Notes under the pieces: model-generated
What the model saw: the letters and a program-made list of their open reading frames with translations, nothing else
Database searches by the model: none
Told to the model about the DNA's origin: nothing
Position numbers and translations under genes: made by a program
From: Chthoniobacterales bacterium
Lineage (GTDB): Bacteria; Verrucomicrobiota; Verrucomicrobiia; Chthoniobacterales; Terrimicrobiaceae
Assembly (NCBI GenBank): GCA_014879575.1
Contig: JACSRU010000138.1
Coordinates: forward strand, 1-42,677
Reading direction: 5' to 3'
Length of the DNA stretch: 42,677 nt
Part shown: in pieces, positions 1 through 42,677 of the stretch
Layout: each line of letters opens with the position of its first letter
Numbering within the stretch: position 1 is the stretch's first letter

Positions 1-1
1 G

Positions 2-97
2 AACGTGAGCCTGGCACTTCATCGCAGCAAGGGGAGCTTGGCGGAATTGCCGGTGGCGCTTCAGGAGTTTGTAAAAATGCAAGAAAATGCAGCCTGA
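2..97 (+). CDS. C-terminal tail of an unidentified ORF (possible transposase)
   Basis: An open frame enters from the left edge and stops at the TGA at 95-97, giving about 31 residues with a leucine-rich, helical look (it ends EFVKMQENAA). It is partial and has no recognisable domain. The A-rich end followed directly by a TGACCCCC tandem repeat resembles, from memory, the 3' flank of IS200/REP-associated transposase genes, but this cannot be shown from 31 residues. It could also be chance open frame. Nothing else is coded before lpxK, which lies on the other strand. Confidence 0.25.
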   Translation, partial: NVSLALHRSKGSLAELPVALQEFVKMQENAA

Positions 98-123
98 CCC
101 CCAGTTTACTGACCCCCAGTTTA
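94..123 (+). repeat. Perfect tandem duplication of a 15-bp unit
   Basis: The unit CTGACCCCCAGTTTA occurs twice back to back (94-108 and 109-123) with no mismatch. The first copy contains the stop codon of the partial ORF on its left. It may mark the end of a mobile element that lies outside the window. 124-213 holds no gene that I can support. Confidence 0.9.
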
Positions 124-213
124 CGGATGTTCCGTCGGCGCTTCGGCGAACCTCCTTCACGGCTGCGCTGCCGGGGATGAGGGGAGGCCGATGGGCGTCC
201 CCACCCGGAGTGA

Positions 214-1404
214 TCAGTAAAACCGTTGGGGAGGAATGATCTCCTGCCGGCGGGTGAGACGATCAACAAAGCGGTCCCAGGACGCCTGCCCGGCGAGGAT
301 CTCAATTTCGACACGCAGGTAATAGACGGGCACTTCGGGCTCAAGAATGCGCGGGATGCGCACTGCATCCTTCTCGGTGGTCAGGATCGCGTCGAGCGAC
401 CGGCGCGCGCACCGCCGGATGAAGGCGTCAATTTCCTTCGAACTGAACCGGTGGTGGTCGGTGTAGGTCTTCGAGATTTCGATCTCGGCATCGAGTTTTC
501 GGAGGGCGTTTTCGAAGCTCTCGGGAACGGCGATCGCGCAGATCGAGCCAATGCGCAGCCCGCGAAGGAACTCAAGCGGCTTGATCTCACCGGTCACAAG
601 ATTCCGCAAATGTTTTGGCCGATGCGCACATTCGATGATGTCGGCGGTCCGGTTGTATTTGCGGATGCGGGCAATGATATCGGTGTTGTCGGATCCGTCG
701 CATTTCGTCAGAAAAATATGGGTGGCGCGCCGGAGGTTTGCCGGTGGCTCCCGCAGGGTGCCTCGCGGCAGGAGAAACTCGTTGCCGAATGGTGCCTGGC
801 GATCAACAAGGGTGACTTCGAGGCCATGTCGCATCCGGACATATTGGAATCCATCGTCCAGGATCAGGGTGTCCGCCTGGAATTTCTTCACCGCGTAGGA
901 TCCGCTTTTGACCCGGTCCCTGTCAACAAGGACGACGACCCCCCGCAGGTTGTTGGCGAGCATGAAAGGTTCGTCGCCAGCGGTCCGGGAGTCGAGCAGC
1001 AGGGATTGGCCGTCGCAAACAACCCGGGGAACAAACACGTCCTTGTTCTTGTTGATTTTGTCCACGAGCCGAAGGAGGAGGGGGCGGGGAACGCTCTTGT
1101 AGCCGCGGCTGAGGATTGCGACCTTCCGCCCGCCCTCCTGGAGAGCCCGCGCCAGCAGCTCGACCACGGGTGTCTTGCCGGTGCCTCCGACGGTGAGATT
1201 TCCCACGCTGATGACCAGGCACCCGTGAGAGTGACTGCGCAGAATGCGGTTTCTGTAAAGTGCCAGGCGGGCGTCAACGATGCCCCGGTAAACGAGGGAA
1301 AGCATCCAGAGCATGCCGCGGAGCACGTCCGCGCGACGGCCATACCTGCGATCGAGTATGACGTCAATCGCGAAGGATTCGAGCCCCTCGATCCATCGTC
1401 TCAT
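214..1404 (-). CDS. lpxK: Tetraacyldisaccharide 4'-kinase LpxK
   Basis: LpxK is the inner-membrane kinase that phosphorylates the 4' position of the lipid A disaccharide, a late step of the Raetz pathway. The 396-residue product has a hydrophobic N-terminal region that could sit on the membrane, a P-loop [14 protein letters not shown] at about residues 66-79, a GDEPFML block near 143-149 and ILDDGFQ near 181-187, all characteristic of the family. It is somewhat longer than the usual 320-350 residues. Its ATG overlaps the thrB stop codon as ATGA (1401-1404), so the two are very likely translationally coupled. No other lipid A gene lies in the window. Function is confident; its joint transcription with thrB is inferred from the overlap. 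Confidence 0.93.
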
Positions 1405-2255
1405 GAGAGGATGCGGACACCGGAATTATCGGCACCGACCACCAGGGCCACCGCAGAGTCCAAACCCGAGGACTCCAGCATGACGGTCGCAATTTTTTTC
1501 GGATTGGTGAGCGTGGCGCAGGCGATTGTGGAACCCGAGCCGCTCAGCCATCCGCCCAGGGCCCCCGCACGGCGCGCAGCGGTGATGACGGCGGGAAGGA
1601 AGGGGACCAGTGGCTCGCGATGGGGCTGGTGCAGGCGATCCTCGAAACATCCCGCGAGATTTTGATATTTTCCGGAGGCAAACGCCGCAGCAATCGCGGC
1701 AACGCAGCCTGCGGAAAAGATGGCATCCTGGAGGGGGATTTTTGACGGCAAAACCTCCCGTGCGGCCGGCGTGCTGATCTCAAACTCCGGAATGAGGAGC
1801 ACGAAGCGCATGGGGTTTTTGATTTTGTAACATTGGAGACGGCCAACCGGTGGCACCATTGCAAACCCACCGAAAGCTGCCGCTGCGGCGTTGTCCGGAT
1901 GCCCCTCCAACTCGGCGCACAGCCGGAAAAGCTCCGTGCGCCGGAGCGGCCTTCCGGCCAGTTCATTCAGGCCGTGAAGGATTCCGAGTCGGACAGTCAC
2001 GCTGCTCCCAAGGCCCCGGGAACGGGGCACCGAGCCCTCGACTTCCCAGTGAAACGCAAACCGACGCACGCCGGCTTCACGGAAAAAGAGGCGGGCGACC
2101 TCCTCTGCCATGTCGCCCCGGGCTGGTCCCCGGCCCCGACGCACCGTCGTCGTATTATAGAGCCGGAGGGCGATTCCGAGGCAGTCAAAGCCCGGACCCA
2201 AATTTGCCGTCGAGGCCGGAACACTTATGCGAACTTCATCCATGAGCGGGATCAT
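1401..2255 (-). CDS. thrB: Homoserine kinase (GHMP family)
   Basis: This is the cytoplasmic kinase that phosphorylates L-homoserine in threonine synthesis. The 284-residue product shows the GHMP-kinase order of motifs: VPASTANLGPGFDCLG at about residues 12-27, the glycine-rich ATP loop RGLGSS at 80-85, EGHPDN at 117-122, and a late GGWLSGSGST block. It is slightly short for ThrB (about 300 residues), but no motif is missing. ATG 2255 is preceded by a GGAGGAGGGG-type ribosome binding site; a second in-frame ATG lies four codons later. It is the upstream member of a pair with lpxK and sits about 35 bp downstream of the phoH-like gene on the same strand. Another GHMP kinase is possible, but the N-terminal motif favours ThrB. 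Confidence 0.88.
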   Translation of the reverse strand: MIPLMDEVRISVPASTANLGPGFDCLGIALRLYNTTTVRRGRGPARGDMAEEVARLFFREAGVRRFAFHWEVEGSVPRSRGLGSSVTVRLGILHGLNELAGRPLRRTELFRLCAELEGHPDNAAAAAFGGFAMVPPVGRLQCYKIKNPMRFVLLIPEFEISTPAAREVLPSKIPLQDAIFSAGCVAAIAAAFASGKYQNLAGCFEDRLHQPHREPLVPFLPAVITAARRAGALGGWLSGSGSTIACATLTNPKKIATVMLESSGLDSAVALVVGADNSGVRILS

Positions 2256-2289
2256 GCCTCAACTCCCCTCCTCCGGAAAAGAACATATC

Positions 2290-3822
2290 CTACATCATCT
2301 TCGCCCCCATCTCGGCCAGCGCACTGCGTTCCCCCTTGCTGAGCGAAATGTGCGCCGTGATTTTCTGACCCCGGAGACGGTTGCGGGCATAGACGAGGCC
2401 GTTTGACCGGCTGTCCACGTAGGGATTGTCAATCTGCGCGGGGTCTCCGACCATCACCAGTTTGGAACCTTTCGACATGCGGGTCACGACGGTCTTGGCT
2501 TCAAGGGGAGTGAGCTGTTGGGCCTCATCGAGAACAAAGAACCGGTTGGGAATCGAGCGCCCGCGAATGTAACAAAGGGCTTCGATTTCCAGGAGTCCGC
2601 GTTCCATGAGCTGTTCGTAGGGTTTGACGATCGGGTGGTGACTGCCGGCTCCGGGATGCGGTGGCTGTGGCCGGTGTTCGTGTTTTTTTCTATCCGATGC
2701 GTTGCGGGGCTTGCCGTCGGTGGGCGGCGGATTCAGCGGCAGGAGGACCTCGAAGGCATCATAGATCGACTGCAACCACGGATGCATTTTCTCCTGGAGG
2801 GTTCCCGGCAGGAATCCCAGGGTGTCTCCCATGGCGACCACCGGGCGACTGACGGTCATCCCATTGTAAATCCTCTGTCCGATCAACGAGAGCCCCGCCG
2901 CCACGGCCAGTAGGGTCTTTCCCGTGCCGGCCTGGCCGTAACACGTGATCAGCGAAATCTCCGGATCGAGCAGGGCATCCAGGAAACATTGCTGGCCCGG
3001 ATTGGCCGGGCGCAATTCGATGCCTTTCGGCATCTGCAAAGTGTGCGGCACATTCAGCCTCACGAAATGACCTTTCCCCAAATGCCGAGCGGGCATCAAC
3101 TTGTGCTCATCCACAGCCAGAAGGACGTATTCATTCACTTCCAGGGAACCAATGCGCGCTGTCTCAAGATCCAGCGAGCGGGAACTCCCAAACCGCTGGA
3201 GTTCGTAGGCCTCGACAGGAATCGAACGCATCTCATAGCCCTCCGCATCCTTCACCGCGACCTTGTCATTCTGGTAATCCTCACAGGTCAACCCGATGGC
3301 CATCGCCTTCAACTGCATGTTCAGATCCTTGGTCACCAGAATGGTCGGCAGTTCCTCCTGCTCCTGCAGCGCAAGACAGGTCCCCAAAATCCGGTGATCC
3401 ATGCGCTCCTGATCCGGCAGGATTTTCAAAAATCGTCGCATCGCCGGAGAAGTCGCATTTTTTCCCAACACTTCGTTAATCAAAATTCGGACAGAGCCTC
3501 CTCCTGCCGTGGCGACCCCCCGGGTCACCTTCCGGGCATTTTGTCCAAAAATCTGATTCAAAAACCGATGCACCTTCCGCGCATTCGCCCCCCGCTCTGT
3601 TTGCTCATTCTTAAACCGATCCAGTTCCGAAAGAACCTCGACCGGGATAAACACATGGTTGTTCTCAAACCGGTTGATGCTGTGCGAATCATGCAGCAAC
3701 ACGTTTGTGTCGATCACGAAATTCTTGACCCCGTTCGCTTGTCTCCGCCGTGGAGATTTCTCGGGTAACGGAAAAAACAAACTTTGTTCTTCGGGAGATT
3801 CAATCGCTGATGGCAAATGCAT
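2290..3822 (-). CDS. PIN domain-PhoH family ATPase (PhoH2/YlaK type)
   Basis: This is a fusion of an N-terminal PIN ribonuclease domain (VIDTNVLLHD at about residues 36-45, with acidic residues following) and a C-terminal PhoH-type P-loop ATPase (GQAGTGKT near 296-303, VLDEAQ near 430-435, GDPAQIDNPY near the end). PhoH2 proteins of this layout act as RNA helicase/nucleases and are often paired with toxin-antitoxin-like partners. No such partner is seen here. A proline/histidine-rich stretch at about 366-397 interrupts the ATPase domain. The frame stays open upstream to a TTG at 3936, but the ATG at 3822 is preferred because the extra 38 residues look non-conserved and would need that TTG. 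Neither start has a convincing ribosome binding site immediately upstream. Confidence 0.9.
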   Translation of the reverse strand: MHLPSAIESPEEQSLFFPLPEKSPRRRQANGVKNFVIDTNVLLHDSHSINRFENNHVFIPVEVLSELDRFKNEQTERGANARKVHRFLNQIFGQNARKVTRGVATAGGGSVRILINEVLGKNATSPAMRRFLKILPDQERMDHRILGTCLALQEQEELPTILVTKDLNMQLKAMAIGLTCEDYQNDKVAVKDAEGYEMRSIPVEAYELQRFGSSRSLDLETARIGSLEVNEYVLLAVDEHKLMPARHLGKGHFVRLNVPHTLQMPKGIELRPANPGQQCFLDALLDPEISLITCYGQAGTGKTLLAVAAGLSLIGQRIYNGMTVSRPVVAMGDTLGFLPGTLQEKMHPWLQSIYDAFEVLLPLNPPPTDGKPRNASDRKKHEHRPQPPHPGAGSHHPIVKPYEQLMERGLLEIEALCYIRGRSIPNRFFVLDEAQQLTPLEAKTVVTRMSKGSKLVMVGDPAQIDNPYVDSRSNGLVYARNRLRGQKITAHISLSKGERSALAEMGAKMM

Positions 3823-4121
3823 GGGCGTAGTTGGGTTGGGTGAAAAAACTCCACGGGAAAAATTGCGGAATCCGACAGCGAGGCTTTTCGGATGAAAAGA
3901 GGAACCAGGCGGAACTTGAGCGTGATATAAACTCAACCCACCCCAAATCTCCTCCCGTCATCCCGCGCCGCACCAAGGCGCACAAGCGATGACGATCCCC
4001 CGAAACCCCTCGGGGTTCCCCGTCACATTTCAAAACGTTCTGGACGTCAGACCGGGTCAAGGCTCTCACGTATCGCATTTCTTGCGAATTCGCGCAACTG
4101 AAACTTGACTCAATCGTCGGC

Positions 4122-4149
4122 GGACCAGACGGAGCTGGTCCCTCCAGGG
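4122..4149 (+). repeat. Palindromic repeat element, copy 1
   Basis: A 28-bp unit whose core is GGACCAG-ACGGAG-CTGGTCC (a perfect 7-bp inverted repeat around a 6-nt loop), followed by CTCCAGGG. It is identical to the 28 bp at 4269-4296. A degenerate relative with inverted orientation may lie at 4163-4185. Confidence 0.9.
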
Positions 4150-4210
4150 GCAAAGCGTGATTCCGGAGGGGCGACTTGTCCCCCACCCCATAGCGCGAAG
4201 TGCCACTTCT

Positions 4211-4234
4211 GGAGGGATGACCTCCGTGTCGTCC
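4211..4234 (-). repeat. Palindromic repeat element, inverted diverged copy
   Basis: Read on the minus strand, this has the same architecture as the copies at 4122 and 4269: GGACGAC, loop ACGGAG, GTCATCC, then CTCC. The loop is identical and the stem keeps pairing through one G-T position although its bases differ. Stem change with pairing kept suggests selection on structure. Confidence 0.75.
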
Positions 4235-4268
4235 GCCTCGGACTGTGCCATCCCAACCAACCGCCGAC

Positions 4269-4296
4269 GGACCAGACGGAGCTGGTCCCTCCAGGG
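4269..4296 (+). repeat. Palindromic repeat element, copy 2
   Basis: Identical over 28 bp to the element at 4122-4149, at a distance of 147 bp. It has the same 7-bp stem and ACGGAG loop. Confidence 0.9.
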
Positions 4297-4531
4297 CAAT
4301 GTGCATCACCGACTTCGCTTTCAGCTTCTTATTTTGATGCGACTGTCCTGCCAAAAAAAGGGCGCGTGGCGGACTCGCGCCGGAGGATCCGGCACGGGGA
4401 AATCAGCTCTTTTTGTCATTTTCTTAAAAGAAGGCGCTTGCATTTTTGGGAGCATGGCGCATTGGTGGAAAAGTTTCCGTGAACAAATCGCACAGTTCAG
4501 AATCCGGCGACGACCCTGACCGATGGTGTGA

Positions 4532-6442
4532 GTGGCCGACGCTTTTTCGTTTCTCAATTTCCCCCTCCGGGAAGGAATCGTGAAAGCGGCTTCTCCATCG
4601 GGGTTCAAGGCGGCGCGGGATGCGGAACGCCGCAGGGTCAACGAGCAGAAACCCGTGGTGGAGGAGGACGACGCCGAGAACTATACCTGTCCCGATGCCC
4701 CGCAGCGGTTCTGGTTTTTCCTGAAGAGGCACAAGGCACTCATTGGAGCGGCCGCGACGGGAAACTTCCTCTCGGTATTCCTGATCATGCTGATCCCGTT
4801 GATCGCCAAGCTGGTGATTGACGAGGCGATTCCCGGGAAAAATGTGGGGCTTCTGGTCGGGTTGGCAGTGGCGTTGTTTATCACGCAGGCCGTGCGTTTT
4901 GTGATCGGATTCGGCCACGATTACCTGATCCAGTATATCGGCCAGCGGACGATTTTCGACATTCGTCGGGCGGTCTTTCATCACCTGCAGCTGCTGCACC
5001 TCTCTTTTTACGAAAAGAAGAAGACCGCCAGCCTGGTGAACCGGGTGATCTACGATGCGGCCGCCGTCCAGCAGTTCATCAATACGGCGTTTTCCTCCAT
5101 CGCCAACAGTCTTGTCTCGCTGCTGATCGCCCTGATCATCATGTTCCTGTTGAACTGGAAACTCACCCTGTTCTGCACGCTCACGCTCCCGGTCTATTTC
5201 GCCATCATCCACGCTTACAGAAAAAAACTGACCACCAAACATCACGAGGTGAAGGAACGTCAGTCCGTCCTGGCCGGGAAGCTGGGGGAAACCTTCGCCG
5301 GCATCCGGGTCGTCAAGTCGTTCGCGCAGGAGGATCACGAACGCCGCCGGTTTGTTCTCACGATCAAGGACAACTTCTACAGCGAGTTGGAACTGCCCAT
5401 GATTGGCACGCGCATGCGCTCGATTCTGGGGCTGTTCTTCATGTTCATCTACGCGATTGTGATTCTGGCCCTGGGTCTGGGCGCCATTGGCGGGAGCATG
5501 TCCATCGGTGGCTATGTGGCCTACACCAGCTACCTGTGGATGCTCTTTGGTCCGCTGGAAAGCCTCTCCGCGCTGATCCAGTCGAGCACAAACGCGCGCA
5601 CGGGGTTCGAACGCATCCTGTCGCTTCTCGACACCAAGCCGAGCATCCGCGAGGACGACAACCCGATCGTTCCGGAAAACATCCGCGGGCAGGTCACCTT
5701 CGAGAACATCGGATTTTCCTATGAGGGCCGGGAGGTGATATCCGACTTTCATCTCACGGTCGAACCCGGCGAGATTGTGGCGTTGGTGGGGCCGAGCGGC
5801 AGCGGAAAATCCACCCTCATGAGTCTCCTGACCCGGTTCTACGACGTGGAATCCGGACGCATCCTGATTGACGGGGTGGATTTGCGACGCCTCAAATACG
5901 ATGCCTACCGCCACCATCTGGGCATCGTGTTGCAGGAGAATTTTCTCTTCTCGGGAACTGTCGAGGAGAACATCCGGTATGGACGCCCCGAAGCCGGCAT
6001 GGATGAGGTGCGCCGTGCGGCGCGTCTGGCCAATGCGCTGGAGTTCATCGAGGAGATGCCGCAAGGATTTTCCAGCCAGGTCGGCCAGGGTGGCGGCGCG
6101 CTCTCGGGCGGCCAACGCCAGCGCATCGCCATCGCCCGCTGCATCCTGAAAGATCCGCGCATATTGATCTTTGACGAAGCCACGAGCGCATTGGACAACC
6201 AGAGCGAGGCCTTGATTCAGGCATCCATGGACACGCTGATGAGTGGGCGCACGGTCTTCATCGTGGCGCACCGCCTGAGCACCATCCGCAAGGCGGGACG
6301 CATTGTGGTGCTGGATCATGGCCGCATTGTCGAGGTGGGAACCCACGACGAGTTGCTGGCCCGAAAAGGTGCCTACTTCGGGCTTTATCGTCCGAAGATG
6401 GTCAGGGAAAATCCGGCCCTGGCACCCGAAGCGGTGGCCTGA
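4532..6442 (+). CDS. ABC exporter, fused membrane and ATPase domains (MsbA-like)
   Basis: A half-size ABC exporter that should dimerise in the inner membrane and drive export of a lipid, peptide or other substrate. A cytoplasmic N-terminal tail of about 65 residues is followed by a six-helix membrane domain (about 70-330) and an ATPase domain with Walker A GPSGSGKST (420-428), Q468, signature LSGGQ (524-528), Walker B ILIFDEA (544-550) and H-loop His580. There is no C39 peptidase domain, so a double-glycine peptide exporter is not supported. The frame opens at GTG 4532, directly after a stop codon. GTG 4580 is an alternative start with a better GGGAAGGA ribosome binding site. An HlyD-type adaptor follows after 2 bp, pointing to a tripartite export system whose outer-membrane channel is encoded elsewhere. 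Substrate unknown. Confidence 0.88.
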   Translation: MADAFSFLNFPLREGIVKAASPSGFKAARDAERRRVNEQKPVVEEDDAENYTCPDAPQRFWFFLKRHKALIGAAATGNFLSVFLIMLIPLIAKLVIDEAIPGKNVGLLVGLAVALFITQAVRFVIGFGHDYLIQYIGQRTIFDIRRAVFHHLQLLHLSFYEKKKTASLVNRVIYDAAAVQQFINTAFSSIANSLVSLLIALIIMFLLNWKLTLFCTLTLPVYFAIIHAYRKKLTTKHHEVKERQSVLAGKLGETFAGIRVVKSFAQEDHERRRFVLTIKDNFYSELELPMIGTRMRSILGLFFMFIYAIVILALGLGAIGGSMSIGGYVAYTSYLWMLFGPLESLSALIQSSTNARTGFERILSLLDTKPSIREDDNPIVPENIRGQVTFENIGFSYEGREVISDFHLTVEPGEIVALVGPSGSGKSTLMSLLTRFYDVESGRILIDGVDLRRLKYDAYRHHLGIVLQENFLFSGTVEENIRYGRPEAGMDEVRRAARLANALEFIEEMPQGFSSQVGQGGGALSGGQRQRIAIARCILKDPRILIFDEATSALDNQSEALIQASMDTLMSGRTVFIVAHRLSTIRKAGRIVVLDHGRIVEVGTHDELLARKGAYFGLYRPKMVRENPALAPEAVA

Positions 6443-6444
6443 TC

Positions 6445-7545
6445 ATGGCGGAAGACAAACACGTCAACATCCAATCCCAGATCCGTCGGATGCGGCGCAT
6501 GGTGCTTGGATTGTTTTTGTTCTCCACGCTTTTCCTTGTGGGCGTGCTGCTCTTCGTTCCGGTGGACGAGCGCATCCTGGCCACCGGCACGATTTCCTTC
6601 GAGCGCGACACGTACCTGCATGCACCCGAAGACGGCGTTCTGCGGGACATCCTGGCAGGGGAAGGGGAGGCCGTGTCCAGGGGGCAGCCGGTCTTGCGGC
6701 TGGATGACAGCCTGCATCAGGCCGAACTCAAAACCGTCGAGGCCACGATGGACAAGGCGCGCAGCGAGTTGGAATTCCAGAAAGCCCGGCTCGAGCGCAC
6801 CGCCCGGTTGCCGCTGCCCAAGGAATTCTGGCACATGCAGGAGGAACTCGGCATTGCGCAGGAACGCATCCGGCAGACCACGGTGGAATTTGACCGGTCC
6901 AGGGAACTCCACGAAAAGGGGCTGCTCAGCCAACAGGATGCGGAGCGAGCCCGACTGGCCGTGGAAATCGCGCGATCCGAGGAGGCCAAGGTTCGGGACA
7001 AGCTGCGAATTCTGGGCGAAGGGCTGGAGTCCACCATTCTCACCGAGGCCAACGCCGAGATTCACAATGCCCAGAGCGCACTCCGTGCGCTGGAAGTCGC
7101 CCGCGACCTGTGCCAGGAACGCATAGAGAGCTGTCTGTTGCGCTCACCGGAAGACGGAGTCGTCACGTTGCTCAACAAACGGCGACCGGGGGAGCGTGTC
7201 ATCCGCGGGGAAGATCTGGCCCATGTGGCACATGGTGCCGCCACGCGGGTGCGGATGTTTGCCGGAGAAAACCAATACTACCGCATTGCGCCGGGCCAGC
7301 GTGTTCTGATGAAGTCCAAGACATTCGACTCCCTGCGTCATGGGTATATCGAGGGACGAGTCGTTCAGGTGGCCATCGAACCCGAGCGGGAGACGACAGG
7401 GCCTGCAACCGGACCCGCCTACCGGGTGATCGCCCATGTGGAGAAGACGCCGCAGGACTTGGTGGTCGGTTCCACTGTGGAGGCCCGAATCATCCTTCAG
7501 CGCATCCCGCTGTGGAAACTGCTCCTGCCGGTTACGATGCGGTAG
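6445..7545 (+). CDS. HlyD-family periplasmic adaptor (membrane fusion protein)
   Basis: The 366-residue product has one N-terminal membrane helix (about residues 20-42), a biotinyl-lipoyl-like half motif with APEDGVLRDILAGEGEAVSRG near 60-78, a long charged helical hairpin region at about 90-225, the second half motif SPEDGVV, and a beta-barrel-like C-terminal part. This is the classic adaptor layout that bridges an inner-membrane exporter to an outer-membrane TolC-type channel. It starts 2 bp after the ABC exporter stop, so the two form one operon. No TolC homologue lies in the window. The adaptor role is solid at family level; the partner ABC protein is inferred from adjacency. Confidence 0.88.
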   Translation: MAEDKHVNIQSQIRRMRRMVLGLFLFSTLFLVGVLLFVPVDERILATGTISFERDTYLHAPEDGVLRDILAGEGEAVSRGQPVLRLDDSLHQAELKTVEATMDKARSELEFQKARLERTARLPLPKEFWHMQEELGIAQERIRQTTVEFDRSRELHEKGLLSQQDAERARLAVEIARSEEAKVRDKLRILGEGLESTILTEANAEIHNAQSALRALEVARDLCQERIESCLLRSPEDGVVTLLNKRRPGERVIRGEDLAHVAHGAATRVRMFAGENQYYRIAPGQRVLMKSKTFDSLRHGYIEGRVVQVAIEPERETTGPATGPAYRVIAHVEKTPQDLVVGSTVEARIILQRIPLWKLLLPVTMR

Positions 7546-7578
7546 CGCAGGGACGGGGAGGCGGGTTCTCCCTCCGGC

Positions 7579-9690
7579 CTATTTGCCCACTAGAATGGCA
7601 GCCGACCACTCGCCCAGCGTGTAGGGTTTTTGCCGGGGTAAAGGAGGTTCGGCGTCGAAGTTCCCACCATCTCCGGGAACCGGCAGGCCCGTGTCGAAGA
7701 CCCGTGACCAAGCCATCCCGCAGGGAAGAACGGGAAGCAAGAACGGGAGGGGTTCGTGAAACATGTTGAAGGCGACGTAGAAAAAATGCGGTGATCCACC
7801 GAGGGCCTCTCCGTGGCGTCCGCACAACATGTAGGCAAGGGACCGGCTGCCGGGCGTCCAGTCCGGACGCCACGGCAACACCCCGTGCCAACTGATGTCC
7901 GGGTATCCACTGCCAACCTGATCGCGCCCCGTAAGAAATTCCGGTTGGCGGAAGGCGGGATTGGCCTTGCGGAAAGCGATGAGAGCCTTGGTGAAAAGCA
8001 ACATTTCCCGTCCCTCGTCATCAATCTCCCAATTCAACCAGTTCCAATCCTGATCATGGCAGTAGGCATTATTGTTGCCCCGCTGGGTACGCCCGCACTC
8101 ATCGCCCATGGAGAGCATAGGAACGCCCTGGCTGGTCAGCAGGAGCAACATCGCGTTTTTACACTGGCGGAGGCGGAGCTGTCGAACGCCCGGATCGTCG
8201 GTCTCTCCTTCGACTCCGCAGTTCCAACTGTTGTTGTCGTTGGCACCGTCGTTGTTGTTTTCGCCGTTCTCGAGATTGTGCTTTTCATTGTAAGAAAACA
8301 AATCCCGAAGCGTGAAGCCGTCGTGGCAAGTGATGAAATTGACGGATGCGGTCGGCTTGCGTCCGGCCGCCGCGTAGAGATCCGGGGATCCCTGGATGCG
8401 TTGGACCATTTCTGCCACGTTCCCGGGATCGCCCTTCAGAAACCGGCGGGCGCAGTCGCGAAACTTGGCGTTCCATTCCATCCAGCGTCCGTAAGAAGGA
8501 AAATTCCCGACCTGATACAGCCCGTCGGCATCCCAGGCCTCGGCGATGAGATCGCAGCCCGCAAGGACCGGATCGTAGGCAAGGGACTCCAGAAGCGGGG
8601 GATTCGGCAGCGGAGCTCCGTTGACGTCGCGCCCAAGAACGGAGGCCAGATCAAAACGAAAACCGTCAATATGAAATTCGGCAGCCCAATGCCTGAGGCA
8701 ACTGATCACAAATCCCCGGATGGCGGGATGGTTGCAGTTCACGGTGTTTCCGCAGCCGGTGTAGTTGAGAAAACGTCCCTCGGAATCCAGAATGTAGAAG
8801 GTTTTGTTATCGATTCCCCGGAAGGAAATCACCGGCCCGTCCGCCCCTCCCTCCGCCGTATGGTTGAAAACGACATCCAGAAAAACCTCCAAATCCTCCG
8901 AATGGAGGCGCTTGATCATGTCCTTGAATTCCTGGACCTGTTTTCCCTCCAGGGCACTTGCGGCATAGCTGCACTTCGGCGCAAAAAAGCCGACCGTGCT
9001 GTAGCCCCAGTAGTTGCAGAGGGACTCGCCGGTTGCGGGATTGGTGCGGGTGTTCTCGGTCTCATCGAATTCGAACACCGGCATCAATTCCACGCTGTTG
9101 ACTCCCAGATCGCGGAGATACGAGGATTTTTCCACCAGACCGGCAAACGTCCCCGGATGCGTCACTGCGGCGCTGGGATGGCGGGTGAACCCCCTCACGT
9201 GCATCTCGTAGATGATCATCTCGCTCTCCGGACGCCGGAGCGGACGACTGTGCTCCCAGTGGTATTCCTCGTGGGGAATCCGACCCCGGTAAACGGGATT
9301 CCGGCTGGTCGGTTCCCCCATCCAGACCTCCCGGCCCGCAATTTTCCGGGCCTCAGGATCCAGCACGATATTCTTCGGGTCAAAATAGTGGCCTTCGCGG
9401 GGATTATTCGGCCCGGCAAATCGGAATCCGTATTCGATTTTCTCGTAATCCAAGTCGTAAACCGTCATCGCCCAGACCTGACCGAGACGGTATTCGGACG
9501 GGAACGGAATTTCCGCGAAAGGCTCTGCGGCACCGCGCTCGAAAAGCACGAGCGTGCAAGCCGTCGCGTGAACGCTAAAGATGGAGAAGTTCACCCCATG
9601 CGGCACATGACTTGCCCCGAAGGGGAGAGGATGCCCGTAGCGAAGTTTGAAATCTCCATGCGAATGGGTGGGATTCGGGTGGCTGGACAT
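7579..9690 (-). CDS. glgX: Glycogen debranching enzyme, isoamylase type (GH13)
   Basis: This enzyme hydrolyses alpha-1,6 branch points of glycogen or related glucans in the cytoplasm. The 703-residue product begins with an N-terminal beta-sandwich (CBM48-like, about residues 20-130), followed by a GH13 barrel carrying DVVFNHT (272-278), DGFRFDLAS with nucleophile Asp347, EAWD with acid/base Glu384, and FITCHDG with Asp457. The NENGENNNDG-type loop after region IV is typical of GlgX/TreX. Length agrees with the family. No other glycogen gene is nearby. A hairpin followed by a U-run on the same strand lies just upstream of the start (9716-9748). It converges with the HlyD gene, with 33 bp between the stops. 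Isoamylase versus GlgX versus TreX specificity cannot be settled from sequence alone. Confidence 0.92.
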   Translation of the reverse strand: MSSHPNPTHSHGDFKLRYGHPLPFGASHVPHGVNFSIFSVHATACTLVLFERGAAEPFAEIPFPSEYRLGQVWAMTVYDLDYEKIEYGFRFAGPNNPREGHYFDPKNIVLDPEARKIAGREVWMGEPTSRNPVYRGRIPHEEYHWEHSRPLRRPESEMIIYEMHVRGFTRHPSAAVTHPGTFAGLVEKSSYLRDLGVNSVELMPVFEFDETENTRTNPATGESLCNYWGYSTVGFFAPKCSYAASALEGKQVQEFKDMIKRLHSEDLEVFLDVVFNHTAEGGADGPVISFRGIDNKTFYILDSEGRFLNYTGCGNTVNCNHPAIRGFVISCLRHWAAEFHIDGFRFDLASVLGRDVNGAPLPNPPLLESLAYDPVLAGCDLIAEAWDADGLYQVGNFPSYGRWMEWNAKFRDCARRFLKGDPGNVAEMVQRIQGSPDLYAAAGRKPTASVNFITCHDGFTLRDLFSYNEKHNLENGENNNDGANDNNSWNCGVEGETDDPGVRQLRLRQCKNAMLLLLTSQGVPMLSMGDECGRTQRGNNNAYCHDQDWNWLNWEIDDEGREMLLFTKALIAFRKANPAFRQPEFLTGRDQVGSGYPDISWHGVLPWRPDWTPGSRSLAYMLCGRHGEALGGSPHFFYVAFNMFHEPLPFLLPVLPCGMAWSRVFDTGLPVPGDGGNFDAEPPLPRQKPYTLGEWSAAILVGK

Positions 9691-9715
9691 CGTTCGGGTT
9701 CAGCGTAGTTCGTCG

Positions 9716-9748
9716 AAAAAAAATTCGCAAGCCGAGCGTTCTGGCTTG
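9716..9748 (-). terminator. Hairpin plus U-run in the glgX leader
   Basis: On the minus strand, CAAGCC and GGCTTG form a 6-bp stem with a 9-nt loop. Four bases follow, then eight consecutive T. It lies 26 bp upstream of the glgX start, so it could stop antisense transcription from the GT9 side or act as an attenuator. The 4-base gap before the T-run weakens the call. Confidence 0.35.
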
Positions 9749-9783
9749 TGCTCCGGTGGTGTTGGGACAGATTCAACTCGCCG

Positions 9784-10683
9784 ATGTCCGGGTGCTATGC
9801 CGCTTTTCACAAGCAATTGGGAGACCTTGTTCTTCTGGAACCGGCCCTGTCGCGCCTGCGGGATCACCACGGGGCGCCGGTGCGTCTGATGACGCGGAAC
9901 GGCCATGCCGACCTGGTGGCGCTCATGCCCGGCGTGGAAGTCACGCGGGGGCTTGCGCTGGCACCGGCGAGGGATCTCTACTGCTTTGATCCCCTGAACA
10001 AATCGGCGCTACGTTCCCTGCTTGCCCCGGTATTCAAGCGGCACCTGATCCGTCCCGAGGACAGGGAGCTGCGGTGGTATCACCCGCTAGTCTTCTCTGG
10101 CCACCGGAATCCCGAGCTTGGGGATGCCTATGTTGCGGAATTTTTCTGGACCCACACGCCTGTCCCGGCGAACGGGCCGTTTCGTCCGCCGGTCCTGTCC
10201 CTTCCGCCGGACGAGTGGGCACCGTCGGGATGGAAGGAAAGGGAATTCCTCCTGGTCAATCCCACGTCCGGTTGGAAGCGGAAGATGTGGACCGGAACCG
10301 GCTGGACGGATGTCCTGCGTTCGCTTGGAGGGCGGCATTCGTTTGTCCTCACCAATGCCGGAGACACCTGGCAAAGACTCCACTGTGAGGAAATCGCCGC
10401 AGCCACCGGCGCGGCGATCCAGGCGACGACCCTGCGGGAATTTCTCTGGTTGTGTGCCAGGGCCAGAGCCGTGCTGACGGTGGATGGCGCGGCTTCGCAT
10501 CTGGCGGCGGCTTTTGGCGTGACGTGCTTCACCCTTTTTGGACCCACGCAACTCGCGCACTGGCATCGCCCGGCACCCAACCATATCGCCTTCCAGGCAC
10601 CGAAGAATGACAAAGGGGTTCGGAGCCTGCGCAAGCTGGAGTCCCGGAGCGTGATCGAAGCGCTCGCCCCGCTCGGACTTTGA
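9784..10683 (+). CDS. Glycosyltransferase family 9 (heptosyltransferase-like)
   Basis: GT9 enzymes add heptose or other sugars to the LPS core on the cytoplasmic face. The roughly 299-residue product shows the two-domain GT-B pattern: an N-terminal QLGDLVLLEPALSRL motif equivalent to the GDxxxxxPxxxxL element, a central NPTSGWKRKMWTGTGWTDVL segment near residue 160-180, a VLTVDGAASHLAAAFG block, and LFGPTQLAHW near the C-terminus. The frame extends to a GTG at 9748, but ATG 9784 is preferred because it immediately precedes the family's first conserved block. Together with lpxK this supports an LPS-bearing envelope. The exact acceptor is unknown, and residues differ enough from WaaC/WaaF that I do not assign either name. 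Confidence 0.84.
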   Translation: MSGCYAAFHKQLGDLVLLEPALSRLRDHHGAPVRLMTRNGHADLVALMPGVEVTRGLALAPARDLYCFDPLNKSALRSLLAPVFKRHLIRPEDRELRWYHPLVFSGHRNPELGDAYVAEFFWTHTPVPANGPFRPPVLSLPPDEWAPSGWKEREFLLVNPTSGWKRKMWTGTGWTDVLRSLGGRHSFVLTNAGDTWQRLHCEEIAAATGAAIQATTLREFLWLCARARAVLTVDGAASHLAAAFGVTCFTLFGPTQLAHWHRPAPNHIAFQAPKNDKGVRSLRKLESRSVIEALAPLGL

Positions 10684-10730
10684 TCAATAAAATCACTGGC
10701 GCATTGGAAACTCATGAGTAGATTGCCGCC

Positions 10731-10985
10731 ATGTTTCGTTTGGCTTTACGATTTTTCGGATTGTTTTGTGCGGTTTGCACCGTCGCCTTCTGGCTGCTCA
10801 GCGGCCCAGATACGGGCTGGTCGAAGACCTCGCGCGCCATTTTGAAGACGGATGAAATCACCGGACTTGAATATCCGGTCATGGAAAAACGCTTTATTCC
10901 GGGAGTCGATTTCCTTGGAACCGGACTTCTGGGAAGCGCTCTCCTTGTCGGTCTCAGCTTTTTACCAACCAAAAAAAAACCATGA
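10731..10985 (+). CDS. Small membrane protein coupled to YceI
   Basis: An 84-residue protein with two likely membrane helices (about residues 4-24 and 58-77) separated by a polar loop of about 30 residues rich in charged residues and ending in KKKP. It belongs to no family I recognise. Its TGA overlaps the ATG of the YceI gene as ATGA (10982-10985), which argues that it is translated. It starts about 47 bp after the GT9 stop. The coupling suggests a shared role at the membrane with YceI, but that is an inference. Confidence 0.6.
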   Translation: MFRLALRFFGLFCAVCTVAFWLLSGPDTGWSKTSRAILKTDEITGLEYPVMEKRFIPGVDFLGTGLLGSALLVGLSFLPTKKKP

Positions 10986-11596
10986 AAAAAACCCTGCTGA
11001 CACTCGCGGCCGCAATTGCCGCACTCTCAAACACCTCCGCCGAAACCCTCACCTTCGATTTTAAGGATCCGAAGGGGGTCAACAACATCATCTTCAAACT
11101 GGATGCCCCGCTGGAATCCATCAATGGCACGACCACCGGCATCAGCGGAGCCGTCACCATCGACACCGCCAACGTCGGTCAGGTGACCGGAAAAATTGTC
11201 GTGGAGGCGGAAACCCTCCAAGTGCCCAACCCGGTCATGAAAGAACACCTCAAGGGCGCGAAATGGCTGGATATGAAAACCCATCCGGAGATCCGCTTCG
11301 AGATCCAGGAGGTGAAGAACACCCGGCGCGAAGGAGACACGGGAACTGCGGACGTCAAGGGTCTCTTCACCCTGAAGGGGGTCACCAAGGAAATCACCGT
11401 TCCCGTGAAGGTCACCTACCTGCCTGGGAAGCTGAAAGCCCGGGGCGGCGACAAGGAGGGCGATTTGCTCGTTGTGCGTTCCAACTTCAAACTCAATCGC
11501 AGCGATTTCGGGATCCAGCCCGGCGAATACACCGACAAGGTCTCCGAGGAGATTGATATCTCACTCAGCCTCGCGGGCGCGGCGCCCAAGGAATAA
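10982..11596 (+). CDS. YceI-family periplasmic lipid-binding-like protein
   Basis: A 204-residue exported protein with a clear signal peptide (KK, then a hydrophobic stretch, cleavage expected after residue 20). It continues with the YceI beta-barrel pattern: TFDFKDPKGVNNIIFKLDA, then SGAVTIDTA, a WLDMKTHPEIRFEI block typical of the family, GLFTLKGVTKEITVPVKV, and SNFKLNRSDFGI near the end. Family members are lipocalin-like and bind polyprenyl-type lipids. Export to the periplasm is expected. It is coupled to the upstream small membrane protein by a 4-base overlap and converges with gpmA, with 65 bp between the stops. The bound lipid is unknown. Confidence 0.9.
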   Translation: MKKTLLTLAAAIAALSNTSAETLTFDFKDPKGVNNIIFKLDAPLESINGTTTGISGAVTIDTANVGQVTGKIVVEAETLQVPNPVMKEHLKGAKWLDMKTHPEIRFEIQEVKNTRREGDTGTADVKGLFTLKGVTKEITVPVKVTYLPGKLKARGGDKEGDLLVVRSNFKLNRSDFGIQPGEYTDKVSEEIDISLSLAGAAPKE

Positions 11597-11661
11597 TCAG
11601 CCGCCCCTCGCCTTCCACCCGGAAGAAAGCCAGGCGGCCCCTGTCGGGGAGGGGCGCGGTA

Positions 11662-12402
11662 TTATTTCGCCTTCCCCTGGCTGGCGACGGCGTTCATGGC
11701 GGCGGCAATCGCCTCCTGATCGCCCAGGTAGTAATGCCGGATCGGCTTGAGGTTTTCGTCGAGTTCGTAAACCAACGGCACGCCGGTCGGGATGTTCAGG
11801 TTGATGATGTCCTGATCCGAAATGCCATCGAGATATTTGACGAGAGCCCGGAGGCTGTTTCCGTGAGCGGCAATGATAACGCGCCGGCCGGATTTGACGA
11901 CCGGAGCGATCTTCTGCTCCCAGAGCGGAAGGACTCGGGCGACGGTATCCTTGAGGCACTCAGTGAGAGGAAGGTTGGAAATGCCCGCGTAGCGGGGGTC
12001 GTGACCGGGCCACCGCTCGTCCGAGGTTTCGAGTGGCGGCGGCGGCACATCATAGCTGCGTCGCCAGATCAAGACCTGATCGTCCCCGTATTTGGCAGCG
12101 GTCTCGGCTTTGTTAAGACCCTGCAAGGCACCGTAGTGGCGTTCGTTCAAGCGCCAGTCCTTTTCGATGGGAATCCAGACGATGTCCAATTCCTGGAGAA
12201 CGGACCAGAGGGTGTTGAGGGCGCGTTTTTGGAGCGAGGCAAACGCCACGTCAAAGGAAAAACCCTCCTTTTTCAAGAGTTCGCCGGCCGCCTTGGCCTC
12301 GGCCCGGCCTTTGTCGCTGAGCTCCACGTCCGTCCAGCCGGTGAAGCGGTTTTCTTTGTTCCAGGTGCTTTCGCCGTGACGGATGAGAACGAGTTTATAC
12401 AT
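11662..12402 (-). CDS. gpmA: 2,3-bisphosphoglycerate-dependent phosphoglycerate mutase
   Basis: This enzyme interconverts 3- and 2-phosphoglycerate in glycolysis. The 246-residue product begins [15 protein letters not shown], placing the phospho-histidine at His9. The other catalytic residues are visible: Arg/Glu in [10 protein letters not shown] (Glu87) and the second histidine in AAHGNSLR (His180). The open frame continues 18 codons further upstream, but the ATG at 12402 is the family start. The length is typical of the long dPGM form. It is divergent from an EEP-fold gene, with 65 bp between the two starts that carry overlapping candidate promoters. Confidence 0.95.
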
Positions 12403-12405
12403 GAT

Positions 12406-12434
12406 TTGCAAATATTGGAATCGTAGTCTATACA
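12406..12434 (+). promoter_or_regulatory. Candidate promoter for the EEP-fold genes
   Basis: TTGCAA (12406-12411), a 17-bp spacer and TATACA (12429-12434), each 4/6 to the sigma-70 consensus, 33 bp before the start at 12468. Prediction by eye only. Confidence 0.4.
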
Positions 12435-12456
12435 GCCAGAAATCCGCTCTTGGCAA
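12427..12456 (-). promoter_or_regulatory. Candidate gpmA promoter
   Basis: On the minus strand, TTGCCA (12456-12451), an 18-bp spacer and TATAGA (12432-12427). The -10 box overlaps the -10 box of the opposing promoter, so the two would exclude each other. Confidence 0.38.
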
Positions 12457-12467
12457 GAATCCGCTTC

Positions 12468-13235
12468 ATGACTTTCCGAACTGTCACATTCAACATGCAA
12501 AACGGCCAACCGTGGGAGGAGACGGTGCCGGATAAAGCCCAAATCAACCTGGAACGGACGGTGGATTTTCTTAACGAGCAGGAAGCGGACGTGATCTTCC
12601 TTCAGGAGGTCGAGCAGGGATTCGATGGGGGACTTCAACTCGATCCGCCGCCAAACTATACCTTCCTCAAAAAGCACATCAAAGGCTACGATTCCGTCTT
12701 TGCCTACCCGGTGGCAAATGCGAGCGAGATCCCCTTTGGGCTTGGGCTGGCCATTTTCTCAAAATCCAAGTTGAGAGATTTTCAGCGGATCAATCTTCCG
12801 GCTCCCGATGTCGAATTCGAGTTTTCCGGCGCCCTACGGAAGCCCTCCCAGCGGCTTTTGATTTCCTCGGCAACCGTCATCCAAGGGCGGGAGATCCACC
12901 TTCTTAACGCCCACCTGCAGGCCTTTTTCATGATCGAATCCTCGAGCGCGGATCATCCCGCCCAAAGGAATGCCGTCGAGGCCGCCTTGCGCGCGCAGAC
13001 CGGACCAGCCATTCTCGCCGGGGATATGAATTGTGTCCCCGAAGAAGGGTTGCTCGAACAATTCCAGCGGGCCGGCTTCCAAACCGCGCAGAACCGGGAA
13101 GTCACCTGGCGGCGACAACCCTACGTCCTGGATCATCTTTTTTACAATCCGCCCCTCCGTCTGGAATCCTGCGCCGTCATCCCAACGACCGCCTCGGACC
13201 ATCATGCCGTCCGGGCCGACTTTTCTTTTGTCTGA
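12468..13235 (+). CDS. Endonuclease/exonuclease/phosphatase-fold protein
   Basis: A 255-residue protein of the EEP superfamily, the metal-dependent hydrolase fold shared by DNase I, ExoIII and inositol phosphatases. Visible elements are FNMQNG near the N-terminus (metal-site Asn9), FLQEVE (Glu47), LLNAHLQAF, AGDMNCVPEE, VLDHLFYN and ASDHHAVRADF at the C-terminus (catalytic Asp-His). The open frame extends six codons upstream to a TTG, but ATG 12468 is chosen. There is no signal peptide, so it acts in the cytoplasm. It is followed after 6 bp by a second EEP-fold gene, the ExoIII-like nuclease. Whether the substrate is DNA, RNA or a phosphoester is not evident, as it lacks the ExoIII-specific WNVNG start. 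Confidence 0.85.
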   Translation: MTFRTVTFNMQNGQPWEETVPDKAQINLERTVDFLNEQEADVIFLQEVEQGFDGGLQLDPPPNYTFLKKHIKGYDSVFAYPVANASEIPFGLGLAIFSKSKLRDFQRINLPAPDVEFEFSGALRKPSQRLLISSATVIQGREIHLLNAHLQAFFMIESSSADHPAQRNAVEAALRAQTGPAILAGDMNCVPEEGLLEQFQRAGFQTAQNREVTWRRQPYVLDHLFYNPPLRLESCAVIPTTASDHHAVRADFSFV

Positions 13236-13241
13236 GCAGGG

Positions 13242-13997
13242 ATGAAGATCGTCACTTGGAACGTCAACGGCCTGCGTTCCATCCTCGGAAAAGGGCTTCC
13301 GGATTACCTGCAGACCGCGGAAGCCGACATCGTCTGCCTCCAGGAAATCAAGGCCAGGCCGGAACAGGTCGCCCATGATTTTTCCGGATACCACATTTTC
13401 TGGAATCCCGCGCAGAGACCCGGATATTCCGGCACGGCGATTCTGACGCGCCAGCGACCCCTCTCCGTGACGAACGGCATGGGACACCCGGCTCACGACA
13501 ACGAGGGCCGCATCGTCACGGCGGAATTCCAGGATTTCTTTCTCGTCAACGTTTACACTCCCAACTCGCAACGCGAGCTGACCCGCCTGAGATACCGCAC
13601 CCAGGAGTGGACGCCTGCGTTTCTTTCGTTTTTGCTGGCATTGGAAAGCCGCAAACCGGTTCTCTTCTGCGGGGATATGAATGTGGCGCACCGCGAAATC
13701 GACTTGGCCCGCCCGAAGGCCAATCTCCGAAATGCGGGCTTCACCATCGAGGAACGGGAGGCCTTCGATCGCATTCTCGACGCCGGCTTTGTGGATTCCT
13801 TCCGCGAGTTCCACCCGGGCGGCGGGCATTATACATGGTGGAGTTACCAAAACGGAGCCCGGGAGCGGAATATCGGATGGCGGATTGATTACGTTTGCAT
13901 TTCCCCTCGCCTCCGTCCGGCTCTCCAATCCGCATTTATCGAACCCCATGTTTTGGGGAGCGACCACTGTCCGACAGGGGTCATAATGCAATTATAG
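13242..13997 (+). CDS. xth: Exodeoxyribonuclease III / AP endonuclease
   Basis: ExoIII-family enzymes cleave abasic sites and remove 3' blocks in base-excision repair. The 251-residue product starts MKIVTWNVNGLRS (Asn7), then CLQEIK (Glu35), NVYTPN (Tyr105), FCGDMNVAH (Asp145, Asn147), IGWRIDYVCIS, and ends with GSDHCPTG (Asp241-His242), the complete catalytic set. The length is typical. It is the second gene of a two-gene unit with another EEP-fold protein and ends about 110 bp before a strong terminator. The assignment is firm at family level. The symbol could be xthA or exoA depending on convention. Confidence 0.93.
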   Translation: MKIVTWNVNGLRSILGKGLPDYLQTAEADIVCLQEIKARPEQVAHDFSGYHIFWNPAQRPGYSGTAILTRQRPLSVTNGMGHPAHDNEGRIVTAEFQDFFLVNVYTPNSQRELTRLRYRTQEWTPAFLSFLLALESRKPVLFCGDMNVAHREIDLARPKANLRNAGFTIEEREAFDRILDAGFVDSFREFHPGGGHYTWWSYQNGARERNIGWRIDYVCISPRLRPALQSAFIEPHVLGSDHCPTGVIMQL

Positions 13998-14109
13998 CAA
14001 ATGACTTGCACGCAATCAGTCCTTTCCAAGAAAAGAATTCCGAAATTTTCCCATCTTTTTTTGAACGTCTGCCTCCAGAGACGGTCAAATCTATCGGTTA
14101 AGGCAGCAG

Positions 14110-14176
14110 TTCGGGCCACCGCGGATCAGTTTTCTTTGTTTTCTGATCATCTCCGCAGGTGGCCCGAATCTTTTTT
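14110..14176 (+). terminator. Strong intrinsic terminator after xth
   Basis: TTCGGGCCACC (14110-14120) pairs perfectly with GGTGGCCCGAA (14158-14168). The stem continues with GCGGA/TCCGC after a one-base bulge, and a run of six T follows at 14171-14176. The loop is long and T-rich. It separates the xth unit from the PhoB/PhoR genes. Confidence 0.85.
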
Positions 14177-14242
14177 AGAACTTTGGCCGGATCCGGAAGA
14201 GTGCTTGCCGGGAATCCGCGTCTCAGGTATCGCGGGATGCGC

Positions 14243-14935
14243 ATGAAGGATTCTATCCTCATTGTGGAAGATGAGCCCGATGTGGTGGATTTGCTGCGCT
14301 ACAATCTCGAGAGGGCGGGGTTTTCCGTGATGACCGCCGCAACCGGCGACCGGGGACTGGAAATGGCCCGGGCGAATCGTCCAGACCTCATCATCCTGGA
14401 TCTGATGTTGCCCGGGATGACGGGGCAGGAAATTTGTCGAGCCCTAAAAAAAGATCCTGAGACGGAACCCCTCCTGATCGTCATGCTCACGGCGAAAGGG
14501 CAATCGGAGGATCGCGTAAAAGGCCTCGAACTGGGAGCCGATGACTATATGGCAAAGCCCTTCAGTCCCCGTGAGTTGGTGCTTCGGGTCCAAGCCCTCC
14601 TCAAGCGACTTCGCACCGTCCCCCGGTCGGCAACCCTCCAAATCTCGGGAATCTCCCTCGACAAAACGAACTTCGAAGCTCGCCTGGACGGACAGCGACT
14701 CGACTTGACCACCACCGAGTTCAAACTTCTTGGTCTGCTGATCGAACGCCGGGGAAAAACCCTCTCCCGCGAAACCCTTCTTACGGACGTCTGGAAATAT
14801 CAGAACGCCTCCGTGGATACCCGCACCGTGGACACGCACATCCGTCGAGTGCGGGAAAAATTGGGAAAATATGCCGGGCGGCTGGAAACCGTCCGGGGCG
14901 AGGGATACCGCTTTTCGGCGGAGGTTGAGTCTTGA
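14243..14935 (+). CDS. phoB: OmpR/PhoB-type response regulator
   Basis: A 230-residue DNA-binding response regulator. The receiver domain shows the acidic pocket ED (9-10) plus E11, the phospho-acceptor Asp53 in ILDLMLPG, Thr83 and Lys105 in MAKPFSP. A winged-helix DNA-binding domain fills about 130-228, with TTTEFKLL, DVWKYQNASVDTRTVDTHIRRVREKLG and VRGEGYRF. Start: ATG 14243 is chosen, with ATG 14237 two codons upstream equally possible. The stop overlaps the start of the histidine kinase gene, so the two are coupled. The PhoB name rests on the overall similarity to PhoB and the PhoR-like partner. No pst or phoU gene or Pho box was found in the window, so the signal may not be phosphate. 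Confidence 0.88.
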   Translation: MKDSILIVEDEPDVVDLLRYNLERAGFSVMTAATGDRGLEMARANRPDLIILDLMLPGMTGQEICRALKKDPETEPLLIVMLTAKGQSEDRVKGLELGADDYMAKPFSPRELVLRVQALLKRLRTVPRSATLQISGISLDKTNFEARLDGQRLDLTTTEFKLLGLLIERRGKTLSRETLLTDVWKYQNASVDTRTVDTHIRRVREKLGKYAGRLETVRGEGYRFSAEVES

Positions 14936-16242
14936 GCGCAGTCTGGCTCACCCTTGCGGTCGGTGTCCTGGCCGGCGCCGGTGGGCTTTTGTATTTTCAA
15001 ATTCTCCGTCCCTACCTCCGGATGCGGGAATCGCTCAGACAACTTGCCAGTCGCAATTTTCCCGGGATGCCTCTCCCCTCCGCCACAGGGCTCTTCAAGG
15101 GTCCGGCAGGGGATATTCGCCGCATTTCCGACCACCTCCGGAGCCTGGACCGGCAGATGGCGGACGAAGGATTCAGTCTCCAGGCGATTCTTTCGAGCAT
15201 GGTGGAAGGGGTTTTCATCGCCGACCGCTCCCGGAAAATCCGTCTTGTCAACAATGCGCTGCTCACCTTGCTGGGCCTGAAAGTCTCCCCGCTGAATCGC
15301 CCGGTCATCGAGGTGATTCGCCGCCATGAACTGCAGAACGCCCTCGAGTCCACCCTCGCAACGGGAACCCCGCAGGAGATTCAGATCGTCATGGAAGTTC
15401 CCGCAGCGTCAGGTGGATATGAACTCAAACATCTGAATATCCACATCAGCAGCCTGGCTCCCCATCAACAAATTCACCCAAACGCCGTGCTCGTCGTCCT
15501 TCACGATGTGACGGTTCTCAGAAAGTTGGAAGCCCGGCAGCGGGAATTGCTCAGTAACGTTTCGCACGAATTCCGGACCCCCCTCGCCATCATCAACGGT
15601 TATGTGGAGACTCTTGCGGACGGGGCTTCATCCGATCCGGCGATGCTCGAACAGGCCTTGGGCGTCATGCACAAGAATGCCCGCCGCCTGACCCTCCTCA
15701 TTGACGACCTGCTCACCCTGTCGAGTCTCGAAGAACGAACAAAGTTGCTGAGATTCCAGCCGGTCGATCTCCGGCAAATCCTCGCTGGCACGCTTGATCA
15801 TCTTGCATCGGACATTTCAGCGCATGGCACACATATCCTTCTGGACTGGCCGGAGGATGCCACTCCGGCGGAAGCTGATGCCCGGCGGATGGAGCAGGTC
15901 TTTTCCAACCTGATTGAAAATGCCCTGCGCTATGGGGCCGGGAAAAATCCGACATTGCGCATCTCCGCCGAGAGACTGGAGAACAAGATTCACATCACTT
16001 TTTCCGACAACGGGCCAGGCATCCCGCTGGGGGATCAGGCCCACATTTTTGAACGCTTCTACCGGGTCCATAAAGATCGTTCCCGCCATGCCGGCGGCAC
16101 CGGACTGGGACTGTCCATCGTCAAGACCATTGTCGAGGCGCATGGGGGCCAGATCACGGTGCAAAGTTCTCCGGGCGCAGGTGCCACCTTCTTTGTCACT
16201 CTTCCCATCAACCAAGAAACGGTTTTTTCCTCCGGGCAGTAA
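14932..16242 (+). CDS. phoR: PhoR-type sensor histidine kinase
   Basis: A 436-residue kinase with one N-terminal membrane helix (about residues 5-25), a PAS-like domain at about 80-195, and the kinase core: H-box SNVSHEFRTPL with phospho-acceptor His212, N-box NLIENALRYG (Asn330), G1 DNGPGIP (359-365), an F-box and G2 GGTGLGLS (388-395). The single short membrane anchor without a periplasmic sensor domain is the PhoR pattern. The start is TTG 14932, supported by a GGAGG 7 bp upstream (14920-14924) and by overlap with the phoB stop. It presumably phosphorylates the neighbouring PhoB-type regulator. A secreted duplicated helical protein follows after 58 bp and may be under the same control. Confidence 0.9.
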   Translation: MSAVWLTLAVGVLAGAGGLLYFQILRPYLRMRESLRQLASRNFPGMPLPSATGLFKGPAGDIRRISDHLRSLDRQMADEGFSLQAILSSMVEGVFIADRSRKIRLVNNALLTLLGLKVSPLNRPVIEVIRRHELQNALESTLATGTPQEIQIVMEVPAASGGYELKHLNIHISSLAPHQQIHPNAVLVVLHDVTVLRKLEARQRELLSNVSHEFRTPLAIINGYVETLADGASSDPAMLEQALGVMHKNARRLTLLIDDLLTLSSLEERTKLLRFQPVDLRQILAGTLDHLASDISAHGTHILLDWPEDATPAEADARRMEQVFSNLIENALRYGAGKNPTLRISAERLENKIHITFSDNGPGIPLGDQAHIFERFYRVHKDRSRHAGGTGLGLSIVKTIVEAHGGQITVQSSPGAGATFFVTLPINQETVFSSGQ

Positions 16243-16300
16243 ATTATCCTGCAACTTTTCGGAAGTCGGCGGGTTGCATCCCTGACAACTCATAATTCCC

Positions 16301-16960
16301 ATGAAACTCAGACTCCTTATTCCAATGGCTGCACTCTGCACAGGCACACTCTGGGCAGAACCCCCTCAAAAAGATGGCGAACGTCCCCCCATGCCACCTC
16401 CGGGTGGTGGGGAGGAACACCGAAGGGACAAACTCAACATGCCACCGGAGATCCGGGCCCGCTTTGAAGCCGCGCGGGAAAAGGCCATGCAGGATCCCGC
16501 CCTTCAGGAGTTGCGAAAAAAAGCGGAAGCCGCCAATGAAGAGTTCCGGAAGGCCATGCGGGAGGCCATGTCGAAAGCCGATCCGGGTCTTGCCGAGTAT
16601 GTCAAAAAGCAGATTGGCGAGAAAATGAAGGAGGGAAGGCCGGAGAAGGGACCGGGCTTCGCCAACCTCAGTGAGGAAGACCGTCAGAAGCTCATGGCCG
16701 CACGGGAAAAAGCCAAAAGCGATCCGGCGGTCACCGCTGCGGAGGAAGCGAAAAAAGCGGCCAAGTCCCCCGAAGAACGCCGCACGGCCATGGAACAATT
16801 CCACAAGGCCATGAATGCCGCGATCCTGAAGGTGGATCCTTCCTTGGCACCGATCCTCGAAAAAATGAAGGCCCAAAAAGCCGCTCCGCCTCCGCATCAA
16901 GGCCCGCCGCCGCCCCCTGGGATGCCGGGCGATCAAATGGACGGCAGGCCGGACGCATAG
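16301..16960 (+). CDS. Secreted helical protein with an internal duplication
   Basis: I do not recognise a family. The 219-residue product has a signal peptide (KLR, hydrophobic core, cleavage expected near residue 19), a proline/glycine-rich linker, and two related charged helical segments: about 50-103 and about 126-190. Each carries AAREKA (57-62 and 133-138), a DPA step and a KxDPxLA element (93-98 and 178-183). A proline-rich tail (196-208) precedes an acidic end. The layout is loosely reminiscent of Spy/CpxP-type periplasmic chaperones, but no LTxxQ motif is visible. It follows the phoR-like gene and ends just before a strong terminator, so it may be part of the regulated unit. Confidence 0.78.
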   Translation: MKLRLLIPMAALCTGTLWAEPPQKDGERPPMPPPGGGEEHRRDKLNMPPEIRARFEAAREKAMQDPALQELRKKAEAANEEFRKAMREAMSKADPGLAEYVKKQIGEKMKEGRPEKGPGFANLSEEDRQKLMAAREKAKSDPAVTAAEEAKKAAKSPEERRTAMEQFHKAMNAAILKVDPSLAPILEKMKAQKAAPPPHQGPPPPPGMPGDQMDGRPDA

Positions 16961-16983
16961 GAAATTCTGGAGATTTCCCACGG

Positions 16984-17016
16984 GGGGCATGGCGAAAAGG
17001 CCATGCCCCTTTTTTT
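16984..17016 (+). terminator. Strong intrinsic terminator
   Basis: GGGGCATGGC (16984-16993), a 6-nt GAAAAG loop, GCCATGCCCC (17000-17009), then seven T (17010-17016). It ends the phoB-phoR-secreted-protein unit. The T-run overlaps the last codon of the convergent bioF gene, so the two convergent 3' ends are packed together. Confidence 0.92.
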
Positions 17017-18211
17017 ATGGGATGCCGACCAGTGGCTTGATCGCCTGCACAAGGGTTTCGATGTCCTGCGACGAGTGGGTCGCTGACACCGTGACTCGCA
17101 GGCGGGCCCGACCACGGGCAACGGTCGGATACCGGATGGCGGGAACAAGCAATCCCAAGCCCTGCAACTGACGGCCCGCCTGCATGGCAGCGGATTCCTC
17201 TCCGATGATAATGGGGATGATCGCGCTCGTGGCCGTTGGTTGATTAAGAGAGGTCCCCAGGTGCCGGATGTTGTTCCAAAGCCGACAAAGAAGTCCTTGC
17301 CCTTCTTCCGCCGCCAAAATTTCAACAGCTTTCGCCGCCGCCGCAGCAACGGGTGCCGGGGGCGCGGTGGAGAAGATGAAACTGCGCGCCCGATTGATGA
17401 GAAACTCCCGCAGAGATTCGCATCCGGCAATGTAAGCCCCGTGCGCCCCCAATGCCTTACCGAGGGTTCCCATTTGGATTTCGATGTGGCCTTCGAGACC
17501 GGTTGCTTCCGCCAGTCCCCGGCCTCCGCGCCCAAGGACTCCCACCCCGTGCGCCTCATCCAAAAAAAGCCAGGCTCCGTGGCGATTTTTCAACTCCACC
17601 ATCTCCCGAAGAGGTGCCACATCGCCGTCCATGCTGTAAACGGACTCCGCCACAACCAGAATACGACGCCCCGCATGCGCGGAGCGGGCCCAAAGAAGGT
17701 GACTCTCCAGTTTGTCCATGTCGTTGTGTGGGAAAACCCGCAGGTGGGCTCCGCTCAACCGGGCGGCGTCCACAAGGCAGGCATGGCACAGCTTGTCGAG
17801 AATGATGACGTCTTCCCTGGTGCAGAGCGCGGGGATTGTTCCCATGGCGGCAGCGTAGCCGCTGGAAAAGCACAACGCGGACGCCATCCGCTTGAATTCC
17901 GCGAGGGCCGCCTCCAGTCGCTCGTGCGCCGTGAGGGTTCCGCAGACAAGTCGGGAGGACCCGGACCCGAACCCGCCCCGAGCTCCCTCACTCCTTGCCG
18001 CCTCAGCGAGAGCCGGATGACTGGCCAGCCCCAGATAGTCATTGGACGAAAAATTGATGAGGGCTCGTCCGCCGGTGGCAATGTGCGGCGATTGTGGGGA
18101 ATCCAACACCCGAAGCTCGCGGAAGAGACCGGCCTTTTTGATCCCGTCCAGTTCTTGATTAAGAAAATGTTCCAGTGAGCGGTGGGGACTCGACGTCTCG
18201 GGGAGGTCCAT
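17015..18211 (-). CDS. bioF: 8-amino-7-oxononanoate synthase-like PLP enzyme (BioF)
   Basis: Alpha-oxoamine synthases condense an amino acid with an acyl thioester. BioF joins alanine with pimeloyl-ACP/CoA in biotin synthesis. The 398-residue product shows NFSSNDYLGLASHP, GSGSSRLVCG, the PLP ring-stacking histidine in LDKLCHACLVDAARLSGA, DEAHGVGVLGRGGRG with its PLP-binding Asp, and the Schiff-base lysine in GTLGKALGAHG (about Lys252). The frame extends 10 codons upstream, but ATG 18211 is chosen, 5 bp after the pdxJ stop and preceded by an AAGGG. It is second after pdxJ; sharing an operon with the gene for PLP synthesis is sensible for a PLP enzyme. No other biotin gene is present, so 2-amino-3-ketobutyrate ligase or another family member cannot be ruled out. 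Confidence 0.85.
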   Translation of the reverse strand: MDLPETSSPHRSLEHFLNQELDGIKKAGLFRELRVLDSPQSPHIATGGRALINFSSNDYLGLASHPALAEAARSEGARGGFGSGSSRLVCGTLTAHERLEAALAEFKRMASALCFSSGYAAAMGTIPALCTREDVIILDKLCHACLVDAARLSGAHLRVFPHNDMDKLESHLLWARSAHAGRRILVVAESVYSMDGDVAPLREMVELKNRHGAWLFLDEAHGVGVLGRGGRGLAEATGLEGHIEIQMGTLGKALGAHGAYIAGCESLREFLINRARSFIFSTAPPAPVAAAAAKAVEILAAEEGQGLLCRLWNNIRHLGTSLNQPTATSAIIPIIIGEESAAMQAGRQLQGLGLLVPAIRYPTVARGRARLRVTVSATHSSQDIETLVQAIKPLVGIP

Positions 18212-18216
18212 GCGAA

Positions 18217-18954
18217 TCAGCCCTTGGCGATCAGGGCACACATTTCGCGCACTGCCTGCTCAAGCCCCACAACAACAGCCCGGGAGACAATCGCGTGCCC
18301 GATATTCAACTCCTCAAGACCGGGGAGTTGCAGGATTGGCGTCGTATTCCGGTAGTTGAGACCATGTCCGGCATTGACCCGAAGCCCGCGTTCTCCCGCC
18401 AGGCGGGCAGCACCCTTCAACCGCGCCAACTCGCGCTCGACATTCTCTCCAAGGGCATTCGCATAGGTGCCGGTGTGAAGCTCCACAAATTCCGCGTCCA
18501 GTTTCGCCGCCGACTCAATCTGGTCCTCATCCGGATCAATGAACAGGCTCACCCGAATCCCGCGTCCGCGCAGACGGGCAATCACCGGACGCAGGATCGT
18601 CTGGTTGCCGACGCAATCCAACCCTCCCTCGGTCGTGACCTCACGCCGGTTCTCGGGAACGAGACACACGTCGTCGGGCAGAATCTCCAAAGCAATCTGC
18701 ACAATCTCTTCCGTGACTCCCATTTCAAGATTCAGTTTTGTCGCGATTCTCTCGCGAAGCCTGAGAATGTCGCGATCCTGGATGTGCCGTCGGTCCTCCC
18801 GAAGGTGGGCGGTGATTCCCCGGGCACCGGCTTTCTCCGCCATCAGGGCGGCCACGACAGGATCCGGCTCCGCATTGTGATTTTCAAAATCCTCGCGGTA
18901 GCGCGCCTGGCGGATTGTGGCGACGTGATCAATGTTGACTCCGAGACTTGGCAT
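18217..18954 (-). CDS. pdxJ: Pyridoxine 5'-phosphate synthase
   Basis: PdxJ condenses 1-deoxyxylulose 5-phosphate with 3-amino-2-oxopropyl phosphate to make pyridoxine 5'-phosphate, the ring-closing step of the DXP-dependent vitamin B6 pathway. The 245-residue TIM-barrel protein shows [15 protein letters not shown] at the N-terminus, the [14 protein letters not shown] block, [24 protein letters not shown] and [11 protein letters not shown]. The length is typical. ATG 18954 fits the family start and overlaps the end of the upstream GT2 gene by 26 bp; in-frame starts upstream (18990, 18963) are possible. It lies between GT2 and bioF on one strand, so the three are probably co-transcribed. Confidence 0.95.
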
Positions 18955-19678
18955 CGAACCCATAATTGCGTCGAACACGCCGCACGGCAAGGATTGCCTC
19001 GAGGAGCGCGGTCACTCCATGCCGCAGGGGCTTGAGCTGGGATCCCGGCGCATCGGCCCACTCGACCGGCAATTCCTTGATCCGAAATCCGAGCCCCTGC
19101 GCCAGGGCCATCACCTCGACGTCAAACCCAAACCCCGTTTGCTCAACGCGGGAAAAAATCTCCCGGGCGGCTTCCCGGCGAAAGGCTTTGAACCCACATT
19201 GCGTATCCGAAAAGTGTGTCGCTCCAACCGCCCGGAGAATCCGGTTAAAAATCCGGCCGGCCACCTCGCGCGCCAGGGGCTGCCTGTGAACGATCCGGCT
19301 GTCGGGATGGCGCCGCGATCCCATGAGCACATCCGCCCCGTCCGTGAAGCGGAGGAATTCCTTCACGCACCGCAGGGGGACACTCAGATCCGCATCCATG
19401 AAAAACACCCACTCCCCCCGGGCTTTGAGCATGCCGGTCTTCACGGCGAACCCCTTGCCGTGAGCGTCCGGATTCTCCACGATCTGAAACCGCGGATCCC
19501 CCCGGATTTCCTGCCGCGCAACTTCTGCGGTCCGGTCGGTTCCAGGCTCAATGACAAGGAGGATCTCCCAGGGCTCCCCGGGAAAGATCCGCCGGATTTC
19601 CCGAAGGCTCGCGGGCAGGCGGACCTCTTCATTTTTGGCCGGAATGATAATACTGATTCGCGGGGCTTGATCCGACAT
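18929..19678 (-). CDS. GT2 glycosyltransferase, dolichyl/polyprenyl-phosphate glucosyltransferase-like
   Basis: The 249-residue product is a GT-A fold, family 2 enzyme: [14 protein letters not shown] near residues 9-22, a [10 protein letters not shown] block, the metal-binding DADLS (95-99), GSRRHPDS and [14 protein letters not shown]. The pattern is closest to Alg5-type enzymes that transfer glucose or another hexose from a nucleotide sugar to a polyprenyl phosphate on the cytoplasmic side. No C-terminal membrane helix is evident. The start at 19678 faces the start of the Agl23-like membrane protein with only about 24 bp between. A donor-synthase/GT-C partnership between the two is likely but inferred. 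The 3' end overlaps pdxJ. Confidence 0.86.
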
Positions 19679-19702
19679 GGGTGCTCAGACTATCCCAATC
19701 GG

Positions 19703-21256
19703 GTGCCAGCCCGTCTGTCAAAGCTCCCTTTGTTTGAAATCGCGATTTTTGGAATCGCCATTTTCCTGCGGCTTTGGCTGATCGAAATCAAGCCGGCCCA
19801 TTTCGATGAGGGTGTCAACGGATGGTTTGCCGATCAAATGACGGCCAACGGATTCTACCACTACGATCCGACGAACTACCACGGCCCGCTCCATTTTTAT
19901 GCGGTGTTTCTGAGCCAGACACTTTTCGGGCGGCATCTCTGGGCGTTGCGATTGCCGGCGGTTCTCGCAAGCCTTCTGTGCCTCTGGGCCCTTCTGAAGT
20001 TTCGGGATTTTTTCGGGGACAGAACCGCCCGCATCGCGGCCCTGGCAATGGCGGTCTCGCCGGCGTATGTGTTTTACGGACGCTATTCGATCCACGAATC
20101 CTGGCAGGTTCTCTTTTCCATCCTCCTCCTCTGGAGCCTTCTGGGACTTTGGACGGCCGGAGAACGAAGGCATTTTTTCACGGCCGTCCTTTCGATGGCG
20201 GGTTTGATTTTGACGAAGGAGACCTACGTCCTGCACGGGGGATCCTTTCTTCTCGCGGGGCTTGTCCTGTGGGGATGGCAACGCCTCGTGCCCTCGCGTC
20301 CATCCTTCCCTCTGGCGAAACAACTCTGGACACGTGACGACGGGATTCTTGCGGGAGGGGGTGCCCTGCTTCTCATCGTGTTTTTCTACTCAGGAAACTT
20401 CCTCGATTTCCGTTCCCTGAAGGGTCTCTACCAGACATTTGGCGCGTGGTTCAAAACCGGCGTCGAGGCGGCGGGCCATGCGAAAACAAACTACCAAGTC
20501 GGCCCGGGAAACTACTATTGGGTGGCGCTCATGGCCCGCTATGAATGGCCGGCTTTGGCTGGTCTGCTGGCCGGTCTCCGATACATTGCCCCATCGGATG
20601 CGCGCCTCCGCTACACGGCCATTCTGGCAGGCGGTGTGCTGCTAGCGTATTCTCTCATCCCCTACAAAACCCCCTGGTGCATCGCCTCGATCCTTTGGCC
20701 CTTCCTCCTCATCCTGGGAGGGCTGCTTGGCGAAGTGGCTGATCATTGGGGAAAAAAATTTCTTCCCGGGGTGGTGATGGCTCCCCTGCTGGCAGGCTCG
20801 CTGGTCGTTTGCTGGAGGTTGAATTTTGTCAATTACACGGAGGATTCGGAGCCCTACGTTTACGTGCAGACCTACCCGGACATTTCCCGTCTTACGGACC
20901 CCCTGTTGACCCTCGCGCAAAAGAATGCGAACAACTACCATCTGAGCGGACTGGTCCTCCTCGAAAGCTATTACCCACTCCCCTGGATGCTCGGCGACTT
21001 CACCCACATCGGATACTACAACAAGGACCAACTCCCGAAGGATTGGAACACCGAATTTCTTGTCATCGAAAAGTCCCGGGAGGCCGAGGCGGAAAAGCAT
21101 CTCACGCGGCCCTACTATAAACGCACATTCCGCCTCCGCAGCGCCCAGGAGGAATGCACCGCGTATTTTTCCGCAACGGAGTTTTCTGAGACCTTTGGTG
21201 GCATCCCGGAATTTCAACCCGCCAGGCAACCGGCAGAACCTCCCCAGGAAGAATAA
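19703..21256 (+). CDS. Agl23-like (TIGR03663-type) polytopic membrane glycosyltransferase
   Basis: About 517 residues with many membrane helices up to about 380 and a soluble C-terminal part. After the first helix come AHFDEGVNGW (acidic pair at about 35-36), YHYDPTNYHGPLHFY, and further on SPAYVFYGRYSIHES and LTKETY. This matches the GT-C/PMT-like family described as flippase activity-associated protein Agl23, known from archaeal glycosylation and sporadically in bacteria. Such enzymes take sugar from a lipid carrier on the outer face of the membrane. The start is uncertain: GTG 19703 is the first plausible start just before the conserved block, with only a weak ribosome binding site. The open frame runs far upstream antisense to GT2, but that part is not coding-like. 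The call is made from memory of the family. Confidence 0.78.
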   Translation: MPARLSKLPLFEIAIFGIAIFLRLWLIEIKPAHFDEGVNGWFADQMTANGFYHYDPTNYHGPLHFYAVFLSQTLFGRHLWALRLPAVLASLLCLWALLKFRDFFGDRTARIAALAMAVSPAYVFYGRYSIHESWQVLFSILLLWSLLGLWTAGERRHFFTAVLSMAGLILTKETYVLHGGSFLLAGLVLWGWQRLVPSRPSFPLAKQLWTRDDGILAGGGALLLIVFFYSGNFLDFRSLKGLYQTFGAWFKTGVEAAGHAKTNYQVGPGNYYWVALMARYEWPALAGLLAGLRYIAPSDARLRYTAILAGGVLLAYSLIPYKTPWCIASILWPFLLILGGLLGEVADHWGKKFLPGVVMAPLLAGSLVVCWRLNFVNYTEDSEPYVYVQTYPDISRLTDPLLTLAQKNANNYHLSGLVLLESYYPLPWMLGDFTHIGYYNKDQLPKDWNTEFLVIEKSREAEAEKHLTRPYYKRTFRLRSAQEECTAYFSATEFSETFGGIPEFQPARQPAEPPQEE

Positions 21257-21349
21257 ACGCGCGGCCCTTTCCCCTCCCGCACTCTGTCTCCTCCCAAACA
21301 AAAGTGCCGGACATCTCAACCTCCGTGCTGTAAGACACCTCGCTGAGAT

Positions 21350-23071
21350 ATGAGGACGATGGGATCCCTTCTGAGCTTTGTGGCAGCCAGCGTTTGTTCG
21401 GCCATTGTCCTGGCCTTCCCGTGCGGTGGAATCTCACCTCCCGTGGCGATAGCGGCATTCGCCATCGGTTTTGTCACGGCATTCGCTGCCTGGCGGGGAA
21501 TTCCCGCCGGGAAGGAACCCGCCGTGAATGCCTGGGATGTCCTGCTGTGGGTGGTCTTCGCCTTGGCCGCGTTGCGCGCTTTCCTCTGGATCCTTTACCC
21601 TGCCGGCGAGGAGTGGCGGGTTTTGTCTCCGAACAACCTGGGTGACATCTCCCTGCACCTCCACATGATTCGCTACCTCGCCGGCGGAGTGGACTTCTGG
21701 CCCGCAAGTCCGATCCTTGCAGGCGTTCCGTTGATTTATCCGCTCGGAATCGATCTCTTTAATGCCCTGCTTCTGTGCGTCGGCATGCCGGTCGAAAGGG
21801 GACTCATCTGGGTCGGTCTGTTGGGCGCCTTTCTCACCGGATGGTCGCTCTGGCGCTGGGGGGGAGCCTTCGCCCTTGCGGCGTTGTTATTCAACGGCGG
21901 ACTGGCGGGATTTCTCATTTTTCAGACAGGAAGCATCCAGGACTTCCAAGCGGATCTGCCTTGGAAAAATTTTTTTCTCACGATGCTTGTCACGCAACGC
22001 GGTCTCCTCCACGCGCTCCCGTCCGGACTTTTTCTCCTTTGTGTCTGGAGGGAGGATTTTTTCCGCACCGGTTCCGGAGTGCCGCGTTGGGTGGCCTTTT
22101 TGCTCTACGTGACGATGCCCATCTTTAGCGCGCATGCCTTTGTGTTTCTCAGCCTGATTCTCGCCGGTGCGTTTGTCGTAAATCCCAAAAAACGAAAAAT
22201 TCTCCTCGGTTTCGTGGCCTGCGCCATTCTCCCGGCGACAACTGCCATGTTCTTTGTCACCGGGCACTTTTCCATAGCCTCGGGTCTGCGCTGGCTGCCG
22301 GGCTGGATGCAAGGAAGCGAAATGTGGCTCGCCTACGTGCGGACCTCCGGTGCGGCCTGGCTGGAGAACAGCAAATGGTTTTTCTGGCTTTGGAATTTCG
22401 GCGTCTCGCTTCCCCTGCTTTGTCTCCTCGGCTGGAAAATTGTCAAAACCCGGGACCGGGAGGCTCTGTGCTTCGCAGGAACAGGCCTTGTGGTGTTTTT
22501 GATCTGTTGCTTCGTGAGTTTGGCTCCCTGGGAGTGGGACAACACGAAACTCTTTCTCTGGGCCTGGCTGGCCTGCGCCCCTTTTCTCTGGCAGATGCTC
22601 TCCACCCTGTCACTTCCGCTGCGTGGACTCCTTTGCCTGCTGCTCTTTTTCTCTGGCGCCGTCTCTCTGGTGGGGGGATTGGACGGCCGACACGGCTACA
22701 AACTCACCACCCGCCAGGAACTTGACACAACCGCTGCCCTCCTGAAGGACGTCCCCTTCGAGGACCGCATCGTCATTTCGCCGGATTACAATCATCCGGT
22801 GATGCTCCTCGGACGCCCGGTTTTCTGCGGCTATGCGGGACACCTCTGGAGCCACGGACTCGATTATCGCGACAAGTGGCAGCTCCTTGAAAACATTCTG
22901 AAGAAAAAACCCGGATGGCAGGAAGTCCTGAAAACCATTGATGCGCAATGGCTCTTCCTTCGCACCCCACGTCCTGTCCTCCAAGAAATCCGGCGCAATC
23001 CTCCGCCACACTCCGGCGCGAAGGCCGCCGAATCTCCCGACTACTCCCCGAGGTCCTCACCCACCATGTAG
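21350..23071 (+). CDS. Polytopic membrane protein, GT-C-like, function unknown
   Basis: About 573 residues with a dozen or so hydrophobic segments spread to about residue 440, followed by a soluble tail containing RIVISPDYNHPVMLLG and GHLWSHGLDYRDKW. It has the look of a GT-C fold membrane glycosyltransferase (large periplasmic loop after helix 1 with NLGDISLHLHMIRYL), but I do not recognise a specific family. It follows the Agl23-like gene by 93 bp with no terminator, so the two probably form an envelope glycosylation operon. ATG 21350 or 21359 may be the start. The last 31 bp overlap the tail of tsf, which is read from the opposite strand. Confidence 0.76.
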   Translation: MRTMGSLLSFVAASVCSAIVLAFPCGGISPPVAIAAFAIGFVTAFAAWRGIPAGKEPAVNAWDVLLWVVFALAALRAFLWILYPAGEEWRVLSPNNLGDISLHLHMIRYLAGGVDFWPASPILAGVPLIYPLGIDLFNALLLCVGMPVERGLIWVGLLGAFLTGWSLWRWGGAFALAALLFNGGLAGFLIFQTGSIQDFQADLPWKNFFLTMLVTQRGLLHALPSGLFLLCVWREDFFRTGSGVPRWVAFLLYVTMPIFSAHAFVFLSLILAGAFVVNPKKRKILLGFVACAILPATTAMFFVTGHFSIASGLRWLPGWMQGSEMWLAYVRTSGAAWLENSKWFFWLWNFGVSLPLLCLLGWKIVKTRDREALCFAGTGLVVFLICCFVSLAPWEWDNTKLFLWAWLACAPFLWQMLSTLSLPLRGLLCLLLFFSGAVSLVGGLDGRHGYKLTTRQELDTTAALLKDVPFEDRIVISPDYNHPVMLLGRPVFCGYAGHLWSHGLDYRDKWQLLENILKKKPGWQEVLKTIDAQWLFLRTPRPVLQEIRRNPPPHSGAKAAESPDYSPRSSPTM

Positions 23072-23643
23072 CGGGTGAATCGGCGGATGACCATGTTCTC
23101 GCCCAACTCGGCAATCTTGCTGGTCAGGAGATCCTTGATTGTCTGGTCCGGATTCTTGATGAACGGTTGATCGAGAAGGCAAATGGTGCTGAAAAACTTG
23201 TCCACCTTCCCATCCACAATTTTCTCAACGATGTTTGCGGGCTTCCCCGTCACCTGGGCGGCGCAAATCGCGCGCTCGGCAAGAATCAGTTTTTCCGGCA
23301 CTTCCTCCCGGCTCACATAGAGCGGATTGGCTGCGGCGATGTGAAGCGTCACGTCCTTGACAAAATCGCGGAAGATGTCGTTCTTCGCAACGAAGTCCGT
23401 CTCGCAATTGATTTCCACCAAGACCCCGACCTTGCCTTGAAGATGGATATACGAGGCGATGGCCCCCTCCTTGGCGGCACGGGAAGACTTCTTGCCGGCA
23501 CTGGCAATTCCCTTCTTGCGAAGGATGTCTTCCGCGGCAGCCAGATCCCCATTGGCTTCGGTGAGGGCACGCTTGCAATCCATCATCCCCGCATTGGTTT
23601 TCTCGCGGAGTTCTTTAACAACTGAGGCAGATATTTCGGACAT
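23041..23643 (-). CDS. tsf: Translation elongation factor Ts
   Basis: EF-Ts recycles EF-Tu by releasing GDP. The 200-residue product starts MSEISASVVKELREKTNAGM, with the conserved KTNAGMMDCKRAL region, the TDFVAKN signature that contacts EF-Tu, and ends MVGEDLGE. It is the short form, like that of Thermus, lacking the coiled-coil insertion of the E. coli protein. The open frame continues 25 codons upstream of ATG 23643, which is not needed. It follows rpsB after an 89-bp gap, the normal partner order, and is the last gene of the long rplA-to-tsf cluster. The 3' end overlaps a convergent membrane-protein gene by 31 bp, and no terminator is visible. Confidence 0.96.
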   Translation of the reverse strand: MSEISASVVKELREKTNAGMMDCKRALTEANGDLAAAEDILRKKGIASAGKKSSRAAKEGAIASYIHLQGKVGVLVEINCETDFVAKNDIFRDFVKDVTLHIAAANPLYVSREEVPEKLILAERAICAAQVTGKPANIVEKIVDGKVDKFFSTICLLDQPFIKNPDQTIKDLLTSKIAELGENMVIRRFTRYMVGEDLGE

Positions 23644-23732
23644 AAATATTGGGTTAAAAATGCCTGGGTATCGAATCCCGAAAAGAGGCGGCTCCCGCCC
23701 CCCTTCGGAAATTCTCAACTTCAGACTTGGTT

Positions 23733-24479
23733 TTACTCGGAGACGGCTGCCAACTCGCTGGGAGCCGTCTTGACGGCACCCTTGGCATCGAGGATCGCCT
23801 GGACGAGCTTCTGAAGAATGACGCGGATCGAGCGGATCGCATCGTCGTTGCCGGCGATCGGATACTCGATTTTTTCCGGGTCACAATTTGTATCCACGAT
23901 CGCAATGATGGGGATCTTCAGGCGGTTCGCCTCGGCAACGGCAATCTCCTCGCGCAGCGTGTCGATGACCACAAGGGCATCCGGAAGTTTCTCCATGTCC
24001 ACAATGCCTTCGAGATTGTGGAGGAGCTTGGCCCCTTCCCGACGAATCGACGAGGCCTCCGCCTTGTTGATCTTCGCGAATGCCGGGGACTTCTCCAGTG
24101 CCTGAATTTCCTTCAGACGGGCAACACTCTTGCGGATGGTCGTCAGGTTGGTAAGGGTGCCGCCCAGCCAGCGCTGGTTGACGAAGAGCTGCCCCGTGGC
24201 GGCGGCGGCTTCGCGGACGGCTTCCTGGGCCTGCTTTTTCGTTCCCACAAAGAGAATTTTTCCTCCTCCGCGGACAAGATTTGTCAGGTAGTCCGTGGCT
24301 CGCGAAAGCTGATCCACGGTCTGGGCCAGATCAATAATGTAGATGGAATTTTTCTCTTCGAGGATGTAATCGCGCATCTTCGGATTCCAGCGCTTGGTCT
24401 GGTGTCCATAATGCACGCCGGCTTCGAGCAGTTCAGTCATGAGTTCAACGTTTGGATATTGGGATGTTTCTTCGGACAT
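23733..24479 (-). CDS. rpsB: 30S ribosomal protein S2
   Basis: S2 is a protein of the small ribosomal subunit back. The 248-residue product contains LLEAGVHYGHQTKRWNPKM, the FVGTKKQAQEAV segment, QRWLGGTLTN and the PDALVVIDTLRE and PIIAIVDTNCDP blocks that define the family. The length is normal. It begins 8 bp after the end of rpoC, so it is read from the same transcript, and is followed by tsf. Placing rpsB-tsf directly after rpoBC is unusual: these genes normally form a separate operon. Confidence 0.97.
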   Translation of the reverse strand: MSEETSQYPNVELMTELLEAGVHYGHQTKRWNPKMRDYILEEKNSIYIIDLAQTVDQLSRATDYLTNLVRGGGKILFVGTKKQAQEAVREAAAATGQLFVNQRWLGGTLTNLTTIRKSVARLKEIQALEKSPAFAKINKAEASSIRREGAKLLHNLEGIVDMEKLPDALVVIDTLREEIAVAEANRLKIPIIAIVDTNCDPEKIEYPIAGNDDAIRSIRVILQKLVQAILDAKGAVKTAPSELAAVSE

Positions 24480-24487
24480 GGGATCTC

Positions 24488-27400
24488 TTAGCTGGCAGCT
24501 TTTTCAGGTTCGGGATTCGGTTCGGCTCCAAGCGCATCGCCCAAGAGGGCAATCTCGATTTCCCGGTGGGACTGGTAACCAGTGCCGGCCGGAATGAGAT
24601 GCCCCATGATGACGTTTTCCTTGAAGCCCCGCAACGTGTCCACCTTGCCAAGGGTGGCCGCTTCGGTCAATACGCGTGTGGTATCCTGGAAGGATGCGGC
24701 GGAAATAAAGCTGTCGGTCTCGAGCGAGGCCTTGGTGATGCCAAGGAGAACCGGACTGGCTTCGGCGGGTTTGCCACCCTTCTCGATGACACGGTGATTT
24801 TCCGCGTCAAAGGCCAGGCGATCCACCTGATCGCCCCAAAGGAGGTTCGTGTCGCCGGGCTCGGTGATTTTCACCTTGCGAAGCATCTGTCGGATAATGA
24901 TCTCGATGTGCTTGTCATTGATTTCCACGCCCTGGAGGCGATAGATTTCCTGCACTTCGTTGAGGAGGTGCTCCTGAAGCTCCTGCGGACCACAGATATC
25001 GAGGATCTCATGCGGCACAACGGGACCTTCCGTCAGCTGCTGACCCTTCTTCACCGTATCCCCTTTATACACAATGATGTGTTTGTTGAGCGGGATCAGG
25101 TGCTCCTCCTCGGCCTTGGTTGTCGGATCGGTGACGATGAGACGCCGCTTGGCGCGAACCGTCCCTCCGATTTCAACAATTCCGTCAATCTTGGCAATCT
25201 CCGCCGCATCCTTGGGTCGGCGGGCTTCGAAAAGTTCCGCCACGCGCGGCAGACCGCCCGTGATGTCCTTGGTCTTTGCAATTTTCCGCGGAGTTCTGGC
25301 AAGACGCTGACCGGCAGGAACCTTTGAGCCTTCCTTGACTTCGATATGGGCTCCCGCCGGGATCGAGTAGCTGGCAAGAACCTCCTTCTTCGCCTCGTCC
25401 ACGATGACGATCTGCGGATGGAGATCCTCCTTGTGCTCGATGACAACCGTTCCCATCACGCCGGTGGCTTCATCAATTTCCTTGCGGATTGTGACTCCCG
25501 AAATCATGTCGCGGAATTCAATCCGGCCACCTTTTTCCGTGATAATCGGCACGTTATAAGGATCCCACTGGATGAATGTGACGCCCTTCTTCACGGTGCC
25601 GCCATCTTCCACGGAAATGACGGAACCCACCACGATGTTGTGGCTTTCGAGTTCACGTCCATCGGGATCATGAACGCTGACGGTGCCATTTTTGTTGAGA
25701 GCGACATACGTGCCCTCGCTCGTCGCGACGACTTTCAGTTCGTTAAAACGGACGACACCCTCGTTCTTGGCCTTGATGATGGGCTGTTTGAAGGTCTGAC
25801 TGGCCGCTCCTCCCACGTGGAATGTCCGCATGGTCAGCTGGGTGCCGGGCTCGCCGATCGACTGGGCAGCAATAATGCCCACCGCCTCACCGAGTTTGAT
25901 CATGTTGCCGTTGGAGAGATTCCGCCCATAGCACATCGCGCAGATCCCACGCTTGGCCTCACAAGTGAGCGCCGAGCGGATCTTGAGCTGTTCATGACCG
26001 ATCTTTTCCAGGGATTCAGCCGTTTCCTCATCGATGAGTTGATCCGGTTTGACGGCCGCCTTGCCGGTGATCGGATCCTTGACGGACTCACAACTGACGC
26101 GACCGATAATCCGTGTGGAGAGGCTGACCACTTCGGTGTCCCCCTCATAAATCGGACTGACGACAATTCCGTTCGCGGTCTTGCAATCTTCCTGCGTGAT
26201 GATCACGTCTTGTGACGCATCCACCAGCTTGCGGGTGAGATAACCGGAGTCCGCAGTTTTGAGCGCGGTATCCGCCAGACCTTTTCGGGCGCCGTGAGCG
26301 GAGATGAAGTATTCCAGGACCGAAAGGCCTTCCCGGAAGCTCGCGATAATTGGTTGTTCGATGATTTCACCGGACGGCTTGGCGATTTGTCCGCGCATAC
26401 CGGCCAGCTGTTTGATCTGCGTGCGACTGCCACGGGCGCCGGAGTCCGACATCATGAACACGGGGTTCATCTCGCGACGGCCTCCGTTGTGGTCAAGCGT
26501 GCGGAAGAGGGCATTGGCGACTTCATCCCCCGTATTGGTCCAGATATCCGTCACCTTGTTCTTGCGCTCCCCGTCGGTGATGATACCGCGGAGATATTGC
26601 TTCTGGGCGTCAGCAACTTTACGATACGCCTCCTCGAGGAGCTGGCCTTTTTCCTCGGGAATGATCATGTCGGTGATGCCGATGGAAATTCCCGCCTTCG
26701 TGGCCTCGCGGAATCCGAGTTCCTTCAATTGGTCGAGGGTTTCGACCGTTTTCTGCTGTCCAGCAACCTTGTAACAACGCCAGATGACATCCGAAAGTTG
26801 CTTCTTTCCGCAAACCTTGTTGTAGAATCCCAGTTCCGCAGGCCAGATCTGGTTGAAAATCACCCGGCCGGCCGTGGTCTCGAGAATTTTCAGCGTCGAA
26901 TCGCCGTAGATCGTCGTGCGTCCGAAATCCGGATTTTTGAATCGGATTCTGGTATGCGTGCGAATCGAGCCCTCGGTCAGCGCGAGTTTCACCTCGTCGG
27001 CGTTGGCAAACAGGGGCATGCGTTTCTCCGGATTCGCATCTTCGCCGCGGGGCTTCTGCGTCAGGTAGTAGCACCCGAGCGGAATATCCTGCGAGGGATT
27101 TGTGATCGGCTTTCCACTGGATGGCGAAAAGATGTTGTTCGGTGCCAGCATGAGCATGCGGGCTTCCATCTGAGCCTCAACGGAAAGCGGAACGTGAACG
27201 GCCATCTGGTCGCCGTCGAAGTCCGCGTTGTAGGCGGTGCAGACAAGCGGATGGATCCGGATCGCCTCCCCCTCAATAAGCAGGGGTTCGAAAGCCTGAA
27301 TGGAGAGACGGTGCAGAGTCGGTGCGCGGTTCAGAAGGATCGGATGTCCCTTTGTGACCTCCTCAAGAATGTCCCAGACCTCGGCAGTCTGCCGTTCAAT

Positions 27401-28603
27401 GAGCTTTTTCGCGCTGCGGACAGTGTGGACGTGTCCCTGTTCCTTGAGACGTCGAATGATGAACGGCTCAAAGAGGACGAGGGCCATCTTTTTTGGCAAT
27501 CCGCATTGGTTGAGCTTAAGCTCCGGCCCAATGACGATGACCGAACGTCCGGAATAATCCACGCGCTTGCCCAGAAGGTTCTGGCGGAAACGCCCCCCCT
27601 TGCCCTTGAGCATGTCGCTGAGAGATTTGAGCGGACGGTTCGCGGCACCCGTGACCGCACGACCGTGACGTCCGTTGTCGAAGAGGGCGTCCACGGACTC
27701 CTGGAGCATTCGCTTCTCGTTGCGAATAATGACCTCCGGAGTCTTGAGTTGGAGGAGGGTGCGAAGCCGGCTGTTGCGGTTGATGACGCGACGATAAAGA
27801 TCGTTGAGATCGGAGGTCGCGAAGCGACCCCCCTCGAGAGGAACCAGCGGACGGAGATCCGGAGGAATGACCGGGAGCACGTTGAGGATCATCCATTCCG
27901 GACGGGTCTTCGAACTGGCGAAGCCTTGAACAAGTTTGAGCCTCTTGGCCAATTTTTTGCGCAGTTGCTTGCTTCGGGTGGATGCCATTTCCTCCTCGAT
28001 TTCGTCATTCAACTCGGCGAGATTGACGGCTTCGAGGAGTGTCCTGATCGCCTCGGCTCCCATTCCGGCCTCGAATGAATCCCCATACTGCTCCTCGGCC
28101 TCGCGGTATTCGGCTTCGGTCAGGAGCTGGCATTTCTGGAGCGGTGTGTTCTTCGGATCGGTAACAATGTAATCCTCGTAGTAGATCACGCGCTCGAGCT
28201 GGCGCGATGTCATGTCGAGCATCAGACCAATGCGGGACGGCATGCACTTGTAAAACCAAATATGCGAGACCGGCACGGCCAGATCAATATGTCCCATGCG
28301 TTCGCGACGGACGCGAGAGAGCGTGACCTCCACGCCGCAACGATCACAGGTGACCCCCTTGTGCTTGATCCGCTTGTATTTTCCACACGAGCACTCCCAG
28401 TCACGGGTCGGCCCGAAAATGCGCTCGCAGAAAAGCCCGCCCTTCTCGGGCTTGAAGGTGCGGTAGTTGATGGTTTCGGGGTTTTTGACCTCCCCCTTGC
28501 TCCATTTGCGCATGGCCTCCGGCGAAGAGACCGTGATGGCCACTTCATCAAATCCGACCGGTTTCTGTTCCTCGGTTGCGTCGCGAAAATTAACGTCTTT
28601 CAT
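24488..28603 (-). CDS. rpoC: RNA polymerase subunit beta'
   Basis: The catalytic large subunit of RNA polymerase, 1,371 residues. It shows the N-terminal zinc site (Cys71, Cys73, Cys86, Cys89), the magnesium-binding NADFDGD active-site loop at 459-465, the [15 protein letters not shown] block before it, the bridge-helix/trigger-loop region, and the second zinc site [11 protein letters not shown] followed by [25 protein letters not shown]. The length is complete for the split beta/beta' form. It begins 30 bp after the end of rpoB and ends 8 bp before rpsB. Codon use and length show no sign of damage. This is one of the best-supported genes here. Confidence 0.98.
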
Positions 28604-28633
28604 GGAATGGATTCTTTATTGGGTTGCGGTGGA

Positions 28634-32428
<3,795 letters not shown>

Positions 32429-32628
32429 GGTGGATTCGAGTGGCTTTTCCGATGAAATTTTTTGGCTTGCCTACCAGTGTTTATCGGATCGGAAAACCGG
32501 TCAAAATGCCTGAACGCAAAACATCCGTGCAGGCAGGCAGGGCATTCCCCGCCCGTCTGTTGACGGATTGTTGGCTATTTGGACAGATGTGATCGGATAA
32601 CAGAACCTTGGCTTCCAGCGGAGGTGAG

Positions 32629-32656
32629 ATTGTATAGGGATCCGCAGAGAGATCAA
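32629..32656 (-). promoter_or_regulatory. Candidate internal promoter for rpoBC
   Basis: On the minus strand, TTGATC (32656-32651; 4/6 of the -35 consensus), a 16-bp spacer and TACAAT (32634-32629; 5/6 of -10). It lies about 200 bp upstream of rpoB and overlaps the end of a long hairpin. Prediction by eye. Confidence 0.45.
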
Positions 32657-32685
32657 GAATTTTTTTTTTCGAGATCTCCCTGCGG
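32642..32685 (-). promoter_or_regulatory. Long hairpin in the rplL-rpoB gap
   Basis: CCGCAGGGAGATC and GATCTCTCTGCGG pair over 13 positions with one G-T wobble, around an A-rich loop. It begins about 19 bp after the rplL stop and is not followed by a T-run. It may be an attenuator or an RNase III site, as is known at this position in E. coli, but that comparison is by location only. Confidence 0.65.
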
Positions 32686-32703
32686 AATCCAGAGATGGCG
32701 GGA

Positions 32704-33084
32704 TTACTTGATTTCGACCTTGGCGCCGGCGGCTTCGATCTTTTTCTTGATCTCCTCCGCTTCTTCCTTGGTCACCCCTTCCTTGAGAGGCTTGGGTGCG
32801 CTCTCGACGAGGGTCTTGGCCTCGGCGAGACCGAGTCCGGCCACTGCGGCGCGAACCTCCTTAATGACGGCGATTTTGTTTCCGCCAGCTTCCGTGAGAA
32901 TGACGTCGAACGAGGTCTTTTCCTCAACCGGTGCGGCGGCGGCTCCGGGAGCGCCTGCTGCCGCGACGGCGACTGGTGCTGCGGCGCTAACGCCCCATTT
33001 TTCTTCGAGTTGCTTTACCAGTCCGGCGATTTCCAGGACGGTGAGTCCGCTGAGCTGGTCTACGAGTGCTTGTGTGTCTGCCAT
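32704..33084 (-). CDS. rplL: 50S ribosomal protein L7/L12
   Basis: L7/L12 forms the flexible stalk that recruits translation factors. The 126-residue product has an N-terminal dimerisation part ([28 protein letters not shown]), an alanine-rich hinge, and the C-terminal domain with [24 protein letters not shown] and [19 protein letters not shown]. Length and order are normal. It follows rplJ after a gap of 138 bp containing several inverted repeats, and precedes rpoB by 275 bp with a hairpin. Confidence 0.97.
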
Positions 33085-33111
33085 TTTATGTGTGTTTTGT
33101 GGTATCGTCGC

Positions 33112-33216
33112 GCCCCGAAGCCTCAGGGCATTTGAGTCAGACAGCTGTCTGACCGACGAGGAACCGGTTTGGTTTTTTGGTTTTTCTTGCCCGGCGCGGC
33201 TTCAAAAACACCGGGC
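33112..33216 (-). promoter_or_regulatory. Structured spacer between rplJ and rplL
   Basis: Three inverted repeats occupy the gap: GCCCGG/CCGGGC (33189-33216), a perfect 18-bp palindrome GTCAGACAGCTGTCTGAC (33136-33153), and GCCC-type stem 33112-33129. None is followed by a T-run on the minus strand. They may be RNA processing or stoichiometry elements (L7/L12 is needed in excess of L10), or a protein-binding site for the palindrome. Confidence 0.5.
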
Positions 33217-33222
33217 AAAATT

Positions 33223-33744
33223 TTAGTCCGCGCCTCCTGCCGCCTCGGCTTTTGCCTGGAGGATGCGGGCCAGGCTTGCGCCGGGCTCATTGAGGATGCG
33301 GACAAGTTGTGTGGCGGGTGTCTGCAGGAGGCCGAGAAGCTTGGCCTGCAGGACTTCCCTGCTCGGAAGATCCGCGAGTTCCGTGATTTGCGCGGGATTC
33401 AGCGTGGCGTTGTCGAGCACGCCCGCGCGCACGACGGGTTTCTGGAATTCCGCATGGAAGGTCTTGAGAATTTTTGCCGCGGCACAAATATCGGACGCCC
33501 CGGTGACCATGGCCGTCTGGCCGACAAAGGATCCTTCGAGTTCCGGCATTTCCAGGTCATGGGCGGCAATTTTCAAAAAGGTGTTGCGCACGACGCTCAG
33601 ACGGGCTCCGACGCCGGTGAGACGGGTGCGGAGTTCCTCGAAGTGCGGAACCTTCATTCCGGAGTAGTCAACCACCAGAAAATACGGCGAGGATTTCAGT
33701 TTTTCGCGGATGTCCGCGACGATCAGAGTTTTCTCGGGTCTCAT
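33223..33744 (-). CDS. rplJ: 50S ribosomal protein L10
   Basis: L10 anchors the L7/L12 stalk to the ribosome. The 173-residue product begins MRPEKTLIVADIREKLKSS, contains FLVVDYSGMKVPHFEELRTRL and VVRNTFLKIAA, and ends in a helical tail that would hold the L7/L12 dimers. Length is normal. It starts 5 bp after the end of rplA, so there is no room for the L10 leader used for autoregulation in E. coli and Bacillus. Confidence 0.95.
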   Translation of the reverse strand: MRPEKTLIVADIREKLKSSPYFLVVDYSGMKVPHFEELRTRLTGVGARLSVVRNTFLKIAAHDLEMPELEGSFVGQTAMVTGASDICAAAKILKTFHAEFQKPVVRAGVLDNATLNPAQITELADLPSREVLQAKLLGLLQTPATQLVRILNEPGASLARILQAKAEAAGGAD

Positions 33745-33749
33745 GGAAT

Positions 33750-34451
33750 TCAGTTTTTCAGGTAGGGAGACGGGTCAACCGACACGCCCGGGGTCATGGT
33801 GGCGCTGAGAGTGATTGTTTCGACGAACGTGCCCTTGGCCGTGGGAGGGCGGGACTTGACGACGGCCTCGATGACAGCGGTGCCGTTCTCAAGGAGTGCC
33901 TGCTCTTCGAAGGAAAACTTCCCGACGGGGACCGCCACATTGCCGTTTTTGTCGAGCTTGAACTCCACGCGCCCGGCCTTGACTTCCTTGACGGCCCTGG
34001 CGGTGTCGTCTGTCACGGTCCCGGTTTTGGGATTCGGCATCAGGCCGCGCGGCCCGAGAACCTTGCCGAGCTTGCGGACTTCCACCATGGCGGAGGGGGT
34101 GGCGATCGCAACGTCGAAGTCGGCGAATCCGGAAGTCACTTTTTTGATGAGATCCTCGAAGCCAACGAACTCGGCTCCGGCCTCCTTCGCGGTCTCGGCG
34201 GCCTGGCCGGTGGCAAATACGAGGACCCGGACATTCTTTCCGCTGCCGTTCGGCAGGGGGCAGGTCCCGCGCACCATCTGGTCGCTTTGCTTGGGATCCA
34301 CTCCCAGCTTGAAGGAGAGCGTAACGGTCTGGTCGAATTTTGTCGGGGGAAGCGTCTTGAGAGTTCTGACGGCCTCCGGAAGTTGATACTTTTTGCTGCC
34401 GTCCACTTTTTCGGCGGCGGCCCGGTAACGTTTGCTTCGTTTTTTTTGCAT
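33750..34451 (-). CDS. rplA: 50S ribosomal protein L1
   Basis: L1 forms the ribosomal L1 stalk near the E site and represses its own mRNA in many bacteria. The 233-residue product begins MQKKRSKRYRAAAEKVD, with the signature GPRGLMPNPKTGTVT and the AGRVEFKLDKNGNVAVPVGK block. The frame is open a further 131 codons upstream, but that part covers the intergenic region and is non-coding; ATG 34451 is right. It is the first gene of the minus-strand cluster. rplK, which normally precedes it, is absent; the next gene upstream is rpoZ on the other strand. Confidence 0.96.
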   Translation of the reverse strand: MQKKRSKRYRAAAEKVDGSKKYQLPEAVRTLKTLPPTKFDQTVTLSFKLGVDPKQSDQMVRGTCPLPNGSGKNVRVLVFATGQAAETAKEAGAEFVGFEDLIKKVTSGFADFDVAIATPSAMVEVRKLGKVLGPRGLMPNPKTGTVTDDTARAVKEVKAGRVEFKLDKNGNVAVPVGKFSFEEQALLENGTAVIEAVVKSRPPTAKGTFVETITLSATMTPGVSVDPSPYLKN

Positions 34452-34501
34452 AAGATTTTTGCAGTGCGAGCGACCGGGTGAGGTCTCCTGCGTTGCGGGT
34501 T

Positions 34502-34521
34502 CTCCGACGGGATGTCGGGAG
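34502..34521 (-). promoter_or_regulatory. Hairpin in the rplA leader
   Basis: On the minus strand, CTCCCGAC and GTCGGAG pair over 7 bp with one bulged C around ATCCC, about 50-70 bases upstream of the rplA start. An outer GACCGG/CCGGTC pair (34472-34477 and 34522-34527) could enclose it. It could be an L1 autoregulatory site, but I cannot confirm the L1-binding motif. Confidence 0.4.
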
Positions 34522-34527
34522 CCGGTC

Positions 34528-34555
34528 AAACTAACGGAGAAATCAGGGCTGTCAA
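34528..34555 (-). promoter_or_regulatory. Candidate promoter of the rplA-to-tsf cluster
   Basis: On the minus strand, a perfect TTGACA (34555-34550), a 16-bp spacer and TAGTTT (34533-34528, 3/6). It lies about 80 bp upstream of rplA. The -35 box is one arm of an 8-bp inverted repeat whose other arm is the rpoZ -35 box. Confidence 0.45.
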
Positions 34556-34573
34556 AGAAAAAATAGAAAATAT

Positions 34574-34601
34574 TTGACAGCGAAATTGTCGGCCCTATTG
34601 T
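34574..34601 (+). promoter_or_regulatory. Candidate promoter of rpoZ-smpB
   Basis: TTGACA (34574-34579, perfect), a 16-bp spacer and TATTGT (34596-34601, 4/6), 52 bp upstream of rpoZ. It is preceded by an AT-rich tract, which helps promoter strength. Confidence 0.55.
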
Positions 34602-34653
34602 CTCCCTCCCGCGGGAGGCGGCAGGGCTGCCTTCCCCGACACCACTTTTTTCC

Positions 34654-34857
34654 ATGAACGCACAACTGCTCGAAGAGGCCGCCAAGGTCATCCCGGAACC
34701 CCAGGTTCTCATCAATGTCGTCTCCCGACGCGTCCGTCTGCTGACCTCGGGAAGCCGTCCGATGGTCGAAACAGAATTCCGCACGGGATTGGCGGACATC
34801 GCCCTGCTGGAGGTCGCCAAGGGGAAACTGGCGGTCGCGCCCAAGCCTTCCGAGTAA
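34654..34857 (+). CDS. rpoZ: RNA polymerase subunit omega
   Basis: The small subunit that helps fold beta' into the core polymerase. The 67-residue product is short. It carries the omega pattern: an N-terminal helix, INVVSRRVRLLTSG near residues 26-39, and the AL-E-V-KGKL region near 49-58 that corresponds to the conserved A-EE---GKI segment. It diverges from rplA and is followed after 31 bp by smpB. Its closeness to rpoB and rpoC is unusual: rpoZ is normally elsewhere, often next to gmk. The assignment is by pattern, as the protein is small. Confidence 0.82.
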   Translation: MNAQLLEEAAKVIPEPQVLINVVSRRVRLLTSGSRPMVETEFRTGLADIALLEVAKGKLAVAPKPSE

Positions 34858-34888
34858 TCATTTCTCCCGGGGCGGAACCCGGGATCAC

Positions 34889-35347
34889 ATGGCCGCAGAG
34901 ATTACCACCAACCGGAAGGCCTTCCGGGATTATCATATCCTCGAGCGTTTGGAGGCCGGGGTGGAACTCAAGGGCACGGAGGTCAAGTCCCTCCGCTTGG
35001 GATTGGTTTCCCTGCAGGGAGCCTTCGCACGGATCAACGGCAGCGACCTCTGCCTGTATGAAGCGAGCATCCTGCCCTACGAGCGCGCCAGCCACGAGCA
35101 GCACGAGGCCAAGCGCGTCCGCCGACTCCTCCTTCACCGCTCCGAGATTGATCGGTTGGTCGGGGAAATCGAACGTTCCGGACGCTCCCTCGTCGCACTT
35201 TCGATGTATTGGAAAAAGGGCCGCGTGAAGGTCGAACTCGGACTCGGCAAGGGAAAAGACGCCCAAGACAAACGCTCTGACCTGAAGAAACGTGTGGCCG
35301 CGCGTGAGATGGATCGGGCGGTGGCGGATTTCCAGCGCCGAAAGTAA
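34889..35347 (+). CDS. smpB: SsrA-binding protein SmpB
   Basis: SmpB delivers tmRNA to stalled ribosomes for trans-translation. The 152-residue protein shows NRKAFRDYHILERLEAGVELKGTEVKSLR at the N-terminus, the barrel core LQGAFARINGSDLCLYEASILPY, and the C-terminal basic helix with KGKDAQDKRSDLKKRVAAREMDRA. The length is normal. It follows rpoZ by 31 bp and probably shares its promoter. The tmRNA gene, sometimes found beside smpB, is not present between smpB and its neighbours. Confidence 0.96.
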   Translation: MAAEITTNRKAFRDYHILERLEAGVELKGTEVKSLRLGLVSLQGAFARINGSDLCLYEASILPYERASHEQHEAKRVRRLLLHRSEIDRLVGEIERSGRSLVALSMYWKKGRVKVELGLGKGKDAQDKRSDLKKRVAAREMDRAVADFQRRK

Positions 35348-35398
35348 AAACATCTTTTCGTGCGGGTTTGGATTGATTTCATGGGGCAGACCATTCAT

Positions 35399-37297
35399 AT
35401 GATTACGACTCTCCGCATGCGTATTTCTCCGTTTTCCCTCCTTCTCCAATTCGGGTGTTTGGTTTTTACCGCAAACTTGTTTGCCCAGGCTCCGGCACCG
35501 GCTCCCGCCGCCCCAAAAAATATGGTGGGCAATCCCAGCTTCGAGACAGGGTTTCGCCGGGACAATCTTTGGGATGGCGTGGACTCCACCGGCTCTCTTG
35601 CGATTGAGCGGGGAGCTCTCCCGGTCCTGACGACGAGTGGCGCGATTGCGGATACCAGCATGCCGGCATCGGTCTCGATTGCGGATCTGAACGGCGATGG
35701 GCTTCCAGACATTGCCAGCATGGATGTCCTGGGATACCTGCGCGTCTTTTTTAATGCGGGCTCAAAGACCGAACCGAAATTCACACAGGGCGAGATGGCA
35801 AACATCTTCCTCTCCCGCATCAATCCGGCCACTGATCCCACGCTCCAGGGACTGAATGTGCAAAGGGATGATAACGCCCGGCGGGGCCAGAGAATCCACC
35901 TGGCCGACCTCTCCCGTTCCGGGAAAAAGGATCTCGTCATCGGAAATTACCTCGGGGAAATTCTCCTGATCCCCAATGCCGGTTCAGGAGCCCGACCCGA
36001 CTACCGTCAGCCATCCAGCATGGCCACGGCAATCATCCCCACAACGAAGAACTCCTTGAAAAAATGGGGCAATGTGTTTGCCCCCGCCATTTGGGATTGG
36101 AACAAGGACGGCAAGGAAGATCTCCTGGTGGGAGAAGGTTCCTATTCCGCCAACAGCATTCACCTGCTCCTGAATCAGGGCACGGGGAGCAAACCGACGT
36201 TTGATGAAAATAATCGCAGCGTTCTGGCTTACGGCATGGGGCTCGAACAACTCACCCCCTGCGTCGTTGACTACAATGGGGATGGCCATCCGGATCTTCT
36301 TGTCACCGAGCGGACCGGAAAAGTTGCGATCTACCTGAATCCCGGCAAGGCATGGAAGGCCGGAGAAACCCTGCCCTTCGATTCGTTCCTGACAGTCGGC
36401 GGTGCCAAACCCGCCGCAGCCGGCAAAGATCCGATGGATGCCGCAAAGAACCCCGCAGGCCTTCTCACGGTGGGTGGCATCGCCACGATCGCGGCGGACG
36501 ACATGAATGGCGACGGGCTCTTCGATCTTGTCTTCGGCAAAAGCAATGGAAAGATCGCGATGTCGCTGAACTCCGGAACCAAAACGGAGCCGAAATTTGC
36601 GGCGCCCGTGGAACTCAAGGGGGATGCCGGAACCCCGGCGTTCAACTCTCCCTCCGGCTGGGACTGCAACTTCGGGCTCGATCGCGGGAACTTTTATGGA
36701 TTTTTTTCGGTCGTCAAGGCAGCGGATGACCCGGAGGCCAAGCCGACCGAGGGAACTGCCTGTCTGAAGGCGGGGTATGCTCCCAGTCCGAACAAATTTC
36801 TGCCCGTGCCGACTCAATACAGCCCAGCAGCCAACGCAAATTGGAAGCAGCGGGCATGGTATGAGGAGAACCAGATCAAAATCAACGGCCCGGCCAATTG
36901 CTTCATCCTCAAACAATCCGGACGCGGCCCCCTCAAAAATCGCACCACCTATTCCTTCTCGATGAAAGTCAAAGGAGCCAAAGTCAATGACGCCTCCGTC
37001 GGCATCTTTTACCGTGGCTTCAAAAAATTGAGCGAGGCGAAAATCGAACGGGGCGACAGAAACTCTGCGAAAGTTACAAGAAATGAAGCCGAGGAACGGA
37101 AGATGGAAACCGCAAATTTCACCGCCGGCTCAGGTTGGTCGGACGTCAAAAAAGAATTTTCCGTCAAATTCGACGACAAAGACCTGCAAGATCTGACGCA
37201 TGTTTCCGATTGGTTTCTCTCGGTAGTATTCACCCTGAGTCCTGGACAGGCCGGTGGCGCCCTTTACATTGACGACGTCAAGGTCATCGAAAAATAA
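35399..37297 (+). CDS. Secreted FG-GAP/VCBS repeat protein
   Basis: A 632-residue exported protein with a signal peptide ending about FAQ. It has at least five calcium-binding FG-GAP/VCBS-type repeats, each with a D-x-N-G-D-G or related loop: ADLNGDGLPDIA, ADLSRSGKKDLVIG, WDWNKDGKEDLLVG, VDYNGDGHPDLLV and DDMNGDGLFDLVFG. These probably form a beta-propeller. The C-terminal 200 residues, starting with a second NP/PSGWD-type segment, look like a carbohydrate-binding or jelly-roll domain and end with YIDDVKVIEK. It is likely a surface or extracellular adhesin or carbohydrate-associated protein; no catalytic residues are seen. ATG 35399 is chosen; 35381 and 35417 are also possible starts. It follows smpB by about 50 bp and is convergent with infA. 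Confidence 0.85.
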   Translation: MITTLRMRISPFSLLLQFGCLVFTANLFAQAPAPAPAAPKNMVGNPSFETGFRRDNLWDGVDSTGSLAIERGALPVLTTSGAIADTSMPASVSIADLNGDGLPDIASMDVLGYLRVFFNAGSKTEPKFTQGEMANIFLSRINPATDPTLQGLNVQRDDNARRGQRIHLADLSRSGKKDLVIGNYLGEILLIPNAGSGARPDYRQPSSMATAIIPTTKNSLKKWGNVFAPAIWDWNKDGKEDLLVGEGSYSANSIHLLLNQGTGSKPTFDENNRSVLAYGMGLEQLTPCVVDYNGDGHPDLLVTERTGKVAIYLNPGKAWKAGETLPFDSFLTVGGAKPAAAGKDPMDAAKNPAGLLTVGGIATIAADDMNGDGLFDLVFGKSNGKIAMSLNSGTKTEPKFAAPVELKGDAGTPAFNSPSGWDCNFGLDRGNFYGFFSVVKAADDPEAKPTEGTACLKAGYAPSPNKFLPVPTQYSPAANANWKQRAWYEENQIKINGPANCFILKQSGRGPLKNRTTYSFSMKVKGAKVNDASVGIFYRGFKKLSEAKIERGDRNSAKVTRNEAEERKMETANFTAGSGWSDVKKEFSVKFDDKDLQDLTHVSDWFLSVVFTLSPGQAGGALYIDDVKVIEK

Positions 37298-37353
37298 TCC
37301 GCCTCCCGTGCGGCTCGCGACCGGCGAAGGGATTCCGGCGGACTTCAGGACAT

Positions 37354-37599
37354 TCAGTTTTTTGGGAGCTTGGGTGGAGCCTCCGACTCACGGAAGGTAA
37401 TCCGACCCTTGGTGAGATCATACGGGGAGAGTTCCACCGTCACGCGGTCACCGGGAACGATCCGGATGAAGTTTTTCCGCATCTTTCCCGAGATGTGCGA
37501 GAGCAAGACATGCCCGTTGGGAAGCTTGACCCGGAACATGGTCCCCGGCAGCACATCCACGACGATTCCCTCGCTTGTGACACAGTCATCTTTTGGCAT
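37354..37599 (-). CDS. infA: Translation initiation factor IF-1
   Basis: IF-1 is a small OB-fold protein that blocks the ribosomal A site during initiation. The 81-residue product shows [59 protein letters not shown] in pieces that match the family throughout, with a longer C-terminal tail ([11 protein letters not shown]). ATG 37599 is preferred; a GTG three codons upstream is also possible. It begins 21 bp after the end of the LuxC-like gene on the same strand, so it seems to be the last gene of the LuxE-LuxC unit, an odd place for an essential initiation factor. No ribosome binding site is clear. Confidence 0.95.
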
Positions 37600-37620
37600 G
37601 CGCCGCACTTGGTAGCAAAG

Positions 37621-38679
37621 TTACGGATGGAAATCAACCCATCGCACAAGGGAGGCGAGATTTTGCCGGGAGTCCGCATGCCAGGTCATGGGGGTTTCCT
37701 GCATGCGCCCCATCGCGCAAATCCGGGAAAATCCCGCGCCTGCAAATCTCATGGCATTCCCGGGTGTGGCCGGCCAGAGGCCCAAGCCGCCAAAATGCGC
37801 AGCAATTTTTCCCAGGCAATCCGGAAAGCCCGGCGGCAACGGCTTGACGAAGACGAACCGGTGGAGCGGGGAAACGGGAAACTCCTCCGAGTCCTCCAAA
37901 ACCACCGTCCACCCCTCTCCCTTCCAGAGCTTGATGCCTGCGGCCACCACCGCACGAAATTCCCAATCCGCACGGCAATGCGCGACCTCCGCCATCGCGG
38001 CGGTGGAGAGCGGGGCGGCGGGATGGGAAATCTGGAATTTTTCCATTTCTTGGGCGAGGCCCGCCGCGTATTTCCCGACATCCCCGCGCACATAAATGAC
38101 ATGCGGAGACAGGCAGCCCATTTGGTCAAACAGTGACACATCGCGCGCTGCGAGCGGGCAGGACTTCAACTCCGGATCGTCCAGGACAACCCCCAGGCTG
38201 AGCTTGTGGCCGTGGCTCTGAAAGGGAATTCCCGGGGGGCATTGCCCGCGGAGTGCCGCCACGGTGTCGTCGTTGCCGAATACGACCCAGGCATTGGCGC
38301 GCGGGATCCATTCGCCCTCGAGTTGCCGGGAGGTCTCGATCTTCGCGGCCAGGGGAGCCGGAAGCCAATCGAAGAACCTCTCAAACGCTCCCAGTCCGCA
38401 GGCGGGAAGTTTCACCAGATTGTGGGAGCCAAGAAGAAGTCCGCGCAGAAGCGTTTGCAGTGCCGCATGGGGGGTGTTCCCGCTCAGGATGTGCAGAATG
38501 ACCTCCGGAGCAATGGCCATCGAAAGGTGGCTCCCATACAACTGGAATCCATCGAGGATTTCCTCATGCCCGAGCTCCAACCTCACACACTCGAGCAAAT
38601 CCCGCGCGGTGGGCGGGTGGAGTTCGGGAAAATGCGAAGCCGCCCGGGCAAGCCCCTCCGCGCGCTCGGCGGTTTTCAT
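37621..38679 (-). CDS. LuxC-like acyl-CoA/acyl-protein reductase
   Basis: A 352-residue aldehyde-dehydrogenase-fold protein of the LuxC family, which reduces an acyl thioester to an aldehyde with NADPH. Visible elements are a SGNTPHAALQTLLRGLLLGSHNLVKLP block that resembles the family nucleotide-binding region, FGNDDTVAALR, QSHGHKLSLGVV, and a candidate catalytic cysteine in FDQMGCLSPHVIYV (about Cys189). It starts at ATG 38679, overlapping the stop of the LuxE-like gene as ATGA, so they are translationally coupled. Its partner and the absence of luxA, luxB and luxD suggest aldehyde or fatty alcohol production rather than light. The frame extends ten codons upstream, but this is not needed. 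Confidence 0.83.
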   Translation of the reverse strand: MKTAERAEGLARAASHFPELHPPTARDLLECVRLELGHEEILDGFQLYGSHLSMAIAPEVILHILSGNTPHAALQTLLRGLLLGSHNLVKLPACGLGAFERFFDWLPAPLAAKIETSRQLEGEWIPRANAWVVFGNDDTVAALRGQCPPGIPFQSHGHKLSLGVVLDDPELKSCPLAARDVSLFDQMGCLSPHVIYVRGDVGKYAAGLAQEMEKFQISHPAAPLSTAAMAEVAHCRADWEFRAVVAAGIKLWKGEGWTVVLEDSEEFPVSPLHRFVFVKPLPPGFPDCLGKIAAHFGGLGLWPATPGNAMRFAGAGFSRICAMGRMQETPMTWHADSRQNLASLVRWVDFHP

Positions 38680-39671
38680 GTGAGCAATTCCTCCGCCAGG
38701 AGCGAACACCCGCGCGGAAGGGCGGCGGGATCCCGACCGATCAACTCGAAGTCCTCCCCTCTCCGGATCGCCAAATCCCGGGTTTGAATCGCACAGACGG
38801 AGCCGAGGTTTGCTACGTCAAACAGCCGGAGAATCCCGCTCTCCCCCTCATTCACCTCCCTGCCGGTAGAGGGATCAACGACCAATCCCCTTGCCCAAGG
38901 GGGCGAAAGGTGCGGGCGACCAACCCCCCTGGTATAAAACTGGGAGCTCAACTCGGTCATCCCGTATTCGTTCCACACAAACTCGGGCGGGAGTCCCAGC
39001 CGCTCCTGGAACTGCCGGTAGAGTTCCGCCTTCGGCAACTCCCGCCGTGCGCCCTTGTATCCGCCGGTCTCGACGGCCAGACTCCCCTCGGGAAGGACCA
39101 GGCTCCGGTCTCCCATCCAGGTGAAAAAATCGAGAAAGGCAAGCGCGGTCCCGAAGAGGACCACCCGGGGACTTGCCGCGAGTTCCAAAAAAAGTTCTTC
39201 GCGCCTGTTGAAAAAAAACCGATCCCGCAGACCCAACCATGCGGCCATCTGGCTGAGTGAGGAATGCGGTGCCTCACGCGCGTGAGGAATGATTGCCAGG
39301 AGGGATCCCGCTGGAAGACCAGCCAGAATCCACCCCCGCGTCGCGGCCTGCAAATACAGGGCGAGCGAACAAAAATGGTGCCGACCGGGGCGCCCGCCGG
39401 TTGTTCCGCTTGTCTCAAATGTCCGGATCGTCTGCCCGGCGGGAAACGACCGGATGTCGGCCGTCTTGAAGGCCGATACCGGGACGGCCGGAATATCCTG
39501 CCATCGGTCGGGCTCGGGGAACCCCGCGCAAAAGGCTCTGTAAACCGGATTGTTCTCCCGCTGAAAGCGATGAACCCTCAGCATCCAGTCCCCAAATCCC
39601 GGGCCACCGGACGCCATCCATTGGCCGATCTCCGCTTCCATGGCGGCGTAATGATTGCTTAATGGCGGCAT
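38676..39671 (-). CDS. LuxE-like acyl-protein synthetase
   Basis: A 331-residue ATP-dependent acyl-activating enzyme similar to LuxE, which forms an acyl-adenylate and passes the acyl group to its own cysteine and on to LuxC. The ATP loop FETSGTTGGRPGRH (85-98) is the adenylation motif; ETGGYKG and WNEYGMTELSSQFY are the other adenylation motifs. A cysteine near the C-terminus, in PRGCSLLAEEL (Cys322), sits where the acylated cysteine of LuxE lies. It is upstream of and coupled to the LuxC-like gene and divergent from the TPR gene. Phenylacetate-CoA-ligase-like enzymes are a less likely alternative because of the C-terminal cysteine and the LuxC partner. Confidence 0.83.
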   Translation of the reverse strand: MPPLSNHYAAMEAEIGQWMASGGPGFGDWMLRVHRFQRENNPVYRAFCAGFPEPDRWQDIPAVPVSAFKTADIRSFPAGQTIRTFETSGTTGGRPGRHHFCSLALYLQAATRGWILAGLPAGSLLAIIPHAREAPHSSLSQMAAWLGLRDRFFFNRREELFLELAASPRVVLFGTALAFLDFFTWMGDRSLVLPEGSLAVETGGYKGARRELPKAELYRQFQERLGLPPEFVWNEYGMTELSSQFYTRGVGRPHLSPPWARGLVVDPSTGREVNEGESGILRLFDVANLGSVCAIQTRDLAIRRGEDFELIGRDPAALPRGCSLLAEELLT

Positions 39672-39695
39672 GTGAAAGCTCCCTTCCCTCGGAAA

Positions 39696-39723
39696 TTGTC
39701 ACAAAAGGTCTTTGTCGGATAAA
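39696..39723 (+). promoter_or_regulatory. Candidate promoter of the TPR gene
   Basis: TTGTCA (39696-39701), a 16-bp spacer and GATAAA (39718-39723), 27 bp before GTG 39751. It overlaps the TTG at 39712 that opens the frame, which argues that the true start is further downstream. Confidence 0.38.
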
Positions 39724-39750
39724 GCCGAAAGTGGTTTTCTCCTCCTTGAC

Positions 39751-42585
39751 GTGAAATCCCCCGCGCTCATTTCCCGGCTCTGGATGGTCCTCTTGATGGC
39801 CTGTGGGTGCGCGATGCAGGCTGCCACTCCCACGGAAGGGTTGACCGCACAGGAATCCCTCGATGCGGCCGGACGATTTTATCTCGAGGGAAAATACGAC
39901 GAGGCGGCGGATTTGTATGCAAAGTTCCTGGGGGATTTCGGCCAGTCCCAGGAGGCGGCGGAAGCCATCCGGAGAATGCGCTACCGCCATGCCATGTGCC
40001 AGATCCACAGGAAGAAATTTGGGGAGGCCATCGAACCTATCGCGGCGGCCCTCGCCCAACAACCGCCCCTCCAAACCTCGGAAATCCAGGAACTCCAGTT
40101 CTGGCTGGGGGTCGCCCATCTCGAGGACAAGAATTATCCGGAAGCCCGCAGGGCCCTCGAAAAATTTTTGGCGCTCTTCCCGGCGGGCGCCGAAAAAAAT
40201 CCTGCCAGCCTCCGCCAATCCCCGTCGGCGATGAAGATCCCCGAGGCCAAAATCCTGATCGGTTCCTCCTGGCTTCTCGAGGAAAAGCTCAAGGAGGCCG
40301 CCGCGTATCTTGAGGGCATCAAGGCCGGCATGATTCCCGAGAATCGCTCGCGGGCGGTCATCCTGCATCTCCATGCGCTCCTGGAGGACAACCAGAACGA
40401 GGCGGCCATGAAGGTCATCGGGGAGGAATTTCCCCATTGGGAGGATCTCGTCCAGCTCATCACCTTCCAGGGGCTGACGTTGGAACTCGGGAACCGATGG
40501 CTTGAGGCGGGAGAATCCCGGAAGGCCATTCAATGCCTCCAGCGGGTGTGGGAATCAGACCGCCTGCTCAAGCACCAGCAGGCGCGCCTCGAAGATCTCC
40601 AGAGCCGGCTGCAGGCGGCGGAAGCCGACTCGAAAAGCGACCCTTACACGAAGTTCCTGCTCACCCAATTGATCCGGAAAGTGACCCGGGAAATCGAAAA
40701 CTTCCAGAAAATCGAGGCCTTCGATGCCGCCCTGCGCCTGCGCCTGGCGACCGCCTACCAGACGATGGGACGCTACCGGGAATCCGCCCTGATTCTCGAG
40801 GACATGCTCGCCAGAATGCCTCCCGGAAAAATCGTCGAACAGGCCTCTGTCAATCTCGTGCAGGCCTGGTTCGAAATCGAACGCTGGCCGAAGGTCCTCG
40901 AGGCCTCGCAGGCATTTGCCGCCAAGTTTCCCGAGTCCCCAAGCCTTCCCCTGGTCGAATATCTTGCCGGCGTCGCCGCCCAAAAGGACCGGAACTTCGA
41001 CGAGGCCATCGCCCACTTTGATCGGATCCAGGCCGGGGATTCGGATTTCGCTCCCCGGGCCCACTTCATGAAGGGATTCACCCTTCTGCTCGACGAAAAA
41101 AACAGGGAGGCCATCACGACGTTTGAAAAATTCCAAAAAAAATATCCCGACCACGAGATGGCTGAGGATTCCGCCTACTGGCGCGGCATGGGCTACTCGC
41201 TCGACAGGCAATTTGAAAAGTCGCGGCGCGCGATGGACGACTACCTGCGGAAATTTCGGGGCGGCCGATACGCGGGAAGCGCGACATTCCGGAAGGCCTA
41301 TTGCGCCCAGCAACTCGAGGATTATGAGACGAGCATCAAGGAACTCCGGTCCTTCCTGCGGACATTCCCCCGGCACGAGGAGGACAGCGCGGCCCGCATT
41401 TTGCTTGGGGATGCCCTGATGAATGAGGGGCGCATGGAGGACGGAATCGCCGCCTTCAAGGACATCCCGAAGTCGGACACCAAATTCCACGAGGAGGGAG
41501 TCTTCAAAACCGGCAAGGCTCTCAAGCTCATGGAAAAATACGACCGCTACCTCGGGCTCATGCAGGACTTCCAAAAGGAAAACCCGCGCAGCCCCCGCGT
41601 GGCGGAGGCGATCTACAACATCGGCTGGACGCACCGGCAAAACATGCGGCCGGACAAAGCGCGAGAGGTTTACTGGGATGCCATCAAAAAATACGGCGAC
41701 GATCCCACGATTCGCTCCGTGGAGGACCTTTTCCCCGCCCTCGCGAAACTTTACAAGGGAGACCCGGACGCCCGCCACTATTTGTCCCTCCTGCAGGATT
41801 TGAAAAAGGAAGCGGAGCAGGCCAAAAAGGAGACCCTCGTCATGCGCACGCTCTGGGCCCAGGCGGCGGCCCTGCAGAAAAATGATCCCGACACCGCCCG
41901 CAATCTCCTCCTTGCCGCCGCCCGTTTTGCCAATGTGCAGACGACGAATCCCCTCCTCCTGGCGGACTTCGCCGCCGCCTGCGCCGGATCGGGAAGACCC
42001 GCCGAGGCAACGGCTCTTTACCGGGATCTCGTCAAGTGGAACCCACGGGCACCACAAAAGGACCGCGCGCTCGCCGCCCTCGGCTTTATCGAGATGGAAC
42101 AGGGGAACTCCCAGGCCGCCATGAAATGGTTCGAACGCTTCAAAAAGGAATCCCAACCCTCCCTGGAGACCGGTCGCGTCTTTCTGGCCATGGCGGCCCT
42201 CCAGGAAAAGTCCGGGAAAAATGCCGAGGCCCGCAAGTCGCTTGAGGCCGTTCTTTCCTGCGAATTGTCCACGGGAAGCCAGAAGGCGGAAGCCCTCTTC
42301 CGGATCGGGCAGATCCACATGGCTGAGGGCAATCCCAAACTCGCCATCCCATATTTTCAGCGCATCTACGTCATGCACGGACGCTGGCACGATTGGGTGG
42401 CGCGCGCGTATGTCCGAAGCGGCGAGGCTTTTGAAAAACTTCACGACACTTCGAGTGCCCGCAGAACGTATCAGGAACTTGTCGAGAATGAGAGCCTTTC
42501 CGGAATGCCAGAGACAGGAACGGCCAAAAAACGGCTGGAGGCATTGGGTGGTCCCCTCCCTCCCCAACCCCCTGCGCAAGGATGA
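39751..42585 (+). CDS. Large secreted TPR protein
   Basis: A 944-residue exported protein. From GTG 39751 the N-terminus is MKSPALISRLWMVLLMACGCAMQA, a good signal peptide, followed by TPR repeats along the whole length (for example AGRFYLEGKYDEAADLYAKFL, FWLGVAHLEDKNYPEARRALEKFL, AYWRGMGYSLDRQFEKSRRAMDDYL, AALGFIEMEQGNSQAAMKWFERFKKE). The repeats recall the periplasmic YbgF/BamD-like proteins that organise the envelope, but the length is far greater. The frame also opens at a TTG at 39712. No ribosome binding site is clear. It ends in an ATGA overlap with another secreted protein, so the two are coupled. Confidence 0.85.
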   Translation: MKSPALISRLWMVLLMACGCAMQAATPTEGLTAQESLDAAGRFYLEGKYDEAADLYAKFLGDFGQSQEAAEAIRRMRYRHAMCQIHRKKFGEAIEPIAAALAQQPPLQTSEIQELQFWLGVAHLEDKNYPEARRALEKFLALFPAGAEKNPASLRQSPSAMKIPEAKILIGSSWLLEEKLKEAAAYLEGIKAGMIPENRSRAVILHLHALLEDNQNEAAMKVIGEEFPHWEDLVQLITFQGLTLELGNRWLEAGESRKAIQCLQRVWESDRLLKHQQARLEDLQSRLQAAEADSKSDPYTKFLLTQLIRKVTREIENFQKIEAFDAALRLRLATAYQTMGRYRESALILEDMLARMPPGKIVEQASVNLVQAWFEIERWPKVLEASQAFAAKFPESPSLPLVEYLAGVAAQKDRNFDEAIAHFDRIQAGDSDFAPRAHFMKGFTLLLDEKNREAITTFEKFQKKYPDHEMAEDSAYWRGMGYSLDRQFEKSRRAMDDYLRKFRGGRYAGSATFRKAYCAQQLEDYETSIKELRSFLRTFPRHEEDSAARILLGDALMNEGRMEDGIAAFKDIPKSDTKFHEEGVFKTGKALKLMEKYDRYLGLMQDFQKENPRSPRVAEAIYNIGWTHRQNMRPDKAREVYWDAIKKYGDDPTIRSVEDLFPALAKLYKGDPDARHYLSLLQDLKKEAEQAKKETLVMRTLWAQAAALQKNDPDTARNLLLAAARFANVQTTNPLLLADFAAACAGSGRPAEATALYRDLVKWNPRAPQKDRALAALGFIEMEQGNSQAAMKWFERFKKESQPSLETGRVFLAMAALQEKSGKNAEARKSLEAVLSCELSTGSQKAEALFRIGQIHMAEGNPKLAIPYFQRIYVMHGRWHDWVARAYVRSGEAFEKLHDTSSARRTYQELVENESLSGMPETGTAKKRLEALGGPLPPQPPAQG

Positions 42586-42677
42586 AATGTTTCCTCGCAT
42601 TGCTGGCTCTCACGCTCTCCGCGCAGGCGGAGGATGTGATCTTCCTGCGCGATGGCGGGAAGCGCGTGGGCCAACTC
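42582..42677 (+). CDS. N-terminus of a secreted protein coupled to the TPR gene (partial)
   Basis: ATG 42582 overlaps the TPR gene stop as ATGA, preceded by AAGG. The 32 residues in the window show a signal peptide (MKCFLALLALTLSAQA) and EDVIFLRDGGKRVGQL. It runs off the right edge. No family can be given, but the export signal and coupling to a secreted TPR protein imply a shared envelope function. Confidence 0.7.
   Translation, partial: MKCFLALLALTLSAQAEDVIFLRDGGKRVGQL

Follow-up and report, generated by a model that had tools for sequence, protein, structure and literature searches.

The palindromes that lie between positions 4122 and 4296 of the window, by which we mean the whole 42,677-nt stretch of DNA that was analysed, very probably constitute a small BIME of GGAG-tagged REP elements, which most likely spread non-autonomously with the help of a RAYT transposase. 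This kind of element is well known, but the family described here, which combines a GGAG tag with a fixed CTCCGT loop, appears to be undescribed, and our literature search found no published account linking GGAG-footed REP sequences with RAYT.

The cluster had originally been noticed for two identical copies of a palindrome with a 7-bp stem and the loop ACGGAG, and these were confirmed. Both read GGACCAG-ACGGAG-CTGGTCC on the plus strand (stem GGACCAG/CTGGTCC), positions 4122-4149 and 4269-4296 match exactly, and the longer segments 4111-4149 and 4258-4296 show 92% identity over 39 nt. The diverged, inverted copy at 4211-4234 does keep its pairing, as had been noted, since its stem GGATGAC/GTCGTCC forms six Watson-Crick pairs and one G-T pair around the same loop in its reverse-complement reading (CTCCGT). 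When the two identical copies are also read on their opposite strand, a conserved GGAG is found directly 5' of each stem, and with all copies made parallel the unit is GGAG + GGANNNN + CTCCGT + NNNNTCC, 24 nt in length. The corresponding pattern, GGAGGGANNANCTCCGTNTNNTCC, gives three matches in the window at up to two mismatches, against 0.00 expected from shuffled sequence, and all three are exact: 4122-4145 (minus), 4211-4234 (plus) and 4269-4292 (minus). The array consists of a type A unit (minus), a 65-nt composite spacer with a decayed unit, a type B unit (plus), a 34-nt spacer and another type A unit (minus), and it occupies a divergent gap, as its neighbours are a PIN-PhoH gene on the minus strand and an ABC exporter gene on the plus strand:

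2290-3936, minus strand: gene for a PIN-PhoH family protein (PF13638, PF02562), left neighbour, start probably near 3820.
4122-4145, minus strand: REP type A, GGAG foot at 4142-4145 and hairpin GGACCAG-CTCCGT-CTGGTCC (pattern match and fold).
4146-4210, no strand: composite spacer of 65 nt between facing tags, which holds a decayed REP and ends in ...GCGAAGYGCCACTTCT, a common end (64-67-nt versions occur elsewhere in the genome).
4165-4184, plus strand: decayed REP, GGAG followed by GGGCGAC-TT-GTCCCCC (sequence, and recurrence in composite spacers).
4211-4234, plus strand: REP type B, GGAG foot at 4211-4214 and hairpin GGATGAC-CTCCGT-GTCGTCC (pattern match; 66 type B copies in the genome).
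4235-4268, no strand: spacer of 34 nt between outward tags, conserved genome-wide, of the GYGGGCGGTTGGCG..GGATGGCACGG..CGAGGC type (seen from A/B pair spacers).
4269-4292, minus strand: REP type A, GGAG foot at 4289-4292 and hairpin GGACCAG-CTCCGT-CTGGTCC (pattern match; 71 type A copies in the genome).
4532-6442, plus strand: gene for an ABC exporter with membrane and ATPase parts (PF00664, PF00005), right neighbour, followed by an HlyD-type gene.

The spacer between facing tags is 65 nt long in the window, as opposed to the usual 19-21 nt, and it contains the degenerate relative that had been suspected near 4163-4185. This element, at 4165-4184, folds poorly by itself; nevertheless, we take it to be a real decayed unit, because the same kind of remnant recurs inside composite spacers of 64-69 nt at other loci of the genome. 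As for the intact units, the DNA fold of the type A copy at 4122-4145 has a predicted energy of -6.4 kcal/mol, which was equalled by five of 200 shuffled sequences. In the type B unit (4211-4234), the foot GGAGG can pair with the loop CCTCC and so rival the main stem, and this alternative is predicted to have the lowest energy when the 24-mer is folded alone as DNA. Such a pairing of GGAG with CTCC was considered and set aside as a feature of the family: it appears in the isolated type B fold but has no covariation support, because GTAG-footed RAYT hairpins likewise have TCC loops.

Further copies of the unit had been anticipated elsewhere in the genome, and the 3.6-Mb draft assembly to which the window belongs contains 140 exact matches to the pattern (68 forward and 72 reverse), whereas the control, the same pattern reversed, has no match at all. 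This count is a lower bound, because many contigs of this genome start or stop within REP units. Nearly all copies belong to one of two types, namely, type A, GGACC[ACT]G..CTGGTCC, with 71 copies, and type B, GGA[TC]GAC..GTCGTCC, with 66, and adjacent units alternate between A and B in opposite orientation. Where the tags of an A/B pair lie inside, the spacer measures 19-21 bp in 19 of 24 pairs; where they lie outside, it measures 34 or 35 nt in 22 of 24, and spacer sequences are conserved. These two fixed spacings, together with the alternating orientation of A and B, correspond to the lattice of a BIME composed of REPs. By a rough ORF caller, 42% of sampled copies fall within called ORFs, compared with 86% of random positions.

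Beyond this genome the motif is present in 19 of 58 close relatives and in 35 of 384 members of the class, and is absent from most of the latter. After the window's own genome, the richest in copies are G073 (68) and G130 (53). Named GTDB records with the motif belong mostly to Verrucomicrobia, Opitutia, Spartobacteria, Kiritimatiellae and Lentisphaerae, with further records from some Phycisphaerae, Fermentibacteria and others.

Compensatory changes were also foreseen by the original prediction, and strong covariation is indeed seen among relatives. In our search pattern, four stem pairs were free to vary, with loop, foot and the three outer pairs prescribed, and all four free pairs are Watson-Crick in 106 of the 130 matches from GTDB loci. 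Over 40 distinct units, 94.6% of cells are paired (74.6% after shuffling), 57 cells are doubly changed (18 after shuffling), and the covariation score reaches 0.518 (0.147 after shuffling), while no structure shifted by one to three columns scores above 0.086. The foot GGAG precedes 76 of 88 distinct CTCCGT hairpins. For a non-circular version of this comparison we used perfect-stem CTCCGT hairpins whose outer pairs differ from the search pattern, and 14 of these 17 distinct hairpins also carry GGAG. The stem base of the units is GG/CC.

The search for a RAYT had a mixed outcome: such a gene bracketed by REPs of the window type exists in a relative, G235, but none adjoins them in the window's own genome. 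The G235 gene encodes a Y1_Tnp protein of 173 aa (L288:2058-2576, minus strand) and sits between two copies of one REP pair. The left pair is formed by GGAGGGACGGGCTCTGCCTCGTCC and GGAGGGACGGGCTCCGTTCCGTCC; the right pair resembles it, although one of its units is degenerate, and the two spacers match closely. This is the only RAYT found bracketed by REPs with the CTCCGT loop. Two other RAYT genes of G235 (L303 and L304) are each bracketed by GGAG-GGACATC hairpins, and a gene of G353 (L291) by GGAG hairpins with another stem. More generally, among perfect hairpins located up to 400 bp from 110 RAYT-like loci, GTAG (17 loci) and GGAG (14) are the most frequent feet, and at 1-1.4 kb from these loci the same feet drop to three and two, respectively. 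The window's own draft genome yields six Y1_Tnp matches, and no REP of the window type, allowing up to three mismatches, occurs within 1.5 kb of any of them. One of the six (L033) lies inside RecG, and another (L034) has its own long inverted repeats.

One candidate for a linked transposase, L088, was discarded. Two type A REPs lie 191 bp away from it, but the gene is bounded by ATGGGGTCAAACTTTTAATCTTGCAGTT ends of its own, and this proximity is therefore probably fortuitous. At another locus of the window's genome (L035; G000:C154:17484-20705), a RAYT-like ORF of 267 aa stands beside mixed GGAG- and GTAG-footed hairpins whose stems are unrelated to the window REPs; they may represent a second REP system of this genome. 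We also observed that a 5.3-Mb genome of the same class, G198, has undergone an unusual expansion, with 134 Y1_Tnp matches, many of them within open frames of about 340 aa.

TnpA-REP proteins act on REP DNA that is single-stranded and folded: they bind, cleave and rejoin it, and they rely on foot, stem and loop to varying extents (PMC8266576). By analogy, the REP units described here would be non-autonomous passengers of a RAYT (TnpA-REP, a Y1 HUH nuclease of IS200/IS605 descent) that would recognise the GGAG foot, the stem and the CTCCGT loop in single-stranded DNA, cut beside the foot and rejoin the unit elsewhere. Both cleavage and mobility are inferred here from work on the TnpA-REP proteins of E. 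coli, Stenotrophomonas and Marinomonas. Arrays could then lengthen or shrink through recombination of the A/B lattice, and the copy in the window may have landed in the divergent gap between the PIN-PhoH and ABC exporter genes, where it would have partly decayed.

The closest known systems are the REPs of E. coli and Pseudomonas that are organised as BIMEs or REPINs (PMC2817692, PMC3116915), with which the present family shares a hairpin of 20-40 nt whose stem is immediately preceded by a tetranucleotide foot, a copy number above 100, subtypes in which stem changes are compensated, an alternating orientation of units, two conserved spacers and a RAYT gene bracketed by the same units, here in the relative G235. 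Differences are found in the foot, which is GTAG or GTGG there and GGAG here, in the fixed 6-nt loop CTCCGT, which contains the complement of the foot, and in the Y1_Tnp genes of the window's genome, which have no adjoining REP of the window type. Within the phylum, families GTAG-17, -19 and -20 of Opitutus terrae (Verrucomicrobia) have been assigned to the GTAG REP superfamily (Di Nocera 2013, PMC3733652). Our units resemble this superfamily, O. terrae included, in architecture, in phylum or superphylum, and in forming head-head and tail-tail dimers and A/B heterodimers. However, the foot variants listed for it are GYAG, GYRG, GTRG, GTMG and GTGG (PMC3733652), and GGAG falls outside them; the present family may nevertheless overlap with one of those from O. 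terrae. The CGTC REP superfamily (Di Nocera 2013) likewise comprises tagged short palindromes, mostly dimers, for which no dedicated transposase is known, but there the foot is CGTC and A/T pairs form the stem base, whereas here a GGAG foot precedes a GG/CC base. Finally, TIRYT or TIRtron elements (Di Nocera 2013; subclass 2.1 of Quentin 2018, PMC6006769) are represented by Y1 transposases in the same genomes, for example L088, but these elements terminate in long inverted repeats of their own, which carry a GGGGTCA motif and bear no relation to the window REPs.

On a replicon scale, the REPs of G130, whose chromosome is closed (C1; 4,730,447 bp), show a marked polarity: 52 of 53 single copies follow the replichore. 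They lie on the plus strand up to 2.02 Mb, with one exception at 297,660, on the minus strand from 2.12 to 4.21 Mb, and on the plus strand again at 4.68 Mb, such that the polarity flips between 2,019,665 and 2,119,219 and between 4,210,738 and 4,678,070. GC skew changes sign near 2.10 and near 4.47 Mb, the strand bearing GGAG is the C-rich strand, and the GGAG polarity runs against the base composition bias of its strand. The skew and a parS-like site at 2,155,199 suggest an origin near 2.10 Mb, whereas dnaA lies at the start of the record. As a general rule for the family, replichore polarity was rejected, for it is very strong in G130 but absent, as judged by local skew, in 102 GTDB loci.

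The original prediction left a choice between a REP- or MITE-like family and an element selected for its structure as a site for RNA or protein. Its REP component was borne out, while the other two found no support: single copies have unrelated flanks, and Rfam gives no match. A MITE, that is, a miniature DDE transposon bounded by terminal inverted repeats and flanked by target-site duplications, would account for units that are short, palindromic, dispersed, non-coding and present in many copies. It is nonetheless very unlikely, because single copies share only the 24-nt unit, as the flanks of 30 of them in G130 are unrelated outside this hairpin; in addition, the unit is polar, with a GGAG foot on one side only, the arrays follow the BIME lattice, and such hairpins bracket Y1 transposase genes and not DDE ones. 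That hairpins covary and tolerate G-T pairs would also be expected under selection at the RNA level, for instance of a transcription terminator at an mRNA 3' end, an attenuator or a protein-binding site, and an action on transcripts has been proposed for REPs elsewhere (PMC3733652). Against such a structured RNA element, Rfam gives no match in the window at the gathering threshold, the cluster stands between divergent genes and not downstream of one, the genes flanking the G130 copies run both ways, a single array contains units on both strands, and an RNA hairpin has no need of a one-sided foot. We therefore regard this explanation as unlikely, although REP units may have a secondary effect on RNA.

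The replichore bias of the G130 copies, contrary to the base composition of their strand, could instead indicate polar sites for chromosome maintenance, similar to KOPS, Chi or replication-arrest sites, that merely look like REPs. Yet copies in the window's genome are divided almost evenly between strands (68 forward, 72 reverse) within alternating arrays, the foot is unlinked to local GC skew in 102 single-strand GTDB loci (54 versus 48), and the motif is missing from most members of the class. Fork-coupled insertion, moreover, explains the pattern in G130 equally well, and we give this possibility hardly any weight.

Under the preferred reading, a REP family spread by RAYT, our analysis adds a widespread GGAG-tagged family, mostly from Verrucomicrobiota and their relatives, to a largely proteobacterial GTAG field. 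The L288 gene of G235 provides a matched transposase with which foot and loop specificity could be tested. In more practical terms, REP copies break assemblies and can lead both short-read binning and the annotation of repeats astray.

The Y1_Tnp match inside RecG (L033:349-3093, minus strand; G000:C169:3671-6415) deserves separate description, and it may be that such embedded domains, as well as the replichore polarity in G130, matter more than the window cluster itself. This RecG helicase of 915 aa contains an in-frame, RAYT-like Y1 HUH domain at about residues 441-562, between its DEAD and helicase-C parts, with intact HVH and YITRNP motifs, and bounded by 51-nt inverted repeats that contain GGAG-CACACCCG-TCC-CGGGTGTG. 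The recG genes of two genomes of the same genus, G003 (L350) and G001 (L351), have a short loop without the domain, and in G003 this loop keeps remnants of both hairpin ends in frame, which from its sequence looks like the scar of an in-frame deletion of the domain interior. In other genera, recG has a plain short linker at this position.

Could the REP units of the window's genome be moved by this embedded nuclease? In favour of this idea, HVH and YITRNP, the motif with the catalytic tyrosine, are both preserved in the domain, which is delimited by hairpins with a GGAG foot; these hairpins (CACACCCG-TCC), however, differ from the window REPs in both stem and loop, and a RAYT is usually specific for its own REP, which makes the idea very unlikely. 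If it were true, REP spread would be part of a fork-remodelling enzyme, and the transposase-derived domains of this clade would be kept inside housekeeping proteins and not as separate genes.

In a large survey, Y1 proteins of unexpected length were put aside as either fusions or errors of annotation (PMC6006769), and a literature search, with most subscription journals outside its reach, found no description of such embedded RAYT domains. If expressed, the insertions in RecG, AlaRS and LeuRS would represent a novel means by which a transposase persists in a genome. RecG proteins with the domain at the same place occur in four more genomes (L211, L212, L213 and L293), and related RAYT-like domains were found within long open frames for both housekeeping and restriction enzymes, in AlaRS (L214-L217), ThrRS (L218), ValRS (L219), LeuRS (L200, L220, L221 and L231) and the CPSase large chain, carB (L228), as well as in MmeI-type (L226), Eco57I-type (L229) and HsdR (L279) proteins. 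For any given gene the domain lies at about the same place, and the host protein continues on both sides of it.
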